Origin: an uncultured Desulfovibrio sp.
GTDB lineage: Bacteria; Desulfobacterota; Desulfovibrionia; Desulfovibrionales; Desulfovibrionaceae
Assembly (NCBI RefSeq): GCF_944324505.1
Contig: NZ_CALUWO010000005.1
Coordinates: 114,281-178,280 of the forward strand
Direction of reading: 5' to 3'
Length of the DNA: 64,000 nt
The position numbers were made by a program, and so were the translations under genes. Shown in pieces: positions 1-64,000 of this stretch (the first letter of the stretch is position 1; each line of letters opens with the position of its first letter). The notes below the pieces were generated by a model that did no database searches, had not been told where the DNA came from, and was given only the letters and a program-made list of their open reading frames with translations.

Positions 1-495
1 GCCGTCATGGTGGGGGATGATCTCATGTTCGGCGCCACGCCGGGCATACAGCAGCTCATCGAGGTGGCCCAGGCCGAAAAGATGCCGGTCATCGGGGTCA
101 TGGAAGTGCCGTGGGAAAAGGTGAGCCGCTACGGCATCATCCAGGGCGAGGAAGTGTCCCCCGGCGTGTACCGGGTCATGGACATGGTGGAAAAGCCCCG
201 GCGGGAGGATGCGCCGTCGCGCCTGGCCATTGTGGGGCGCTATGTGCTCACGCCCGATATCTTCGATTACCTTGCGCAGGTGAAGCCTGGTCACGGGGGC
301 GAGATTCAGCTGACCGATGCCCTCAGGATGCTGGCCCGGGAGCGCGGCATGATGGCCGTGCGCATGGCGGGCATGCGTTTTGATGCCGGCGACTGGTCAG
401 ATTATCTTTCGGCAAATATCTATTTTGCTCTGCAGGACGAGGACCTGCGCTACGACCTGCTGGAAAAGCTCCGGGCCTTTGTGCAGTTCCAGTAG
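1..495 (+). CDS. galU: UTP--glucose-1-phosphate uridylyltransferase, C-terminal part (5' end outside window)
   Basis: The reading frame is open from base 1, so the gene starts before the window and only the last 164 codons are seen. GalU makes UDP-glucose from UTP and glucose-1-phosphate in the cytoplasm for polysaccharide and lipopolysaccharide synthesis. The visible part opens with VGDDL, the metal/nucleotide-binding acidic motif of the nucleotidyltransferase fold. It continues with VEKP, a GRYVLTPDIF stretch, GEIQLTDA and an FDAGDW...LSANIYFAL segment, which are the usual GalU landmarks in the usual order. The stop at 493-495 lies 89 bases before priA on the same strand. I am confident of the family; the exact sugar specificity is inferred from these motifs. 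Confidence 0.88.
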   Translation, partial: AVMVGDDLMFGATPGIQQLIEVAQAEKMPVIGVMEVPWEKVSRYGIIQGEEVSPGVYRVMDMVEKPRREDAPSRLAIVGRYVLTPDIFDYLAQVKPGHGGEIQLTDALRMLARERGMMAVRMAGMRFDAGDWSDYLSANIYFALQDEDLRYDLLEKLRAFVQFQ

Positions 496-584
496 GCCGG
501 CGACTCTTTTTCTGACCTTGCCGACACTGACGGAGGGGCGTTCCCGTGCGGGGCGTCCCTCCGGTTTTTCCGTGATGCTGCCTC

Positions 585-2945
585 ATGTATGCTCTTGTTG
601 CTCTGCTTTCCCCGCCATACAGCCATCTGAGCTATCACTTGCCGGTCTTCTTTCCGGAGGATTTCTGGCGTCCGGGCCTGCGCGTGGCCGTACCGCTGGG
701 CCGTGGCCTGCGGGCCGGTGTGCTGCTGCAAACCACGGATCGTGCGCCCGAGGGCATACAGTGCAAGGATGTGGCCTGGCCGCTGGAACAGCAGCCCCTT
801 CTTGACGCCGATCTGCTGGCCCTGGCCCGGGAGCTGGCCGCCCGCCAGAGCCTGACGGCAGGCGCCGTGCTGGGCCATGTGCTGCCGCAGGGGCTGCGCG
901 CGGCCCAGGTGCGCTTGCGTCTGCTGGAAGGGGAGAACGGACAGCGGGGGCATACGCTGGACCTGCGGGCCATTGCCGGCGAGGAGCCGGCGCGGCAGGC
1001 CGTGCTGGCGGAGGCCCTGTGCGCGGGACGGGCACGGCTGCTGGCGCCGGGCATGGACGCCGCAGAGGGGGAACGCTGCCTGCTGCGCGTGGACCCGCCA
1101 TGGCCCGTGCGCCCGTCGGCATCGCGCCAGCTGGGTATTCTGGAATATCTGCACGAGCACGGGGCCGTGAACCGGCGCCAGCTGCTGCGGCAGCTGGGAA
1201 GCGGCACGGCAGCGGCCCTTGGTGTGCTGCTGCGGCAGGGTCTGGTTGGCCTGCAACGGGAGGACGGCGATGATGCGACGGATACGGCCCTGCTGCCCCC
1301 CGCGCCCCTGCCCTTTGCCCTGAATGCGGCACAGCAGGCCGTGCTGGAGGATCTGACGGCGGCCGTGGATGCCGGCGATCCGGCATCGCGCCTGCTTTTC
1401 GGCGTAACCGGCAGCGGCAAGACGGCCGTCTATCTGGAGCTGGCCCGGCACTGCCTGGCACAGGGCAGAAGCTGCCTGCTGCTGGCGCCGGAGGTGGCCC
1501 TGGCGCACAAGCTGCGGCGGGATGCCGCCTGCCTGCTGGGCACGGATGCTCCGGTGTATTTGTATCACGGGTATCAGGGGGCGTCCCGGCGTGAGCGTCT
1601 TTTTCGGGAACTGGCTGCCCGGGAGGACCCCTGCCTGGTGGTGGGAACACGTTCGGCCCTGTTCCTGCCCGTGCCGCACCTGGGCGCCATTGTGCTGGAC
1701 GAGGAGCACGACGCCTCCTTCAAGCAGGACGAAAGCCTGCCCTATCAGGCCAAGGAAGTGGCCTGGTTCCGGGCCGCTCGCGCCGGCGCTCTGCTGCTGC
1801 TGGGATCGGCCACGCCGGACATCAAGACCTTTTATGCCGTGGAGCAGGGGCAGCTGCCCATGCTGCGTCTGCCTGCCCGCATTGGCGGCCGCCCCCTGCC
1901 GCCGGTGGAACTGGTGGACATGGATCCGCAGGTCGCCGCGACGGCCACCGGGGGAGCCTCCCTGCTGGCGCCCCGCAGCGAGGCCCTGCTGCGTCAGGTG
2001 CTGGAGCGCGGCGAGCAGGCCGTGGTGCTGCTCAACCGGCGCGGCTATGCGCCGCTCATGTTCTGCCAGGACTGCCGGCAGACGCTCAAGTGCCCGCATT
2101 GCCAGATAGGGCTGACCTATCATAAGGGGCGGGAGCGGCTGGTCTGCCATTATTGCGGGTACAGCGTTCCCTTTCCGTCGCCCTGTCCTGTGTGCCGGGG
2201 CACCAGCTTTCTGCCGCTGGGCGAGGGCACTGAAAAACTCGCCGAACAGCTGTCCGTGCTGGCGGGCCAGCCCGTACTGCGCCTGGACAGGGACAGTACG
2301 CGCCGGCCGGGACGCATGGAGGAAATCCTTGCTGCCTTTGCCCGCCGGGAATCTCCCATTCTGGTGGGCACGCAGATGCTGTCCAAGGGACATCATTTTC
2401 CGGGGGTGACGCTGGCCGTGGTGGCGGACGGCGATCTGGGGCTCAATCTGCCGGATTACCGGGCTGCCGAGCGCACCTTTCAGCTGCTGGTGCAGTCGGC
2501 CGGACGTGCCGGCCGCGGCGAGCAGCCCGGTACGGTCCTCATCCAGACCCGGGACAGGACGCATTACTGCTGGCGCTATGTGCAGCAGGCGGACTATGAA
2601 GGCTTTTATGCGGAAGAGCTGGCTCGCCGCCGCCGCTACGGCTATCCGCCCTTTGTGCGGCTGGCGCTTGTGCGCCTGTCCTATGCCGTGGATGATCCCG
2701 GCGGGGCGGAGGCCCTGCAGGGAGCGGGGCAGCTGCTGCGCCAGGCTGCCCGGGAGGAAGGCGTGCGGCTGCTTGGTCCGGCGCCGGCGCCTCTGGCGCT
2801 GCTCAGGGGCCGCCGCCGCTTCCACTGCCTGCTGAAAGGGACGGACTGGCAATCCCTGCGGCAGCTCTTTCAGCGGCTTTGCCGGCAGAAGGGCGTGGAG
2901 CGGCTGCGTCCCTTCCTTGATCTTGACCCGGTAAACATGCTGTAA
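585..2945 (+). CDS. priA: Primosomal protein N' (replication restart helicase PriA)
   Basis: PriA is the 3'-5' DNA helicase that recognises stalled forks and reloads the replicative helicase. The 786-residue product has an N-terminal DNA-binding domain, a Walker A motif GVTGSGKT at residues 273-280 and a DEEHD Walker B/DEAH-type motif at 372-376. Eight zinc-binding cysteines follow at 494, 497, 503, 506, 521, 524, 534 and 537, a hallmark of PriA that separates it from other superfamily 2 helicases. Length is somewhat above the E. coli protein. The ATG at 585 has only a weak ribosome binding site, but the sequence after it (YALVALLSPPYSHLSYHLP) fits the usual N-terminus. It lies 89 bases behind galU and may share its transcript. 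Confidence 0.95.
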   Translation: MYALVALLSPPYSHLSYHLPVFFPEDFWRPGLRVAVPLGRGLRAGVLLQTTDRAPEGIQCKDVAWPLEQQPLLDADLLALARELAARQSLTAGAVLGHVLPQGLRAAQVRLRLLEGENGQRGHTLDLRAIAGEEPARQAVLAEALCAGRARLLAPGMDAAEGERCLLRVDPPWPVRPSASRQLGILEYLHEHGAVNRRQLLRQLGSGTAAALGVLLRQGLVGLQREDGDDATDTALLPPAPLPFALNAAQQAVLEDLTAAVDAGDPASRLLFGVTGSGKTAVYLELARHCLAQGRSCLLLAPEVALAHKLRRDAACLLGTDAPVYLYHGYQGASRRERLFRELAAREDPCLVVGTRSALFLPVPHLGAIVLDEEHDASFKQDESLPYQAKEVAWFRAARAGALLLLGSATPDIKTFYAVEQGQLPMLRLPARIGGRPLPPVELVDMDPQVAATATGGASLLAPRSEALLRQVLERGEQAVVLLNRRGYAPLMFCQDCRQTLKCPHCQIGLTYHKGRERLVCHYCGYSVPFPSPCPVCRGTSFLPLGEGTEKLAEQLSVLAGQPVLRLDRDSTRRPGRMEEILAAFARRESPILVGTQMLSKGHHFPGVTLAVVADGDLGLNLPDYRAAERTFQLLVQSAGRAGRGEQPGTVLIQTRDRTHYCWRYVQQADYEGFYAEELARRRRYGYPPFVRLALVRLSYAVDDPGGAEALQGAGQLLRQAAREEGVRLLGPAPAPLALLRGRRRFHCLLKGTDWQSLRQLFQRLCRQKGVERLRPFLDLDPVNML

Positions 2946-3110
2946 ACCGCCGGGTTCCGCTGGCAGCGGGCGGCGGCCGGGCGCGGCATGCGCAGGGCGC
3001 GGGCTGTGGCTTTCTTGAGAATGTCTAGACTTTTTCGTTGACAAAGGGGCTGCTTTGGGCAACCCTTGAGAGTCCCGCCGGATCGGCAAAATCTTTCCTG
3101 GAGGAATCCC

Positions 3111-3770
3111 ATGAAACGCATACTCGTTTCCCTGTTTCTGCTTGCCGTGCTTGCCATGCCGGGCATGGCCAAGGCTGAAGGCATGTACCTTGCCCCCAAA
3201 TTTCTCATGACCATTCAGGAAACCGGTACCGTTGAGCGCAGCAGCGCCCTGGCCGGTTCCGGCGCGGATGCCTATTCCCAGTTCACGCTGGGCGGCGCCC
3301 TGGCCGCCGGCTATGACTTCTGGCCCATGTATATGGTGCCCCTGCGCGTGGAACTGGAATTTGCCATGCGTGGCAATAACGAAACCAGCTGGGACGGTAA
3401 CCTTGGCTCCATCGAGGGCACCTGGAACCATTCCACCCTGTTTGCCAACCTCTATTTTGATATCCACAACGACACCGCCTTCACCCCTTGGATCGGCGCC
3501 GGTTTGGGCATGTCCTTCTCCTACGCCGGGTATGATGTGAAGCGTGGCAGCGACAAGTTCTCCATGGACGAGCGCTTCACCAACTTTGCCTGGAACGTGG
3601 GCGCCGGTGTGGCCTATAACGTGAACGAAAACTTTGCCATTGATGCCGGCTACCGCTATGTGGACCTCGGCTATAACGAAGTGAGCACCACGGTGGGCGG
3701 CAAGAACTACGAAGTGGGGACCCGTCCCTACAATCACGAGTTCATGCTCGGTCTGCGCTTCGGTTTCTAG
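3111..3770 (+). CDS. Outer-membrane beta-barrel protein (OmpA-like/opacity porin type)
   Basis: This 219-residue protein starts with a clear signal peptide (MKR, a hydrophobic core, then AKA before EG), which predicts cleavage after about residue 22. The rest alternates polar and hydrophobic residues as in an eight-stranded barrel. It has repeated aromatic turns such as WIGAGLGMSFSY and GYRYVDLGY, and ends in GLRFGF with the C-terminal phenylalanine recognised by the BAM complex. The start was set at 3111 because GGAGG sits just upstream; the frame could open earlier at 3066 without such a site. A TTGACA lies at 3038-3043 but no convincing -10 follows. It is a single-gene unit closed by a terminator. 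The ligand or role is unknown. Confidence 0.8.
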   Translation: MKRILVSLFLLAVLAMPGMAKAEGMYLAPKFLMTIQETGTVERSSALAGSGADAYSQFTLGGALAAGYDFWPMYMVPLRVELEFAMRGNNETSWDGNLGSIEGTWNHSTLFANLYFDIHNDTAFTPWIGAGLGMSFSYAGYDVKRGSDKFSMDERFTNFAWNVGAGVAYNVNENFAIDAGYRYVDLGYNEVSTTVGGKNYEVGTRPYNHEFMLGLRFGF

Positions 3771-3796
3771 ACGGGGCATTGCCTCCCAACGAGACA

Positions 3797-3828
3797 CGGG
3801 CCTGTTCCTCAGGGACAGGCCCGTTTTT
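3797..3828 (+). terminator. Intrinsic terminator after the outer-membrane protein gene
   Basis: CGGGCCTGT at 3797-3805 pairs with ACAGGCCCG ending at 3823, followed by TTTTT. It lies 27 bases after the stop of the outer-membrane protein gene. Confidence 0.85.
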
Positions 3829-3829
3829 G

Positions 3830-4598
3830 CGCCTGCCGGCTGCCGGCACGGTGTCCTGATGGCCGGCCGTCGGCGGACAGCCGTCCTTCGGCAAGTACTG
3901 CGGGCAGCGCAGCACGCCGTCCACCTGTCATCACAGGGAAAATAGCCATGACGGGACGTTTGGCGCCCTGCTGCGTGCTGTCGACGTGGAGGACGACAGG
4001 GTGGCAAAAGCGGCGTTTTCCCGGCGGAAGGCTATGTGCTGCGGATTCATGGCTGTGGATAAGTACTGTCTGTCATCCTTTTCTGCTGGTCGGCTGCCCC
4101 TGCCGGGCTGCTCCGGGGATCGAAGGCGAGGTGGGGTGCGTTCCCGGCAGCATGCCACAGACCTGACGTTCAGGAGGGAACTCCTGCCGAAAAAGCGCCG
4201 TGGGCGCGGCTGCCACGGGACGGGCGGCAGACGGCGGGGAACGGGAGCCGGCGGGAAAAAACTTTTTTTATCTCTTGACAGCCGCAGAGGTACGCGGGTA
4301 GTGCTTTTCCGGCTGGTGCAAGAAAAATCGAGATTTCCTACAAAAAACGAAGAAAAAAGAAGTGTGCTTTGTTGAAAAATATTTTCTTTTTGTTGAAAGT
4401 AGGCTATATCTCGTTTGTTTCATTGGATTTTTAATATTCACGGCATATTGGGAAACGGCATTAAGAAAATAATAACGGCAATAAAAATAATGGGTTAGCA
4501 TAATTTTTCCCCCTGGGGACAAAGAATTCCCCACATGCCGGAATATGCGCTTTTTCCCTTCATTGCCTTCAAAATGGCGGCTCGCCTATAAGGTTCGC
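3830..4598. other. Long intergenic region upstream of dnaA (possible origin-like or regulatory DNA)
   Basis: About 770 bases without a convincing gene. The first part is GC-rich with one perfect DnaA box at 4054-4062. The second part, about 4255-4515, is strikingly AT-rich for this genome, with runs such as AAAAAACTTTTTTTA and many A/T tracts, and then leads into dnaA. A DnaA box plus an AT-rich stretch beside dnaA is the make-up of a bacterial origin or an autoregulated dnaA promoter. I see only one perfect box, and dnaN, recF and gyrB do not follow dnaA here, so calling this oriC would go beyond the evidence. Confidence 0.45.
4054..4062 (-). promoter_or_regulatory. DnaA box
   Basis: TGTGGATAA on the plus strand is TTATCCACA on the minus strand, the exact consensus DnaA box. 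It is 537 bases upstream of the dnaA start, at the edge of an AT-rich stretch. A single perfect 9-mer can occur by chance, but its position is suggestive. Confidence 0.55.
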
Positions 4599-6017
4599 AT
4601 GCAGGAACAATGGCAGACTATTCGGGAATCTCTCAGAGATACGCTGGATCCGGGAACCTACAAGGTGTGGGTTTCCTCTCTTGCGGCGTCCATTGAGGGA
4701 ACGCACCTGTGCCTGACCACGGCTACGCCCTATGCCGCCAACTGGCTGCGTAGTCGTCTGGCCGGGCAGATACGCGAAGCAGCCGCCCCCGTGCTGGGGT
4801 GTGATGCCTCTGCGCTGGTGCTTGAATTCCGTTCTGCCAGCACGTCCGGCACACTGGCCGCGCCGTCACCGTCCGCCGCGCCCGTGGCTCCGGCGGAAAA
4901 GGCGCCTGCCGCTTCCGCGCCGTCGCCGGGGGCTGCCATGCAGCAGGGGGTCTTGCCCATGCCGCTGGCTCCCATGCCCAGGATGCGCCCCCGCTTCCGT
5001 TTCAACTTTGATGACTTTGTGGTGGGCAGCAGCAACGAAATGGCCGTGGCCGCTGCCCGTGATGTCTGTCGGGATGACGGCTTTGTGGAAACGCTCTTTG
5101 TGAGTTCCGCTTCCGGCATGGGCAAGACGCACCTGGCCCAGGCCGTGGGCCAGACCCTGCAACAGGCAGGGGAGGGCGCTCATGTGGCCTATCTGACGGC
5201 CGAGGAGTTGACCTCCCGTTTTGTGCAGGCAGTGCGCAGCCACGATGTGGAGACCTTCAAGGAGCAGATGCGGCAGTGGGATGTGCTGCTGCTGGAGGAC
5301 ATCCATTTCCTGCAGGGCAAGGACAAATTTCAGGAAATGGTGCTCAATCTGGTCAAGAGCCTGCAAAACCGCGGCGGGCGCGCGGTGTTCACCAGCACCT
5401 TCAGTCCGCGCGAGCTGGTCAAGCTGGACAGTCAGCTGGCCTCCTACTTTGCCTCGGGCATTCTTGCGCCCATGGAGCGGCCCACGCTGGACATGCGGCG
5501 GGAAATTCTGGAGCGCAAGGCCAGCCTGCATCAGGTCATTCTGCCCGATGAGGTGAGCGAACTGCTGGCCGGACGCCTGGCTGGCGACATCCGCCAGCTG
5601 GAATCCTGCCTCAATACGCTGGTCTACAAGGCCCGCCTGCTGCGGCGGCAGATCAGCCCCGAAATGGCGCTGGAAGTCTTGCAGCAGTATGTCAGCGCGG
5701 ATTGCGGCAGCCCGGACTGGGACAGCATTGTGAAGCTGGTCTGCAAGACCTTTGGCCTGAGCACCCGTCAGCTGGAATCCCGGTCGCGCCGCCGGGAATG
5801 CGTCATGGGGCGCAATACCATTTTTTATCTGGCCCGCAAGCATACGGACATGTCCCTTGCGGAAATCGGCGAGCGCTTCAACCGGCGGCATTCGTCGGTC
5901 ATCAAGGGCATTACCTCGCTGGAGCGGGAGCTGGCCCGGGAAAGCAGCATGGGCCGGCAGATTGCCCGGGCAGTGAGCCTCATCGAGCGCAATGCCGGCC
6001 TTGGGTGCCCGCTGTAG
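4599..6017 (+). CDS. dnaA: Chromosomal replication initiator protein DnaA
   Basis: DnaA binds DnaA boxes, melts the origin and loads the replicative helicase. The start at 4599 gives 472 residues beginning MQEQWQTIRESL, a normal domain I; the frame is open upstream to 4545. Domain II is Ala/Pro-rich (about residues 80-125). Domain III has the P-loop SASGMGKT at 170-177, where the first position is Ser instead of the usual Gly, and Walker B LLLED at 230-234. Domain IV carries the helix-turn-helix with NRRHSSVIKGI at 428-438, where E. coli has the GRDHTT signature. It is not followed by dnaN or gyrB, so this may be a second dnaA copy or a rearranged locus. A bidirectional terminator follows. 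Confidence 0.93.
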   Translation: MQEQWQTIRESLRDTLDPGTYKVWVSSLAASIEGTHLCLTTATPYAANWLRSRLAGQIREAAAPVLGCDASALVLEFRSASTSGTLAAPSPSAAPVAPAEKAPAASAPSPGAAMQQGVLPMPLAPMPRMRPRFRFNFDDFVVGSSNEMAVAAARDVCRDDGFVETLFVSSASGMGKTHLAQAVGQTLQQAGEGAHVAYLTAEELTSRFVQAVRSHDVETFKEQMRQWDVLLLEDIHFLQGKDKFQEMVLNLVKSLQNRGGRAVFTSTFSPRELVKLDSQLASYFASGILAPMERPTLDMRREILERKASLHQVILPDEVSELLAGRLAGDIRQLESCLNTLVYKARLLRRQISPEMALEVLQQYVSADCGSPDWDSIVKLVCKTFGLSTRQLESRSRRRECVMGRNTIFYLARKHTDMSLAEIGERFNRRHSSVIKGITSLERELARESSMGRQIARAVSLIERNAGLGCPL

Positions 6018-6057
6018 GACACAGCGGCGCCTGCCGTCAGGCATTTGACAGAAAAGC

Positions 6058-6090
6058 AAAAACGGCATCCCGTGCGGGCATGCCGTTTTT
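6058..6090. terminator. Bidirectional intrinsic terminator between dnaA and the convergent small Cys-rich gene
   Basis: AAAAACGGCAT at 6058-6068 pairs with ATGCCGTTTTT at 6080-6090, giving a T-run on both strands. It serves dnaA on plus and the fur/small-protein unit on minus. Confidence 0.88.
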
Positions 6091-6151
6091 CTTTTTTTAC
6101 AGGGTCAGGACGAGCGGCTCGCGGGAGCCGGCGCAGCAGGTGCGGGGCGGG

Positions 6152-6355
6152 TCAGCGGCGGCTCTGCGGCTGGCAGTGGGAGCAGGCAGATGCCTGTCCC
6201 GGCGTGTGCATGGCGGCCGGTGCCTGACGGGAGGCGCAGCCTGAGCAGCCGCACGAGCATCCTCCCCCCGGGCGGCGGCGGACAGCCCGATAGAGTCTGT
6301 TTCCCATGTAGAGCACGGCCAGCAGCACAATGGCAGCGATGAGGACGGTTTCCAT
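6152..6355 (-). CDS. FeoB-associated-type Cys-rich small membrane protein
   Basis: A 67-residue protein with one N-terminal membrane helix (about residues 4-19, TVLIAAIVLLAVLYMG), a basic RRRP stop-transfer, then a Cys-rich tail with CSCGCSGC and a later CSHC. This architecture matches the FeoB-associated Cys-rich membrane protein family, small proteins usually found at the end of feoAB ferrous-iron uptake operons. No feoA or feoB is present here. The gene lies 49 bases downstream of fur on the same strand, with GGAGCC as ribosome binding site. Likely iron-linked by family and neighbour; the molecular role is unknown. Confidence 0.72.
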   Translation of the reverse strand: METVLIAAIVLLAVLYMGNRLYRAVRRRPGGGCSCGCSGCASRQAPAAMHTPGQASACSHCQPQSRR

Positions 6356-6404
6356 GACAAGGCTCCTTTGTTGAAAAAGAGCCTGCCTTTTTTGAAAATG
6401 AAAG

Positions 6405-6875
6405 TCAATGGCTGTTTATGTCCGCTGCGTCATGCGCCTTCCGGGCATGGCAGTCGGCGCAGATGCCGTAGAGATTGTGTGAATGTCCCCGCAGCAGGAA
6501 GTTGTGCTTGCGGGCAATGTCGCGCTGGATCTTTTCGATGCGCGGATCAAAGACCTCGATGACCTTGCCGCAGGAAATGCAGATCATGTGGTCGTGGTGG
6601 TTGTCGGACGAGGCCACTTCATACCGGGCCAGGCCGTCGCTGAAATGTATTTCCGTGGCCAGGCCGGCCTCGCAGAGCAGCTTGAGCGTGCGGTAGACGG
6701 TGGTCTGCCCGATGCTCGGATCTGCCTCCTGCACATGCTGATAGAATTCTTCCAGGGTATGATGCCCGCGGAAGCGGAAGAACACCTCGGCGATGGTGCG
6801 GCGCTGGGCCGTGGCATTCATGCCCTTGCGGGTGATGAATTCCTGAAACGCGGCGTGAAAATCTGCATTGTCCAT
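6405..6875 (-). CDS. fur: Fur-family metal-responsive transcriptional repressor
   Basis: Fur-family regulators bind DNA as metal-loaded dimers and repress metal uptake or peroxide genes. The 156-residue product has the winged-helix segment TTVYRTLKLL at 58-67, the metal-binding HHDH at 93-96, and two zinc CxxC pairs (C99/C102 and C139/C142). These make it a full-length, intact family member. The start at 6875 was chosen over upstream possibilities because GGAGG precedes it and MDNADF begins the conserved domain. Sequence alone does not separate Fur from PerR, but the next gene, an iron-associated small protein, favours an iron role. The gene symbol is therefore tentative. Confidence 0.82.
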   Translation of the reverse strand: MDNADFHAAFQEFITRKGMNATAQRRTIAEVFFRFRGHHTLEEFYQHVQEADPSIGQTTVYRTLKLLCEAGLATEIHFSDGLARYEVASSDNHHDHMICISCGKVIEVFDPRIEKIQRDIARKHNFLLRGHSHNLYGICADCHARKAHDAADINSH

Positions 6876-6993
6876 TACCTGCCTCCCTGATTGCGTGTGT
6901 AGCATGGGCGCTGCATTCTGCCAAGGGTCCGAAAGGGGGGCGCCCTTGACGGCGCACGGGCAGGCGGCTAGAAGCCACTGCCAGGAGGATGTC

Positions 6994-7920
6994 ATGGTTC
7001 TTTCACGGCGCACGGGCATACTGCTTAATCTGTTCCTGCTCTACATTTCCTGGGGGTCCACCTATATCTGCCTGAAATTCTGCATGCATGCGGCCGGTCC
7101 CTTTACGGTATGCGGTGCGCGCATGCTGGCCGGGGGCCTGCTGCTGAGCCTGCTGCTTCTGCTGCGCGGCCGCTGGCAGCGCCCCACATGGCACGATATG
7201 GGTCATGCCGCCTGGCTGGCCCTGTTCATGGTGCTCATGGCCAGCGGGCTGCTGGCCAAGGGGCAGGAGAGCATACCGTCCTCCATGGCGGCCATCGTTT
7301 CCGCCTCCACCCCCATCACCATGCTGGTGGCCGGCTGGCTGCTTGCCGGGGAGCCACGGCCCACGCGCCGGCAGTGCTGCGGCCTGCTGGGCGGCGGCAC
7401 GGGCCTGCTGCTGCTGACCCTGGGACGACAGGATGCGCAGGGTGCACTGGAGGCGGCAGCAGGGCAGTTTTCCCTTGTGGGCATGCTCTGGGTTCTTGCG
7501 GGCACGCTGGGCTGGGTGACGGGGACGCTCATTTCCCGCCGGGTGCGCTACCGTTCCGCCCTGGGGGGCACCCAGTCCTGTGCCCTGCTGCTCATGCTGG
7601 GCGGGCTGGAATCGCTGCTGGCGGCAGCGCTGAGCGGAGAGGGGGCATCCCTGCATCTTCAGGATATCGGCTGGCAGGTGTCACTGGCCTTTGCCTGGAT
7701 GGTGGTGGGCGGCTCCATCATTGCCTATTATTCCTATTTCTGGCTGCTGGCCCATGCCTCCATTGCCACGGCCGTTTCCTATGAATACGTCATTCCTGTC
7801 ATCGGCGTGCTGCTGGGCTGGTGGCTGGGCGGAGAAAGCCTGAATCTGCGGATCATCCTGTCCTGCGTGCTCATTGTGGGATCGGTATTCTTTGTCATCC
7901 AGGGACGGCACAGCTCCTAG
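6994..7920 (+). CDS. EamA/DMT-superfamily inner-membrane transporter
   Basis: A 308-residue, very hydrophobic protein with about ten membrane helices arranged as two EamA repeats. The N-terminal NLFLLYISWGSTYICLKF is the typical first helix of the RhaT/EamA-type drug and metabolite exporters. The second repeat carries the ASIATAVSYEYVIPVIGVLLGWWLGGE segment common near the end of these proteins. The start at 6994 has AGGAGG upstream; the frame is open back to 6868 without a site. Diverges from fur with 118 bases between starts. Substrate cannot be read from sequence; amino acids or metabolites are the usual cargo. Confidence 0.82.
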   Translation: MVLSRRTGILLNLFLLYISWGSTYICLKFCMHAAGPFTVCGARMLAGGLLLSLLLLLRGRWQRPTWHDMGHAAWLALFMVLMASGLLAKGQESIPSSMAAIVSASTPITMLVAGWLLAGEPRPTRRQCCGLLGGGTGLLLLTLGRQDAQGALEAAAGQFSLVGMLWVLAGTLGWVTGTLISRRVRYRSALGGTQSCALLLMLGGLESLLAAALSGEGASLHLQDIGWQVSLAFAWMVVGGSIIAYYSYFWLLAHASIATAVSYEYVIPVIGVLLGWWLGGESLNLRIILSCVLIVGSVFFVIQGRHSS

Positions 7921-8190
7921 ACCTGTGTGCACGGCATGCGGCTGCCGGGGAAACCGTGCTCGTGCCTGGGGCGTTTTTTGTCCTGTGGTGCTGCATGCTT
8001 TCCCGGGCATACGTTTCGGGAACCCACTGCCGCGGCCCGGTGTGCATCGTTTTTTCCGGCAGGTGCCTGCCGGGGCGCTGCCCGGGGACGGCGGCGTGTC
8101 TGTGGCCCGGGCTGTGGCATGCACGCTGCCAGGGCGCGTGCCCCGCGCCAGGTGGAGCGGCAGGCGCCCTGTTGCCTGCCTGGCGCAGCA
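7921..8190. other. Intergenic stretch between the EamA transporter and the thiC terminator
   Basis: About 270 GC-rich bases between convergent genes. I see no credible coding frame, RNA gene or repeat in it. Confidence 0.5.
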
Positions 8191-8223
8191 AAGAAAAAGG
8201 CCGCCCGGCATTGCCGGACGGCC
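8191..8223 (-). terminator. Intrinsic terminator of thiC
   Basis: GGCCG-C-CCGGC and GCCGG-A-CGGCC around a short loop at 8199-8223, with an A-rich run AAAGAAAAA on the left that becomes the U-tract of the minus-strand thiC transcript. It lies 24 bases after the thiC stop. Confidence 0.8.
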
Positions 8224-8247
8224 CTGTTTTCAGGAGAGCACGGACAG

Positions 8248-9537
8248 TTAGGACGTTTTGCGGTCGCGCAGCATCTTCACGGCACAGAACTTGCCGCACA
8301 TGGCGCAGACTTCTTCGTTCTTGTGCTCTTCGCGGCGCTTGTCGAGCTGTTCGGGGTCAAGGGCGGCGGCGCGCATCTTGTCCCAGTCAAGGTTTTTGCG
8401 ACCCTCATTCATGAGGGCCTCGCGTGCCCTGGCACGGGCCGTGCCCAGGGCCACTTCGCCCACCTGGGCCGCCACGCGGGAGGCCATGACGCCGGCGCGC
8501 ACATCAGCCTCATCGGGCAGGGTCAGATGTTCGGCCGGGGTGAGGTAGCAGAGGAAGTCCACTCCGGCTTCCACGCCGATGGCCCCGCCGATGGCGCCGG
8601 CAATGTGATCATAGCCCGGGGCGCTGTCGCAGCACAGGGGGCCGAGCACATAGAGGGGGGCATTGTGGGTCAGGCGCTTGATGCCCTGAATCTGGGTGCG
8701 CACCAGGTGCATGGGCACGTGGCCCGGCCCTTCGATCATGCACTGCACGCCGCGTTCCAGGGCGTATTTTGCCAGGCGGCCCAGGTTGATGACTTCTTCC
8801 CACTGGGCGGCATCGCCGGCGTCCACCCCTGCGCCGGGGCGCAGGCCGTCACCCAGGGACAGGGTCACATTGTATTCGCGGCAGACATCGATGAGGCGGT
8901 CAAAATATTCCAGCAGGGGATTTTCGCGCTGGTTTTCCAGCATCCAGCGGGAGAGCATGGAACCGCCGCGGGAAACCACGCCCATGACGCGGGTGCTTTC
9001 CACACCGAACTGAGCGCCCTTGAGGGACAGACCGCAGTGCACGGTCATGAAATCCACCCCCTGGCGGGCCTGTTTTTCGATCTCGTTGAAGAGGTCATCG
9101 GCCTTCATGCTGGCGATGTCGCGATCCGCGTCCAGAATCTGCTGGCCCACGGCATACATGGGCACCGTGCCCAGAGGGGCAGGGCTGTTGGTGAGCATGC
9201 CGGTGCGAATGGCGTCCAGATCGCCGGCAATGGAAAGGTCCATCACCGTGTCGGCACCGGCAGCAAGGGCGGCCTTGAGTTTCCGCTCTTCGGTGCTGAT
9301 GCAGTTGTTCAGCGGCGATGTGCCAAGGTTGGCATTGACCTTGATGCGGGACGGCTGCCCCACCACAATGGGGGAGACACCACTGTGGGCCGGATTGCCC
9401 AGAAGAACCATGGTGCCGGCATTGATGGCGTCCGTGATGAACGCGGGGTCCAGACCTTCTTCGGCAGCGATCCGGGCAAGGTGTTTGTCAAGCAGGCCGC
9501 GCAGGGCGGAGTTCTGGGAAATGAGCGAAGATGCCAT
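8248..9537 (-). CDS. thiC: Phosphomethylpyrimidine synthase ThiC
   Basis: ThiC is the radical-SAM enzyme that rearranges aminoimidazole ribotide into hydroxymethylpyrimidine phosphate for thiamine synthesis. The 429-residue protein carries the family core (KVNANLGTSP, MTVHCGLS, MGVVSRGGS, EGPGHVPMH). It ends with the cluster cysteines CAMCGKFC. The spacing is CX2CX3C, one residue shorter in the second gap than the E. coli CX2CX4C. The protein is also shorter than E. coli ThiC at the N-terminus, as in many anaerobes. The start at 9537 (MASSLISQNSALRG) follows the attenuator; an open frame through the riboswitch up to 9651 is not coding. Controlled by the TPP riboswitch upstream. Confidence 0.95.
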   Translation of the reverse strand: MASSLISQNSALRGLLDKHLARIAAEEGLDPAFITDAINAGTMVLLGNPAHSGVSPIVVGQPSRIKVNANLGTSPLNNCISTEERKLKAALAAGADTVMDLSIAGDLDAIRTGMLTNSPAPLGTVPMYAVGQQILDADRDIASMKADDLFNEIEKQARQGVDFMTVHCGLSLKGAQFGVESTRVMGVVSRGGSMLSRWMLENQRENPLLEYFDRLIDVCREYNVTLSLGDGLRPGAGVDAGDAAQWEEVINLGRLAKYALERGVQCMIEGPGHVPMHLVRTQIQGIKRLTHNAPLYVLGPLCCDSAPGYDHIAGAIGGAIGVEAGVDFLCYLTPAEHLTLPDEADVRAGVMASRVAAQVGEVALGTARARAREALMNEGRKNLDWDKMRAAALDPEQLDKRREEHKNEEVCAMCGKFCAVKMLRDRKTS

Positions 9538-9574
9538 ATCGTAGAGCCTCGCAAGCGTTGCGACGCAGGGCAGG

Positions 9575-9610
9575 AACAAAAACATCGCACCGGGGAAAGC
9601 GGGTGCGATG
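9575..9610 (-). terminator. Attenuator of the thiC TPP riboswitch
   Basis: On the minus strand CATCGCACC (9610-9602) pairs with GGTGCGATG (9591-9583) and is followed by TTTTTGTT. It sits between the riboswitch aptamer and the thiC start, which fits transcriptional termination when TPP is bound. Confidence 0.88.
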
Positions 9611-9611
9611 G

Positions 9612-9712
9612 CATAGCTTCCCTCCGGCAGTACAAGCTGCGTCAGGTTCATAGGGTCTGGGTCATGCCCACTCTCAGCCGCCTTGCTGCCACATGCGGCT
9701 CCCCTAGCTAGT
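9612..9712 (-). promoter_or_regulatory. TPP riboswitch (THI element)
   Basis: Reading the minus strand, the leader contains the conserved aptamer parts in order: CTAGGGGAGC, then CTGAGAG, then the ACCC..ATGAACCTGA core, then the TACTGCCGGAGGGAAGC closing helix. These are the signatures of the TPP aptamer, which senses thiamine pyrophosphate. It lies directly between a strong promoter and an intrinsic terminator, upstream of thiC. Confidence 0.93.
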
Positions 9713-9720
9713 AGACCTCT

Positions 9721-9749
9721 TTTATACGCCCAAATGCCTCTTTTGTAAA
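9721..9749 (-). promoter_or_regulatory. Sigma-70-type promoter of thiC
   Basis: Minus-strand TTTACA (-35, 9749-9744) and TATAAA (-10, 9726-9721) are separated by exactly 17 bases. Predicted transcription starts near 9714, right at the 5' edge of the TPP aptamer. Confidence 0.75.
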
Positions 9750-9801
9750 GGTTGTTTTTCCTGTCTTGCCATGCCGGCGGGCTTACGGTACCTCATGGAG
9801 C

Positions 9802-11163
9802 ATGACGCGACGTCGTTTGCTGACTCCGCTTACCTGGCCGGTGCTTTCCTTTCTGCTGGCCATCATTCTGGGCGGCCTGCTGCTCTGCCTGCCGTACTGT
9901 AGCGTGGATGCGGCCCTGCATCCGGTGGATGCCTTTTTTCTGGCCACGTCTGCGGTCTGCGTTACGGGGCTGAGTCCTGTGGACATCAGCACCCTGCTTA
10001 CGCCCCTGGGGCAGGGGGTGCTGCTCTGTCTGGTGCAGGTGGGCGGCCTGGGGGTCATGACCTATACCAGTCTGGTCTTTCTGCTCTGGAAGCATCACGT
10101 GCCCTTTGGCAGCCGCGAGGCTGTCAGCCAGGCTCTGCTGGGGGGAAATTTTGATCTGCGGGCCTTTCTGCGCTGTCTGCTGGGCATGGTGCTGGGCATA
10201 GAGGCCGTGGCGGCCCTGGTTCTGCACTGGCATGACCCGGACTTTTTCACTCCTTTCAGCGCGGTCTTTCATGCGGTTTCAGCCTTCTGCAATGCCGGTT
10301 TTGCCCTGCGCCCCGACAATCTCATGGCCTATCGTGACGATGTGGTGGTCAATGTGGTCATCTGTGTCTGTATCATACTGGGGGGCATTGGCTTCGGGGT
10401 GCTGCACGAGCTGCTGGGAGTGCTCACGCGCGGCCGGCTCGGCCCGGGGGGAACACGCTTCAGCCGTCTGAGCCGGCTGGTGGTGAGCACGTCCCTCTTT
10501 CTGGTGCTGGCCGGGGGGCTGCTGCTCTATGTCATCGGCTGGAGGCGCCCCGGCAATGAACAGGTGGTGGGCGAGGGCTTTGCCCTGCTGCTGTCGTCCT
10601 TTTTCCAGTCCATTTCTGCCCGGACGGCGGGCTTCAATACGGTGGACATTGCCAGCCTGAGTCATGCCAGCCTCATGGTGCTCATGGCGCTCATGTTTGT
10701 GGGGGGCGGGCCGGGGTCCTGTGCCGGCGGCATCAAGGTAACCACATTCCGGGTGCTGCTGGGTTATCTGCTGGCCCAGCTGCGCGGCGGCGGGCAGATT
10801 GTCCTGGCCAATCGCGGCGTGCGGGACGAGAACCTGACCCGCGCCCTGACGCTGTTCTTTCTGTACGGCTTCATGATCATGACATCCATCTTTCTGCTCA
10901 GCCTGACGGAGTCGGGCATCCTGTACCGCACGGCGGACAGCGGCATGAGCTTTCTTCACCTGCTGTTCGAGGTGGTGTCTGCCCTGGGCACCGTGGGCCT
11001 GAGCGCCAATGTGACGCCGCGACTCAGCTTTGAGGGCAAGTGCATTATCATGGTAAACATGTTTGCCGGCCGTGTGGGGCTGCTGGGCATTCTGCTGGCC
11101 CTGCGCAGTCTGCACCCGCGCCGGGCCTACCGCTATGCGGAAAGCGAGCTGCCCATCGGCTAG
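9802..11163 (+). CDS. ktrB: TrkH/KtrB-family potassium uptake channel subunit
   Basis: The membrane subunit of a Ktr-type K+ uptake system. The 453-residue product has four pore loops with the expected selectivity-filter glycines: AVCVTGLS, FCNAGF, ARTAGFNT and ALGTVGLS. Between them are the paired membrane helices of the MPM fold. Length is that of KtrB rather than the longer TrkH. The start at 9802 (MTRRRLLTP) places the first helix close to the N-terminus; a TGGAG lies just upstream. The regulatory partner ktrA follows 299 bases downstream on the same strand, which supports the Ktr assignment. Confidence 0.9.
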   Translation: MTRRRLLTPLTWPVLSFLLAIILGGLLLCLPYCSVDAALHPVDAFFLATSAVCVTGLSPVDISTLLTPLGQGVLLCLVQVGGLGVMTYTSLVFLLWKHHVPFGSREAVSQALLGGNFDLRAFLRCLLGMVLGIEAVAALVLHWHDPDFFTPFSAVFHAVSAFCNAGFALRPDNLMAYRDDVVVNVVICVCIILGGIGFGVLHELLGVLTRGRLGPGGTRFSRLSRLVVSTSLFLVLAGGLLLYVIGWRRPGNEQVVGEGFALLLSSFFQSISARTAGFNTVDIASLSHASLMVLMALMFVGGGPGSCAGGIKVTTFRVLLGYLLAQLRGGGQIVLANRGVRDENLTRALTLFFLYGFMIMTSIFLLSLTESGILYRTADSGMSFLHLLFEVVSALGTVGLSANVTPRLSFEGKCIIMVNMFAGRVGLLGILLALRSLHPRRAYRYAESELPIG

Positions 11164-11462
11164 CGGCTGTCCGCGCAACAGGCGCGCTGCGGCAGGACGA
11201 ACGGGCCCCTTCAGGCGCATGGCTCTCGGTGCCTGGCCCGTTGCTGGTGCGTGTGCTGTTCAGGAGGACGCAGGCTGCCGCCCACCCGATTCGTCCGGTC
11301 GACCAGGTCGGCCCGGCCAGCGGAGTCCGGCACGGGAGCGCTATCCTGCGGCATGGGGCTGCGTATGGGCAAAATGGCTGCGGGCGGCCCTGGCTTCGGC
11401 TGTCCGGCACAGTGCAGGAGCGCGGCGCACCGGGCGTATCATGAGTACTGACGGGGAAAAGC

Positions 11463-12107
11463 ATGGAAATCGGCATCATCGGTCTGGGGAAATTCGGTCT
11501 GCGCATGGCGCGGACCCTGCGGGACCTGGGGCATACGGTCATTGGCATTGATGCCTCTGAAAATCGCGTGCAGCTGGCCGAGGAATATCTGGAAACGGTC
11601 TACAGGGCCGATGCCACCAATCTGACGGTGCTGCGCTCACTGCACATGCAGGAACTGGACTGGGTCGTCATCTGCGTGGGAGAGAGTGTGGAACAGTCGC
11701 TGAACATCACGCTCAATGTGCAGGAGCTGGCCGGTCCGCGTCTGCTGGTGAAGGCTTCCAATGAGGAACATCGCAAGATTCTGCAGCGCCTGCACGTGGA
11801 CAGAGCCATTGTGCCCGAGGTGGATGCGGCTGTCATGGCCGCGCATCAGCTGGCCAATCCGGGCATGCTGGACCTGATTCCCAAATACGGGGGCATTGCC
11901 ATCCAGGAACTGGATGTGGACCGCTGGCACGGCAAGACGCTGGTGGAGCTGAACCTCATGCAGGAGCATGCCGTCATGGTCATGGGCATTCGGCCGGCCG
12001 GTGCGGATGCGTTCATCTTTGTTCCGCCCGCCCGCACGGTCCTGCAGCGGGGTGACCGGCTGGTGGTGGCCGGGCGGCCTGCCTCCATGGGGCGTCTGCG
12101 CCCCTGA
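11463..12107 (+). CDS. ktrA: KtrA/TrkA-type RCK potassium-channel regulatory protein
   Basis: Cytoplasmic gating ring subunit that binds nucleotides and controls KtrB. The 214-residue product has one RCK_N Rossmann domain with GIIGLGKFG at 4-12 and an acidic residue closing the second strand (GIDAS). An RCK_C domain in the last 80 residues contains KTLVELNL and GDRLVVAG. A single RCK_N/RCK_C pair is the KtrA form, whereas E. coli TrkA is doubled. The 299-base gap after ktrB is unusually long for an operon and holds no gene I can support. It converges with the YgjP-like gene, only 10 bases apart. Confidence 0.9.
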   Translation: MEIGIIGLGKFGLRMARTLRDLGHTVIGIDASENRVQLAEEYLETVYRADATNLTVLRSLHMQELDWVVICVGESVEQSLNITLNVQELAGPRLLVKASNEEHRKILQRLHVDRAIVPEVDAAVMAAHQLANPGMLDLIPKYGGIAIQELDVDRWHGKTLVELNLMQEHAVMVMGIRPAGADAFIFVPPARTVLQRGDRLVVAGRPASMGRLRP

Positions 12108-12117
12108 GAGCGCCTGT

Positions 12118-12966
12118 TCAGTCCCTGTGCTGTGCCCACCAGGGCAGCTCCTGCCAGAAGCGGGAAAGGCGGCGCTCCCGTGCGGCCCAGTCCGGCGCCA
12201 GCCGGGCCAGTTCGGCCCGGTAGGCGGGCGAGTGGTTCATGTGGCGGATGTGGCAGAGTTCGTGCAGGCACAGAAAGACCGCATCCTCCCGTGGCAGCAG
12301 GACGGCCCGCCAGTTGAGGCGGATGTGCCCGCTGTCCGGCTGTTCCTTGTCCCGTGAGCAGCTGCCCCAGCGGGAGCGCTGGTCCCGCACCTGCACGCTG
12401 CGCACGACAAAGCCGTGCCGACGGGCCAGGGCCTGCAGGAACGGCGGCAGGCAGCGCTGGGCCTGCGCCCGGCACCAGTCCTGCAGCACGCGGGCCATCA
12501 GGGTTTCCACCGGATCACCATAGAGGCGCAGGGCCGTCCCGTCTTCCAGCAGCAGCAGTCGCTGCGCGCCCTGTTCCCGCAGCAGGGAGCGGGTGCCCGG
12601 CCTGGCTGCCGCATGCCGCCCCTGGGCCAGCGAACCTTCCAGGCGCAGGGGTAGAGACAGTTCCGCCACGGGCAGACAGAGCGCTGCCGGCAGGGGGTGG
12701 GCTTCCTCCTGCACAGGGCGGGAGGCCCAGGCCTTTTCCAGCCAGGGCAGCGCGGCGCGCAGCTGGGGCAGCAGCCGGGCGGCGGACAGACCGGGAGCCA
12801 CCGAGAGGCGCAGGCGTCCCTGGGCGGAAAGGCTCAGGCGCAGCAGCCGGCAGGCGGCATGCCGCCGGATACGGGCGGACAGGCGGGTTCCGTCGGCAAG
12901 AACAAAGCAGACCTCGTCATCCTGAAGATGCACGCTGCCCGCCGGGGCGGAGGGAGCTTGTGGCAT
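12118..12966 (-). CDS. YgjP-like metallopeptidase (DUF45/M48-type)
   Basis: A 282-residue protein with the RSRWGSCS motif and a zinc-peptidase HELCH at 235-239, followed by MNHSPAY with a likely third ligand at H245. This combination is typical of the YgjP/DUF45 family, whose cellular substrates are unknown. The start at 12966 follows the stop of the preceding binding-protein gene by a single base, so translation is probably coupled. The N-terminal 130 residues are Ala/Arg/Leu-rich and poorly conserved. It has no clear functional link to its partner. It ends 10 bases from the convergent ktrA stop and I see no terminator between them. Confidence 0.82.
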   Translation of the reverse strand: MPQAPSAPAGSVHLQDDEVCFVLADGTRLSARIRRHAACRLLRLSLSAQGRLRLSVAPGLSAARLLPQLRAALPWLEKAWASRPVQEEAHPLPAALCLPVAELSLPLRLEGSLAQGRHAAARPGTRSLLREQGAQRLLLLEDGTALRLYGDPVETLMARVLQDWCRAQAQRCLPPFLQALARRHGFVVRSVQVRDQRSRWGSCSRDKEQPDSGHIRLNWRAVLLPREDAVFLCLHELCHIRHMNHSPAYRAELARLAPDWAARERRLSRFWQELPWWAQHRD

Positions 12967-12967
12967 C

Positions 12968-14068
12968 TTACTGTCCGGGGGCCTCGTTCCCGGACGAAGC
13001 GGGCTGCTGCCGGGCCAGAAGGCGCAGATAGGTTCCGGTGGCATAGGTTCCGTCGCCCACCTTGCGGGCCTCCTGGGGGGTGATGCGCCCCAGCGCGGTA
13101 AAGAAGCGGGCCACACCGGCCTGCCACTGCTGCACCTGGCTGGGGCCGTGACTGTCGTCAAACAGGGCAAGCTGTTCCTGGAGGGTATAGACTGGATGGT
13201 TGCGCAGGTCCTGCAACGCCAGGGCAGCACTGTACTCCCGGTGGGAAAACTGCTGATAGAAGCGCTGGTACTGGGGCACGAGCTGTTCCGGCGGGGTGCT
13301 TCTGATGGCGGCAATGCCCCGCAGGTAAACCCCCAGAAAGCGCACCGTCACGTCGGGGTGGCGGGCAGCATAGCGGGTGTCGGCCACCATCACCACGGGA
13401 TTGCCGCGCCCGCACAGGCGCATGTCTGCGGCAAGAACGGCGCCTCTGTGCAGGGCATCAAACAGATAGGGCGCCCACAGGGCCACGCCGTCTCCTTCTC
13501 CCCGTTCAAAGGCCGCCAGGGCCTCTTTCTGCTCCATGTTCCTGATAATGATGTCACTGTCGCGCAGGCCCAGTATTTCCAGCCAGACATTGAGGGCATA
13601 GTGGGCGGAAGAGACGGTGGTGACCAGAAAGGTCTTGCCCCGCACCGTCTGGGGACTGCCGCAGACCTGGGGATACTGGCGGTTCCAGCCCCGTACCTGG
13701 GCCATGTCGCTGCCGGCCCGCAGCAGGACGCCATTGCTGCCTGACTCGTCGTTGCCCAGGGCAATGATGCTGCTGTTGTAGCGCAGATTGCCCAGCATGG
13801 CAGGCACGGCCCCCATGAGGGCAAAGTGCCAGCCGCGCGAGGCCAGGGCGGTGAGCATGTCCGCGCCGGAAGCAAAGCGCTTCATCTCCACGTTCAGGCC
13901 GGCTTCCTTGTCCCAGCCGTGTTCCTTGGCATACCACATGGGGAAGGTTTCATGATCGCCCAGCCAGGCGCTGACCACCGTGGTCAGTTCCCCGGCCATG
14001 GCCGCGCGGGGAAACAGGGTGGCAACAAGCAGGGCAGCCAGGAGAAGACGCGGAAGCATGTGCAGCAT
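12968..14068 (-). CDS. ABC-type periplasmic binding protein of the sulfonate/nitrate/taurine (NMT1/SsuA-like) class, without its transporter
   Basis: A 366-residue exported protein: signal peptide ending AAMAGE, then the type-2 binding-protein fold. Its pattern WYAKEHGWDKEAGLNVE...FASGADMLTAL resembles the SsuA/TauA/NMT1 group. Further motifs include GKTFLVTTVSSAHYAL in the second lobe. No permease or ATPase gene lies next to it. It is transcribed toward the YgjP-like gene and sits downstream of ald. Because tpa and ald are close, taurine or another sulfonate is an attractive ligand, but that is inference. GGAG precedes the ATG by about seven bases. Confidence 0.75.
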   Translation of the reverse strand: MLHMLPRLLLAALLVATLFPRAAMAGELTTVVSAWLGDHETFPMWYAKEHGWDKEAGLNVEMKRFASGADMLTALASRGWHFALMGAVPAMLGNLRYNSSIIALGNDESGSNGVLLRAGSDMAQVRGWNRQYPQVCGSPQTVRGKTFLVTTVSSAHYALNVWLEILGLRDSDIIIRNMEQKEALAAFERGEGDGVALWAPYLFDALHRGAVLAADMRLCGRGNPVVMVADTRYAARHPDVTVRFLGVYLRGIAAIRSTPPEQLVPQYQRFYQQFSHREYSAALALQDLRNHPVYTLQEQLALFDDSHGPSQVQQWQAGVARFFTALGRITPQEARKVGDGTYATGTYLRLLARQQPASSGNEAPGQ

Positions 14069-14326
14069 GGGGACACTCCGTGGACGTGGGCGTTACGCGA
14101 AGGGGAAACAGCGCAGCACAGCCGGAAGGCCGGCCGGAGGCGGCGGGGCCGCGTGTCTGCCAGGGAGAGATGTTGCTGAGCATAGCCTGTCCCACGGCGG
14201 GGCGCAAGGTAGTGCGGCGTGTGCGGCAGGCCTGCGGCAAGACCGGACATGCGGGCGCGGGCAGGACCGCTCCGGGATGGTGGCTACGGGGTAGCGGACC
14301 CGGGCAGAGGCTACAACCCGGCATGC

Positions 14327-14374
14327 ACTGGCAACGAAGCAGCACACGGACTGGCATGGACTGGAACGAACTGG
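14327..14374. repeat. Short repeats of ACTGG with a 10-base period
   Basis: ACTGG occurs at 14350, 14360 and 14370 in exact 10-base steps, and once more at 14327, in the gap between the binding-protein gene and ald. A related 10-base tandem repeat occurs at 20999-21028. Function unknown. Confidence 0.5.
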
Positions 14375-14544
14375 CTGGCCCGGATGGGGTAACCGGCGTC
14401 ATGCCGGGCCATTGTGGCAGCATGTCGGGGCTGGCCGGAGGCCCCTTCGGGAGGGAACGTCCGGCGGACGTGGCATGTGTCAGCGGGCCGGACGCCTTGT
14501 GTGGGAAGGGGCGTGTCGAAGCCCGCAGACGGCAGGCACAGCAT

Positions 14545-14576
14545 AAAAAAATCCCCCCGGCCGCGAAGCCGGGGGG
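14545..14576 (-). terminator. Intrinsic terminator of ald
   Basis: CCCCCCGGC (14553-14561) pairs with GCCGGGGGG (14568-14576). The A-run at 14545-14551 gives the U-tract of the minus-strand transcript. It is 28 bases after the ald stop. Confidence 0.88.
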
Positions 14577-14603
14577 AGAGGGATGGCAGGGCGGGTCAGC
14601 CCG

Positions 14604-15722
14604 TTACTTCAGCATTTCGGCGGCGGGAACGTATTCCAGACCGAAGGCATCGGCAACGCCCTTGAAGGTGCACTTGCCATAGACGGTGTTGAGACCGCGG
14701 GCAAGAGCGATGTTGTCGGCGCAGGCCTTCTTCCAGCCCTTGTCGGCCAGCTGCAGGGCATAGGGCAGGGTGGCGTTGGTCAGGGCGTAGGTGGAGGCGA
14801 TCGGCACGGCGCCGGGGATGTTGGCCACGGAGTAGTGGACAACGTCATGCTTCACGAAGGTCGGGTTTTCGTGCGTGGTCGGATGACCGGCGGTGGTTTC
14901 CACAGCGCCGCCCTGGTCAATGGCCACGTCCACCACGGCGGAGCCGGGGCGCATGGTTTTGATCATGTCTTCGGTCACCAGCTGCGGGCACTTGGCGCCG
15001 GGGATGAGCACGGAGCCGATGACGAGGTCGGCGTCCTTCACGGCGGCGGCAATGTTGTGGCTGTTGGAAGCCATGGTCTGCACGCGGGCGCCGAAGATGT
15101 CGTCGAGGTAGCGCAGGCGGTTCAGGTTGTTGTCAAGGATGGTCACTTCGGCGCCGATGCCGATGGCCATTTTGGCAGCGTTGGTGCCCACGATGCCGCC
15201 ACCCACGATGACGACCTTGCCGCGCTGCACGCCGGGCACGCCGCCCAGCAGCACGCCGCAGCCGCCGGCCTGCTTGGTGAGGATGTTGGCGCCCACCTGG
15301 ATGGACATGCGGCCGGCCACTTCGGACATGGGAGCCAGCAGGGGCAGGGTGCGGTCATCGGGCTGCACGGTTTCGTAGGCCAGGCCCACCACGCCAGCGT
15401 TGAGCAGGGCATCGGTCTGGGGCTTGTCGGCGGCCAGGTGCAGATAGGTGAAGAGCAGCAGGCCTTCGCGGAAGTATTTGTATTCGCTCTGCAGAGGTTC
15501 CTTCACCTTCATGATCATGTCGGCCTTGGCCCAGACATCGGCCACGGGCATCATGGTAGCGCCGGCAGCCTTGTAGTCGTCATCAGAAATGCGGCTGCCG
15601 AGACCGGCGCCGATTTCGATCATGACCTCGTGGCCATGGTCCTTCAGAGCTTTGACGCCAGCGGGGGTGATGCCTACACGATGTTCGTTGGCCTTGATTT
15701 CTTTGGTAACGCCGATAAGCAT
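14604..15722 (-). CDS. ald: Alanine dehydrogenase
   Basis: NAD-dependent enzyme that interconverts alanine and pyruvate plus ammonium. The 372-residue length and the sequence match the family. [20 protein letters not shown] opens the protein, MKVKEP follows in the substrate domain, and the NAD-binding motif [13 protein letters not shown] lies in the middle. ANIPGAVP and [12 protein letters not shown] come near the C-terminus. The start at 15722 has AGGAGG upstream. In Bilophila-type taurine metabolism Ald regenerates pyruvate for Tpa and yields NADH; tpa lies two genes upstream on the same strand. It has its own terminator and a 500-base upstream region, so it is probably transcribed separately. 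Confidence 0.94.
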
Positions 15723-16222
15723 TTGGATGCCTCCTGAAAAGGCTGCAGGTGAAGTTGGAAAGATTCGCACAAGACGAACAGTGCCTCGTACCATGAGAGG
15801 GAGGATATCCGAGGGGTCCGGCCTCTCACGCTCTGCGCGGGGTGCTGTGCCGTTGGTTTTTCTGTTGTGAAGAAAAGCTCTTTACGGGGAGCAGCACCAG
15901 GCTCAGCCTGTTTTCCCGGCTCACGAGGGCAACTTAGCGCGTTTTGTGGTCAAGAGCAAGGGGAAAGAGAAAAAAATGTCAAAAAACATATAATTCATTG
16001 ATATCATAGGAAAAAAATAGTTCTTTCCCACAAAATGTCCGTGGAACGCGCCGCCTGTACCGCCCTGTGCCGGACCCTGCGCAGAAGTTTCCGAAAAAAG
16101 GTAATAAATACTTATGGTTAAAAAATATTTTTTTATGGATTTTTGGCAATGTCCTGGGAACTTGTTCAGACAATCTCACAAAGATTGAGAAGATAAAAGG
16201 ATAAATTTCACAATTGACGGAA
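15723..16222. other. Long upstream region of ald, partly AT-rich
   Basis: Five hundred bases between the BMP-type gene and ald. The ald-proximal part contains TTGACA-like hexamers on the minus strand (15982-15977 and around 15955), without a strong -10. The segment 15965-16200 is much more AT-rich than the genome. An open frame at 15979-16179 on minus (66 codons) has no ribosome binding site or recognisable domain and is not called. The region probably holds the ald promoter and the 3' end of the upstream transcript. Confidence 0.45.
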
Positions 16223-17308
16223 TCAGCGGCAGTTGCAGAGCGTGCCCTGACGCAGGGAAGGCAGGCGTATGCTGCCCCTGCTCAGCTCCATGCGCAGTTC
16301 CTTGCAGCGCTGGAGCAGTCGGGGCGGCAGGGGCTTGCCCGCGGCGGCATAGCTGGCAAAGTTGGTGATGTCCACGCCGCCGTTTTCCAGCGTATAGGTA
16401 ATGATTTCCGCTCCCTGAAAGCGGTCGTCGGCATAGGCTGTGACCAGTTCCTCCACGGCACGGTCGGCCCGCTTGCGGATAGAGGTCAGCACGGTTCCGG
16501 GCATGAGGCTGTCCTGGTCGGCATCCATGCCGATGGCCAGGGCCTGCCGCTGCCGCAGCAGATCCAGTGTGCCCAGTCCGGCGCGTCCGGCGGACAGCAC
16601 CACAACGGCCGCCCCCTGATCCAGCATTTCCTGGACGGCTGCCCGGGCGGCAGCCGTATCGGTCCACGAGCCGATAACCCGGTGCAGAATGCGCATGTCA
16701 GGCGTCACCAGGCGTGCCCCTTCCAGAAAGCCGTTCAGCATGGTGCGCACGGCGCCGGTTTCATAGGCAGAAAGCCAGCCCAGTGCCCGGGGGCTGCTCC
16801 CGGACTGTGTGCCATCGGCTGTCAGCATGGCTGCCGCGGCTCCGGCCAGAAAGGCGGCCTGCTCGTCGGCAAAGGTGATGGACATGATATTGGCTGCCCG
16901 CACGCCGGTATCAATGCAGCCGAAGCGGGTCTGGCGGAAATTGGCCGCATTGTTGCGCAGTACTTCGTGAAGATTGTCGCAGGCCACGATAAGCAGACCG
17001 GAGCGGGCAGCTTCCTGTCGGAAGATGGCCTGCTGGTCGGCATGGGCCGGCGCCACCACCACGCGCACAGGCAGGCCGGTGCTGCGGGCGGCGCGTTGCA
17101 GGCCGCTTTTGAGCAGATCGTTCCAGCCCTGGTCCGGGCTATCGTCTTCCAGCAGCAGGGTCACGACGCCGGCGGGCGGTGTGGCCGCCGGGGCGGCACC
17201 GGCCGGGGACGGGGCCAGGGCGGCCAGCAGGAGCAGAAGAATCAGACAGCAGCGCAGAAGACCGGCCAGGGCCGGGCGCGGCGCATGGCATAACAGCAAG
17301 CAGGACAT
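16223..17308 (-). CDS. BMP-family (PnrA-like) periplasmic binding protein, orphan
   Basis: A 361-residue exported protein with a long signal region (LLLLLAALAPSPAGA). It then shows the BMP/PnrA pattern: SPDQGWNDLLKSGL, ITFADEQAAFLAGAAAA, GSWTDTAAARAAVQEML, AIGMDADQDSLMPGTVLTSIRKRADRAV. BMP proteins bind purine nucleosides or, in some cases, other small molecules for ABC uptake or sensing. No ABC permease is adjacent. It lies between tpa and ald on the same strand, with GGAGG before the ATG at 17308. The frame is open further upstream to 17410, without a ribosome site. Ligand unknown; the position beside the taurine genes is suggestive only. Confidence 0.8.
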   Translation of the reverse strand: MSCLLLCHAPRPALAGLLRCCLILLLLLAALAPSPAGAAPAATPPAGVVTLLLEDDSPDQGWNDLLKSGLQRAARSTGLPVRVVVAPAHADQQAIFRQEAARSGLLIVACDNLHEVLRNNAANFRQTRFGCIDTGVRAANIMSITFADEQAAFLAGAAAAMLTADGTQSGSSPRALGWLSAYETGAVRTMLNGFLEGARLVTPDMRILHRVIGSWTDTAAARAAVQEMLDQGAAVVVLSAGRAGLGTLDLLRQRQALAIGMDADQDSLMPGTVLTSIRKRADRAVEELVTAYADDRFQGAEIITYTLENGGVDITNFASYAAAGKPLPPRLLQRCKELRMELSRGSIRLPSLRQGTLCNCR

Positions 17309-17461
17309 GGCATCCTCCGCAAAAGGGGTTGGGGGCGGCCGGCAGTGCCGCCACGGGACAGACCCGCCCGGGCGGACGTATCGGCGGGACGGAGGGGAGT
17401 GTGCCCGCAAAACCCCGGCTTGACAAGATTGATGCCGCGGGCGGAAAAGGCAGGGAGCAAC

Positions 17462-17484
17462 AAAAAGGGGGGCCGAAGCCCCCC
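17462..17484 (-). terminator. Intrinsic terminator of tpa
   Basis: GGGGGGC (17467-17473), loop CGAA, GCCCCCC (17478-17484), with AAAAA on the left forming the U-tract of the minus-strand transcript. It lies 25 bases after the tpa stop and separates tpa from the BMP-type gene. Confidence 0.85.
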
Positions 17485-17509
17485 GTGGTTGCTGATGGAT
17501 GGAAGAGGA

Positions 17510-18880
17510 TTAGGCGCTGACCACAGCCAGAGCCTTGTCCAGCGCGGCCACAATGGCGTCGATGTCGTCCCTGGTGGAGATCAGGGCCGGGCTGAGGCAG
17601 AGGGTATTGTTGAATTCGCGGAAGCTGCGGGAGGTCTTGCCGATGATGACGCCCTGCTTGAAGCATTCGGCCACCACCTTGCCGGCCACGGCTTCGTCCA
17701 CGGGTTCCTTGGTGGCGCGGTCCTTCACCAGTTCCAGACCGGCGAAGAGACCCTTGCCGCGCACGTCGCCCACGATGGCGTACTTGCTCTTCAGGCCTTC
17801 CAGCCCTTCCATGAGGTGTTCGCCCTGCTTCACCACGTTGTCGAGCAGGTTTTCTTCCTCGATGATTTCCATGTTGGCCAGGGCCGCGGCCGGACCGGAG
17901 GTGCAGCCGCCGAAGGTGGAAATGTCGCGGAAGTAGGCGTCACGGTCGCTGGGATCGGCGATGAAGTCCTGGAAGACTTCTTCGGTGGTCACGGTGCAGC
18001 TGATGGGGGCATAGCCGGAGGCAACGCCCTTGGCCATGGTGACGATGTCGGGCTTCACGCCGAAGTGCTGGTAGCCGAACCACTTGCCGGTACGGCCAAG
18101 GCCGCAGACCACTTCGTCAATGATGAGCAGGATGCCGTACTTCTTGCAGATTTCCTGAATGGTTTCAAAGTAGCCGTCCGGGGGCACGATGACGCCGCCG
18201 CCGGCGGTAATGGGTTCAAGAATGACGCCGCCCACGGTATCGGGGTCTTCCTTCTGGATGACCTTTTCCATTTCCAGGGCGAACTTCTTGCCCAGATCGG
18301 TATTGTCGCTGTAGGGCGAGCGATAGGCGCAGCAGTCGGGGAAGGACACAAAGCCGGGCGTGAAGGGGCCGAACTGATTGCGGCGCTCAAACTGGCCGCA
18401 GGCGCTCAGCGTGGTGATGGTGGTGCCGTGGTAGTCACGCTCGCGGTACAGAATCTTGCTCTTTTTGCCGCCGTGCTTCAGGGCGGAGATCTGACGCACG
18501 ATCTTGAAGGCCTTTTCGTTGGCTTCGGAACCGGAGTTGGAGAGATACACTCGGCTCATGCCGGGCATCTTTTCGATGAGCTTCTTGGAGAACTGGATGG
18601 TCGGGATGTTGCCGTAGGCATTGGCAAAGTAGCAGAGCTTCTGCAGCTGATCCGCCACAGCCTTGACGATCTTTTCGCGGCCGTAGCCCACGTTGACCGT
18701 CCACACGCCGCCGGACACGGCATCAAGGTATTCCTTCCCGTACACGTCCGTGACGCGGTTGCCCTTGCCTTCGACGAAGATGACGGGATCGGAATTTTCG
18801 TACACCTTGTGCTGGGTCAGGTGGTGCCACACATACTTCTTGTCAGTGGAAATCAGATCGGCAGCATTGAAATCAGCCAT
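17510..18880 (-). CDS. tpa: Taurine:pyruvate aminotransferase (class III PLP enzyme)
   Basis: A 456-residue class III aminotransferase. The opening YVWHHLTQHKVYENSDP and the block DAVSGGVWTVNVGYGRE strongly resemble the Bilophila taurine:pyruvate aminotransferase as I recall it. RERDYHGTT, IDEVVCGLGRTG (D255 for the PLP nitrogen) and MAKGVASGY (K284, Schiff base) resemble it too. Tpa moves the amino group of taurine to pyruvate, giving sulfoacetaldehyde and alanine. Start at 18880 has GGAGG seven bases upstream; an in-frame ATG at 18898 is the alternative. A good promoter lies at 18990-19018. Ald nearby can recycle alanine. Other omega-amino donors remain possible, so substrate is inferred. 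Confidence 0.87.
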   Translation of the reverse strand: MADFNAADLISTDKKYVWHHLTQHKVYENSDPVIFVEGKGNRVTDVYGKEYLDAVSGGVWTVNVGYGREKIVKAVADQLQKLCYFANAYGNIPTIQFSKKLIEKMPGMSRVYLSNSGSEANEKAFKIVRQISALKHGGKKSKILYRERDYHGTTITTLSACGQFERRNQFGPFTPGFVSFPDCCAYRSPYSDNTDLGKKFALEMEKVIQKEDPDTVGGVILEPITAGGGVIVPPDGYFETIQEICKKYGILLIIDEVVCGLGRTGKWFGYQHFGVKPDIVTMAKGVASGYAPISCTVTTEEVFQDFIADPSDRDAYFRDISTFGGCTSGPAAALANMEIIEEENLLDNVVKQGEHLMEGLEGLKSKYAIVGDVRGKGLFAGLELVKDRATKEPVDEAVAGKVVAECFKQGVIIGKTSRSFREFNNTLCLSPALISTRDDIDAIVAALDKALAVVSA

Positions 18881-18989
18881 GGTAGCCTCCAATGTCATTA
18901 TAAAATGGTCCTGGGCCAATCCCATAATGAAAACGTGCACCAGCGTCCGTGCGACTCCGCCGAAACCGTTCACGCCTTCGCTACGAGCA

Positions 18990-19018
18990 CTGATATGAGT
19001 TTTGGGATGCCTTGTCAA
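18990..19018 (-). promoter_or_regulatory. Sigma-70-type promoter of tpa
   Basis: Minus-strand TTGACA (19018-19013) and TATCAG (18995-18990) with a 17-base spacer. The predicted leader is about 105 bases. An AT-rich block lies just upstream at 19020-19070. Confidence 0.6.
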
Positions 19019-19163
19019 CCAGATTGGATTTTTTTCTTAATTTATTGATTTAATTGGTAAAAAAATGAGCATTTCGGCCATTTTCGCCGCATGTTTTCCA
19101 GCGGCTGCGATGCTTCTGCCGGCCTGCATTGATAAGAGGCCCCCGGAAGCCGGAAGGGAAAAA

Positions 19164-19178
19164 TGCCTGAATCAGGCA
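19164..19178. repeat. Inverted repeat TGCCTGA-A-TCAGGCA upstream of hydG
   Basis: A perfect 7-base dyad around one base, flanked by A-runs on both sides, in the 477-base divergent gap between tpa (minus) and hydG (plus). It looks like a binding site for a dimeric regulator. No regulator gene is adjacent and the owner is unknown. The rest of this gap shows only the tpa promoter and AT-rich DNA. Confidence 0.4.
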
Positions 19179-19357
19179 AAAAAAGCGGCATACTGTGAAA
19201 AAAAGCGCTAGCTTTGTACGGACAAGGCTGCTATATTTCCCCCTGTTACGGATGCAGCGCCCGCAGCGGACGCGCCGGGTGCGGTGCGTCGTTCCGCGCT
19301 GTGCTTTCTGTCTACCATCCGGCAGGTGCATGCCTGCCGCGTTTCGAGGTCGCAACC

Positions 19358-20755
19358 ATGTCACAGTTCACTCCTCCCGCGTGGCTGGATATCCGCGCCA
19401 TTGAGGAGGCCCTCGCCTGCGCCGTGGCGCCTGATGCCGCCCGCCTGCGGGCCATTCTTGACAAGTCCCTGGCCATGCAGTCCCTGAGTCTGGCCGAGAT
19501 TGCCACGCTCATGCGCGTTACGGATCCCGATGCCCTCAGCATGCTCATGCAGGCGGCCGATGCCGTGAAGCAGCGCGTCTACGGGGACCGCATCGTGCTT
19601 TCCGCGCCCCTGCATCTCACCAATCACTGCGGCAGCGAATGTGTCTACTGTGCCAACCGGCGGGGCAATACCATGGTGCAGCGCTGCTACATGACCTCCG
19701 TGGACATCCGCGATGCGGCGCGCAAGCTCGTCCGGCAGGGGCACAAGCGCGTCTTTCTGGTGACAGGGCAGCTGCCCAATGCCGATATCGAATATCTGGC
19801 CGAGGCCATCAGCATCCTGTATACGGTATATGATGAGTCGGACGGCGAGATCCGCCGGGTCAACGTCAATGTGGGGCCGCTCTCTGCCGCGGACTATGCC
19901 GAGCTGCGTGCCGTGGATGTGGGGTCCGTGCTGCTCTATCAGGATACCTACCATCCGGAGCAGTATGCCGCCATGCACCGTTCCGGCCCCAAGGCCGATT
20001 ACAACCGGCGCATCAACGGGCCGGATGTGGCCCTGTCCGCCGGCATGGGGGATGTGGGGCTGGGCCTGCTGCTGGGGCTGGCGCCCTGGCAGTTTGACGT
20101 GCTGGCCCTGTCACTGCATGCGGCCCACCTGGTGCGCGTCTACGGCACGGGCGGGCATACGGTGAGCATGCACCGCCTGCGTCCCGCCCCCGGCGGTCTG
20201 GAACAGGCCCCCTTCCCGGTGAGTGACCAGGACTTTCTGCGCTGCGTGGCCATTACCCGGCTGGCCATTCCCTATACGGGCATCATTCTCAGCACGCGCG
20301 AGCCGTCCGGCCTGTGGCGTGACGGGTGCAGCGTGGGCTGTTCGCAGCTGCTGACGGGCAGTGTGGCCAATCCCTACGCGGACTGGAGTCCCCTGCCCGG
20401 CCCGGGTGGGGTGCCTTTCCCCATCGGGGAGAACTGCCACGTGGATGACGTGGTCAGCTTTCTGCTGGAAGAGGCCAGGCATTTGCCGTCGTTCTGCACG
20501 GCCTGTCCGCGCCTGGGGCGCAGCGGGGTGGAGTTCCTTTCCATGGTGCGCGAAAGCGGCATGAAGGGGCAGTGCGGTCCCAATTCCATGGCGTCCTTCT
20601 TGGAATTTCTGCTCAACTATGCCACGCCGGTCACGCGCCGGCTGGGTGAGGCCCTCATTGCCGAAAAGCTGGCCGCCATGCCCGAGCCGGACAAGGGCGC
20701 TGCCGAGCGCCTGTTGCAGAAGGTGCGGGCCGGCCGGGTGGACGAGTTCATCTAG
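19358..20755 (+). CDS. hydG: [FeFe]-hydrogenase maturase HydG
   Basis: HydG is a radical-SAM tyrosine lyase that makes CO and cyanide ligands for the H-cluster. The 465-residue protein has the CX3CX2C SAM cluster (C91, C95, C98) and the diagnostic C-terminal CX2CX22C (C380, C383, C406), which separates HydG from its relative ThiH. The start at 19358 (MSQFTPPAWL) has GAGG upstream; the open frame further upstream lacks one. HydE, HydF and hydrogenase genes are not in the window. It follows the divergent tpa and precedes the unknown 1013-residue gene by 394 bases. Confidence 0.93.
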   Translation: MSQFTPPAWLDIRAIEEALACAVAPDAARLRAILDKSLAMQSLSLAEIATLMRVTDPDALSMLMQAADAVKQRVYGDRIVLSAPLHLTNHCGSECVYCANRRGNTMVQRCYMTSVDIRDAARKLVRQGHKRVFLVTGQLPNADIEYLAEAISILYTVYDESDGEIRRVNVNVGPLSAADYAELRAVDVGSVLLYQDTYHPEQYAAMHRSGPKADYNRRINGPDVALSAGMGDVGLGLLLGLAPWQFDVLALSLHAAHLVRVYGTGGHTVSMHRLRPAPGGLEQAPFPVSDQDFLRCVAITRLAIPYTGIILSTREPSGLWRDGCSVGCSQLLTGSVANPYADWSPLPGPGGVPFPIGENCHVDDVVSFLLEEARHLPSFCTACPRLGRSGVEFLSMVRESGMKGQCGPNSMASFLEFLLNYATPVTRRLGEALIAEKLAAMPEPDKGAAERLLQKVRAGRVDEFI

Positions 20756-20998
20756 GGGCGGCTGGCTGCCGTTTCGGGCCGCAGACACATGACAGACGGC
20801 GCAGGAGGACCTGTGTCCGGGCGCATGATCCCGGCGGCCGGCTGCCGGGGAAATGCCGCGGCCTGCCCGGCCATGCTGTAACCTTCCCATGCCCGCATGC
20901 GGGAAAGGGGGGAGTCTCTGCCAGCGCGGGCGGGGACCCCTGCCCCCGGAAGTGCCTCGCCCTGTGGTCAGATCGCCTGCCGGCACACGCGGGCCGGG

Positions 20999-21028
20999 CC
21001 TGGACTGACCTGGACTGGCCTGGACTGG
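20999..21028. repeat. Three tandem copies of a 10-base unit CCTGGACTGR
   Basis: CCTGGACTGA at 20999, then CCTGGACTGG at 21009 and 21019, in the 394-base gap after hydG. It shares the ACTGG core and the 10-base period with the repeats near 14350. The rest of the gap is GC-rich; I see no gene in it. Confidence 0.6.
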
Positions 21029-21149
21029 ACAAGGTGCGCCGGGTCTGCGAGAGTACAGCTTCCGGTGATCGGAATTTTCAGAAACGAACAGGGGGTCGCC
21101 TGCGGGCGGCCCCTTGCTGTTCGGTAACGACGGTGCGCGGAGGAAGAGC

Positions 21150-24100
21150 ATGAAGGGCAGAAGGCACATGAGCCTGTATTTTGACCAGCAGGACAGGGAG
21201 ATTCTCAGCCTGGTAAACAGGATTCTCGATGCGCCCAGTGCGGCCTTTGTGGAAGGTCTCATCGAGCCGGAGCTGCACCCGCACGGCATTCAGGAAATGG
21301 TCACCTCGCAGGCTTCGCGCATGGCGGCGGCCACGGTGAACCTGCTGCGCAATCTGGAAGGGGGCGGATCCAGTGCCCGCGGACGCCTGTGCGCCCTGCA
21401 GACGTTGTTTGACGAGGTCATGGCCAGCGCCCATTCCTGGCTGCGGCGCAATACGGCCCGCGTGCTGTTGCAGATCATGAAGGAAATGGTGCGCGCCCAC
21501 GGCGACACACAGGAACAGCTGCGCCTGGCCCGGGCCTTCCGGCAGACGGCGCTGGGCAGGCCGCGTGTGGTGCGTCGCATGCTGGCGCTGTATCATCTGG
21601 CCGAAATGCCGGAGGACTGGAACCAGGTTGCCTTTGACAATCATGTGTATGATGTGAACACCAAGGGGCGCAAGACTCCCACGCATCTCATCATGGATGC
21701 CTGGATCAAGGGCATGGGCTGTCTCACGGTCCTGTATGACAACTGCATTGAAATGGAGGCCGCCGGAGAGCTGCTGGAGGCGGCGGCCATCACCGGCATG
21801 AAGGTGCGCGTGGGCATTGAATACCGGGTACCCTTTTACGGCCGCTATGTGAGCCTGCTCTGGGTGCCGCGGGGCTTCAGTTCCAGCCGTGACTTCATGG
21901 CCTTCATGGACAGTCCGGCCATGCAGGCCATGCAGCAGCGCGGCCGCGGCGTGCTGCACTGGCTGCGCGAGCATGCCATGCAGGTGCTTGAATGCTGGAA
22001 TGACCGGCAGCGTCCTGAGCTGGAAGCCCGCTGGAAGGTCAGCATTCCGCCTGCCAGCGTGGAGGACTTCCTGGATTTTCTGGGCCGGCACCACTCCTTC
22101 ATGCTGCGCCTGGCCGAATATCTGCATCAGCTGGTGCTGCCTGCCCTGCGGCAACGGGCGCAGCAGCTGGCGCCGCTGGCGGCAGGGGGCGATGCTGCGG
22201 CCCGGGCCGAAATCGACGAGCTGGAGCATCTGACATCGGATGTTATTCTGCACAGCTGGCTGTCGGTGGACAAATTTCCCGAGCTGCCCGACGTGCAGGT
22301 GCCCTCCCTGGAGGAAAGTGTTCCCGAACTGCGCCGCATCTCCATGGGCGAACTGGTGCGCCAGCTGCGCGCGCTGACGCCGGGCTATCGTCTGACGCTC
22401 TGCACCGACGGCCTGGATGCTGCCGATGTCATCGAACTGATCTGGGATTGCCAGGGAGGCATCACCCATCTTGAACTGTTCAACACCAAGAGCTGGATGG
22501 CCGGGGAGCTGACGCACATCCGCGAAATCAGCGAATTGCAGCAGATTCTCAATCACGGTATGGGGCCGCACATGAAGCAGATGGTGCGGCAGATCATCCG
22601 GCGCCTGGAGGCAGAGCACAACGAGGAGCGGCTGCCCAAGTTTCAGGAGATCCTGCGCGACATCCCCCAGCTCTGGGAAACCTACCGGCACACGCCCCTC
22701 AAGACCCGCCTGGGCAGCAATGCCGCCACGCGCCTGCGCACCTTCGGCATGGGGCTGGCCATTCGGGAGACGCTGCCCCGGCGTGGTGTGGCGGCCCTGA
22801 GCGGCAAGAATGCCTCCACACCGCCCATTCCCATCTATTCTCCGGTGGAGGAGCACTTTTCCTATACCGAGCCGGAGCATCCCACGCCCTGCCAGCAGGC
22901 TTTGTCCCGGCTGCGCTTTCTGCCGGGGGGCAACCACCTGGGCATGGAGCGGCACCGCTGTTGGGTTGCCGCCAGCGAAGGCTGCCGCTACGCCCCTGAC
23001 GGCAATATCCTTGCCCTGGGCGGTCACAGCATTCCGGCGCCCAATGCGCTGCTGCCGCCTGCGGAAACGCACCACCCCAGGCCGGGCCTGGGGCAGCTCA
23101 ACAGCGCGGTATGTGATACGCTCAAGGTGCTGGCGGGCTTTTTTCCGGCCTTTTTCACCTTTTTGTATACGCAGGAATGGTGGGTGCTGGCCTGGTTCGG
23201 GGCATTTATCTGGTTCGGTATCACCGGCGTGCGCAATGTGCTGCAAATGGTCATGGCCGCACAGGGCTTTACGCGGGGGTCTCTTACACACTGGAAGGAG
23301 CATGTCAGCGTTACACGGCTCTGTGATTCGCTTATGTTCACCGGTATATCCGTTCTTTTGCTTGAGGGTATCCTGCGCGTACTTATCCTGCAAGACATCT
23401 TCGGTATAACAATTGCCGACAGTCCCATTATTGTTTTTTCCGTTCTCAACATTATCAACGGCTTCTATATATTTTCGCACAACGTCTTTCGTGGCTTTCC
23501 GCGTACAGCATCAATAGGAAATCTGTTTCGCAGTATTCTGGCCATTCCCGTTTCTTCGCTGGGCAATACCTGCCTATTCTATCTGCTGCTCTTTTGCGGC
23601 ATTGCCGATCCGCTTGTGTATCTGACCCCCAGTGCGGCCATCGTTTCCAAGCTGGCGTCGGATGCGGTGGCGGCACTCATCGAAGGTTTTGCCGACAGCC
23701 AGGCTAACCTGCGCATGCGTCGGCGGGACTACTGGCAGAAGCTGCGGCGGGTTTTTGACTGTGCCACCCGACTGGAGCTGCTCTTTCCGCGGGAAGACGC
23801 GCTCAACAAGCTGGCCCGTCCCGGGGGGCTGGGTGGTCGGGGCGGACCGGAGGCGGCCCGCCTGGAACGGGCGCTGATCATCAGCGCACTGGACCTCCAG
23901 TACTTCTGGTTTTACCAGCCGCGTGCCCAGGAAGCCTTCCGACAGGTGCTGCGAAGCATGTCTCCGGCGGATTTGAGGGTGTTCTTTCGTTCCCAATTGG
24001 TCCTTTTGCGGGAAAAAGAGATCAGTCAGCTCATGGTAAATGGCCTTCTTGGGCATAACTTTTCGAAACCGTTGGTCTTTTTTCTTAATAACAATGGCAG

Positions 24101-24191
24101 CTACTTGAGGGCCATGACCCGTCTGTGCCGCATTGCCGAGGGAAGGAGCGCACATGCCGCTGCCGAAGGCAGAACGGGGCAGACTGCATGA
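21150..24191 (+). CDS. Large protein of unknown function: degenerate PHP-like segment plus C-terminal multi-helix membrane domain
   Basis: I do not recognise this 1013-residue protein as a named family. GGAGGA precedes the ATG at 21150. Residues 162-230 read like a PHP phosphoesterase fold (NHVYDVNTKGRKTPTHLIMDAWIKGM, then AGELLEAAAITGMKVRVGIEY). The metal-binding histidines expected in DxHxH are mostly replaced, so it may be catalytically dead. A second soluble part (about 400-520) has LTLCTDGLDAADVIELIWDC and HMKQMVRQIIRR. Residues about 655-825 contain roughly five membrane helices, followed by a cytosolic tail of about 190 residues. The membrane-coding DNA at 23280-23600 is poorer in GC than the rest. 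Stands alone between hydG and the alcohol dehydrogenase. Confidence 0.8.
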   Translation: MKGRRHMSLYFDQQDREILSLVNRILDAPSAAFVEGLIEPELHPHGIQEMVTSQASRMAAATVNLLRNLEGGGSSARGRLCALQTLFDEVMASAHSWLRRNTARVLLQIMKEMVRAHGDTQEQLRLARAFRQTALGRPRVVRRMLALYHLAEMPEDWNQVAFDNHVYDVNTKGRKTPTHLIMDAWIKGMGCLTVLYDNCIEMEAAGELLEAAAITGMKVRVGIEYRVPFYGRYVSLLWVPRGFSSSRDFMAFMDSPAMQAMQQRGRGVLHWLREHAMQVLECWNDRQRPELEARWKVSIPPASVEDFLDFLGRHHSFMLRLAEYLHQLVLPALRQRAQQLAPLAAGGDAAARAEIDELEHLTSDVILHSWLSVDKFPELPDVQVPSLEESVPELRRISMGELVRQLRALTPGYRLTLCTDGLDAADVIELIWDCQGGITHLELFNTKSWMAGELTHIREISELQQILNHGMGPHMKQMVRQIIRRLEAEHNEERLPKFQEILRDIPQLWETYRHTPLKTRLGSNAATRLRTFGMGLAIRETLPRRGVAALSGKNASTPPIPIYSPVEEHFSYTEPEHPTPCQQALSRLRFLPGGNHLGMERHRCWVAASEGCRYAPDGNILALGGHSIPAPNALLPPAETHHPRPGLGQLNSAVCDTLKVLAGFFPAFFTFLYTQEWWVLAWFGAFIWFGITGVRNVLQMVMAAQGFTRGSLTHWKEHVSVTRLCDSLMFTGISVLLLEGILRVLILQDIFGITIADSPIIVFSVLNIINGFYIFSHNVFRGFPRTASIGNLFRSILAIPVSSLGNTCLFYLLLFCGIADPLVYLTPSAAIVSKLASDAVAALIEGFADSQANLRMRRRDYWQKLRRVFDCATRLELLFPREDALNKLARPGGLGGRGGPEAARLERALIISALDLQYFWFYQPRAQEAFRQVLRSMSPADLRVFFRSQLVLLREKEISQLMVNGLLGHNFSKPLVFFLNNNGSYLRAMTRLCRIAEGRSAHAAAEGRTGQTA

Positions 24192-24396
24192 AAGCCCTGA
24201 TACAGGCCTGTTTTCCGTATTGTCGTCTGTATGAGCGTTTTTTAACTGTTCACTCAAACAGTCTTGTGATTTTTTTATATTATGCAAAAAATTGGAAAAA
24301 AAACTTGTCATATTATGAGGCCTAACGTAACGTAGTGACGTACCAAACAATAAACACACCGTATGAGCAACTGCGGTAGAAAAAAAGGAGTCGGTT
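24192..24396 (+). promoter_or_regulatory. AT-rich upstream region of the iron alcohol dehydrogenase
   Basis: Two hundred bases with long T and A tracts (24240-24320), then three copies of ACGTA at 24325, 24330 and 24338, then GGAG before the ATG at 24397. Several TATTAT/TATATT-like hexamers exist but I cannot choose a single promoter. The AT content and spacing fit a strongly expressed, regulated gene. Confidence 0.45.
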
Positions 24397-25599
24397 ATGA
24401 GCACGGATATGAAGAGCATGCACATGGGTCAGATCACCTCATTCTTCATCCCCAACGTAACGCTGGTGGGTGAAAACTGCTGCACCGAAATCCCCAAGCG
24501 CCTCAAGAATATCGGCGGCAAGCGTCCGCTCATCGTGACCGACAAGGGCATTGTCAACTGCGGCATCCTGAAACACATCACGGACATTCTGGACAAGGCC
24601 CGTATGAAGTACGTCGTGTATGACGGTACGGTGCCCAATCCCACGGACGCCAATGTGGCGGAAGCCACGGCGCTGTACAAGGAAAACAAGTGCGACAGCC
24701 TCATTACCCTGGGTGGCGGCAGCTCGCATGACTGCGGCAAGGGCGTGGGCTTTGTGGTCAGCAACGGCGGCACCATCCACGACTACGAAGGCGTGGACAA
24801 GTCCTCCAAGCCCTTCCCGCCCTATGTGGCTGTGAACACCACGGCCGGTACGGCCTCGGAAATGACCCGTTTCTGCATCATCACCGACCTGTCCCGCAGG
24901 GTGAAGATGGCCATTGTGGACTGGCGCTGCACCCCCAGCGTGGCCATTGACGACCCGGTGCTCATGATGAACATGCCGTCTTCCCTCACGGCGGCCACCG
25001 GCATGGATGCCCTGACCCACGCCATCGAAGCCTATGTGTCCACCGCTGCCACGCCCATGACCGACGCCTGCGCTGAAAAGGCCATGGAATACATCAACCG
25101 TTACCTGCGCCGTTCCGTGGCCTGTGGCGCCAAGGACAAGGAAGCCCGCGAAGGCATGTGCTATGCCCAGTATCTCGCCGGTATGGCCTTCAACAATGCC
25201 AGCCTCGGCCATGTGCATGCCATGGCGCATCAGCTGGGCGGTTTCTATGACCTGCCGCACGGCGAATGCAATGCCATTCTGCTGCCCCATGTGTGCAATT
25301 ACAACCTGATTGCTGCCCGCCGCCGCTTCGGCCGTATTGCCAAGCTCCTGGGCGAACGCGTGGACAACCTGAGCGCCCATGAAGCCTCGGAACGCGCCAT
25401 CGTCGCCATCAACATCCTGTCCAAGGATGTGAGCATCCCCACCGGCCTTGTTGCCCTGGGCAAGAAGTACGGCAAGGAAGTGCGTGAAGAAGACATTCCC
25501 ACCATGACGGCCAACGCCCAGAAGGACGCCTGCGGTCTGACCAACCCCCGCATCATGACGGATGCCGCTGTGGCCGCCATTTACAAGGCTGCCATGTAG
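24397..25599 (+). CDS. Iron-containing alcohol dehydrogenase (ethanol or sulfoacetaldehyde type)
   Basis: A 400-residue group III dehydrogenase. The nucleotide motif GGGSSHD lies at 107-113. Metal ligands D204, H208, H274 and H288 occur in GMDALTHAIEAY and HVHAMAHQLGGFYDLPHG. Members interconvert aldehydes and alcohols with NAD(H). In Desulfovibrio a close type is a major ethanol dehydrogenase. In Bilophila a member (SarD) reduces sulfoacetaldehyde to isethionate after Tpa. The gene is 5.5 kb from tpa and not in its transcript, so both roles remain open. GGAG lies six bases before the ATG, and a strong bidirectional terminator follows. Single-gene unit. Confidence 0.9.
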   Translation: MSTDMKSMHMGQITSFFIPNVTLVGENCCTEIPKRLKNIGGKRPLIVTDKGIVNCGILKHITDILDKARMKYVVYDGTVPNPTDANVAEATALYKENKCDSLITLGGGSSHDCGKGVGFVVSNGGTIHDYEGVDKSSKPFPPYVAVNTTAGTASEMTRFCIITDLSRRVKMAIVDWRCTPSVAIDDPVLMMNMPSSLTAATGMDALTHAIEAYVSTAATPMTDACAEKAMEYINRYLRRSVACGAKDKEAREGMCYAQYLAGMAFNNASLGHVHAMAHQLGGFYDLPHGECNAILLPHVCNYNLIAARRRFGRIAKLLGERVDNLSAHEASERAIVAINILSKDVSIPTGLVALGKKYGKEVREEDIPTMTANAQKDACGLTNPRIMTDAAVAAIYKAAM

Positions 25600-25621
25600 C
25601 GCATCGCTCTTCCCGTGCAAT

Positions 25622-25648
25622 GAAAAAGGCCCCGCAAGGGGCCTTTTT
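25622..25648. terminator. Bidirectional intrinsic terminator after the alcohol dehydrogenase
   Basis: AAAAAGGCCCC, loop GCAA, GGGGCCTTTTT: a near-perfect hairpin with A- and T-runs, 23 bases after the stop. Confidence 0.92.
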
Positions 25649-25650
25649 CA

Positions 25651-26045
25651 TTGCCGGAACCGGACATCTTCACACCGGGAAAGGGAGTTCGTCGGTACGG
25701 GGCATGGCAGAGGCGCGCTCTGGCGTTGCAGTCGCCCGCAGGAGGAGATGCCGCTGTTTTCGCATACCGGGCGCCGGCCGCGCATTGCGGCACGGCGGTC
25801 GGCCTGCCGTGTGCCCGTTTTCCTGAACGGGAAGAGAAAACGGGGATGCCGCACACAGGACGACATCCCCGGAAACATCTGTGGAGAAACAGCGGGAAAG
25901 GCGCGAGATACGCAGGGCCGTGGATCATGCCGCGTGAGCAGCGGCAGCCCGGCATCTGTTGCCGCGGTTCATGGTACGGCCGTCATCCGGCTGCCGGAGG
26001 CGGCGGCTGCCGCTCCCCAGTGCCCGGGCCGCAGGCGGGATGGCG
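25651..26045. other. Intergenic stretch between the alcohol dehydrogenase terminator and yedF
   Basis: Nearly 400 bases. A plus-strand frame covers 25651-26142 but has no domain, composition or ribosome site that I trust, and it runs into yedF on the other strand. An inverted repeat CCCGTTTTC (25814-25822) / GAAAACGGG (25836-25844) with a 13-base loop is the only structure seen. Confidence 0.4.
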
Positions 26046-26639
26046 TCAGGGGCGCACAACCTTGTCGGCCACATCCAGGCTGGTCACAATATCCAGCATG
26101 TTGGAGGTTTCGCCCACGGCCTTGGCCTCGGTCAGGCCGTAGTGGGCCAGGCAGGTGCCGCAGACCAGAATGTCCACCCCGTTTTCGCTGAGCTTCTTCA
26201 GGGCATCCAGGGGGTCGCCGGGGGTGGCTGCCAGCTTCACCCCGCCATTGAGCAGCACAACGCGCCAGAGCCGGGTCATTTCCGGCAGGGTCTGGAGAAA
26301 GGTGGTCATGAGGCGCGTGCCCAGGGTATCGTCTCCGCGTCCCAGGGTGGGCGTGGTGATGAGCACCAGGGTGCGGCCTTCTGTTACGTCAGGATGGTGG
26401 TGGGGAGCGGCGACGGGGTGCTGGTCGTGCGCTTCCCGCGTGGCGCTGATGATCCAGAGCGGTCCCTTGCGCACGGCGTCGCAGGAAAAGTTCTGATTTT
26501 GCAGGTAGCGGCGCACATTTTCGCAGGCCGGATCATTGTCCACAATAATTTGCAGGCAGCTGGCGCCGGCGTCCACGGCATCACGGCAGCGCAGCACAGG
26601 CTGCGGACAGGCGAGGCCACGGCAGTCAAGTTCTTTCAT
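26046..26639 (-). CDS. yedF: YedF-type sulfurtransferase-like selenium metabolism protein
   Basis: A 197-residue fusion of a TusA-like domain (MKELDCRGLACPQPVL, with the CPxP active-site cysteine at C11) and a DsrE/F-like domain (LVLITTPTLGRGDD onward, with VDILVCGTCLAHYGL). This two-domain layout defines the YedF family, which occurs in selenium-using anaerobes and is thought to act in sulfur or selenium handling. The start at 26639 has AGGAC upstream. It lies downstream of dapA on the same strand, separated by a terminator. The selenium role is by family, not shown here. Confidence 0.85.
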   Translation of the reverse strand: MKELDCRGLACPQPVLRCRDAVDAGASCLQIIVDNDPACENVRRYLQNQNFSCDAVRKGPLWIISATREAHDQHPVAAPHHHPDVTEGRTLVLITTPTLGRGDDTLGTRLMTTFLQTLPEMTRLWRVVLLNGGVKLAATPGDPLDALKKLSENGVDILVCGTCLAHYGLTEAKAVGETSNMLDIVTSLDVADKVVRP

Positions 26640-26723
26640 GGTGAAGTCCTTTTGGGGGCAGAGCGCCGTGGTCCGTGCGACCGCCGGGGCCATGCCGGAT
26701 TCTGCCGTCAGGCGGCAGGGGTG

Positions 26724-26755
26724 AAAAAACGGGGCGCCCTGGCGGACGGCCCCGT
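26724..26755 (-). terminator. Intrinsic terminator of dapA
   Basis: ACGGGGC (26729-26735) pairs with GCCCCGT (26749-26755); AAAAAA at 26724-26729 gives the minus-strand U-tract. Eight bases after the dapA stop. Confidence 0.82.
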
Positions 26756-26762
26756 TACGTGG

Positions 26763-27641
26763 TCAGATCAGGTCCTGGGCATGGAGCGCCGCTTTGAGCG
26801 CTTCCAGATGGTCTGCCGACAGGGGGCAGAGCGGCAGGCGCATTTCGTCGCTCATTCTGCCCATGAGGGCCAGGGCGGTCTTGACGGGAATGGGGTTGCT
26901 TTCCAGGAACATGGCCTGATGCAGGGGGTAGAGCCTGTGGTGCAGCCGGGCGGCCTCGTCCAGCCGGCCTTCGCTGAAGGCATTGCACAGGCGGGCCATG
27001 GCGCCGGGCAGAATATTGGCTGTAACGGAAATGACTCCCTTGCCGCCAATGCTCATGAGGGGCAGGGCCGTGAAATCGTCACCGGACAGCACGCTGAAGG
27101 TGGGCGGGCAGGCCGCGATGGTCTGGCTGCCCTGGTGCAGGTCCCCCGTGGCGTCCTTGATGCCCACAATGGTGGGGCAGTCATGCACCAGGCGCCCCAG
27201 GGTGGCGGGCAGCATATTGCAGCCCGTGCGTCCGGGCACGTTGTAGGGGACCAGGGGCAGATCCACGGCCTCGGCAATGGCCCGGAAATGCCGGTAGAGG
27301 CCCTCCTGCGTGGGTTTGTTGTAATAGGGCGTGATGAGCAGGGCGCCATCGGCGCCGGCCTGCTTGGCGAAGCGGGCCAGACGGATGGCCTCGGCAGTAT
27401 TGTTGGAGCCGGCTCCGGCCAGAACGGGCACGCGCCCCGCAGCCTGGTCAATGCATATTTCAATGACGCGTTCGTGCTCCTCGTGGGTCAGCGTGGCGGA
27501 TTCGCCGGTGGTCCCGCAGGGCACAAGGCCGTGGACACCTTCGGCAATCTGCCATTCGATGAAGTCACGATAGGCGCGCTCGTCCACCGCGCCGTTCCTG
27601 AACGGGGTCACCAGAGCGGTCAGGGCACCCGAAAACTGCAT
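26763..27641 (-). CDS. dapA: 4-hydroxy-tetrahydrodipicolinate synthase
   Basis: DapA condenses pyruvate and aspartate semialdehyde, the first step of the lysine/diaminopimelate branch. The 292-residue TIM-barrel has CGTTGESATL with the catalytic threonine pair at 44-45, Y133 in PYNVPGRTG, and the Schiff-base lysine K162 in GIKDATGD. All expected catalytic residues are present. AAGGAG precedes the ATG at 27641. The HU/IHF-type gene lies 30 bases upstream on the same strand, so the two are probably cotranscribed. Confidence 0.95.
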   Translation of the reverse strand: MQFSGALTALVTPFRNGAVDERAYRDFIEWQIAEGVHGLVPCGTTGESATLTHEEHERVIEICIDQAAGRVPVLAGAGSNNTAEAIRLARFAKQAGADGALLITPYYNKPTQEGLYRHFRAIAEAVDLPLVPYNVPGRTGCNMLPATLGRLVHDCPTIVGIKDATGDLHQGSQTIAACPPTFSVLSGDDFTALPLMSIGGKGVISVTANILPGAMARLCNAFSEGRLDEAARLHHRLYPLHQAMFLESNPIPVKTALALMGRMSDEMRLPLCPLSADHLEALKAALHAQDLI

Positions 27642-27671
27642 GGGAGACTCCTTGGCCAGCGGACTGGCCAG

Positions 27672-27947
27672 CTACTGATTGATGAATTCCTTCAGTTCCT
27701 TGCCGGCGCGAAAGAACGGAAGGCGCTTGGGGATGACGGAAACACTTTCGCCGGTTTTGGGGTTGCGTCCGGCATAGCCGTCGTATTCCTTGACCTTGAA
27801 ACTGCCGAAACCTCGGATTTCGATGCGATCTCCTTCGATGAGCGCGTCCTTCATGGCGTCCACAAAGGTGTTGACCACCAGGGACGCATCTTCAAGTGGC
27901 AGACTGCTTTCCTCTGCCAGAGCCTTGATAAGTTCGCTCTTGTTCAT
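27672..27947 (-). CDS. HU/IHF-family DNA-binding protein
   Basis: A 91-residue histone-like protein with the family core RIEIRGFGSFKVKEYDGYAGRNPKTGE and the beta-arm tip proline region. It bends or compacts DNA as a dimer. The R...GRNPKTGE form and the FRAGKELKEFIN end are shared by IHF-beta-like and HU proteins of this group, so I leave the symbol open. Two ATGs are adjacent (27950 and 27947); 27947 is better spaced from GGAGG. First gene of a likely unit with dapA. Confidence 0.9.
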   Translation of the reverse strand: MNKSELIKALAEESSLPLEDASLVVNTFVDAMKDALIEGDRIEIRGFGSFKVKEYDGYAGRNPKTGESVSVIPKRLPFFRAGKELKEFINQ

Positions 27948-28091
27948 CATGCCTCCGGAAGGATTGGGGGGGTATGCCAGAGCGCTGGCGAGGCATTCTG
28001 ACACATATCACCATCAACTTTACCCAAGTTTTTTCATGACGTAAAGGGCCGCACGCACGGTACGCACCCTCTCCGGCAGGGGCATGAACGG

Positions 28092-29208
28092 TCAGCGCTG
28101 CTGCTGGGCGTGACGATACAGAAGAAAATCGTGCTGGAAGCGGTCTATCTCGCCATTGAGCACCCCTTCCACATCCCCGGTTTCACAGCCTGTGCGATGG
28201 TCCTTGACCAGGCGGTAGGGTTGCAGGGTGTAGGTGCGTATCTGGCTGCCGAAGGCAATGGCATCCTTGCCGGCATATTCGGCCTGGCGTTCTGCCTCGC
28301 GCTTCTGGAGTTCCAGGGCATAGAGGCGCGCCCGCAGGATGCGCAGGGCGGATTCCTTGTTGTGATGCTGGGATTTCTCGTTCTGGCACTGGGCGGAAAT
28401 GCCTGTGGGCAGGTGGGTGACGCGCACGGCCGAACTGGTGGTATTGACGCTCTGGCCGCCGGGGCCGCTGGAGCGGAAGGTATCAAAACGCAGATCCGTT
28501 TCCTTGATGTCCAGTTCGATGTCGTTGCCCACATCGGGGATGACATCCACCGAGGCAAAGGAGGTATGCCGCCGGCCGGAGGAGTCAAAGGGAGAAATGC
28601 GGATGAGGCGGTGGATGCCGCGCTCGCTGCGCAGAAAGCCGAAGGCGTGCGGCCCGGCGATGCGCAGGGTCACGCTCTTGATGCCGGCCTCGTCACCGGG
28701 CAGATAGTCCAGCTCTTCCACCTCGTAGCCGCGGCGCGCAGCCCAGCGGGTGTACATGCGCAGCAGCATTTCTGCCCAGTCCTGGGATTCGGTGCCGCCG
28801 GCGCCGGGGTGAATTTCCAGAATGGCGTCCTGGTTGTCCTCTTCGCTGGAAAGCAGCAGCACCAGTTCCGTGTCTTCCAGCAGCTTTTCCAGGGTATTCT
28901 GCTGGTCTTCCAGGGATTGCAGGGCTTCTTCGCTCTCCTCCTCGCCGGCCAGTTCCTGCCAGGCCAGCATGTCATCATGGGCGGTCTTGAGGTCGGTGAG
29001 GCGCTTTGCCTCATCCTCAAGCTGCCGTTTTTCTCGCAGCAGGGGGGTCAGGGCCTCGGGTTTGTCCCAGGCGCCGGGGCGGGAGAGTTCCTTTTCGATT
29101 TCGGCAAGGCGGTGCTGGCCGGAGGCGGCGTCAAAGACGCCCCCAGAGGTTGGAGAAGCGTTGGGAAAGCGTCTGACTGCGGGCACGAAGATCACTGAGT
29201 TGCAACAT
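28092..29208 (-). CDS. prfB: Peptide chain release factor 2, with programmed +1 frameshift
   Basis: RF2 ends translation at UGA and UAA. The ATG at 29208 opens a 25-codon frame ending in CTT at 29136-29134, directly followed by TGA (29133-29131). Skipping one base joins the main frame (DAASGQHRLAEIEK...), giving about 371 residues. Upstream of the shift is TGGGGG at the usual distance, the internal Shine-Dalgarno-like element of prfB autoregulation. The main frame has SPFDSSGRRHTSF (the RF2 SPF tripeptide) and GPGGQSVN with the GGQ hydrolysis motif. It lies 15 bases after the lnt stop on the same strand. A plain ORF call would give a false N-terminus. Confidence 0.94.
29130..29145 (-). promoter_or_regulatory. 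prfB programmed frameshift site
   Basis: Minus strand TGGGGG-CGT-CTT-TGA-C. This equals the classic prfB signal (GGGGG element, three bases, CTT slippery codon, in-frame TGA followed by C). Low RF2 stalls at TGA and lets the ribosome slip +1, restoring RF2. Confidence 0.92.
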
Positions 29209-29223
29209 GATGTCACGAAGGGG

Positions 29224-30840
29224 TTAGGGGTTGCGGCGGCAGCGGCCGACGACAAGCAGCAGGGCAAGCAGCGCTGCTGCGCCGGGCAGCCACGGCGCCA
29301 GATGATGATAGACGGTCCGGCTGGTGCTGATGCGGGCGCGCCCCCAGATGGCGGCCTCCTCGAACTGGCGGCCGTGGGTTACGACACGTCCCCGGCTGTC
29401 GATGATGGCCGAGATGCCGGTATTGGTGCCGCGCAGTATCCAGCGGTCCTGCTCCACGGCGCGCACGGTGGTCAGGGCCAGATGCTGCATGGCGGCGGGG
29501 GAACGGCCGAACCAGCCGTCATTGCTGATGTCCACCAGCACATTGGCCCCATCAGCCACGCGCTGCTGCGCCAGCCAGGGAAAGACGCCCTCATAACAGA
29601 TGAGCATGCCCAGCTCAAGCCCGCTGCTGCGCAGGGGGGCAAGCTGGCTGCCGGGGGTATAGACGCCCACTTCCTGCAACAGGCCGGACAGCAGGTCCCA
29701 GTCCAGCCAGGAAGGCAGATATTCGCCAAAGGGAACCAGGTGTTCCTTGTCGTAATAGCCGGCCAGGCTGCCGTCCGGTCCCAGCAGGTAGGCCCGGTTG
29801 TAGACGATCATGTTTTCCCGCGTGCCCTCGAATGCCGGGGCGCCGGTGAGCAGGGGGCTTCTGGCGCGGGCGGCAAGCTGCCGGATGCGTGGCGTATGCA
29901 GGGTATTGGCCGCAAAGTTGTAGGGCATGGCCGTTTCCGGCCAGATGATGAGCGGATGCTCGCCGGGATGACGGGCCAGGGCCTGCTCCGTAAGGGTCAG
30001 ATAGGTATCCACCGTGGAACGCTGAAAGGCCGGCAGCCATTTCTGGTTCTGATCGATATTGCCTTCCACAAACAGCACGGCAAAGGAGCCGCTGCCCTGC
30101 GGGTCCTGCTCCGCCGGCGTCTGGTGCAGGCGCCAGGCGCCATAGCCCAGGCTGGCGAGCAGCAGCAGAACGGCCAGCAGCGGATAGCGGCGCCCCCGTG
30201 GCGCCATGAGGCAGAGCACGCCCATGAAGGACCAGATGCCGGCCAGCAGATAGCCGCCCACCAGGTGGGCCGGCTGGATGAACAGGGGCCAGACAGCCAG
30301 GGCGCCGCTGAGCGGCAGCCAGGGAAAGCCCGCCACCACGGCATAGCCCCATTCCAGCAGATACCAGCACAGGCCCAGCAGGGCGGCCAGCACCAGCGGC
30401 GGACGCCGGCGCAGGGCAAAGGCCGCACAGGCAAAAAGACCGCCGGCGCTGGACAGGCAGCCGGCCACAAAAACGGCGCAGGGCACGGCCAGTGCCCACG
30501 GCAGCCCGCCCACATTGTGGATGGGCAGGGCCAGCCAGTAGAGGGCGGCCACATGCCCGGCCCAGCAGCTCAGCCAGCCTGTGCGCAGGGCCTGTCCGGC
30601 TGTATGGGCGCGCAGTCCTGTGAGGGCCAGCAGCGGCGGCAGCAGCAGCACCAGCCCCGGCAGAGCGCCGGGTGCAGAGGGCAGAACCGGCAGATGCGCC
30701 GGCAGCAGACCGGCCAGCGACAGGGGCAGGTCGTTGGGAAAGCCCAGCCACAGGCACAGAATAATGGCCAGGGGCAGGGCGGCACGCTCCCGCAGCCCGG
30801 CGAAAGGAGACGCCGGAGCGCCGGAGAGGTCAGTTTTCAT
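29224..30840 (-). CDS. lnt: Apolipoprotein N-acyltransferase
   Basis: Lnt adds the third acyl chain to lipoproteins in the inner membrane. The 538-residue product has about six N-terminal membrane helices (residues 20-240) and a nitrilase-like domain. The catalytic triad is intact: E302 in WPETAMPY, K365 in YDKEHLVPFGEYLP, and C415 in ICYEGVFP. A further helix closes the C-terminus. The start at 30840 overlaps the end of the upstream corC gene by 11 bases, so translation is coupled; the corC-lnt order is also found in E. coli (ybeX-lnt). prfB follows 15 bases later. Confidence 0.93.
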   Translation of the reverse strand: MKTDLSGAPASPFAGLRERAALPLAIILCLWLGFPNDLPLSLAGLLPAHLPVLPSAPGALPGLVLLLPPLLALTGLRAHTAGQALRTGWLSCWAGHVAALYWLALPIHNVGGLPWALAVPCAVFVAGCLSSAGGLFACAAFALRRRPPLVLAALLGLCWYLLEWGYAVVAGFPWLPLSGALAVWPLFIQPAHLVGGYLLAGIWSFMGVLCLMAPRGRRYPLLAVLLLLASLGYGAWRLHQTPAEQDPQGSGSFAVLFVEGNIDQNQKWLPAFQRSTVDTYLTLTEQALARHPGEHPLIIWPETAMPYNFAANTLHTPRIRQLAARARSPLLTGAPAFEGTRENMIVYNRAYLLGPDGSLAGYYDKEHLVPFGEYLPSWLDWDLLSGLLQEVGVYTPGSQLAPLRSSGLELGMLICYEGVFPWLAQQRVADGANVLVDISNDGWFGRSPAAMQHLALTTVRAVEQDRWILRGTNTGISAIIDSRGRVVTHGRQFEEAAIWGRARISTSRTVYHHLAPWLPGAAALLALLLVVGRCRRNP

Positions 30841-31675
30841 GCGTCTGCTGGGCAGCGTCGGGATCCGGTTCCATGCGCAGGCGGCGGATGAGCTTCTTGT
30901 CCGCATCCAGCACGGTGAAAAGATAGCCATGCAGGGCAAAGCGCTCGTTGACATCGGGCACATGCCCGGCTTCCATGCTCAGATAGCCGCCGATGGTGTC
31001 CACCTCGTCGGATTCGATGTCCACACCCAGTTCTTGCAGGTCTTCCAGCAGGGCGCGGCCCGTCAGCTCGTAGATACCGGGGGCCACTTCCCGGATGTCT
31101 TCCTCGCGCGGGGCATCGTGTTCGTCCTCGATGTCCCCCACGATTTCTTCCAGCAGGTCCTCGATGGTGATGAGGCCGGATGTGCCCCCGTATTCGTCAA
31201 GCGCAATGGCGATATGCTGCTTGCTGGCCCGGAATTCCTGCAGCAGGGTGCGGATGGGCTTGGTTTCGGGCACAAAGAAGGGTTCACGCATGATGCTGCT
31301 GACGGAGGAGGTGGTGTCCTTGTCCAGCAGGGCGCTGAGAATGTCCTTGGCGTGCAGGATGCCCACCATATTGTCGCGGGTATCCCGAAAGACGGGGATG
31401 CGCGAATGGCCGGAAGAAACGATGACCCGGGCCACATCGGGCAGGGGCATGTCTTCCGGCACGCAGTCGATATCCGTGCGGGGGGTCATGGTATCCTGCA
31501 CCTGCAGGTCATTGAAGCGGAGAATGCCCAGCAGCATGGACTCTTCATCCGGTTCCACCTCGCCTTCGGCACGGGCTTCCAGAATGGCTTTTTCCAGCGA
31601 TTCCTCGTCGCCACGCCCGAAAAGACGTCCCAGGCGCGACCAGATGGTACTATGACTTTCGGGACCTCCGTCCAC
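30830..31675 (-). CDS. corC: CorC/HlyC-type CBS-domain protein
   Basis: A 281-residue soluble protein with two CBS domains (about residues 55-180, with MTPRTDIDCVP and SGLITIEDLLEEIVGDIEDEHD). A CorC_HlyC transporter-associated domain follows (about 195-275). Family members are linked to magnesium/cobalt efflux and ribosome function. An acidic segment, GDIEDEHDAPREED, follows the second CBS. There is no DUF21 membrane domain, so this is the short CorC form. It overlaps lnt and is the first gene of the corC-lnt-prfB unit. About 250 bases without a clear gene separate it from mnmG upstream. Confidence 0.88.
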   Translation of the reverse strand: MDGGPESHSTIWSRLGRLFGRGDEESLEKAILEARAEGEVEPDEESMLLGILRFNDLQVQDTMTPRTDIDCVPEDMPLPDVARVIVSSGHSRIPVFRDTRDNMVGILHAKDILSALLDKDTTSSVSSIMREPFFVPETKPIRTLLQEFRASKQHIAIALDEYGGTSGLITIEDLLEEIVGDIEDEHDAPREEDIREVAPGIYELTGRALLEDLQELGVDIESDEVDTIGGYLSMEAGHVPDVNERFALHGYLFTVLDADKKLIRRLRMEPDPDAAQQTHEN

Positions 31676-31925
31676 AGCGGCCTCCTTGTAGTTGGCGTGA
31701 AAGGCAACCCTCCCTGCGCGGGCTGGTCCGGCGGCGCCCCTGCGCCGTCAGGCACGCCGGCAGAATGGCTTTTCCGGCGGGGCCTGCTGCACCCGGTGCC
31801 CGGCAGCACGGCAGGGCATGATCCTTTTGTGCAGGAACAGGAAACAGAATAGCGGCGAAGGGCGCGCAAGGTCAACGGGGCGGGCGGATGTTTGTGGCAA
31901 AATGCCCCGGAACATGTGGCAGTTT

Positions 31926-33830
31926 TCAGCGGGAATGCCGCGCCGCCTCCGCTCGTGCCGCCTTGCCGTGCAGCAGACCCAGTTTGTGCAGGTGAATTTC
32001 CAGGCAGCCCACAGCCGCCGGCGTGACGCCGGAAATGCGCCCGGCCTGCCCCAGATTGCGGGGGCGCACACGTTGCAGCTTTTCTTCCACCTCGCGGGAA
32101 AGGCCGGCCACGGCCGTATAGTCCATGTCCTCCGGCAGGGGGACGGATTCCAGCCGGGCGGCCCGGGCCACCAGCTCGCGCTGGCGTTCCAGATAACCGG
32201 CATACTTCACGTCCACCTGCACGCTGAAGGCCGCGTTTTCCGTATCCTCGGCCAGCAGGGCTTTCAGACCGTCATCCATTGCGGCCAGGGTGTCCATGTC
32301 CATGTGCGGACGGCGCAGCACCTCTGCCAGGGTGTGCCCGCGCAGGGAGGCGTCCCCGCCGGTCAGGCGTCTGCTGTCCAGCAGGTCGTGCAGGCGGGCC
32401 GCCTGTTCCTGCCGGCGGCAGAAATGTTCCCACTGGCTGTCGCTGACCAGGCCCAGCTCCCGGCCAAGGGGGGTCAGGCGGCTGTCGGCATTGTCCTCGC
32501 GCAGCAGCAGGCGATGTTCTGCCCGCGAGGTGAACATGCGGTAGGGTTCCTCCGTGCCCAGGGTGACCAGGTCATCCACCAGCACGGCCATGTAGGCCGT
32601 GTCCCGGCCGGGCACAAAGGCTTCGCGTTCTCGCAGGCGGCACGAGATATTGCAGGCAGCCCACAGGCCCTGTGCCGCCGCTTCCTCGTAGCCCGAGGTG
32701 CCGTTGATCTGGCCGGCCAGCCACAGGCCGGGCAGGGGCTTGCTTTCCAGGGTGGCATGCAGCTGGGTGGGATTGGCAAAGTCGTATTCGATGGCATAGC
32801 CCGGCCGGACCATGACGGCATGTTCCAGCCCGGGAATGGCGGCCAGCATGGCCTGCTGCACATCCAGCGGCAGGCTGGTGGAAATGCCGTTGGCATAGAT
32901 TTCGGCGCTGTGCAGGCCCTCCGGCTCCAGAAATATCTGGTGCCGTTCCCTGTCCGGGAAACGGGCCACCTTGTCTTCGATGGACGGGCAGTAGCGGGCG
33001 CCCGTGCCCTGGATGACGCCCGTGAACAGGGGGGAGCGGTCAAAGCCGCTGCGGATGGCCTCGTGCGCGGCGGCATTGGTCCAGGTGATGTGGCAGCTCA
33101 CCTGCGGCAGGCGGGGGCCGGGACCATGAAAGCTGAAGGCCGGGGGCGGCGTGTCGCCGTGCTGCTCTTCCAGTCGGCTGAAATCAATGCTGGAGCGCAG
33201 CAGGCGGGGGCAGGTGCCTGTCTTGAGGCGTCCCAGGCGGAAGCCCAGCTGGCGCAGGCTGTCCGACAGGCCCGTGGCCGGAGCATCGCCCAGCCGCCCG
33301 GCAGGCAGATGGGTAAGCCCCACGTGGATGCGCCCGTTCAGAAAGGTGCCCGTGGTCAGCAGCACATGCGGCGCCTGGAATTCCAGGCCCAGGGCGGTAC
33401 GCACACCGGCGGCATGGTCGCCCTGGGTGAGCACCTCGCGCGCCTCGTCCTGCCAGATGCGCAGACCGGGCAGGGAAAAGAGCGTCTGCTTGACGGCAGC
33501 CATATAGGCATCACGGTCCATCTGGGCGCGTGTGGCCCGCACGGCCGGTCCCTTGCTCATGTTCAGCGTGCGGAACTGAATGCCCGCCGCATCGGCCCAC
33601 AGGCCCATCATGCCGCCCAGTGCGTCGATTTCACGCACCATGTGCCCCTTGGCCAGGCCGCCGATGGCCGGATTGCAGGAGAGATGCCCCAGGCGGTCCA
33701 CATTGCTGGTGATCAGCAGGGTCCTGTGGCCCATGCGGGCCAGCGCGGCGGCGGCTTCGCAGCCGGCATGCCCGCCGCCCACCACAATGGCGTCAAAGGT
33801 GCGGCCAGAATCAGAGAAGCAATGCGACAT
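31926..33830 (-). CDS. mnmG: tRNA uridine-5-carboxymethylaminomethyl modification enzyme MnmG (GidA)
   Basis: MnmG works with MnmE to modify U34 of several tRNAs, using FAD. The 634-residue product has the FAD motif [12 protein letters not shown] at residues 17-28, [12 protein letters not shown], and [13 protein letters not shown]. The C-terminal PEDMDY...LSREVEEKL and [11 protein letters not shown] motifs complete the family pattern. The ATG at 33830 overlaps the end of the M20 peptidase gene by 20 bases; a TTG two codons earlier is an alternative start. mnmE is not in the window. No terminator is evident after it. Confidence 0.95.
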
Positions 33831-35064
33831 GGGCAAATACCTGTGCGTCCCGGATGGTGGACGAAATGGAGGAATGTTCTTCGGGCTGGTGGCAGACGCC
33901 GTCCATGCGGCTCCAGACGGCGGCCGGCAGGCCGCGCTGGCGCAGCAGGGCGGCTACGGTGGCCCCGCCGATGCCCACGGGACGGGCTTCCACCCCGTAG
34001 ACCGCGCGGATGCCCCGGCGCAGGGCCTCCACCACCGGGCTGTCCGCGGGGCTGACGCTGGCGGGCTGATGGTGGAAAATGTCCACCTCCACGCGCACGC
34101 CGTACTGTTCGGCCACCCTGGCCGTCCGCCGCCGGGCGGCTTCCAGCACGGCAGCCGGGTCCACGTGGGGCAGCAGGCGGCAGTCCACGTAAAAGCAGTC
34201 GTCGCCGGGCAGAATGTTGATGCTGGGGGCACCGCCCTCGTGGCGGCTGGGCACAAAGGTGGAGCAGGGCGGGTCAAAAAGGGGATCGCGCTGCGGAAAG
34301 TCCTCGTGCAGGCCGGCGCAGGCCAGCACGGCCGCCGCACCGGCCACAAAGGCATTGACGCCGCTCTGGGGCCGGGAGGCATGGCACTGGCGTCCGCTGG
34401 TGCGCACCCGCAGCCAGAGGACGTGCTTTTCGGCCACTTCCACGTCTGCTCCCGTGGGCGAGCCGGAGTCAGGGACGATATACAGGTCATCCGGCCGGAA
34501 GAGCTGCCCGGCCGTGCGCAGCAGGTACTGAAGCCCCATGCTGTTGCCGCATTCCTCGTCAGCCATAAAGACCAGGCCCACGGAAAGTTCCGGCTGTATC
34601 CGGCAGGCGGCCAGGGCGCTGACCAGCAGCAGCATGCTGACCAGTCCCTGCTGGTTGTCCTCCACACCGCGGCCCACCAGCAGATCGCCTTCCCGGCGAA
34701 CCTGCCAGGGGTCGCCCTTCCAGCTGCTTTCAGGACCGCTGGGCACCACATCCGTATGGGCAAAGAGCCAGAGCGTGCGCTCCTGCCGTCCGGGCAGGCG
34801 GGCCACCAGATTGGGACGTTCGCCGGCAGAGACTCGGGTATCCGGCGCATTGTACCAGTGCAGGGTCAGGGGCGCGTCCAGCGCCTGGAGCTGACGGGCA
34901 ATGAAGGCTGCCTTGGGCATTTCGCCGTCGCCGCCATTTTCCGGGCCAAGGGCACGAAAGGCGGTCAGGGCTGTTTGCAGCGCAATAACATCATCGGTGC
35001 GGCCTTCCAGATGGGCAAGAAGGCGGGACAGGGACGCAGGAGAGGCGGAAGAAGAACCGTTCAT
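33811..35064 (-). CDS. M20-family metallopeptidase/desuccinylase-like hydrolase
   Basis: A 417-residue zinc hydrolase with the M20 ligand pattern. AHTDVVPSG supplies the first His/Asp, [10 protein letters not shown] the bridging Asp, ADEECGNS the catalytic Glu pair, and QPEEHSSI the late His. The family includes dipeptidases, ArgE and DapE. DapE is possible because a lysine pathway gene (dapA) is 7 kb away, but the sequence does not settle it. GGAG precedes the ATG at 35064 by six bases. The end overlaps mnmG by 20 bases. Confidence 0.85.
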
Positions 35065-35126
35065 GCTGGCTCCGGCCCGGTAACGGGCAGGACAAGAAAA
35101 CGCGTCTGCCGCGACGGCAAACACAA

Positions 35127-35146
35127 AGGAGGCCCATGGGCCTCCT
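35127..35146. repeat. Perfect 20-base palindrome
   Basis: AGGAGGCCCATGGGCCTCCT, identical to its reverse complement, in the gap between the PxxKW gene and the M20 gene. On the minus strand it is followed by TTTGTGTTTG, so it may act as a terminator of the PxxKW transcript. It shares its AGGAGGCC arms with the palindrome at 35244-35271. Confidence 0.6.
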
Positions 35147-35243
35147 GACGCTGCCCTGCGGACAGCGGGGCATACCGCCTCCTGATGTTGGCGGGCATGC
35201 CGCGGTTCGGGATAGGCCGGGGGCTTTTTCCACGAACACGGAA

Positions 35244-35271
35244 GCAGGAGGCCGGCATGCCGGCCTCCTGC
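35244..35271. repeat. Perfect 28-base palindrome
   Basis: Arms GCAGGAGGCCGGCA and TGCCGGCCTCCTGC meet without a loop, 36 bases after the PxxKW stop on the minus strand. No T-run follows. Same arms AGGAGGCC/GGCCTCCT as the 20-base palindrome 98 bases away. Confidence 0.65.
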
Positions 35272-35307
35272 CCTGCCGTCCCGGGGACGGCACAGAAAAT
35301 CGTCGGC

Positions 35308-35574
35308 CTAGCGACCCTTGGCGGCGCGCTTGGACGCCTTGAGGGGGTTGACCTTGGCAGCAGCGGCAACGGCCTCCTTCACGTGGGTGGCGAAGTTGCA
35401 GCGGCCATTGGCCCACTTGCGTTCGGGGCTGGGATAGCTGGAGCAGAAGGACTGGCCTTCAAACTCGCGCACGCGATCACAGCCTTCGCACTTGTCAATC
35501 ACGGGCAGGACGGCAATGCCGTTCACCGTTACGCCATTTTCCGTTTTCACGGCATTCTGCAGAAGAGCAGCCAT
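35308..35574 (-). CDS. PxxKW-family small Cys-rich protein
   Basis: An 88-residue protein with four cysteines (C29, C32, C44, C59) and the motif PERKW at 50-54, which fits the PxxKW family of small Cys-rich proteins known from Desulfovibrio-type bacteria. The cysteine spacing suggests a metal site (zinc or iron-sulfur). The C-terminus is Ala/Lys-rich and basic, ASKRAAKGR. GGAGG precedes the ATG at 35574. Single gene between the amidohydrolase and the M20 peptidase. Function unknown. Confidence 0.78.
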   Translation of the reverse strand: MAALLQNAVKTENGVTVNGIAVLPVIDKCEGCDRVREFEGQSFCSSYPSPERKWANGRCNFATHVKEAVAAAAKVNPLKASKRAAKGR

Positions 35575-35723
35575 AACATACCTCCACGCGCCTGAGCGCT
35601 TGTATTACACTTGGAACGAGCCAGTATAAGCAAATTTCTTCGGCTGTCAACCATGGTGACGACCCCTCCCGCCCGCCGGGCAGCCGCCGCGCTGCGCCAT
35701 CAGCCGGGCCGGGGCCGCACGGA

Positions 35724-37049
35724 TCAGTGCGCCGTGCCGGCACGGCGCAGGACGGCACTGCGCACGGCGCGTAGTTCCTGCAGCAGGGCAGGATAGTCAA
35801 AGCGGGTGAAGCGACCGTCCTGGTAAAGGATTTCTCCGGCAACCATGGTCAGGCGGACCTCGTGCCCCGTGGCGGCATAGACCGCGTGGGAAACGGGATG
35901 GTAGAGCGGCTGCATATTGGGCGCCGTGAGGTCCAGGGCCGTGAGGTCTGCCGGTCCGCCCACGGTGAGCTGCCCGAGGCGGGCGTCGTGCATGGCCGCG
36001 GCGCCGTGGCGGGTGGCCATGTCCAGCACACAGGCGGCGCTGGCGGCGGTGGGATCGTTCTGGGCGATCTTGTGCAGCAGGGCGGCACGGCCCATTTCCG
36101 TAAACATATTGAGCTGATTGTTGCTGGCGGCGCCATCCGTGCCCAGGGCCAGGGAAAGGGCGGCAGCCTGCATGCGGGCCAGCGGCAGGATGCCGGAGGC
36201 CAGTTTCATGTTGGACGAGGGATTGTGCACGGCCACCACCCGCTTGCGGGCCAGCAGGGCGATTTCCTCGTCCGTGACATCCACCACATGGGCAGCGGTG
36301 CAGGGCAGGTCCAGCAGGCCGCAGGCACGGGCGTGCTCCACGGGGCGGACCCCGTGCTGTTCCAGGCTGCGCGCCGTTTCATCCGGGCTTTCCGCCAGAT
36401 GGATGTGGACGGGCAGGTGCAGTTCCTCGGCCAGATCGCGACAGGCCAGCAGCATGTCCGGGCTGGTGGTATAGACGCTGTGGGGATTGACGGCCACGCG
36501 CAGGCGGTCATGGCCGGCCCAGCGGGCGGCCAGATCACGGGTGATGTCCAGCGCCTGCCGGTAGGACGGGCAGGCCGCCGAGGGAAAGCCGAAAACCCCT
36601 TCGCCGGCCAGGCAGCGTATGCCGGCGGTATGGGCCGCCTCCAGTACCTGTGCCTCGTGGATGTACATGTCCACACAGGCCGTGGTGCCCGTGCGCAGCA
36701 TTTCCGCAAAACCCAGCAGGGAACCGAGACGGACCTCTTCGGGGTTCAGGCCGGCTTCCACGGGAAAGATGCGCTGTGTCAGCCAGCTGATGAGGGGCAT
36801 GTCGTCCGCCAGACCGCGCAGAATGGTCATGGCCGCATGGGTATGGGCATTGACGAGGCCGGGCAGAACGAGCATGCTCGAGCCGTCCACGACGGTTTTT
36901 GCCTGCCAGCGGGCGCGGAGGTCCTCCGCGGGTCCCAGGTCGGCAATGCGGCCTGCCGTGATGGCAAGGGCGCCATTCTGCCAGATGGTGTGCTCAGCGT
37001 CCTGCGTGAGGATGCAGGCTGCCGTGAGCAGCAAGTCGCAGCATTGCAT
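35724..37049 (-). CDS. mtaD: MtaD-like amidohydrolase (S-adenosylhomocysteine/methylthioadenosine deaminase type)
   Basis: A 441-residue metal-dependent amidohydrolase with HxH at H69/H71 (NAHTHAAM), then HIHLAES, VVAVHNPSSNMKLASG and the catalytic aspartate in GTDGAASNN. This matches adenosine-type deaminases acting on 5'-substituted adenosines. Because the futalosine menaquinone genes are in the window and no futalosine hydrolase is seen, deamination of 6-amino-6-deoxyfutalosine is a plausible role besides SAH/MTA. AAGGAG lies just before the ATG at 37049. It diverges from an alpha/beta hydrolase gene with 58 bases between. Confidence 0.85.
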   Translation of the reverse strand: MQCCDLLLTAACILTQDAEHTIWQNGALAITAGRIADLGPAEDLRARWQAKTVVDGSSMLVLPGLVNAHTHAAMTILRGLADDMPLISWLTQRIFPVEAGLNPEEVRLGSLLGFAEMLRTGTTACVDMYIHEAQVLEAAHTAGIRCLAGEGVFGFPSAACPSYRQALDITRDLAARWAGHDRLRVAVNPHSVYTTSPDMLLACRDLAEELHLPVHIHLAESPDETARSLEQHGVRPVEHARACGLLDLPCTAAHVVDVTDEEIALLARKRVVAVHNPSSNMKLASGILPLARMQAAALSLALGTDGAASNNQLNMFTEMGRAALLHKIAQNDPTAASAACVLDMATRHGAAAMHDARLGQLTVGGPADLTALDLTAPNMQPLYHPVSHAVYAATGHEVRLTMVAGEILYQDGRFTRFDYPALLQELRAVRSAVLRRAGTAH

Positions 37050-37107
37050 GATATCTCCTTGAAATGTGTGGGCGGCAGTATAGAACGGGCCGCTGCGGGG
37101 GGCAAGG

Positions 37108-37923
37108 ATGTCCTGTCTGCTTCTGCACGGGCTGGCGGGCAGCCCGTTTGAGATGGAAAGCCTGGCCGGGGCGCTGCGCGCAGCCCTGCCGGAGCAGCAT
37201 GTCGACAGTCCGCTGCTGCCCGGGCACGGGGCGGATGCCGCCGCCTATGTGCGCAGCAGCTACAGGCAGTGGCGGGAGTTTGCCCGGCAGCGCTATGCTG
37301 CCCTGAGCAGAGAGGGGCCGGTGTGGTTGGCCGGCTATTCCCTTGGTGGCATCCTGGCCCTGGACATCTGCGTTCAGGCGGCCTGCGGCAGGCTGCCGCA
37401 GCCGGCGGGCCTGCTGGCGCTGGCCACGCCGCTGTACTTCCGCAAGTGGCATCCCCGTTTTCTCGCGGCGCCGTGTTTTCGCCTGCTGCGTCTGAGGGCC
37501 TGGCTGCACCCGGTGATCACGGTGCCGCCGCGTTCTGAAGCCGCGCGGGACATGGCGCCGTGGCAGGGGCACGAGACCGTATACTGCCTGCGGCATTTTG
37601 CGGAAATGGAGGCAGCCCTGCCGGCCCTGCGCCGTGCGCTGCCGCGCTGCCGCGTGCCTTTGTGTGTGGTGCAGCTGCGGCATGACCAGAGCTGCAACCT
37701 CTATAATAGCCTGCTGCTGGCACGCCGCTGGGGCGGCGCGCGGGTGGATGTGCATCTTTTGCGTGTGCGCAGCCCGCACGGCGGACACCTGCCCACAACG
37801 CACCGGGAAAGCCGGGAACTGGTGGCGGCCCTGGCGGCGGACTTTGCCTGCCGCTGCCTGCGGGGGGAGGCCGTCGGGAATTTGCGGGCCGGCAGGCTTG
37901 CATGTTTTTCCGGAGCAGGCTAA
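37108..37923 (+). CDS. Alpha/beta hydrolase (carboxylesterase-like)
   Basis: A 271-residue serine hydrolase. LLLHGLAGSPFEMESLA is the oxyanion-side opening of carboxylesterases, and GYSLGG carries the nucleophile S78. RHDQS probably supplies the acid and HGGHLPTT the histidine. Short length and the lack of a signal peptide suggest a cytoplasmic lipase/esterase of the monoacylglycerol-lipase kind. AAGG precedes the ATG at 37108. It is followed 78 bases later by yajC on the same strand, but nothing links it to protein export. Confidence 0.8.
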   Translation: MSCLLLHGLAGSPFEMESLAGALRAALPEQHVDSPLLPGHGADAAAYVRSSYRQWREFARQRYAALSREGPVWLAGYSLGGILALDICVQAACGRLPQPAGLLALATPLYFRKWHPRFLAAPCFRLLRLRAWLHPVITVPPRSEAARDMAPWQGHETVYCLRHFAEMEAALPALRRALPRCRVPLCVVQLRHDQSCNLYNSLLLARRWGGARVDVHLLRVRSPHGGHLPTTHRESRELVAALAADFACRCLRGEAVGNLRAGRLACFSGAG

Positions 37924-38001
37924 AATACCGGACTATCGTTGTGTAAACACCGCAGAGGCGTTATGGCGTCTCTGCCAGACATCCCCTTCTGGAGGTACAC
38001 C

Positions 38002-38346
38002 TTGTTCCATTCCATCGCATATGCCATGGGTACGCCCCAGGCTGGTGCCCCGGCGTCCGGCACGGACATGCTGATGCAGTTCCTGCCCCTCATCCTCATG
38101 TTTGCCATCTTCTGGTTCCTGCTCATCCGCCCGCAGCAGAAACGCGCCAAGGCGCACAAGCAGATGCTGGCCGAACTCAAGCGTGGCGATCATGTCATCA
38201 CGTCCGCCGGCCTCATGGGCCGCATTCTGGAAATTGATGACGAACAGGTGCTGCTGGAATGCGGCGAAGCCAAGCTGCGCCTCAACCGCGCCGCCATCAG
38301 CGCCGTGACCAACAAGGACGGCAAGACCGTCGAAGAAAAGAAGTAG
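38002..38346 (+). CDS. yajC: Sec translocon accessory protein YajC
   Basis: A 114-residue single-pass protein of the SecDF-YajC complex. A helix spans residues 24-42, followed by the family motif IRPQQKRAKAHK and a small soluble domain (GDHVITSAGLMGRILEI). The start is a TTG at 38002: GGAGG sits six bases upstream and MFHSIAYAMG fits the N-terminus of Desulfovibrio YajC. The frame opens earlier (37939, or ATG 37963) without a ribosome site. secD and secF follow on the same strand. Confidence 0.92.
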   Translation: MFHSIAYAMGTPQAGAPASGTDMLMQFLPLILMFAIFWFLLIRPQQKRAKAHKQMLAELKRGDHVITSAGLMGRILEIDDEQVLLECGEAKLRLNRAAISAVTNKDGKTVEEKK

Positions 38347-38449
38347 GCCGCGTGCCGCCGTGGGCGGCACCCAGGCTGGAATCCTTCCCGGAGCGGCCCC
38401 GTGCGGACGGGGCTGCCCGGCCTCCCTTTTTTGAGCGGAAGGTACCTCG

Positions 38450-40033
38450 ATGATAGGTTTGCGTACCCGGCTTGGCGTTGCCATAGCCGTTTTTGTGCTT
38501 TGCCTTGTCTACGCCCTGCCGAGCATGCCCGGCATCGGAACGGCACTGGAGTCCGTTCTGCCCAGCAGCAGGATCAACCTTGGTCTTGACCTCAAGGGCG
38601 GCATCCACCTCACCCTGTCCGTGGGGGTGGACAAGGCGGTAAGCAATTCGCTGGCCCTGGCCGGGCAGGACATCCGCCGTCTGGCCCAGGATGAGAAGAT
38701 GGTGGTGCTGCGCCCCCGCGTGGTGGCGGGTGACCGGCTGGAATTTGTGCTGCCCCGCGCCGAGGACAGGCAGAAGCTGGAAGAAATCCTGTACAAGCAC
38801 TATCCGCAGATCCGCTTTGCCACGCCGGTGGCCGGTGATGCCGGCCAGCTGCGCTATGTGGGGCAGTTCACGGAGGCGGAAACCAACCGCCTCAAGGACA
38901 TGGCCGTGGACCAGGCCCTGCGCACCATCCGCAACCGTATTGACCAGTTCGGCGTGGCCGAGCCGGATATCCGCAAGCAGGCGGGCTACCGCATACAGGT
39001 GCAGCTGCCCGGCCTGTCGGACCCGCGCCGGGCCGTGCAGGTGCTGGGGCAGACGGCGCACCTGGAATTCCACCTTGTGCGCGACGATGTGGACCCCGCC
39101 AGGGCCGTGCTGCCCTCCGGCGTCATTGCCCTGCCGCTGCTGGAAAAGAGCGGCGCCACGCCCCAGGGCGGCCCGCGCCTCATTGCGCTGGAAAAGGACG
39201 CCATGCTTTCGGGCGAGGATGTGTCCGATGCCCAGCCGGTGTTCGAGCAGGGCCAGGCGGCCGTGAGCCTGAGTTTCAACAGCCGCGGCGCAGACATCTT
39301 TGAGCGGGTTACCGGAGAAAACGTGGGCCGCCGCATGGCCATTGTGCTGGACGGCAAGGTCTATTCCGCGCCGGTCATCCGCCAGCGCATCGGCGGGGGG
39401 CGCGCCTCCATCAGCGGCGACTTTACCACCCAGGAAGCCACCGACCTTGCCGTGGTGCTGCGTGCCGGCTCCCTGCCTGCGCCGGTCACCGTGGAGGAAG
39501 AGCGCACCGTCGGTCCCTCGCTGGGACAGGAATCCATTGACAGCGGCATCCGGGCCGCGCTGGTGGGGGCTGCGGCCGTGGTGCTCTTCATGGGCATCTA
39601 CTATGGCATGAGCGGCATCATCGCCGACATCATGCTGGGCTTTACCATGCTCATCATCATGGCGGGCATGGCCGCCTTTGGCGCCACCCTGACCCTGCCA
39701 GGCATTGCGGGCATTGTGCTGACCATCGGCATGGCCGTGGACGCCAATGTGCTCATCTATGAGCGCATACGCGAGGAACTGCGCCTGGGGCTGACGCCCC
39801 TGGCGGCGGTACGGGCGGGCTTTGAGCGCGCCACCATCTCCATTACGGACTCCAACCTCACCACCATCATTGCCACGGTCATCCTGTATCAGTTTGGTAC
39901 CGGCCCCATCCGCGGCTTTGCGGTCACCCTGTCGCTGGGTATCGTGGCCTCCATGTTCACGGCCATCTTTGTCTCGCGCGCCATTTTCGAGTACTGGGCG
40001 CGCAAGTGCGGACCCAAGGGCATCAGCATCTAG
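38450..40033 (+). CDS. secD: Protein translocase subunit SecD
   Basis: Uses the proton gradient to pull exported proteins through SecYEG. The 527-residue product has a first helix at the N-terminus and then the motif LGLDLKGGIHLTL. A large periplasmic domain (residues about 60-350) contains RIDQFGVAEPDI, and the C-terminal membrane block has the AVDANVLIYERIREE motif. GGAAGG precedes the ATG at 38450. The gene is separate from secF by 18 bases, unlike fused SecDF proteins. Confidence 0.95.
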   Translation: MIGLRTRLGVAIAVFVLCLVYALPSMPGIGTALESVLPSSRINLGLDLKGGIHLTLSVGVDKAVSNSLALAGQDIRRLAQDEKMVVLRPRVVAGDRLEFVLPRAEDRQKLEEILYKHYPQIRFATPVAGDAGQLRYVGQFTEAETNRLKDMAVDQALRTIRNRIDQFGVAEPDIRKQAGYRIQVQLPGLSDPRRAVQVLGQTAHLEFHLVRDDVDPARAVLPSGVIALPLLEKSGATPQGGPRLIALEKDAMLSGEDVSDAQPVFEQGQAAVSLSFNSRGADIFERVTGENVGRRMAIVLDGKVYSAPVIRQRIGGGRASISGDFTTQEATDLAVVLRAGSLPAPVTVEEERTVGPSLGQESIDSGIRAALVGAAAVVLFMGIYYGMSGIIADIMLGFTMLIIMAGMAAFGATLTLPGIAGIVLTIGMAVDANVLIYERIREELRLGLTPLAAVRAGFERATISITDSNLTTIIATVILYQFGTGPIRGFAVTLSLGIVASMFTAIFVSRAIFEYWARKCGPKGISI

Positions 40034-40051
40034 GCGCAGGGAGGAACGAAC

Positions 40052-41152
40052 ATGGGTTTTGCATTCATCAAGCACGATACCAATATCGACTTCATCGGCA
40101 AGCGTCACATTGCCTATGCCCTGTCGGCTCTGCTCTTTCTGGTGGGCCTCTGGTCCGCCATCTGGGGCAACGGCCTCAGGCTGGGCATTGACTTTGCCGG
40201 CGGCGTGGTGGCCCAGGTGCAGTTTCAGAACAGCGTGCCGGACGAGGCGCTCAAGAAGAGCCTTTCCGATTCCGGCCTGCCGGGCATATCCACACAGCGC
40301 TACGGGGATGACGGGCGTCAGTTCCTGCTGCGCGTCTCCACCGCCGAAGACGGCTCCTCTTCCGCGCTTCGCACCCTCATGCTGGAAAGCCTGAACAAGG
40401 CCTTTCCCGATAATCCGGTGGAAATCCAGCGTTTTGAGGTGGTGGGTCCCAAGGTGGGCGATGACCTGACCAACAAGGCCCTGGCCGCCCTCTACTACGC
40501 GGTGCTGCTCATTGCCGTCTACATTTCCGGGCGTTTCGAACAGCGCTGGATGGCCGGCATCATCATGGCTGCCGCGCTGTGGGGCAGCATGTATCTGGTG
40601 AGCATGACCGGCCTGGGCATGGGCTGGCTGGTGCTGGCATCCCTGGCGGTGACGCTGGTGGTCTGCTTTGTGCTCAAGCTCAACTTTGCCCTGGGGGCCA
40701 TTGTGGGCCTGCTGCACGACGTTTTCATCACCACGGGCCTGCTGACGCTGTTCAATGTGGAAATTGACCTGAACGTCATGGCGGCCCTGCTGACCCTCAT
40801 CGGCTACTCGCTCAACGATACCATCATCGTTTACGACCGCCTGCGTGAAAATCTGCGGGCCGCGCCCACTCTGCCGCTGGAGGTGCTCATCAACCGCAGT
40901 GTCAACCAGACCCTTTCCCGCACCATTCTCACCAGCGGTACCACCTTTGTGGCCACGCTGGCCCTGTATCTGCTGGGGGGCGGCGTCATTCATGACTTTG
41001 CCCTGACCATGCTGCTGGGGATCTTCATCGGCACGGCCTCGTCCATCTATGTGTCGTCCGCCGTGCTGCTGGCCCTGGGCGATACGGACCTGTACGTGCA
41101 GCAGCAGAAGAAGCAGGAATACGAAAAGCCCGGCGAACACGGCATGGTCTAG
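40052..41152 (+). CDS. secF: Protein translocase subunit SecF
   Basis: Partner of SecD. The 366-residue protein has an N-terminal helix, then GIDFAGGVVAQVQF, a periplasmic domain of about 130 residues, and a membrane block. That block has the GYSLNDTIIVYDRLREN and NRSVNQTLSRTILTSGTT motifs. Six membrane helices are expected. GGGAGGA precedes the ATG at 40052. Last gene of yajC-secD-secF, closed by a strong terminator 28 bases downstream. Confidence 0.95.
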   Translation: MGFAFIKHDTNIDFIGKRHIAYALSALLFLVGLWSAIWGNGLRLGIDFAGGVVAQVQFQNSVPDEALKKSLSDSGLPGISTQRYGDDGRQFLLRVSTAEDGSSSALRTLMLESLNKAFPDNPVEIQRFEVVGPKVGDDLTNKALAALYYAVLLIAVYISGRFEQRWMAGIIMAAALWGSMYLVSMTGLGMGWLVLASLAVTLVVCFVLKLNFALGAIVGLLHDVFITTGLLTLFNVEIDLNVMAALLTLIGYSLNDTIIVYDRLRENLRAAPTLPLEVLINRSVNQTLSRTILTSGTTFVATLALYLLGGGVIHDFALTMLLGIFIGTASSIYVSSAVLLALGDTDLYVQQQKKQEYEKPGEHGMV

Positions 41153-41180
41153 GCAACTGCCTGCCGTTTCCTGCCGGTGC

Positions 41181-41214
41181 AACGGGAGGAGGGGAAACCC
41201 TCCTCCCGTTTTTT
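41181..41214 (+). terminator. Intrinsic terminator of yajC-secD-secF
   Basis: AACGGGAGGAGGG, loop GAAA, CCCTCCTCCCGTT, followed by TTTT. A 13-base perfect stem. Confidence 0.93.
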
Positions 41215-41391
41215 GTGGCCGTGCCGCGGGGCATATATTGTTCGATCAAAGGTCTTGCCAGATGCGCGGGGCATGGTTACCTATGCTTGCGTGGGAAATT
41301 ACCGCCGGGCAGCGTCCCGGGAACCGGACATATTGACGACTGGCCAGCATGTCTTAGTATATTGGTAAGAATCCCGCAGGGGGTGACGCGT

Positions 41392-42342
41392 ATGGCAGTA
41401 TCCTACAAAGATTATTACAAGCTCCTCGAGGTGGACCGCACGGCCGCTGCCGAGGAGATTTCGCGGGCCTACAAGCGGCTGGCCCGCAAATATCACCCTG
41501 ACCTCAACCCCGGCAACAAGCAGGCCGAGGAAAAGTTCAAGGAAATCAATGAAGCCTACGAGGTGCTGAAAGACCCGGAAAAGCGCAAGCTCTATGATCA
41601 GCTTGGGCCAAACTGGCAGCACGGGCAGAATTTTCACGGCGCGCCCGGGCATGAAAACGTGCACTTTACCTTCAACGGGCAGAATTTTGACGGAGCCGGT
41701 TTTTCGGACTTCTTTGAAACGCTGTTCGGGGGGCGCGGCGGCCATGGGGCATCCTTTGGCGGTGATCCCTTCGGCGGCTATTCCGCCCGTCCGCGCCGGG
41801 GGCACGACGTGGAAGCCGAGCTGCCCCTGTCGCTGGAAGATGTGGCCCGCGGCGGCCGCCGCAGCGTAACGCTGCAAACATCCAGCGGGCCGCGTACCCT
41901 GGAGGTCAATGTGCCGGCGGGCATCCGCGAAGGGGCCAAGCTGCGCCTGGCCGGACAGGGAGAAAGTTTTCCCGGTGGAACGCCCGGCGATCTTTTTCTG
42001 CGGGTGCGCTACCTGCCGCATCCCGTTTTCCGGGTGGATGGCGACAATCTGCAATGCGATGTGCTCCTGGCTCCGTGGGAAGCGGCGCTGGGCGCACGGG
42101 TGCCGGTGCAGACCCTGGACGGCAGCGTGGAGCTGAACATTCCGGCGGGCAGTTCGTCCGGCCGCAAGTTCCGCCTGCGCGGCAAGGGGCTGGGCAGCCC
42201 CTCGGCACGTGGTGACCTGCTGGCGCGGGTCATGATCCGCGTGCCCGACAAGCTGAGTGATGCGGAACGCGAGCTGTGGCAGAAGCTGGCAGATACCTCG
42301 TCCTTCTCGCCGCGTCAGAATGCACAGGGAGGCAGGGCATGA
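41392..42342 (+). CDS. cbpA: CbpA-type DnaJ co-chaperone
   Basis: A 316-residue DnaJ-like protein without the zinc-finger domain. The J domain is at 4-70 with the HPD motif at 35-37. A Gly/Phe-rich linker follows (residues 90-145, FGGRGGHGASFGGDPFGG), then two beta-sandwich substrate domains. Absence of the CxxCxGxG repeats and the cbpM gene directly behind it identify CbpA rather than DnaJ. The ATG at 41392 has GGGGGT upstream; earlier open frame is not coding. It overlaps cbpM by four bases (ATGA) and leads a chaperone unit with clpB. Confidence 0.9.
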   Translation: MAVSYKDYYKLLEVDRTAAAEEISRAYKRLARKYHPDLNPGNKQAEEKFKEINEAYEVLKDPEKRKLYDQLGPNWQHGQNFHGAPGHENVHFTFNGQNFDGAGFSDFFETLFGGRGGHGASFGGDPFGGYSARPRRGHDVEAELPLSLEDVARGGRRSVTLQTSSGPRTLEVNVPAGIREGAKLRLAGQGESFPGGTPGDLFLRVRYLPHPVFRVDGDNLQCDVLLAPWEAALGARVPVQTLDGSVELNIPAGSSSGRKFRLRGKGLGSPSARGDLLARVMIRVPDKLSDAERELWQKLADTSSFSPRQNAQGGRA

Positions 42343-42653
42343 GCATGATCTATGGTACAACGGTGTGTTCCGGGGACCAGGGCCTGCTGGTATGGGAAGA
42401 ATTTATTGCCAGTACGGGCATAGACCCCGACCGGCTGCGCGAACTGCTGGCCTTGGGCTGGCTGGAGGCAGACCGCGGCAGAGGGGAGGAAATTCTGTTC
42501 CGGGATGTGGACATCTACCGGGTGCGCAAACTGGAACGCATCTGCTGCGATTTTGATCTGCCGGTGCTGGGCGGCACCATCATTGTGGACCTGCTGGAAC
42601 GTGTGGACCAGCTGGAACGCAAGGTGAAGGCCCTGCACGACATGGAAGACTGA
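42339..42653 (+). CDS. cbpM: Chaperone modulator CbpM
   Basis: A 104-residue MerR-like helix-turn-helix protein without an obvious sensor domain. FIASTGIDPDRLRELLALGWLEAD and FRDVDIYRVRKLERIC resemble CbpM/YccV-type modulators, and a C-terminal coiled segment is seen (LLERVDQLERKVKALH). CbpM binds the J domain of CbpA and limits its activity. The ATG at 42339 overlaps the cbpA stop, which is strong context support. clpB follows 37 bases later. Confidence 0.85.
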   Translation: MSMIYGTTVCSGDQGLLVWEEFIASTGIDPDRLRELLALGWLEADRGRGEEILFRDVDIYRVRKLERICCDFDLPVLGGTIIVDLLERVDQLERKVKALHDMED

Positions 42654-42690
42654 GAGAGAAAGACGACATCCTTCCAGTGAGGAGGTTTTT

Positions 42691-45306
42691 ATGGATATCA
42701 ACAAATTTACCGACAAGGCCCGCGAGGCTGTGAGCGATGCCCAGAACATCGCGGCAGGCATGGGCCATCAGGAAACAGATACAGAGCACCTGGCGCTGGC
42801 CCTGGTGCAGCAGGAAAACGGCATTGTGCCGCGCATCCTTGAGCAGATGGGCGTGCAGACCCGCGCCCTTGCCGTGGGCCTGGAAGAGCTGCTGCGCAAG
42901 CGGCCTTCCGTTTCCGGTCCCGGCGCGGACCCCAGCAAGATCATGATCACGCAGGGCCTGGCCAAGGTCCTGGGCGATGCCCAGAACGAGGCCCGGCGCA
43001 TGAAGGACGAATACGTCAGCGTGGATCATCTCTTTCTGGCGCTGTCCGATGCGGCTGCTTCGTCGCCTCTGGGCGGGCTGCTGCGGGAATACAACATCAG
43101 CCGCGCCACCTTTGGCAAGACCATGGAAGAACTGCGCGGCGGGGCGCATGTGAATACCCCGACGCCGGAAGACACCTTCGAGGCCCTGTCCAAATACGCC
43201 CGTGACCTGGTGGAAGCCGCCAGGGAAGGCAAGATGGACCCGGTCATCGGGCGTGATGCCGAAATCCGCCGGGTCATCCGCATTCTGTCCCGTCGTACCA
43301 AGAACAATCCCGTGCTCATGGGCGAAGCGGGCGTGGGCAAGACCGCCATCGTGGAAGGGCTGGCCTTCCGTATCCTCAAGGGGGACGTGCCCGAAGGCCT
43401 CAAGGGGCACAAGCTCTTTGCGCTGGACATGGGGGCACTCATTGCCGGCGCCAAGTACCGCGGGGAGTTTGAGGAACGCCTGAAGGCCGTGCTCAATGAA
43501 GTGGAAAAGAGCGAAGGCCGCATCATCCTCTTCATCGATGAGCTGCATACCATCGTGGGAGCCGGCAAGACCGACGGGGCCATGGATGCGGGCAACCTGC
43601 TCAAGCCCATGCTGGCCCGTGGCGAGCTGCACTGCATCGGCGCCACCACCCTGGACGAATACCGCAAGTATATCGAAAAGGACCCGGCGCTGGAACGGCG
43701 TTTCCAGCCGGTCATCGTGGACGAACCCTCGGTGGAGGACGCCATTTCCATTCTGCGTGGTCTCAAGGAACGCTTTGAAGTGCACCACGGCGTGCGCATC
43801 AGCGACTCGGCCATTGTGGAAGCCGTGACCTTGTCGCACCGCTACATCACGGACCGTCAGCTGCCGGACAAGGCCATTGACCTCATTGACGAGGCCGCGG
43901 CCCTGATCCGCACGGAAATTGATTCCCTGCCGGCGGACCTTGATGAAGTGAACCGCAAGGTCATGCAGCTGGAAATTGAACGCGAGGCCCTGCGCCGTGA
44001 AACCGATGAGGCGTCCCACGAACGTCTGGAAAAGCTGGAGAGCGAACTGGCCGAGCTGCGCGTGCAGCAGGGCAGCCTGCGCTCGCAGTGGGAAAACGAA
44101 AAACGCGGCATTGACGAAGTGCGCCGCATCAAGGGCGAGATTGAGCAGACCCGTCTGGCCATTGAACAGGCCGAACGCAACTACGACCTCAACAAGGCGG
44201 CGGAACTCAAGTATTCCACCCTGCTGGAACTGCAGAAAAAGCTGGAAGCGGCCTCTGCTGCGCAGGATGCCGGTGCACAGCGTCTGCTGAAGGAAGAGGT
44301 GCGCCCCGATGACGTGGCCGAAATCGTGGCCCGCTGGACCGGCATTCCGGTGACGCGGCTCATGGAATCCGAACGGGAAAAGCTGCTGCATCTGGCTGAC
44401 CAGCTGCACGAACGTGTGGTGGGCCAGGACGAGGCCGTGCGCGCCGTGGCCGATGCCGTGCTGCGTGCTCGTGCCGGTCTGTCCGACCCGGCACGGCCCA
44501 CGGGCAGCTTCATCTTCCTGGGACCCACGGGCGTGGGCAAGACCGAGCTGTGCAAGGCCCTGGCCGAAGCCCTCTTTGATACCGAGGACAATATGGTGCG
44601 TCTGGACATGAGCGAGTACATGGAAAAGCATTCCGTGTCCCGTCTCATCGGGGCGCCTCCGGGATACGTGGGCTATGATGAAGGCGGTCAGCTCACCGAG
44701 GCCGTGCGCCGCAAGCCCTATTCGGTGGTGCTCTTTGACGAAATCGAAAAGGCGCATCCGGATGTCTTCAACACGCTGTTGCAGCTGCTGGACGACGGCC
44801 GCCTCACCGACAGCCAGGGCCGCACGGTGGACTTCCGCAACTGCATCGTCATCATGACGTCCAATATTGGTTCCACCCATCTGCTGGACGGCATTGCGGA
44901 AGACGGCAGCCTGAAGCCCGGCGCCCGTGACATGGTCATGGAAGACCTGCGCCGTCACTTCCGGCCGGAATTCCTCAACCGTGTGGATGAAACCGTGGTC
45001 TTCCTGCCGCTGCACCGGGATCAGGTGGGCCGTATTGTGGACCTGCAGTTTGCCCGTCTGCGTCAGCGCCTGGAAGAACGCAAGATTACCCTGGACCTCA
45101 CCGATGCGGCCCGCGACTTCATTGCCGACGCGTCCTACGATCCGGTCTACGGGGCACGTCCGCTCAAGCGCTATGTGCAGCACAATGTGGAAACGCCGCT
45201 GGCCCGTCTGCTGGTGGGCGGCAGCATCCGCGACGGGCAGCATGTGCTGGTGGATGTGAAGGACGATGCCCTGACCTTCACGCCCACAACGCCTGCCAAG
45301 GCCTGA
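42691..45306 (+). CDS. clpB: ATP-dependent disaggregase ClpB
   Basis: A 871-residue Hsp100 disaggregase working with DnaK/DnaJ. It has the Clp N-domain and NBD1 Walker A GEAGVGKT at 211-218. The coiled M-domain (about residues 405-525, Glu/Arg/Lys-rich) marks ClpB rather than ClpA. NBD2 has Walker A GPTGVGKT at 611-618, and the [22 protein letters not shown] motif follows. GAGGAGG precedes the ATG. Adjacent to cbpA-cbpM, so a stress-response unit; I could not find a clear heat-shock promoter. Ends at two hairpins. Confidence 0.96.
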
Positions 45307-45325
45307 GCGTCTCCTGACAAATAGC

Positions 45326-45389
45326 GCCTGTCCGTCACCGGACAGGCAGAAGAAAACGGCCTTTCCCCATCAGGGGAAAGGCCGTTTTT
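45326..45389. terminator. Tandem hairpins ending clpB and mqnA
   Basis: First hairpin GCCTGTCCG/CGGACAGGC at 45326-45347. The second is AAAACGGCCTTTCCCC, loop ATCA, GGGGAAAGGCCGTTTTT, at 45353-45389. The second has T-runs on both strands and so serves clpB (plus) and the convergent mqn unit (minus). Confidence 0.92.
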
Positions 45390-45481
45390 GTTTTGCTGCT
45401 GCCGGGCTGCTGTTCGCCGTGCTGTCTGCCGCGGGGCGGGCGAACCGGGCCGCGCTTGCAAACGCAGGAGCCGTTCGCGGT

Positions 45482-46324
45482 CTAGCGGGCGCTGTAGAAG
45501 CAGAGGGGCGGACAGGCCGGAATCATGCCGGCGTCGGCCAGTTTTTCGTAGAACAGGCGCAGGCCGTCCTGCTCGCGGCTGTTGAGGGAATAGGTGAGGC
45601 CGTGCAGATAGTAGAAGGTCAGCTCCTCGCGGCTCAGGGGGCAGCCGTAGCCTGTGAGGTCCAGGATGGTGTCCATGTGGGCCAGGCCCCAGTCGCGTCC
45701 GGCACGGAGCAGGGCGCCGGGGTCATCGGGCAGTATGCCCGCATCCGCCGCGGCGCGGCTGATGACCCAGAGGCCGAAGATGAAGGGCAGACCGGTCCAC
45801 TCCATCCAGGCATCGGCCATGTCCACACGGTAGGGATAGTCCGGGTGGTTGCGCAGGCGCAGGGCCTCGTCGCCAATGGCCAGAAAGGCCACGGGCGGCA
45901 TGCCCCGGCGCAGGGCCGAGGTCACCGAGCCGGTGGTATAGCTCACGTCAAGGCCGTAGCGGTTACGCATGAGCAGCTTGAGCAGGGCCACGGACGTATG
46001 CGTTTCGCCGCTGATGAGGATGGTCTGTCCGTCCAGCTGGCGCAGGGGCACCCGCGACAGCAGCAGCACGCTCATGACCGAGCCGTGCGAGCCGATGGAC
46101 AGATCATCCACCAGATAGTAGCGCTCCGGCCGCCGGCCGTATTCAAAGCAGGAACAGGACGAAACCTGCAATTCGCCGCGGGACATCATGTCGTTGAGCA
46201 CGGCGGGCGGTCCGGCCACCAGCTCGTAGTCATGGGGAATGATGCCGGCTTCCAGCGGATGGTAGATGGGCAGCACATTGAGGTAGCCGATGCGCCCCAT
46301 GCGCAGGGGAGTGGCAGGCTGCAT
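45482..46324 (-). CDS. mqnA: Chorismate dehydratase MqnA
   Basis: First enzyme of the futalosine route to menaquinone; it turns chorismate into 3-(1-carboxyvinyloxy)benzoate. The 280-residue protein has a type-2 periplasmic-binding-like fold used as an enzyme, with no signal peptide. GRIGYLNVLPIYHPLE opens it, and SSCSCFEYGRR, SGETHTSVALLKLL and TGLPFIFGLWVI follow in family order. It starts one base after the mqnC stop, so mqnE-mqnC-mqnA form a tight minus-strand unit. The terminator at 45353-45389 follows. Confidence 0.92.
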   Translation of the reverse strand: MQPATPLRMGRIGYLNVLPIYHPLEAGIIPHDYELVAGPPAVLNDMMSRGELQVSSCSCFEYGRRPERYYLVDDLSIGSHGSVMSVLLLSRVPLRQLDGQTILISGETHTSVALLKLLMRNRYGLDVSYTTGSVTSALRRGMPPVAFLAIGDEALRLRNHPDYPYRVDMADAWMEWTGLPFIFGLWVISRAAADAGILPDDPGALLRAGRDWGLAHMDTILDLTGYGCPLSREELTFYYLHGLTYSLNSREQDGLRLFYEKLADAGMIPACPPLCFYSAR

Positions 46325-46325
46325 A

Positions 46326-47450
46326 TCAGTCCTCCGGCTGGGGCTGGACGGGCGTGTAGTCCATGAGGCGCTGCACGGGCCGGAAGCCGGCAGCCCGGAT
46401 GATCTGATGAATCTGACGGCGCGTGAGGTGATAGGACACCCCGGCGGCGGCCACCACGTTCTCTTCGATCATGAGGGAGCCGAAATCGTTGGCGCCGTAG
46501 AACAGGGCCAGCTGCGCCACCTGCGGTCCCATGGTCACCCAGGACGACTGGATGTTGGGCACATTGTCCAGCACCAGGCGGGACACGGCCAGCAGGCGCA
46601 GATAGGCCGGCGCGGGCAGGGGCTGGCAGTCGATGCGCGTATGGGCCGGCTGGAAGGTCCAGGGAATGAAGGCCGTGAAGCCGTGGGTGCGGTCCTGGAG
46701 ATCGCGCACGGCAAAGAGATGGTCCAGGCGGTGACGCGGTTCTTCCTCGTGGCCGAACATCATGGTGGCCGTGGTCTTCATGCCCAGCTTGTGGGCTTCT
46801 TCCATGACGCCGAGCCACTGTTCGGCCGTGCACTTGTTGGGCGAAACCCGGGCGCGTACCTCGGTGCTGAGGATTTCGGCGCCGCCGCCCGGCACGGAAT
46901 GCAGGCCGGCTTCATGCAGGCGGCGCAGGATTTCCGCCACAGGCAGGCCGAAGGTTTTTGACCAGAAGAAGATTTCCGGCGGGGAAAAGGCGTGGATATG
47001 CAGCGTGGGCCAGCGTTCGCGCATCCAGCGCAGCAGGTCTTCATACCATTCCAGGGGCAGGTCCGGGTGATGCCCCCCCTGCAGAAGAATCTGCGTGCCG
47101 CCCAGGCGCAGGGTTTCCTCGATCTTGTCCGCCATTTCCTCGCGGCTGATCACATAGCCCTGAGGGTCGCCCGGTGCGCGGAAAAAGGCGCAGAAACGGC
47201 AGCCGCACACACAGATGTTGGAATAATTGATGTTGCGGTCAGCCACATAGGTGACCACCGGTTCGGGATGCAGGCGCAGGCGCATGGCATGGGCCAGGGC
47301 GGCCAGCGTGTGCAGCGAGGCGCCGTAATACAGGGTCTCGGCCGTGGCCCGGTCCAGACGCTGCCCGCTGCGGGCGCATTCCGCGGCCTGGCGCACGGCG
47401 GGGCTTTCGTCAAAGGCGCTGTGCGCCGGGGCAAAAAGGGACGTGCTCAT
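46326..47450 (-). CDS. mqnC: Cyclic dehypoxanthinyl futalosine synthase MqnC
   Basis: Radical-SAM enzyme that cyclises dehypoxanthine futalosine. The 374-residue protein has the CX3CX2C cluster at C80, C84 and C87 (NICVCGCRFCAFFR), then QGGHHPDLPLEWYEDLL and HAFSPPEI. MFGHEEEPRHRLDHL follows near the middle. The FFR context and QGG motif separate MqnC from the related MqnE upstream. Its ATG overlaps the mqnE stop by four bases, giving coupled translation. mqnA follows one base later. Confidence 0.92.
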   Translation of the reverse strand: MSTSLFAPAHSAFDESPAVRQAAECARSGQRLDRATAETLYYGASLHTLAALAHAMRLRLHPEPVVTYVADRNINYSNICVCGCRFCAFFRAPGDPQGYVISREEMADKIEETLRLGGTQILLQGGHHPDLPLEWYEDLLRWMRERWPTLHIHAFSPPEIFFWSKTFGLPVAEILRRLHEAGLHSVPGGGAEILSTEVRARVSPNKCTAEQWLGVMEEAHKLGMKTTATMMFGHEEEPRHRLDHLFAVRDLQDRTHGFTAFIPWTFQPAHTRIDCQPLPAPAYLRLLAVSRLVLDNVPNIQSSWVTMGPQVAQLALFYGANDFGSLMIEENVVAAAGVSYHLTRRQIHQIIRAAGFRPVQRLMDYTPVQPQPED

Positions 47451-48589
47451 GCGCGAACCTCCGAAGATGCCCGGGGGCTGACCTCGCGGAAGGTGGCATT
47501 GCGGCGCACCGGGCGGAAGCCCGCCTGCCGGATCATGTTTTCCAGCTCGTCGATGGTCATGCCCTGGGCGGATGTGGCGCCGGCCATGTGGCCGATGCGC
47601 TCCTCGATGATGGTGCCGTCCAGATCGTCGGCGCCGTACCAGAGGGCGGCCTGCGCCTGCTTGACGCCCAGCATGATCCAGTAGGCCTTGATGTGCGGGA
47701 TATTGTCCAGCAGCAGGCGGGAAACGGCAATGGTGCGCAGCTCGTCCAGGCCGCGGACAGCCTCCTGCTTTTCTTCCGGCAGGGTAAGGCGGCTGTTGTG
47801 CGTGAGGAAGGGCAGCGGGATGAAGCAGGTGAAGCCGCCGCTTTTGTCCTGCTGCTCGCGCAGGCGGCAGAGGTGGTCCACGCGCATGGCCGGCGTTTCC
47901 AGATGGCCGAAGAGCATGGTGCAGTTGGTGACAATGCCCAGGCTGTGGGCTTCGCCGGAAATGCGCAGCCAGGCGTCGGAAGAGGCCTTGTGCGGGCAGA
48001 TGCGGGCACGCAGGCCCTCGTCAAAGATTTCGGCGCCGCCGCCGGGCATCATGACCAGACCCGCCGCCTTGAGGCGGCGCAGCACATCCAGGGTGCTGAT
48101 GCCCGCCATGCGGGAAAAGTGTTCGATTTCCACCGGCGTGAAGGCCTTGATGGGCAGATCGGGGTTGAGGGCGCGGGCCGAGCGCAGCACATCCTCGAAC
48201 CATTCCAGCGGCAGATCGGGATGACAGCCGCCCACGATGTGCAGCTCGTCCAGGTGCAGCGGCGTGGCATCGGCGGCACGCAGACGGTCCAGGATGTCTT
48301 CCTTGCTCAGGCGGAAGGCCCCTTCCTCATCGTCCCTGTCGCGGCGGAAGGCGCAGAACACGCAGCCGTTGACGCAGACGTTGGTATAATTTATCTGACG
48401 GTTCACCACGTAGGATGTGGCGTCGCCGTGCATGCGGCAGCGCACGTGGTGAGCCAGCGCCCCCACGGCGGTAATGTCGGGACAGGCAAAGAGCGCCATC
48501 CCGTCCTCGCGGCTGAGGCGTTGGCCGGCCAGTACCTTTTCATAAATGGACGAAAGGCCCAGTGCGGCATAGTATGCAGCGTCCAACAT
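47447..48589 (-). CDS. mqnE: Aminofutalosine synthase MqnE
   Basis: Radical-SAM enzyme that joins the MqnA product with SAM-derived adenosyl to form 6-amino-6-deoxyfutalosine. The 380-residue protein has CX3CX2C at C72, C76 and C79 (NVCVNGCVFCAFRR), then LHIVGGCHPDLPLEWFEDVLR, IKAFTPVEIEHFSR and MLFGHLETPAMRVDHL. These are the MqnE signatures. First gene of mqnE-mqnC-mqnA. The start at 48589 has AAGGA upstream. It diverges from mqnD with 170 bases between. Confidence 0.92.
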   Translation of the reverse strand: MLDAAYYAALGLSSIYEKVLAGQRLSREDGMALFACPDITAVGALAHHVRCRMHGDATSYVVNRQINYTNVCVNGCVFCAFRRDRDDEEGAFRLSKEDILDRLRAADATPLHLDELHIVGGCHPDLPLEWFEDVLRSARALNPDLPIKAFTPVEIEHFSRMAGISTLDVLRRLKAAGLVMMPGGGAEIFDEGLRARICPHKASSDAWLRISGEAHSLGIVTNCTMLFGHLETPAMRVDHLCRLREQQDKSGGFTCFIPLPFLTHNSRLTLPEEKQEAVRGLDELRTIAVSRLLLDNIPHIKAYWIMLGVKQAQAALWYGADDLDGTIIEERIGHMAGATSAQGMTIDELENMIRQAGFRPVRRNATFREVSPRASSEVRA

Positions 48590-48759
48590 GGATGTTCCTT
48601 TGCGGGAGTAGGGGAACGCTTCCCCGCCCGGCTTGACGGTTGAATCGCGCTAGGCTACGCCCCTCGCTGCCGGCTGTCAAACCGCTGGTCCTCGCCGCCG
48701 CAAGGGGCATGCCGGCCTTTCCGGCCTTCGGTCCCGTTCTGTCTTGCAAGGAGAAAATC

Positions 48760-49614
48760 ATGGCTGTCACCTCACCCGACATGGTGCTGGGCCTGTCCCC
48801 CTGTCCCAATGATACCTTTATTTTTCATGCCCTGCTGCACGGCCTTGTGCCGTCCCCCTGCCACTTCCGGCCCCATATGGCCGATGTGGAGGAGCTGAAC
48901 GCCCTGGCCCTGCGCGGCGAGCTGCCCGTGACCAAGATTTCGGTGGGCGTACTGCCCCACATTATGGATACCTATGCCGTACTTTCCGCCGGCAGCGCGC
49001 TGGGCTGGGGCTGCGGCCCGCTGGTGGTGGCCCGCGAAGCCCTGTCGCCGGAAGCGCAGCGCACGGCCCGGGTGGCCGTACCGGGCCTCATGACCACGGC
49101 CAATCAGCTGCTGACGCTCACGGGCCGCTTTCAGGGGCCGCGTGACGAGATGCTTTTCAGCCACGTCATGGATGCCGTGCTGGACGGCCGGGCCGATGCG
49201 GGCGTCATCATTCATGAAGGGCGCTTTACCTACGGCGAGCGCGGCCTGGTGAAGCTGCTTGACCTGGGCGAATGGTGGGAGGCCACCTACCATGCGCCGC
49301 TGCCGCTGGGCGTCATCGTGATCCGCCGGGATGTGGACCCCGCGCTGGTGCAGGCCATTGACCGGGCCATTGCCGCCAGCCTGGCCCATGCCTGGGAATG
49401 CCCGGCAGATTCGGCGGACTATATCCGCGCCCATGCCCAGGAGCTGTCCGACGAGGTGACCCAGGCGCATATCCGCACCTTTGTGACGGAGTTCAGCCGC
49501 GATCTGGGCGAGCGGGGACGGGAGGCCGTGCAACGGCTGGTGGAGCAGGGCGCGGCCGCGCTGGGACGGTCCCTGCCGGCAGAGGGCCTTTTCGTGCCTG
49601 CCGCCCGGGCCTGA
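48760..49614 (+). CDS. mqnD: 1,4-dihydroxy-6-naphthoate synthase MqnD
   Basis: Converts cyclic de-hypoxanthinyl futalosine to 1,4-dihydroxy-6-naphthoate. The 284-residue protein starts LGLSPCPNDTFIFHALLHG, the family hallmark, and has ISVGVLPHI, AVPGLMTTANQLL, and VIIHEGRFTYGERGL. AAGGAG lies before the ATG at 48760. The frame is open back to 48640 without a ribosome site. Divergent from the mqnE unit and followed 43 bases later by the MATE gene. Confidence 0.92.
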   Translation: MAVTSPDMVLGLSPCPNDTFIFHALLHGLVPSPCHFRPHMADVEELNALALRGELPVTKISVGVLPHIMDTYAVLSAGSALGWGCGPLVVAREALSPEAQRTARVAVPGLMTTANQLLTLTGRFQGPRDEMLFSHVMDAVLDGRADAGVIIHEGRFTYGERGLVKLLDLGEWWEATYHAPLPLGVIVIRRDVDPALVQAIDRAIAASLAHAWECPADSADYIRAHAQELSDEVTQAHIRTFVTEFSRDLGERGREAVQRLVEQGAAALGRSLPAEGLFVPAARA

Positions 49615-49657
49615 GGCCCGGACAGACGGCTGCATGCAGGAACTGACGGAAGGAGAC

Positions 49658-51091
49658 ATGTTTCGGACGGTGTTTTCGCCTGCCGAGGCGCGGCGCTTTG
49701 TGTCGCTGGGGCTGCCCGTGCTGGTGGCCCAGACCTCGCAGATAGGCATGAGTTTTGTGGATACGGCCATGAGCGGCCAGTTCAGTACCACGGACATGGC
49801 CGCCGTGGCCGTATCCGGCTCCATCTGGGCGCCCATTTCCCTGCTGGGGGTGGGCTGCCTGCTGGCGCTGTCGCCTATGAGCGCCCATCTGGTGGGGGCG
49901 GGGCGGCGGGCCGAATGTGCCCATCTGCTGCGCCAGGGCATCTGGCTGAGCCTCTTTCTCAGCGTGCTGCTCATGAGTCTCTTTCAGCTGCTGTCCCGCC
50001 ATCTGGACCTCTTTGGGCTGGAAGGGCGCATGGCGGAACTGGCCGGGGGCTATCTGCGGGCCATGCTCTGGGGGCTGCCCGGCTTCATGCTCTTTGTCAA
50101 CATCCGCAGTTTTCTGGAGGGCTTCTCGCGCACGCGGCCGGCCATGATCGTGGGCCTGCTGGGCCTCATGCTCAATGTGCCGGTGAACTATGTGTTCATT
50201 TACGGCAAGCTGGGGCTGCCCGCCCTGGGGGCAGTGGGCTGCGGTGTGGCCACATCCCTGTGCTACTGGTTCATGGCCCTGTGCATGTTCTTTTATGTGC
50301 GTCGCGACAGCAGCTACCGCAGCCTGCGGCCGCTGTTCCGTCCGCTGCTCTTCCCGTCCTGCGCCAGGCCGCGCCCCGAAGACGGAACGCCGTTTCCGCG
50401 CTTTGACGGCGCGCTGGTGCTGCGTATTCTGCGCATCGGCTTTCCGGGGGCGCTGGCCCTCTGCTTCGAGGTTTCCCTGTTCACCGTAAGCGCCATTCTG
50501 CTGGCGCCTCTGGGGGAAATCGTGGTGGCCGGGCATCAGATTGCCTCCAATTTCAGTGCGCTGATCTTCATGCTGCCCCTTTCCCTGCAGATCACGGCCA
50601 CCATACGCGTGGGCCACTTCCTGGGGGCGGGGCGCGTGTGGCGGGCGCGTGTGGTGGGGCGCACGGCCCTGTGCCTGGGCATGGCCTGTTCCCTGGTCAT
50701 GGCCTGCCTGACCATGCTCTTCCGTCAGGAAATCATTGCCATCTACATTGATGATGCCAGGGTGGCCGCCCTGACCATGGGACTGCTGCCCCTCATGGCG
50801 GCCTATCAGCTTGTGGATGCCATTCAGACCGTGAGCATCGGCATCCTGCGTGCCTACAATGACACGCGCATCATCTCGCTGATCTGTCTGGTGTCCTACT
50901 GGGGCATCGGCCTGCCCCTGGGCTTCACCCTGTCCCGCACCAGCCTGCTGACCCCGGCCCCGCTGGGGGCACAGGGCTTCTGGATAGCCTATCTGCTGGC
51001 TCTGGGCTTTGGCGCCCTCTGCTATAGCCTGCGCCTGCGCGTGCTGAACCGTCTGGGCACGGGCGCCGTCATGCAGAAGATCCAGCGCTGA
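49658..51091 (+). CDS. MATE-family multidrug/metabolite efflux transporter
   Basis: A 477-residue protein with about twelve membrane helices in two bundles. QTSQIGMSFVDTAMSGQFS opens the first bundle and AGHQIASNFSALIFMLPLSLQITATIRVGHFLGAG the second, as in NorM-type Na+/H+-driven exporters. The start at 49658 was chosen because GGAAGGAG directly precedes it; an ATG at 49634 in frame lacks this. Probably cotranscribed with mqnD, 43 bases upstream. Substrate unknown. Confidence 0.88.
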   Translation: MFRTVFSPAEARRFVSLGLPVLVAQTSQIGMSFVDTAMSGQFSTTDMAAVAVSGSIWAPISLLGVGCLLALSPMSAHLVGAGRRAECAHLLRQGIWLSLFLSVLLMSLFQLLSRHLDLFGLEGRMAELAGGYLRAMLWGLPGFMLFVNIRSFLEGFSRTRPAMIVGLLGLMLNVPVNYVFIYGKLGLPALGAVGCGVATSLCYWFMALCMFFYVRRDSSYRSLRPLFRPLLFPSCARPRPEDGTPFPRFDGALVLRILRIGFPGALALCFEVSLFTVSAILLAPLGEIVVAGHQIASNFSALIFMLPLSLQITATIRVGHFLGAGRVWRARVVGRTALCLGMACSLVMACLTMLFRQEIIAIYIDDARVAALTMGLLPLMAAYQLVDAIQTVSIGILRAYNDTRIISLICLVSYWGIGLPLGFTLSRTSLLTPAPLGAQGFWIAYLLALGFGALCYSLRLRVLNRLGTGAVMQKIQR

Positions 51092-51236
51092 CCGCCGCTC
51101 CGGCAGGGCCGAAGGGCCTGGCCCCTTGCGACGCATGCCGCTGCTTCCCGCCACCGTCAGGGGCTGCCGGCGGGCCTGTGCCGGCACGGGCCGCGGGACG
51201 ACATCCTGCCGGTAACAAAGAGAAACATTCCTTTTG

Positions 51237-51265
51237 TTGAAATTTAAATTTGAATTAGATATTCT
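51237..51265 (+). promoter_or_regulatory. Sigma-70 promoter of tetR-activase with an internal palindrome
   Basis: TTGAAA (51237-51242), 17-base spacer, TATTCT (51260-51265). The spacer holds the perfect palindrome AAATTTAAATTT (51240-51251), in an otherwise GC-rich region. Such placement fits an operator for the TetR protein encoded next. Confidence 0.6.
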
Positions 51266-51324
51266 AAGCAGTGCGCCCCCATCCATGGGCGCCAATCCAC
51301 GGCTCAGGCCATGTCGAGGAAGCC

Positions 51325-52077
51325 ATGCCCAGCAGACAGGCCGCCCCATCGGCGGAAGACGACAGTATTGTGATACGCCCCATGCGGGGTGACGGCGAGC
51401 AGACCCGCGCCCGCATCATCGAAACAGCCGGACACCTCATGGCGGAAAACGGCTTTGCTCAGACCACCAGCAAGAGCATCTGCGAGGCGGCGCAGGTCAA
51501 TATGGCGGCCATCAACTACTATTTCGGCAGCCGCGAGGGGCTGTACATTGCCGTGCTGGAAGATGTGCATGACCGTCTGCTCAACCGGGAATTTCTGGAA
51601 CGCCTGGCCGACGAGGCCATCCCGGCCCGCCGGAAGATGCAGCGCATTCTGGCAGCCCTCTGTTCGGGCCTGACGGCGCCGCAGCAGCAGTGGCTCATGC
51701 GCGCCTGGGCGCGGGAAATCGTGGCCCCGTCCGAATACCTCCAGGACGTGATGCGCCGGGTGGTCTGCACCAAGGTGCAGATCGTCAAGGACATTGTGAG
51801 CGAGATGACGGGCATTCCCCAGAGCAAGCCGGAGCTGGAGTGCTGCCTCATCAGCGCCCTGGGGCCGTTCATGCTGCTGCTGGTGACAGACAGAAAATTT
51901 TTGCAGCTGCTTGTGCCGCGCCTGTGTCATACGCCCGGTATCCATGGCTATATGGGCGAGATGGCCATGATCGTGCTGGATGCCGCTGCCCGGAGCTGGC
52001 AGCGGCGCGGAAAGCTGCCCACTGAATTTGCCTGTGCGGATGACGGCGCGACCGGCGCCGGCCCGCACGGGGCCTGA
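51325..52077 (+). CDS. TetR-family transcriptional regulator
   Basis: A 250-residue regulator: N-terminal helix-turn-helix (TRARIIETAGHLMAENGFAQTTSKSI followed by NMAAINYYFGSREGLYIAVLED) and a helical C-terminal ligand domain with a conserved-looking SALGPFMLLL region. GAGGAA precedes the ATG at 51325; the GTG at 51271 in frame is less likely. It lies 30 bases before the activase-like gene and so probably controls that gene and itself. Ligand unknown; a CoA thioester would fit the neighbour. Confidence 0.85.
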   Translation: MPSRQAAPSAEDDSIVIRPMRGDGEQTRARIIETAGHLMAENGFAQTTSKSICEAAQVNMAAINYYFGSREGLYIAVLEDVHDRLLNREFLERLADEAIPARRKMQRILAALCSGLTAPQQQWLMRAWAREIVAPSEYLQDVMRRVVCTKVQIVKDIVSEMTGIPQSKPELECCLISALGPFMLLLVTDRKFLQLLVPRLCHTPGIHGYMGEMAMIVLDAAARSWQRRGKLPTEFACADDGATGAGPHGA

Positions 52078-52107
52078 TTGCCGCGGATGCGGAAGGATAG
52101 GAGAAGC

Positions 52108-55100
52108 ATGGACGATTCCGTCTTGTTCCTGGGGCTGGATGCCGGTTCCACCACTGTCAAGCTGGCCCTGACCGACAGTCAGGGCAATCTGCTGGAGGCC
52201 ATTTACCGGCGCCACGGGGCTGCCGTGCGGCTGACCCTGTGTGACCTGCTGGACGAGCTGGCTGCCCGCCGGCCCGGCCTGCGGGTGCGTGCGGCCATTA
52301 CCGGCTCGGCCGCGCTGCGTCTGGCCCAGACGCTGGAGCTGCCCTTTGTGCAGGAGGTGCTGGCCACGTCGCGCGCCATTTCCGTCCTGGCGCCCAGAAC
52401 GGATGTGGCTGTGGAGCTGGGCGGCGAAGACGCCAAGATCATCTATTTTTCCGACGGGTCGGATAATCTGCGCATGAACGAGGCCTGCGCCGGGGGAACC
52501 GGGGCCTTCATCGACCAGATGGCCACCCTGCTGCATACGGACGCCCAGGGCCTCAACGACCTGGCCCTGCGGCATACCACCATCTATCCCATTGCCTCGC
52601 GCTGCGGCGTCTTTGCCAAGACCGACGTGGTGCCCCTGCTCAATGAAGGGGCGGCGCGCGAGGACCTGGCCGCCTCCATCTTTCAGGCCGTGGTGGAACA
52701 GACCATCGGCGGTCTGGCCTGCGGGCATCCCATCCGCGGCCGTGTGGCCTTTCTGGGCGGACCGCTGCATTTTCTGTCCGCCCTGCGGGAGCGCTTCATC
52801 GAAACGCTGCACCTTGCGCCGGAAGAGGTCATGAATGTGCCCGATGCCCAGTACATCGTGGCCCGCGGCACGGCCCTGAGCCTGGTGCCGCTGGCGGGGC
52901 AGCCCCGGCCCGTGCAGTCGGCGCCGGTGGATGTGGCGGAGCTGGCCCGGCGCGCCCGCAACCGGATTCCCGAAGGGGAGGGGGCCAGTGCGCTGCCGCC
53001 GCTCTTTGCCAGCGAGGAGGAGTACGAGACCTTTCGCCGGCGTCATGCCTCCGGCGCCGTGCCCCGCTGCCCGCTGGAAGATGCCCGCGGTCCCCTCTAT
53101 CTGGGGGTGGACCTGGGGTCCACCACGGTCAAGGCCGTGCTGACCGATCGCGAGGGCGCCGTCATCACCACATGGTATCGCCGCAATCAGGGCGACCCCC
53201 TGTCCGAGCTGCTGCCCTTTGTGGCGGACCTGGTGGACAGCCTGCCCCAGGGCGCCTGGATAGAGGACAGCGCCTGCACCGGCTATGGCGCCGGCTTTGC
53301 CCAGGCGGCCCTGGGATCGTCCATGACCGAAGTGGAAACCGTGGCCCATCTCAAGGCCGCCTGCCGGCTGGTGCCGGAAACCAGCTATGTCATCGACATC
53401 GGCGGCCAGGACATGAAGTGCCTCAAGGCGCGGGACGGCTGCATTGCCGGCGTCACGCTCAACGAAGCCTGCTCCGCCGGCTGCGGCGCCTTTCTGGAAA
53501 CCTTTGCCCAGAGCCTCAACCTGAGCATGGAAGACTTTGTGCGGGCGGCGCTCTTTGCCCGGCATCCCGTGGACCTGGGGTCCCGCTGCACGGTCTTCAT
53601 GAATTCCAAGGTCAAGCAGGCCCAGAAGGAAGGCGCGGAAATCGGCGACATTGCTGCCGGCCTCTGCTATTCCGTCATACGCAACGCCCTGTACAAGGTG
53701 CTGCGTCTGCGCAGCCCCGACGAGCTGGGCGACAAGGTGCTGGTGCAGGGGGGATCCTTCATGAACGACGCCCTGCTGCGCGTCATGGAACGCCTGCTGG
53801 GGCGCGAGGTTTTCCGGCCGGATATTGCGGGCCTCATGGGGGCCTACGGGGCGGCCCTGCTGGTGGCCCGGCGTCCTGTGACCGAAGGCAGCCGCCATCC
53901 CCTGGAGTCCGCGGCCCTGCGCTCCCTGCGCATTGAAACCCGGCGCCTGCGCTGTCAGGGCTGCGGCAATCATTGCCGCCTGACGCTCAACCGCTTCTCC
54001 AACGGTCGGCGCTTTGTTTCCGGCAATCGCTGCGAGCGCGGCGCCGGACAGAACGGAACGCCGGGCGAGGGCGGTCACGCGCCCATGCCCAATATCTATG
54101 CCTGGAAGAACAGGCGCCTCTTTGCCTATACGCCGCTGGACGCGGCCCAGGCCCCGCGCGGCGAGCTGGGCATTCCCCGTGTGCTCAATATCTATGAGCA
54201 CTATCCCTTCTGGTTTACCTTCTTTACCCATCTGGGCTTCCGCGTGATCCTTTCGCCGCCGTCGGACAAGGACATCTTTGACCTGGGCCTGTCCTCCATG
54301 CCGTCGCAGACGGTCTGCTATCCGGCCAAGCTGGCGCACGGGCATGTGACGGCCCTGCTGCGCCAGGGGGTGAAGCGCATTTTCTTCCCCTGCCTGCCCC
54401 GCGAGCGGGGGGATGCCATCACCAAGGCCAATGGCTACAACTGCCCCGTGGTGTCGGGCTATCCCGAGGTCATCCGCCTCAATATCGACGAGGTTCGCGA
54501 ACAGGGGGTGCGTCTGCACACGCCCTTTGTGTCGCTGCAGAGCCTGGATGCGCTGGTGGACTGCCTGTACAAGGAAATGGACCTGCCCCGCGCCGAACTG
54601 CGCGAGGCCGGGCGGGCGGCCCTGGAGGAATTCGAGGCTTACCGCGCCGAGCTACGGGCCGAGGGAGAGCGCATTCTGGAACTGGTCCGCGAGAGCGGCG
54701 GGCTGGGCATTGTGCTGTGCGGGCGGCCCTACCATGTGGACCCGGCCGTGCACCATGGCCTGCCGGACTACATTGCCTCCCTGGGCGCGGCCGTGCTCAG
54801 CGAAGACAGCGTGGCTCACCTGGGCCGGGAGGACGAAAACCTGCGGGTGCTGGACCAGTGGAGCTACCATTCCCGCCTGTACCGGGCCAGCACCCTGGTC
54901 TGCGAGCGGCCGGAGCTGGAACTGGTGCAGCTGACGTCCTTCGGCTGCGGGCTGGATGCCATCACCAGCGATCAGGTGGCGGAGCTGCTGCAACGTGCCG
55001 GGCGCCTGCATACCCTGATCAAGATTGACGAGGGGGCATCGCTGGGGGCGGCACGCATCCGCATCCGTTCGCTCATGGCTGCGGTGCGCGAACGGCGCGA

Positions 55101-56439
55101 GGCTGCCGTGCGGCGCACCGTGCGGCGCAGTCCCGTGCCGCGGGCCATCTTTACCAAGGCCATGCGCGAAACCCATACCATCCTTGCCCCGCAGATGTCC
55201 CCCCTGCATTTTGACATTCTCAAGGATGTCATCAACCATTCGGGCTATCATCTGGATGTGCTGCCCTCGGTGAGTCCGCGGGCCATTGAGCTTGGCCTGA
55301 CCTATGTGCATAACGATGCCTGCTATCCGGCCATCGTGGTCATCGGCCAGCTGCTGGATGCGCTGACCAGCGGCCAGTGCGATCCCCAGCGTACGGCGCT
55401 CATGCTGGCCCAGACCTGCGGCCCCTGCCGCGCCAGCAATTATCCGGCCCTGCTGCGCAAGGCTCTGCAGGAGGCCGGCTTTCCCCAGGTGCCCGTGCTC
55501 ACCATGACCAGCGGCAATATCAACCGCCATCCCGGTTTCAGCATCTCGGCCCGGCTTTTCCACCGCATGGTGCTGGGCTGCCTGTACGGCGACATGCTGC
55601 AACGCGTGAGCATGTCCTGCCGCAGCAACGAACTGCACCCCGGCGATACGGACAGCCTGCTGGAATCCTGGATGCGGCGGGCGCGTTCCAGCGCCTCCGC
55701 AGGGGACAATACGGTCTTCCGCACGCACATGTCGGAGATTGTCAGCGATTTTTCCCAGATCAAGCTGGATGGCGTGCCGCGGCCGCGGGTGGGCATTGTG
55801 GGCGAAATCCTGCTCAAGTACCATCCGGATGCCAATAACCACGTGGTGCAGCGCATCCGCGAGGAAGGGGGCGAACCGGTGCTCACCGACCTCATGGACT
55901 TTTTCCTCTACTGCTCCATGGATCCGGTCTATTCCTGGCGTCGTCTGGGCGGGCGCATTCTGCCGGCCCTCACAAGCTGGCTGTTCATCCGCCGGGTGGA
56001 AGGGCTGCGCAAGGCCATGCGCCGTGCCCTGCAGGGCAGCCGCTTTATGCCGGCATCGCGCATCGGCGATCTGGCCAGCAGCGTCCGGGGCATCATTTCA
56101 CGGGGCAATCAGGCCGGCGAGGGCTGGCTGCTCACGGCGGAAATGCTGGAATTCATGGATCACGGGGTCAATAACGTGCTGTGCCTGCAACCCTTCGGCT
56201 GCCTGCCCAACCATATCACGGGCAAGGGCGTCATGAAGGAACTGAAGCGCCTGCGCCCCGGGGCCAACCTCATGGCCGTGGACTACGACCCCGGCAGCAG
56301 CGAGGCCAATCAGCTCAACCGCATCAAGCTCTTCATGGCCGTGGCACACAGCCACATGGATATGGCCCGGCAGGACGGGCAGGGCGTGCCGCCGGCCACG
56401 GCGGGCGACCTGCGCGCGGCACAGGCGCCGGGCCGCTGA
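52108..56439 (+). CDS. Giant acyl-CoA dehydratase activase-like protein (two BadF/BadG ATPase domains plus DUF2229-type region)
   Basis: A 1443-residue protein. Two copies of the actin/Hsp70-like activase fold occur: FLGLDAGSTTVK at 7-18 and YLGVDLGSTTVKAVL near 331-345. Each has a cluster-binding loop (NEACAGGTGAF near C128; NEACSAGCGAF at C455/C459). A Cys-rich knuckle (CQGCGNHC near 615) and a long C-terminal region with HNDACYPAIVVIGQLLDAL and GPCRASNYP follow, as in DUF2229/HgdB-related proteins. Known activases use ATP to inject an electron into 2-hydroxyacyl-CoA dehydratases or benzoyl-CoA reductases. No such partner is adjacent. Start at 52108 has GGAGAAG upstream. Substrate unknown. 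Confidence 0.85.
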   Translation: MDDSVLFLGLDAGSTTVKLALTDSQGNLLEAIYRRHGAAVRLTLCDLLDELAARRPGLRVRAAITGSAALRLAQTLELPFVQEVLATSRAISVLAPRTDVAVELGGEDAKIIYFSDGSDNLRMNEACAGGTGAFIDQMATLLHTDAQGLNDLALRHTTIYPIASRCGVFAKTDVVPLLNEGAAREDLAASIFQAVVEQTIGGLACGHPIRGRVAFLGGPLHFLSALRERFIETLHLAPEEVMNVPDAQYIVARGTALSLVPLAGQPRPVQSAPVDVAELARRARNRIPEGEGASALPPLFASEEEYETFRRRHASGAVPRCPLEDARGPLYLGVDLGSTTVKAVLTDREGAVITTWYRRNQGDPLSELLPFVADLVDSLPQGAWIEDSACTGYGAGFAQAALGSSMTEVETVAHLKAACRLVPETSYVIDIGGQDMKCLKARDGCIAGVTLNEACSAGCGAFLETFAQSLNLSMEDFVRAALFARHPVDLGSRCTVFMNSKVKQAQKEGAEIGDIAAGLCYSVIRNALYKVLRLRSPDELGDKVLVQGGSFMNDALLRVMERLLGREVFRPDIAGLMGAYGAALLVARRPVTEGSRHPLESAALRSLRIETRRLRCQGCGNHCRLTLNRFSNGRRFVSGNRCERGAGQNGTPGEGGHAPMPNIYAWKNRRLFAYTPLDAAQAPRGELGIPRVLNIYEHYPFWFTFFTHLGFRVILSPPSDKDIFDLGLSSMPSQTVCYPAKLAHGHVTALLRQGVKRIFFPCLPRERGDAITKANGYNCPVVSGYPEVIRLNIDEVREQGVRLHTPFVSLQSLDALVDCLYKEMDLPRAELREAGRAALEEFEAYRAELRAEGERILELVRESGGLGIVLCGRPYHVDPAVHHGLPDYIASLGAAVLSEDSVAHLGREDENLRVLDQWSYHSRLYRASTLVCERPELELVQLTSFGCGLDAITSDQVAELLQRAGRLHTLIKIDEGASLGAARIRIRSLMAAVRERREAAVRRTVRRSPVPRAIFTKAMRETHTILAPQMSPLHFDILKDVINHSGYHLDVLPSVSPRAIELGLTYVHNDACYPAIVVIGQLLDALTSGQCDPQRTALMLAQTCGPCRASNYPALLRKALQEAGFPQVPVLTMTSGNINRHPGFSISARLFHRMVLGCLYGDMLQRVSMSCRSNELHPGDTDSLLESWMRRARSSASAGDNTVFRTHMSEIVSDFSQIKLDGVPRPRVGIVGEILLKYHPDANNHVVQRIREEGGEPVLTDLMDFFLYCSMDPVYSWRRLGGRILPALTSWLFIRRVEGLRKAMRRALQGSRFMPASRIGDLASSVRGIISRGNQAGEGWLLTAEMLEFMDHGVNNVLCLQPFGCLPNHITGKGVMKELKRLRPGANLMAVDYDPGSSEANQLNRIKLFMAVAHSHMDMARQDGQGVPPATAGDLRAAQAPGR

Positions 56440-56545
56440 ACCGGTCAGGGGCATCCGCAAGCCGCAGGCAGGCGACATCCGGGCGACACTTGAAAGGCAT
56501 TGGGGAGGCCCCTTGGCCGGCTTCTGGGCCGGCCTGGGGTGGCCG

Positions 56546-56571
56546 GCTCCGGGCGTGCTGCGGCCCGGAGC
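56546..56571. terminator. Hairpin between the convergent activase-like and nuclease-like genes
   Basis: GCTCCGGGC and GCCCGGAGC with an 8-base loop, 9-base perfect stem. No T-run on either side, so an intrinsic terminator is only a possibility. Confidence 0.4.
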
Positions 56572-56578
56572 GGTGTGC

Positions 56579-57181
56579 TTACATCCTGCGCGGGGTATCC
56601 GGTTCCAGCTCGCGCAGCAGGTCCCGGTAGCGCCGTTCGTCGTCAGGATCGGCATGCGGCAGGGACAGCCCCCGCGACAGCCGCCCGGCAAGGCTGTCGG
56701 CCTCGCGCCGGGCTTCCATCTGGCGGGCCATGTCCGTAGCGGCATCCGGGCGCTGGGGGGCGGGCGCGGTCGTTTGTTCCGCACCGGGGGCATGGTCGTC
56801 CAGGCCCAGCAGGGAGGGACGCACATAGATGGGCGCACGGGCACGCAGGGCCAGGGCCACGGCATCGGCGGGCCGGCTGTCCAGACGGATGGTGCGTCCT
56901 TCGGCACGGATGGTCAGGGTGGCATAGTAGATGCCGTCGCGCAGGTCCGAGATTTCCACGGCGGAAAGCCGGGCATCCAGCGCCCTGAGGCTCATGAGCA
57001 TGAGATCATGGGCCAGGGGGCGCGGCAGGGCTTCGCCGTTGAGCACCAGGGAAACGGACATGGCTTCCATGGCGCCCATAAGCAGCATGAGGGTGGCATC
57101 GCCATCCACCTGGCGCAGCCAGATGACCGGGGTTTTCCGGTCGGGTGCCAGCCCCAGGGACGTGACGTGCACTTCAATCAT
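56579..57181 (-). CDS. Bifunctional nuclease family protein (BFN/DUF151)
   Basis: A 200-residue protein beginning MIEVHVTSLGLAPDRKTPVIWL, followed by LPRPLAHDLMLMSLRALDARLSAVEISDLRDGIYYATL and RPADAVALALRARAPIYV. This is the BFN domain pattern, seen in a nuclease of plants and in many bacteria where the role is unclear. A Pro/Ala-rich linker and a basic/acidic tail (residues 140-200) follow. It starts 8 bases inside the end of miaB, so it is translationally coupled to it. The ORF can be extended upstream but that part is a miaB shadow. Confidence 0.82.
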   Translation of the reverse strand: MIEVHVTSLGLAPDRKTPVIWLRQVDGDATLMLLMGAMEAMSVSLVLNGEALPRPLAHDLMLMSLRALDARLSAVEISDLRDGIYYATLTIRAEGRTIRLDSRPADAVALALRARAPIYVRPSLLGLDDHAPGAEQTTAPAPQRPDAATDMARQMEARREADSLAGRLSRGLSLPHADPDDERRYRDLLRELEPDTPRRM

Positions 57182-58526
57182 CACCGCGCTCCGGCAGGGG
57201 AGCTTCCCCGACCAGGCTGTGGCGGTGGGCATGGCGGATGCGCGTGCGGACCATGCGCCCCGTATGCTCGCCTGCGGGCATGGGCACATGCACCAGCGCG
57301 CCGTAAGGATCGCGGCCCTGCCAGCTTTCGTCGTCTCCGGGGGTGTCGCGGCGGCTGCGTTCTTCCAGCAGCACGTCCGTTTCCTGCCCCACGCGCTGTG
57401 CCAGCCAGGTCTGCGAAAGCGTATCCTGCAGGGCCTGAAGGCGCAGCAGGCGGTCCTGCTGCACATCCGGCGGAATCTTGTCCAGAAAGCGGCTGGCACT
57501 GGTGCCGGGCCGGTCCGAATAGCAGAAGGAAAAACTGGACATGAAGTTGCAGGCGCGCATCATGTCCAGCGTCTGGAGAAAATCGTCCTCGCTTTCGCCG
57601 GGAAAGCCCACAATGAGGTCCGTGGACAGGGCAATGTCCGGGCAGGCGGCGCGCAGCTGTTCCACCAGCGCCAGAAAGCGCGCGGCATCATACTTGCGGC
57701 CCATGCGTTTGAGCACGGCATCGGAGCCGGCCTGCAGGGGCAGGTGCAGACGGGGGCAGAGGTGCTCCAGCTCGCCGAAGGCGGCCACATCTTCCGGTCC
57801 CATATCCTTGGGATGGGGGGTGACATAGCGCAGGCGGGCCAGGCCGGGCAGGGCGTTCACGGCGTCAAGCAGCTGCCGGAAGGAGGTGCCGTCGCCGCTT
57901 TTGTCCCGGCCGAAGGCATTGACGTTCTGTCCCAGCAGGGTCACTTCCGAGGCACCGGAGGCCAGCAGGGCGCGGCAGTCGGCCAGGATGGCAGGCGTCA
58001 GGCGCGATTTCTGGCGGCCGCGCGTAAAGGGCACGATGCAGTAGGCGCAGAAATTGTCGCAGCCCTGCATGATGTTCACGTGGCCGGCTGCTGCCCGGGG
58101 CAGGGGTGCCCCGGCTTCGCGCTCCTCGTAATGGCTGGTGAAGTCCAGCAGCGAGAGGCGCAGGGCCGGATCCTCCAGCAGGCGTTCGATGGCCGCCGGG
58201 GCCGAGGCAATGCCGTCGCTGCCGGCCACCAGACGCACCTGCCGGTGGCGGAACAGGTTTTCGCCCAGCTGCTGGGCCACGCAGCCGGTCACGCCCACGA
58301 GCACGCGCGGCGAATTGCCGGTGATCTGGCGGATGCGCCCCAGGGTGCTCATGACCTTGAGTTCGGGCTTTTCGCGCACGGAACAGGTATTGACCACAAT
58401 GACCTGCGCCTCTTCCGGGGCAGCCTCGCAGAAGCCGCGGGCCTCCAGGGCACGCGCCAGCCACTGCGAGTCGTGGACATTCATCTGGCAGCCAAAGGTG
58501 ATGATGTGAAAGCTGTGCTCTTTCAT
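57174..58526 (-). CDS. miaB: tRNA-2-methylthio-N6-dimethylallyladenosine synthase MiaB
   Basis: Radical-SAM methylthiotransferase that modifies A37 of tRNAs reading UNN codons. The 450-residue protein has the N-terminal MTTase cluster cysteines C13, C48 and C82 and the SAM cluster CX3CX2C at C156, C160 and C163 (GCDNFCAYC). Motifs RLHLPLQAGSDAVLKRM and IVGFPGESEDDF are present, and a C-terminal TRAM domain binds RNA. The start at 58526 (MKEHSFHIITFGCQMN) is two bases after the stop of the DUF3467-like gene. It overlaps the nuclease-like gene at its end. Confidence 0.95.
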   Translation of the reverse strand: MKEHSFHIITFGCQMNVHDSQWLARALEARGFCEAAPEEAQVIVVNTCSVREKPELKVMSTLGRIRQITGNSPRVLVGVTGCVAQQLGENLFRHRQVRLVAGSDGIASAPAAIERLLEDPALRLSLLDFTSHYEEREAGAPLPRAAAGHVNIMQGCDNFCAYCIVPFTRGRQKSRLTPAILADCRALLASGASEVTLLGQNVNAFGRDKSGDGTSFRQLLDAVNALPGLARLRYVTPHPKDMGPEDVAAFGELEHLCPRLHLPLQAGSDAVLKRMGRKYDAARFLALVEQLRAACPDIALSTDLIVGFPGESEDDFLQTLDMMRACNFMSSFSFCYSDRPGTSASRFLDKIPPDVQQDRLLRLQALQDTLSQTWLAQRVGQETDVLLEERSRRDTPGDDESWQGRDPYGALVHVPMPAGEHTGRMVRTRIRHAHRHSLVGEAPLPERGDD

Positions 58527-58528
58527 GC

Positions 58529-58909
58529 CTACTGCTCGGGATTGCCGGGGTGTCCGCCGAAGAAGCCGGCATCTTCGCCGGCATCCATTTCCAGGGCACT
58601 CACGCGGTCTTCCAGCCATTCCAGCACGGCTCTGGCCGTGTGGTAGTTCATGAGCACGCGGGAGTGGACCTGGCGGACCACTTCGCGCACGCTGTTGCTT
58701 TCATCCAGCGGCAGTTCCGGCCCCACGGAGCCATCGGGAGCGATGAGGCATTCGGAGGCGCCGGGCAGGCGGTCGCTTTCATGGTAGAAATTCAGCTCGA
58801 TTTCCCCCTGGGGATTGATGCCCCCCCAGACGCCGTGGGCGGCATGCAGGCGGGTTTCGGGGTTCATTCTGTAGATATAGCGGATCTTTTCGGGATGGTC
58901 GGTACTCAT
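58529..58909 (-). CDS. DUF3467-like small conserved protein
   Basis: A 126-residue protein without a signal peptide. The middle, QVHSRVLMNYHTARAVLEWLEDRVSALE, resembles the DUF3467 family, whose members carry an RVVMSPxHA-type segment before a helical end; the N-terminal half (GEIELNFYHE) fits less well. The family assignment is therefore tentative and the role unknown. AAGGAG precedes the ATG at 58909. It sits two bases before miaB, so it belongs to the miaB unit, and diverges from the next gene. Confidence 0.62.
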   Translation of the reverse strand: MSTDHPEKIRYIYRMNPETRLHAAHGVWGGINPQGEIELNFYHESDRLPGASECLIAPDGSVGPELPLDESNSVREVVRQVHSRVLMNYHTARAVLEWLEDRVSALEMDAGEDAGFFGGHPGNPEQ

Positions 58910-59069
58910 GCTGTCTCCTTGACAAAAAGGACGAGCGGAATGGTAAAGAAGAGGGGGTATGAAGTAAAGTGCCGGCAGGTTCCTGGACATCCCGCCAGCC
59001 CCCTTGACGGAGCCGGCGTCGTGGTGCCACAATTTCCCCCCAATATCAGCCTGATGACAAGGAGCAACT

Positions 59070-59630
59070 GTGAGCGATATCACCATAACGGAACATGAAG
59101 TCTTGCCCTATTTTGACATGGAGGGCTTCATGACCCTGTGTCAGGAAAGCCGCCTGGGCGGAGCTGTGCTGGAACGCCTTGTGCGTCTGTGGGGCGAATG
59201 GCTGCCGGAACTCAAGGTTGTGGAAATCAGCACCGGCAAGACCGCCTATCTGGCGGTGTGGCTGCCAGAAAGTGTGGAACAGGCCGTGGATGCCCGGTGG
59301 GAAAAGGCCCCTTCCGATGGCTGGCAGGACAACAACCTGGCCCAGTTCATGTGCATGTGCGCCGTGAAGGAAATCCTGCCTGAAGTGGAGGACGCCGGCT
59401 GTGCGCCTGCCCCGCGCCCCACCGAAAGCCTGAAGCAGGCCCTTGCCGGTCTGGGCCTTGAATACAAGGCCAATCAGTCCACGCTCAACCGGCGCTTTGC
59501 GCTGGTGACCCACTATCCCTTCAAGGGGGGCTGTGAAATCTGCCATCTGCAGGAACACTGCCCCAAGGCCCAGGGCCAGGGACCGAGCACCAGCGTGCTG
59601 CTGCCTGGTTACGAGGAAGGCCGGGACTGA
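59070..59630 (+). CDS. Hypothetical protein with a C-terminal cysteine cluster
   Basis: A 186-residue protein that I cannot place. The GTG start at 59070 has AAGGAG at ideal distance, and codon use is like the neighbours, so the gene is real. The N-terminal 100 residues look like a compact alpha/beta domain (LERLVRLWGEWLPELKVVEISTGKTAYLAVWLP). The tail has GGCEICHLQEHC (C155, C158, C164), which looks like a metal or iron-sulfur site, with further cysteines at 95 and 97. It stands alone between divergent and convergent neighbours. Confidence 0.7.
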   Translation: MSDITITEHEVLPYFDMEGFMTLCQESRLGGAVLERLVRLWGEWLPELKVVEISTGKTAYLAVWLPESVEQAVDARWEKAPSDGWQDNNLAQFMCMCAVKEILPEVEDAGCAPAPRPTESLKQALAGLGLEYKANQSTLNRRFALVTHYPFKGGCEICHLQEHCPKAQGQGPSTSVLLPGYEEGRD

Positions 59631-59708
59631 TCCCGCCGTTTTCGCCGGTGCCTGCTCCAGAGCGGGCGCCGGCACGCCGGGCCGTCCTCCGCCGGAAGCG
59701 CTGGCCGG

Positions 59709-59987
59709 CTAGCGTCCTTCCATGACCAGCGTGCGCCTGCCGCCGTCAGGTGTGATGACCACCACCTCCACCGTGCGGCTGTTGCGCAGCACGCTTTCCA
59801 CAAGGCAGGTGGTGGTGATATCCGTGGAGTAGTCCCGCACGTCCACATTTTCACCCTTGGTGGGCAGGGCGTCGGGAATGATCTCGACCAGTTCGGCCGA
59901 GTCGGCATCAAATCCGTCCCAGGCCATGGCCGGCCGGGTGCACAGGAGCAGGGCGGGCAGAGCCGCCATCAAGAGCAGGTTTTTCAT
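59709..59987 (-). CDS. Small exported protein, DUF5334-like
   Basis: A 92-residue protein with a signal peptide (MKNLLL, hydrophobic core, PAMAWDGFD) predicted to be cleaved after AMA. The mature part is a short beta-rich domain: DADSAELVEIIPDALPTKGENVDVRDY, then TTTCLVESVLRNSRTVEVVVITPDG. It resembles small periplasmic proteins grouped as DUF5334; I am not certain of the family. Its start codon overlaps the likely moaA start on the other strand. Ribosome site weak. Confidence 0.6.
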   Translation of the reverse strand: MKNLLLMAALPALLLCTRPAMAWDGFDADSAELVEIIPDALPTKGENVDVRDYSTDITTTCLVESVLRNSRTVEVVVITPDGGRRTLVMEGR

Positions 59988-61050
59988 GAGTGCTTCTGTA
60001 AATCGAAAAGAGTGTCTTGGCAACTGCCGCGCAGCAGGGGAGGGCGCAAGGACGCTTTCCCTTGCCGACATGCGGGGCAGGGTGGTGCGCTATTTGCGGC
60101 TCTCCATCACGGACCGGTGCAATCTGCGCTGTCTGTATTGCAGCAGCAATGCCCGGCACAGCTTCATTCCCCATGAAAATGTGCTGCGCTATGAGGAAAT
60201 GCTGCGCATGGTGGGGGCCATGCAGCGCCTTGGCGTGCAGAAAGTCCGCCTTACCGGGGGAGAACCGTTTGCCCGCCGGGGCTGCGGCGACTTTCTGGTC
60301 ATGCTGCGGCGGCGCTTTCCGGCGCTGGATCTGCGCATCACCACCAACGGCACCCTGCTTTCCCAGAATCTGGACGCCCTGCGCGAGGCCCGAGTGAGCG
60401 CCGTCAATCTGTCGCTGGACAGCTTTGACCGGCAGACCTTTGCCCACGTGACCGGAAAGGACATGCTGCCCGATGTGCTTGGCGCCCTGGATGCCCTGCT
60501 GGCGGCGGGCATACGCGTCAAGATCAATGCCGTGGGCCTGCGGACCATCAATGACGGACAGATGGCTGACTTTGTGTATGCGGCACGCAGCCTGCCGGTG
60601 GATGTGCGCTTCATCGAATTCATGCCCATGGGGGGCGATACCTTGTGGAGCGATACCTACTTCTGGCCCGCCGCTGACATGCTGGCGGCGGCGCGGGACT
60701 GCACGGCGCTGGTCCCGCTGGCGCCTGAGCCGGGCAACGCCGGCCCGGCCCGCATGTATGCCCTGCCCGGCGGCCGGGGGCGCCTGGGTTTCATCACGCC
60801 CATGAGTAATCATTTCTGCAATGAATGCAATAGGTTGCGTATAACAAGCGATGGGCATCTGCGCACCTGCCTTTTTGCCGACAGGGAATACCGTCTGCGG
60901 GCCATCTTCCGCCATCCCCGTCTGGATGACGCGGCGCTGGACAGGGTGGTGCAGGCAGCCTGCCGGCGCAAGCCCCTGGGGGTGGACATCCTCAAGGCAC
61001 GGCGTGGCGCGGCCGTGGCCACCAGCTCCATGTGGGGTATCGGCGGCTAG
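59986..61050 (+). CDS. moaA: GTP 3',8-cyclase MoaA
   Basis: First enzyme of molybdenum (or tungsten) cofactor synthesis, turning GTP into 3',8-cyclo-GTP. With the ATG at 59986 the product is 354 residues. SAM cluster CX3CX2C at C45, C49 and C52 (DRCNLRCLYC), motif LTGGEPFARRG, and a second cluster CX2CX13C at C278, C281 and C295 are present. The C-terminal Gly-Gly required for activity is there (WGIGG). ATG 60070 is an alternative start, but the preceding LSLAD-type residues belong to the family N-terminus, and 60070 lacks a ribosome site. ruvA follows 20 bases later. Confidence 0.92.
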   Translation: MSASVNRKECLGNCRAAGEGARTLSLADMRGRVVRYLRLSITDRCNLRCLYCSSNARHSFIPHENVLRYEEMLRMVGAMQRLGVQKVRLTGGEPFARRGCGDFLVMLRRRFPALDLRITTNGTLLSQNLDALREARVSAVNLSLDSFDRQTFAHVTGKDMLPDVLGALDALLAAGIRVKINAVGLRTINDGQMADFVYAARSLPVDVRFIEFMPMGGDTLWSDTYFWPAADMLAAARDCTALVPLAPEPGNAGPARMYALPGGRGRLGFITPMSNHFCNECNRLRITSDGHLRTCLFADREYRLRAIFRHPRLDDAALDRVVQAACRRKPLGVDILKARRGAAVATSSMWGIGG

Positions 61051-61070
61051 GGACGGCAAGGGGAGGAAGC

Positions 61071-61682
61071 ATGATTGCCTATCTGGAAGGGGTGCAGGCC
61101 GAGGTCTGGGGCAGTAACTGCCTTGTGGTGACCCGGGGTGGCGTGGGCTATGAGGTGGCCCTGCCGGCGCATACGCTGTCGTCCCTGCCCGGCCGGGGGG
61201 AGCCGCTGGCCCTCTACACCAGTCTGGTGGTGCGCGAGGATGCACAGGAGCTGTACGGCTTTGCCACGTTTGAGGAACGGCAGACCTTTGAGGTGCTGAC
61301 CTCCATCTCCAAGGTGGGCGCCCGCACCGCGCTGGGTATTTTGTCCATCTTCCGGCCCCAGGACCTGCGGCGCATTGTTCTGGAAGATGATGTGCTGGCC
61401 CTGACGCGCGTTTCCGGCATCGGCAAGAAAACGGCGGAACATGTCTTTCTGGAGCTGAAGTACAAGCTCAAGGTGGAGGATGCCCCGCAGGGGGCCGTGC
61501 TGACCGGCGATGCCCGCCCGGGGTCCGTCTTTCGGGATGTGCTGGATGGTCTGGCAAACCTTGGCTATGCCGAGGATGAATGCGCGCCGCTGGTCAAAAA
61601 GCTGCTGCTTGAGCAGCCGGACCTGGATGTCACCGGCGCCCTGAGAGCGGCCCTCAAGGGGCTGGCCCGCGGTCTGGGTTAG
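61071..61682 (+). CDS. ruvA: Holliday junction branch migration protein RuvA
   Basis: Tetrameric protein that binds Holliday junctions and loads RuvB. The 203-residue product starts MIAYLEGVQAEVWG, typical of RuvA. Two helix-hairpin-helix motifs follow (ISKVGARTALGIL and VSGIGKKTAEHVFLEL), and a C-terminal domain III contacts RuvB. GGGAGGA precedes the ATG at 61071. ruvB follows after about 300 bases, a wider gap than usual; ruvC is not in the window. Confidence 0.95.
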   Translation: MIAYLEGVQAEVWGSNCLVVTRGGVGYEVALPAHTLSSLPGRGEPLALYTSLVVREDAQELYGFATFEERQTFEVLTSISKVGARTALGILSIFRPQDLRRIVLEDDVLALTRVSGIGKKTAEHVFLELKYKLKVEDAPQGAVLTGDARPGSVFRDVLDGLANLGYAEDECAPLVKKLLLEQPDLDVTGALRAALKGLARGLG

Positions 61683-61961
61683 CACGCCTGCCAGGGCGCA
61701 GGAGGGCCGCTTGTGGTGTCGTGCCAGAGACCGGCAACCGGCTGCCGGGCGGCAAGCGGCAAAGCGGCAGCGTCGTATCCCCGTACAGCCGTTGCCTGGG
61801 CAATAGCGCAGGCAAGCGGCGGCAAGACACCCCCCTCGCGCTGGCCGGGAGCCTTTTGGGGGAAAACTCCCCGGAACACAGGCCGCGGAGCGTGACGCTG
61901 CGGGCGGAAAACCGTTGCCGCGGCAGCGCCGGCAGCGTTCCGGCATGGTGAAAAACGGCAA
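61683..61961. other. Gap between ruvA and ruvB
   Basis: Nearly 280 bases with GC-rich sequence and some repeated CGGCAA words. I see no gene, terminator or clear promoter. It may hold a ruvB promoter. Confidence 0.4.
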
Positions 61962-61988
61962 ATGAGCAAGAACGGAGGGGATGGCCCG

Positions 61989-63026
61989 ATGCCCGGCGCC
62001 CAGGATTTTTTTCATACGCCCGAAACCGCGGTCAGCCAGGATGCGGCCGCGCTGGATGAGAGCGTTCGCCCGCGTTCCCTGAACGATTTCATCGGGCAGG
62101 ATGAACTGCGCGCCAATCTGCGCGTGTATCTGGATGCCGCCCGCGAGCGGGGCAGGGCGCTGGACCATACCCTGTTTTATGGCAATCCCGGTCTTGGCAA
62201 GACAACCCTTGCCCAGATCATGGCTGCGGAGCTGGGGGTCAACCTGGTCTGTACCTCCGGGCCGGTGCTGGAGCGCAGCGGAGACCTGGCAGCCATTCTC
62301 ACCAATCTGTCACACAACGATCTGCTTTTTGTGGACGAAATCCACCGCATGCCAGTTGCCGTGGAGGAAGTGCTCTATCCCGCCATGGAGGACTTCAAGC
62401 TGGACCTGGTCATTGGCCAGGGGCCGGCCGCCCGTACCGTCAAGATCGACCTGGAACCCTTCACGCTGGTGGGGGCCACCACGCGCATGGGGCTTATTTC
62501 TTCACCGTTGCGTGACCGTTTCGGCATTGTGGCCCGCCTGGAATACTATGCGCCGCAGGACCTTGCCCGCATCGTCACACGCACGGCCCGCATTCTCGGC
62601 GTCTCCATCAGCCCGGACGGGGCGGAAGAAATCGGGCGGCGTTCGCGCGGCACCCCGCGCATCGCCAATCGTCTGCTGCGCCGTGTGCGGGACTTTGCCC
62701 TGGTGCACGGGCACACAACCATTACCGGACCACAGGCCGCCGAAGCCATGCAGCGCATGGATGTGGACCCGCTGGGGCTGGACCAGATGGACAGGCGCCT
62801 GCTGGAAGTGGTCATTCGGCATTACGATGGCGGCCCCGTGGGCATCAAGGCCCTGGCCGCGGCCTGTTCGGAAGAAGTGCGCACCATTGAGGAAATTTAC
62901 GAACCCTATCTGATCCAGTGCGGCTTTCTCAAGCGCAGCCCTCGCGGGCGCATGGCCACCGCCAAGGCCTACCGGCATCTTGGGCTGCGCATGGGCAGGG
63001 GGGATGTGGGCAGCCTGCTGGAATAG
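61989..63026 (+). CDS. ruvB: Holliday junction branch migration helicase RuvB
   Basis: AAA+ motor of the RuvAB complex. Counting from 61989 the product has 345 residues with Walker [10 protein letters not shown] (about 65-73), Walker [11 protein letters not shown], the sensor motif GATTRMG, and the C-terminal winged-helix domain ending [14 protein letters not shown]. The chosen start follows GGAGGGG by ten bases. An in-frame ATG at 61962 has no ribosome site but would add only nine residues. Same strand as moaA and ruvA. Confidence 0.94.
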
Positions 63027-63086
63027 CCGGCCAGGGCAGAAACAGCCCTCTTGCACAAAACATACCAATGGCGTATTCCCCTTTTC

Positions 63087-63782
63087 ATGAAAACGAAAAA
63101 GGAAATCGCCAAACGTTACGGGGGCCTGTGTGTGGCCCTGCTGATCTGTTCTCTGGGGGTGGCCCTGACCACCAATGCCTATCTGGGCACAACGCCTATC
63201 AGCAGCCTGCCCTATGCGCTGACCTTCATGCTGCCGCTCAGTCTGGGCATGACCACCTTTCTGACCAATGTTGTTTTTCTGGCTGTGCAGAAAATTCTTC
63301 TGGGCAAACAGTTCGGTCTGGTTCAGCTGATGCAGCTGCCCGCGGTGTTGTATTTCGGCCTGGGCATTGACTTCTGGATGTGGGTCACCGAGCCGCTGGT
63401 GACAGACGACTACGTCTGGCAGATGGTCATGTGCGTGGGCGGCTCTGCTGTGCTCGGTCTGGGGATCAGTCTGGAAATCGTCTGCAATGCCACCGTCCTG
63501 CCGGGCGAGGGCATGGTCATTGCCATTGCGTACAAGACCAAAAAGATATTCGGGAATATCAAGGTGCTTTTCGATGTGTCCCTGGTTATTTCGGCGGCAG
63601 TGCTGTCCCTCGTCGTGCTGGGCGAAGTGGTGGGCCTGCGGGAAGGGACGCTCATTTCGGCCATTCTGGTGGGGCAGTTCGTGAAGCTGACCTCGCGTCT
63701 GGCCCGTCGGCTCAAACCGCTGTTCTGGACAGAGCATCAGCGGCACCTGGTGGCTCCCCGGAGCAAGCGGTCGTGGCGCTGA
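63087..63782 (+). CDS. YczE/YitT-like integral membrane protein
   Basis: A 231-residue protein with about five membrane helices, starting KKEIAKRYGGLCVALLICSLGVALTTNAYLGTTPISSLPYAL. It contains ICNATVLPGEGMVIAIAYKT-like sequence after the middle, as in the YczE/YitT group of bacterial membrane proteins whose role is not established. The tail is basic (SKRSWR). The ATG at 63087 lacks a strong ribosome site; the frame is open from TTG 63051. It follows ruvB by 60 bases. Confidence 0.75.
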   Translation: MKTKKEIAKRYGGLCVALLICSLGVALTTNAYLGTTPISSLPYALTFMLPLSLGMTTFLTNVVFLAVQKILLGKQFGLVQLMQLPAVLYFGLGIDFWMWVTEPLVTDDYVWQMVMCVGGSAVLGLGISLEIVCNATVLPGEGMVIAIAYKTKKIFGNIKVLFDVSLVISAAVLSLVVLGEVVGLREGTLISAILVGQFVKLTSRLARRLKPLFWTEHQRHLVAPRSKRSWR

Positions 63783-63785
63783 GGG

Positions 63786-63809
63786 CAGAAGCCCCGGCAG
63801 GGGCTTCTG
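63786..63809 (+). terminator. Hairpin after the YczE-like gene
   Basis: CAGAAGCCCC, loop GGCA, GGGGCTTCTG: a 10-base stem, followed by GGAAAAATTTTG. The T-run is short and set back, so it is a moderate terminator candidate. Confidence 0.6.
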
Positions 63810-63840
63810 GGAAAAATTTTGCCAGTTGTTACATTTTTGC

Positions 63841-63869
63841 TTGACTCCTGCGCAAAAGACGCGCATAAA
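63841..63869 (+). promoter_or_regulatory. Sigma-70-type promoter reading out of the window
   Basis: TTGACT (63841-63846), 17-base spacer, CATAAA (63864-63869). Further TTGACA hexamers occur at 63915-63920 and 63989-63994; the last one's -10 would lie beyond the window. The gene they drive is not visible. Confidence 0.55.
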
Positions 63870-64000
63870 CGCACTTCGCGCCCGGGGGAAACGGCAAGTG
63901 CCCTTCGGGAGGCATTGACAAACGAAGAGCGAAGCACCGTGGAGCGGGCCGGACCGGGAAGAAATTTTCTCCGGCAGGCAGAAAGTGCTTGACAGCGGGC

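Follow-up and report, generated by a model that had tools for sequence, protein, structure and literature searches.

Does the Desulfovibrio genome studied here convert taurine via isethionate, as Bilophila wadsworthia does with Tpa, Ald, SarD and IslAB (PMC6386719, PMC8667426), or by another route? The question was raised by a window of 64,000 nucleotides from an uncultured Desulfovibrio sp. (assembly GCF_944324505.1, contig NZ_CALUWO010000005.1), in which genes for a predicted taurine-pyruvate aminotransferase (Tpa), an alanine dehydrogenase (Ald) and an iron alcohol dehydrogenase (Fe-ADH) lie close together. The original prediction took the three to be possible first steps toward isethionate, with the Fe-ADH in the place of SarD, and noted that the glycyl-radical lyase is not in the window. 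Hydrogen sulfide in animal guts comes in part from taurine respiration, for which two routes are known that differ in cofactors and oxygen sensitivity. The features of the window are:

12968..14068, minus strand: NMT1/SsuA-like binding protein (SBP, sulfonate-type), from profile matches
14552..14577, minus strand: terminator-like hairpin 27 bases behind ald, from a consensus scan only
14604..15722, minus strand: ald, alanine dehydrogenase (372 aa, TIGR00518), predicted to regenerate pyruvate
16223..17308, minus strand: BMP/PnrA-type binding protein (361 aa, PF02608), between tpa and ald
17467..17484, minus strand: terminator-like hairpin 26 bases behind tpa, from a consensus scan only
17510..18880, minus strand: tpa, predicted taurine-pyruvate aminotransferase (456 aa, class III)
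24397..25599, plus strand: iron alcohol dehydrogenase, not SarD and not assigned to the taurine route

The four minus-strand genes at 12968-18880 and the Fe-ADH gene, 5.5 kb from the tpa start, are where the original prediction had placed them. The 456 residues of Tpa are counted from an ATG behind a GGAGG site; the open frame of ald reaches 15794, and the gene chosen within it is 14604-15722. The taurine genes of the window probably do not share a transcript: terminator-like hairpins stand behind tpa and ald, which seem to form transcription units of their own, and the intervals between the BMP-type gene, ald and the SBP gene measure about 500 bases each. The stretch has 13 terminator-like sites, versus 5.7 ± 2.3 in shuffles. 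A sigma-54 promoter at tpa was considered and rejected (22 matches in the window versus 53 expected, none before tpa).

Tpa shares 72-76% identity with its counterparts in four named ald-tpa-sarD loci (L119, L122, L123, L124) and 65% with the one in a fifth with the order sarD-tpa-ald (80 named loci, 11 of them mapped; L123, with the same length and layout as L109, was omitted from the Tpa and Fe-ADH trees). It passes NCBIfam PRK07678, a general aminotransferase model rather than a Tpa model, with 489.3 of 488 bits, and the other three of the four class-III aminotransferases in the genome are BioA, ArgD and HemL. Judged by its profile score (TIGR00518, 542.3 bits versus a cut-off of 391.85), the Ald of the window is a true alanine dehydrogenase. 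That the gene next to tpa is ald in all relatives turned out to be wrong: in G002 that gene fits a transhydrogenase alpha subunit better by score, and by best hit such a neighbor also occurs in G004, G007, G020, G024, G028, G032 and L120. Orthology and gene neighborhoods support the taurine-deaminating half of the original prediction (Tpa plus Ald), the substrate of Tpa being predicted.

The isethionate half fared differently. The genome, 2.21 Mb long and with a completeness rating of 100%, gave no match to PF02901, the family of PFL-like glycyl-radical enzymes, which was matched in 35 of the 61 genomes searched. We take PF02901 to cover IslA, and the genome therefore has no IslA. A search of the genome for SarD found none, the best score being that of the window Fe-ADH with 244.8 of the 700 bits needed. 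In the tree this Fe-ADH falls among Fe-ADHs of the genus and is separated from SarD by starred branches; it is 88% identical to one in G006, a genome without a close Tpa. With neither a PFL-like glycyl-radical enzyme nor an Fe-ADH inside the SarD clade, the isethionate route was rejected; the original prediction fails here on two of the three points on which it had been made to depend, IslA and the grouping of the dehydrogenase.

The enzyme downstream of Tpa and Ald is most likely sulfoacetaldehyde acetyltransferase (Xsc), encoded on another contig (G000:C2:254600-256303; TIGR03457, 773.3 bits versus a cut-off of 676.4); the next Xsc homologue in the genome reaches 352 bits. We propose, with a probability of roughly 85%, that taurine is converted by Tpa, Ald and Xsc and not via isethionate. 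Tpa would transaminate taurine to sulfoacetaldehyde, Ald would recycle alanine to pyruvate, and Xsc would split sulfoacetaldehyde to sulfite and acetyl phosphate with no reduction to isethionate; DsrAB would then reduce the sulfite and AckA use the acetyl phosphate, the presence of both genes being assumed. Taurine as the substrate of Tpa and a flux from Tpa to Xsc are predicted. A close Tpa is found in 17 of 37 genomes of the genus (this one included). Of these, Xsc exceeds the cut-off in 9, a piece of it scoring below the cut-off is present in another 3, and SarD exceeds the cut-off in 2, both times adjoining tpa. The gene tpa lies at most 2.3 kb from xsc in G017, G018 and G020, and in two of the three genomes with an Xsc piece, G009 and G026, the piece lies at an end of the contig that carries tpa. 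By best hit, a Marinobacterium locus (L125) combines tpa (71%), ald and xsc, and Pseudomonas segetis (L132) has tpa (71%) and xsc.

Three other readings were weighed against the route via Xsc. That the Fe-ADH (24397-25599) acts as SarD and that a glycyl-radical lyase splitting isethionate was missed in the assembly would agree with the presence of Tpa and Ald and with homologous Fe-ADHs near tpa in G002, G024 and G028 too; the completeness of a genome devoid of PF02901 matches, the low SarD score, the place of the Fe-ADH in the tree with its counterpart in G006, which has no close Tpa, and an Xsc over the cut-off make this extremely unlikely. Other bacteria use taurine for nitrogen alone and excrete the sulfonate. 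Tpa and Ald could likewise only free ammonia here, the sulfonate being exported as isethionate or another C2 sulfonate, and tpa and ald do lie apart from xsc in this genome; we consider this very improbable with an Xsc present that is linked to tpa in relatives. Finally, another omega-amine (beta-alanine, 2-aminoethylphosphonate) could be the main substrate of the aminotransferase, with Xsc receiving sulfoacetaldehyde from elsewhere, for example from sulfolactate. The genes tpa, ald and xsc are scattered in this genome, xsc and tpa being unlinked, and Xsc alone need not mean taurine, since in the relatives sample three genomes of the same genus, G005, G016 and G022, carry Xsc but no Tpa. Against this stand tpa near xsc in G017, G018, G020 and the four g51 genomes (see below) and the same Tpa in ald-tpa-sarD clusters, so that we give it little credence.

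The route via Tpa, Ald and Xsc has a precedent in Taurinivorans muris LT0009, for which transcriptomics and proteomics strongly suggest a Tpa-Ald-Xsc-Dsr route; like T. muris, the genome studied here has homologues of Tpa, Ald and Xsc and lacks SarD and IslAB (PMC10507020). With B. wadsworthia it shares the Tpa and Ald steps, but SarD and IslA were not found in it, and Bilophila is reported to be without Xsc in the available parts of PMC6386719 and PMC8667426. The same pathway has been predicted from genomes for Desulfovibrio-affiliated MAGs with tpa-xsc (PMC10507020) and for Desulfovibrio spp. with the three-step pathway 2 (PMC9016944); phnX is not mentioned there in the available text. The genome studied here differs in having phnX behind xsc. 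The taurine cluster of T. muris encodes TRAP transporters (PMC10507020), and the main text of that paper contains no word beginning with "phosphon".

Of a candidate taurine importer the window shows a lone SBP. The SBP scores below every curated NCBIfam cut-off matched (SsuA_fam, 69 of 163.5 bits) and is homologous to the binding protein of an ABC transporter near tpa in relatives; homologues of the BMP-type protein also lie near tpa in G002, G024 and G028 (53-55%). Between positions 7000 and 33000 of the window, neither homologues of the relatives' ABC permease and ATPase nor a dctP homologue were matched. A genome-wide search for a close homologue of the permease found none, the best match being one gene in two pieces (71 + 51 bits, 33-34%).

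New here is the adjacency of xsc and phnX, the gene of phosphonoacetaldehyde hydrolase, in one family and three genera: phnX stands directly behind xsc here and in 12 of the 37 other genomes that have Xsc. In four genomes of one genus, g51 (G098, G126, G170, G193), tpa, ald and a sulfonate-type ABC transporter are divergent from xsc-phnX in one cluster; in G005 xsc-phnX is present and tpa absent. Xsc and phnX co-occur in 11 of 199 genomes versus 3.9 expected (Fisher p 2e-4, a value that ignores relatedness). Outside the family, in a phylum sample of 395 searched with E up to 1e-30, nine PhnX loci were found in eight genomes, none with xsc within 1.5 kb.

The PhnX of this genome reaches 323.6 of 220 bits with TIGR01422, which is over the cut-off in all 12 xsc-adjacent copies run, of 13; the remaining copy, in G007, was identified solely through BLAST. 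In the alignment the catalytic residues, Asp12, Lys53, Cys22 and His56 in the usual numbering, are intact, and the nine catalytic or binding positions inspected are of the phosphonatase type in the xsc-linked rows. Among the PhnX structures, chain 2ioh has R where 2iof has K. An acidic residue immediately preceding the catalytic lysine occurs in 13/13 xsc-adjacent rows, in 2/2 contig-end rows and in 2/2 whose xsc lies some 6.5 kb off, and is absent in 12 of 13 classical rows. The 13 xsc-adjacent rows alone were rejected as one clade (p 1.9e-6) because L206 and L212 fall among them, two loci of the same genus in which phnX-gntR borders a contig end, so that any xsc beyond it is out of view. Together these 15 rows form one side of a branch with a support of only 60/66, so that a single origin of xsc-linked PhnX is not established; when L118 and L260, the two loci with the more distant xsc (about 6.5 kb), are added, there is no clade in the best tree, and the clade is not rejected (p 0.124).

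The catalytic set of PhnX is shared with the hydrolytic PhnWX pathway for 2-aminoethylphosphonate, but here no PhnW is over the cut-off and phnX stands behind xsc; phnX clusters without phnW are known, but with FAD-dependent oxidases (PMC10590968). The best PhnW match in the genome, at 167.2 of 360.8 bits, scores higher as BhcA (252 of 650), also under the cut-off. PhnW is under the cut-off in all 12 genomes in which no phnX other than an xsc-linked one is known, versus over it in 5/5 with a classical phnX cluster (Fisher p 2e-4, again ignoring relatedness). Since the usual partner PhnW was not found in the xsc-linked genomes, Tpa may serve PhnX too, by also transaminating 2-aminoethylphosphonate to the product that PhnX would cleave; this is predicted on weaker grounds than the taurine route. 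We tentatively suggest, and hold it possible rather than probable, that one Tpa acts on both amines and that xsc-phnX cleaves C-S and C-P bonds, yielding sulfite that is respired and phosphate that supports growth. A rival to this phosphonate part only is that the xsc-linked PhnX is a neofunctionalized HAD hydrolase acting, for example, on a product or by-product of Xsc. The acidic residue of the xsc-linked rows and the tpa-less xsc-phnX of G005 would fit; with all nine inspected positions phosphonatase-like and TIGR01422 passed by the copies run, we deem it rather unlikely.

Closely related Tpas occur in one genus with either Xsc or SarD, and therefore annotation by Tpa only can misassign the route. 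If the phosphonate proposal is true, xsc-phnX would join the catabolism of organosulfonates and organophosphonates in one module, the first of its kind, with most host genomes lacking PhnW. Sulfidogenic bacteria would then use one pathway for both the sulfur and the phosphorus analogue of an amine, which would tie a source of phosphonate to the formation of sulfide.

All five genes on which the original prediction of a taurine-to-isethionate module was built are real: four on the minus strand and, on the plus strand, that of the iron alcohol dehydrogenase. The gene for the predicted taurine-pyruvate aminotransferase (Tpa) is:

17510-18880, minus strand, tpa, class-III aminotransferase of 456 residues

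A BMP-type binding protein is encoded between tpa and ald, whose product passed the alanine dehydrogenase model (542.3 bits; cut-off 391.85), and after ald comes the gene for an SsuA/NMT1-like binding protein (SBP) that scored below the curated NCBIfam cut-offs. Because terminator-like hairpins are found 26 bases behind tpa and 27 bases behind ald, the two genes are probably separate transcription units. Two further frames lie on the other strand:

19358-20755, plus strand, HydG-like radical SAM protein (319.1 bits; cut-off 312.15), divergent from tpa
21114-24191, plus strand, open frame of 1025 residues without significant Pfam or NCBIfam match, kept between hydG and the iron alcohol dehydrogenase gene in the relatives G024 and G028 (59-60%)

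The observation was correct and the branch wrong. In the organism's own genome (G000; 2,213,039 bases, 15 contigs, completeness rating 100%) a search for the lyase IslA through PF02901, the PFL-like family of glycyl-radical lyases such as IslA, came back empty; in the relatives sample, which counts G000 among its 61 genomes, 35 have a match. SarD scores in G000 peak at about 245 of the 700 bits needed, reached by the dehydrogenase of the window itself. Among proteins of solved structure, those nearest to this dehydrogenase in sequence are methanol, 1,3-propanediol and alcohol dehydrogenases. A tree of 38 rows, in which some other rows are long-branched, places it with starred support among the iron alcohol dehydrogenases of the genus, separated by starred branches from the SarD group. 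By these measures the isethionate branch is absent. The Xsc branch does occur in G000: a predicted sulfoacetaldehyde acetyltransferase (Xsc) is encoded at G000:C2:254600-256303 (773.3 bits; cut-off 676.4), the next homologue in the genome reaching 352 bits.

Counting G000, the genus is represented by 37 genomes, and 17 of them have a close Tpa. Nine of the 17 have Xsc over the cut-off, three (G004, G009, G026) an Xsc piece below it, two (G015, G029) SarD over the cut-off adjoining tpa, two SarD-like genes below it (G001, 535 bits; G027, 585 bits), and G003 neither. Xsc, whole or as a piece, is accompanied by a SarD-like gene below the cut-off (480-517 bits) in G002, G007 and G026, and Xsc over the cut-off occurs without Tpa in G005, G016 and G022. 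On a Tpa tree of 32 rows (xsc in genome or locus, 21; sarD next door, 6; uncounted, 5) the switch between the two partners requires at least two changes. These counts and changes show Tpa in combination with each of the two branches. G089 (C6), G250 (C1), G092 (C10 and C27) and G165 (C14 and C84) each have two genes that pass the Xsc cut-off.

Passages of PMC10507020 report strong transcriptomic and proteomic indications that Taurinivorans muris degrades taurine through Tpa, Ald and Xsc, and further report that tpa-xsc occurs in Desulfovibrio-affiliated mouse MAGs; the three-step pathway is reported for human-gut Desulfovibrio spp. in part of PMC9016944, and the Bilophila route in parts of PMC6386719 and PMC8667426. 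Given the Tpa-Ald-Xsc precedents, the window is likely a further member of this known pathway.

Four genomes (G098, G126, G170, G193) carry the whole cluster, which has tpa, ald and ABC transporter genes (ATPase, binding protein, permeases) on one side and xsc-phnX-gntR on the other. The binding protein of this cluster is 43-44% identical to the window SBP, a homology that, as judged from sequence, ties the SBP to the taurine genes. No close homologue of the cluster permease was found in G000; the search hit two pieces (71 and 51 bits) of one gene, part of a different NMT1-type ABC system:

G000:C4 (L307:2-3381), NMT1-type ABC transporter (binding protein, permease, ATPase), then a gene that by the look of its sequence is a putative acyl-CoA dehydratase activator

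In several relatives a transhydrogenase stands in ald's place: the ald-like gene beside tpa is by best hit the alpha subunit PntAA at L107:10018-14718 (the one locus with a family scan), L105, L106, L110, L112 and L100, as well as at L111 and L120, which a contig end cuts, and is followed by PntAB and PntB where the contig continues.

Directly behind xsc in G000 lies a gene for a phosphonoacetaldehyde hydrolase homologue (PhnX; 323.6 bits, cut-off 220):

G000:C2:253527-256303 (L099:7486-10448), xsc-phnX, with modABC-like genes upstream

Over 256 residues this PhnX aligns with the solved hydrolase 2iof, and the Asp, Cys, Met, Lys and His that we take to be catalytic are retained. Xsc passes its cut-off in 13 of 61 genomes of one sample and in 31 of 199 of an overlapping one, six being common to both, which makes 38 genomes; with one Xsc copy mapped in each, 13 of them carry phnX directly downstream of xsc on the same strand. 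They belong to three genera of the family (own 7, including G000; g51 5; g45 1). G060 and G111 have phnX about 6.5 kb from xsc, same strand; in the other 23 none was seen in the stretch covered, for most of them about 1.5 kb on each side, the contig of G018 ending at xsc. In the literature searched, with most subscription journals outside it, we found neither the two enzyme names together, nor phnX with xsc and taurine, nor Xsc with phosphonate and Desulfovibrio. Both aldehyde words co-occur in the consulted passages of a genome description, the genes listed there under separate sections. Phosphonatase, taurine, 2-aminoethylphosphonate and gene cluster are all named in two papers, PMC10590968 and PMC5082522.

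In a PhnX tree of 31 rows, one change separates the 13 xsc-adjacent rows from 13 classical ones, which a check of their neighbours showed to adjoin pbfA (0 of 500 shuffles as low; the branch is weak, support 60/66). At the position before the catalytic lysine an acid is found in all 13 xsc-adjacent rows, in two contig-end rows and in two whose xsc is about 6.5 kb off; 12 of the 13 classical rows (exception L211) and L208 have a non-acidic residue there. The acid-bearing copies with xsc nearby, or at the end of a contig in the same genus, are:

L201, L206, L207, L209, L210, L212-L217, L220, L269-L271, L118, L260

In a phylum sample, one of ten loci with a readable motif (L293) has the acid, with no xsc within 1.5 kb. 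The tree split and the acidic residue suggest that the xsc-linked PhnX may have shifted in substrate.

The usual partner of PhnX is the aminotransferase PhnW (in the part of PMC10590968 consulted). PhnW scored over the cut-off, with pbfA adjoining phnW, in all five examined genomes with the classical cluster (G092, G111, G147, G159, G216), with about nine more genomes carrying a classical phnX; G092 has one classical and one xsc-linked copy. It did so in none of the 12 genomes whose sole known phnX is xsc-linked (G000, G002, G005, G007, G024, G028, G032, G098, G126, G170, G193, G201), of which all except G005, G007 and G032 were covered by the first look for other copies, and in neither of two others examined (G017, G020). 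For PhnW the top score in G000 is 167 against 360.8 bits; the protein concerned does better as a BhcA-type aminotransferase, again below cut-off. Since PhnW stays below the cut-off and the class-III aminotransferases found in G000 are four (BioA, ArgD, HemL and Tpa), Tpa would be the plainest source of phosphonoacetaldehyde and may feed PhnX. Against this speaks G005 (completeness rating 98%), which has xsc-phnX without a close Tpa. The xsc-phnX unit is the unexpected part, and the one worth testing.
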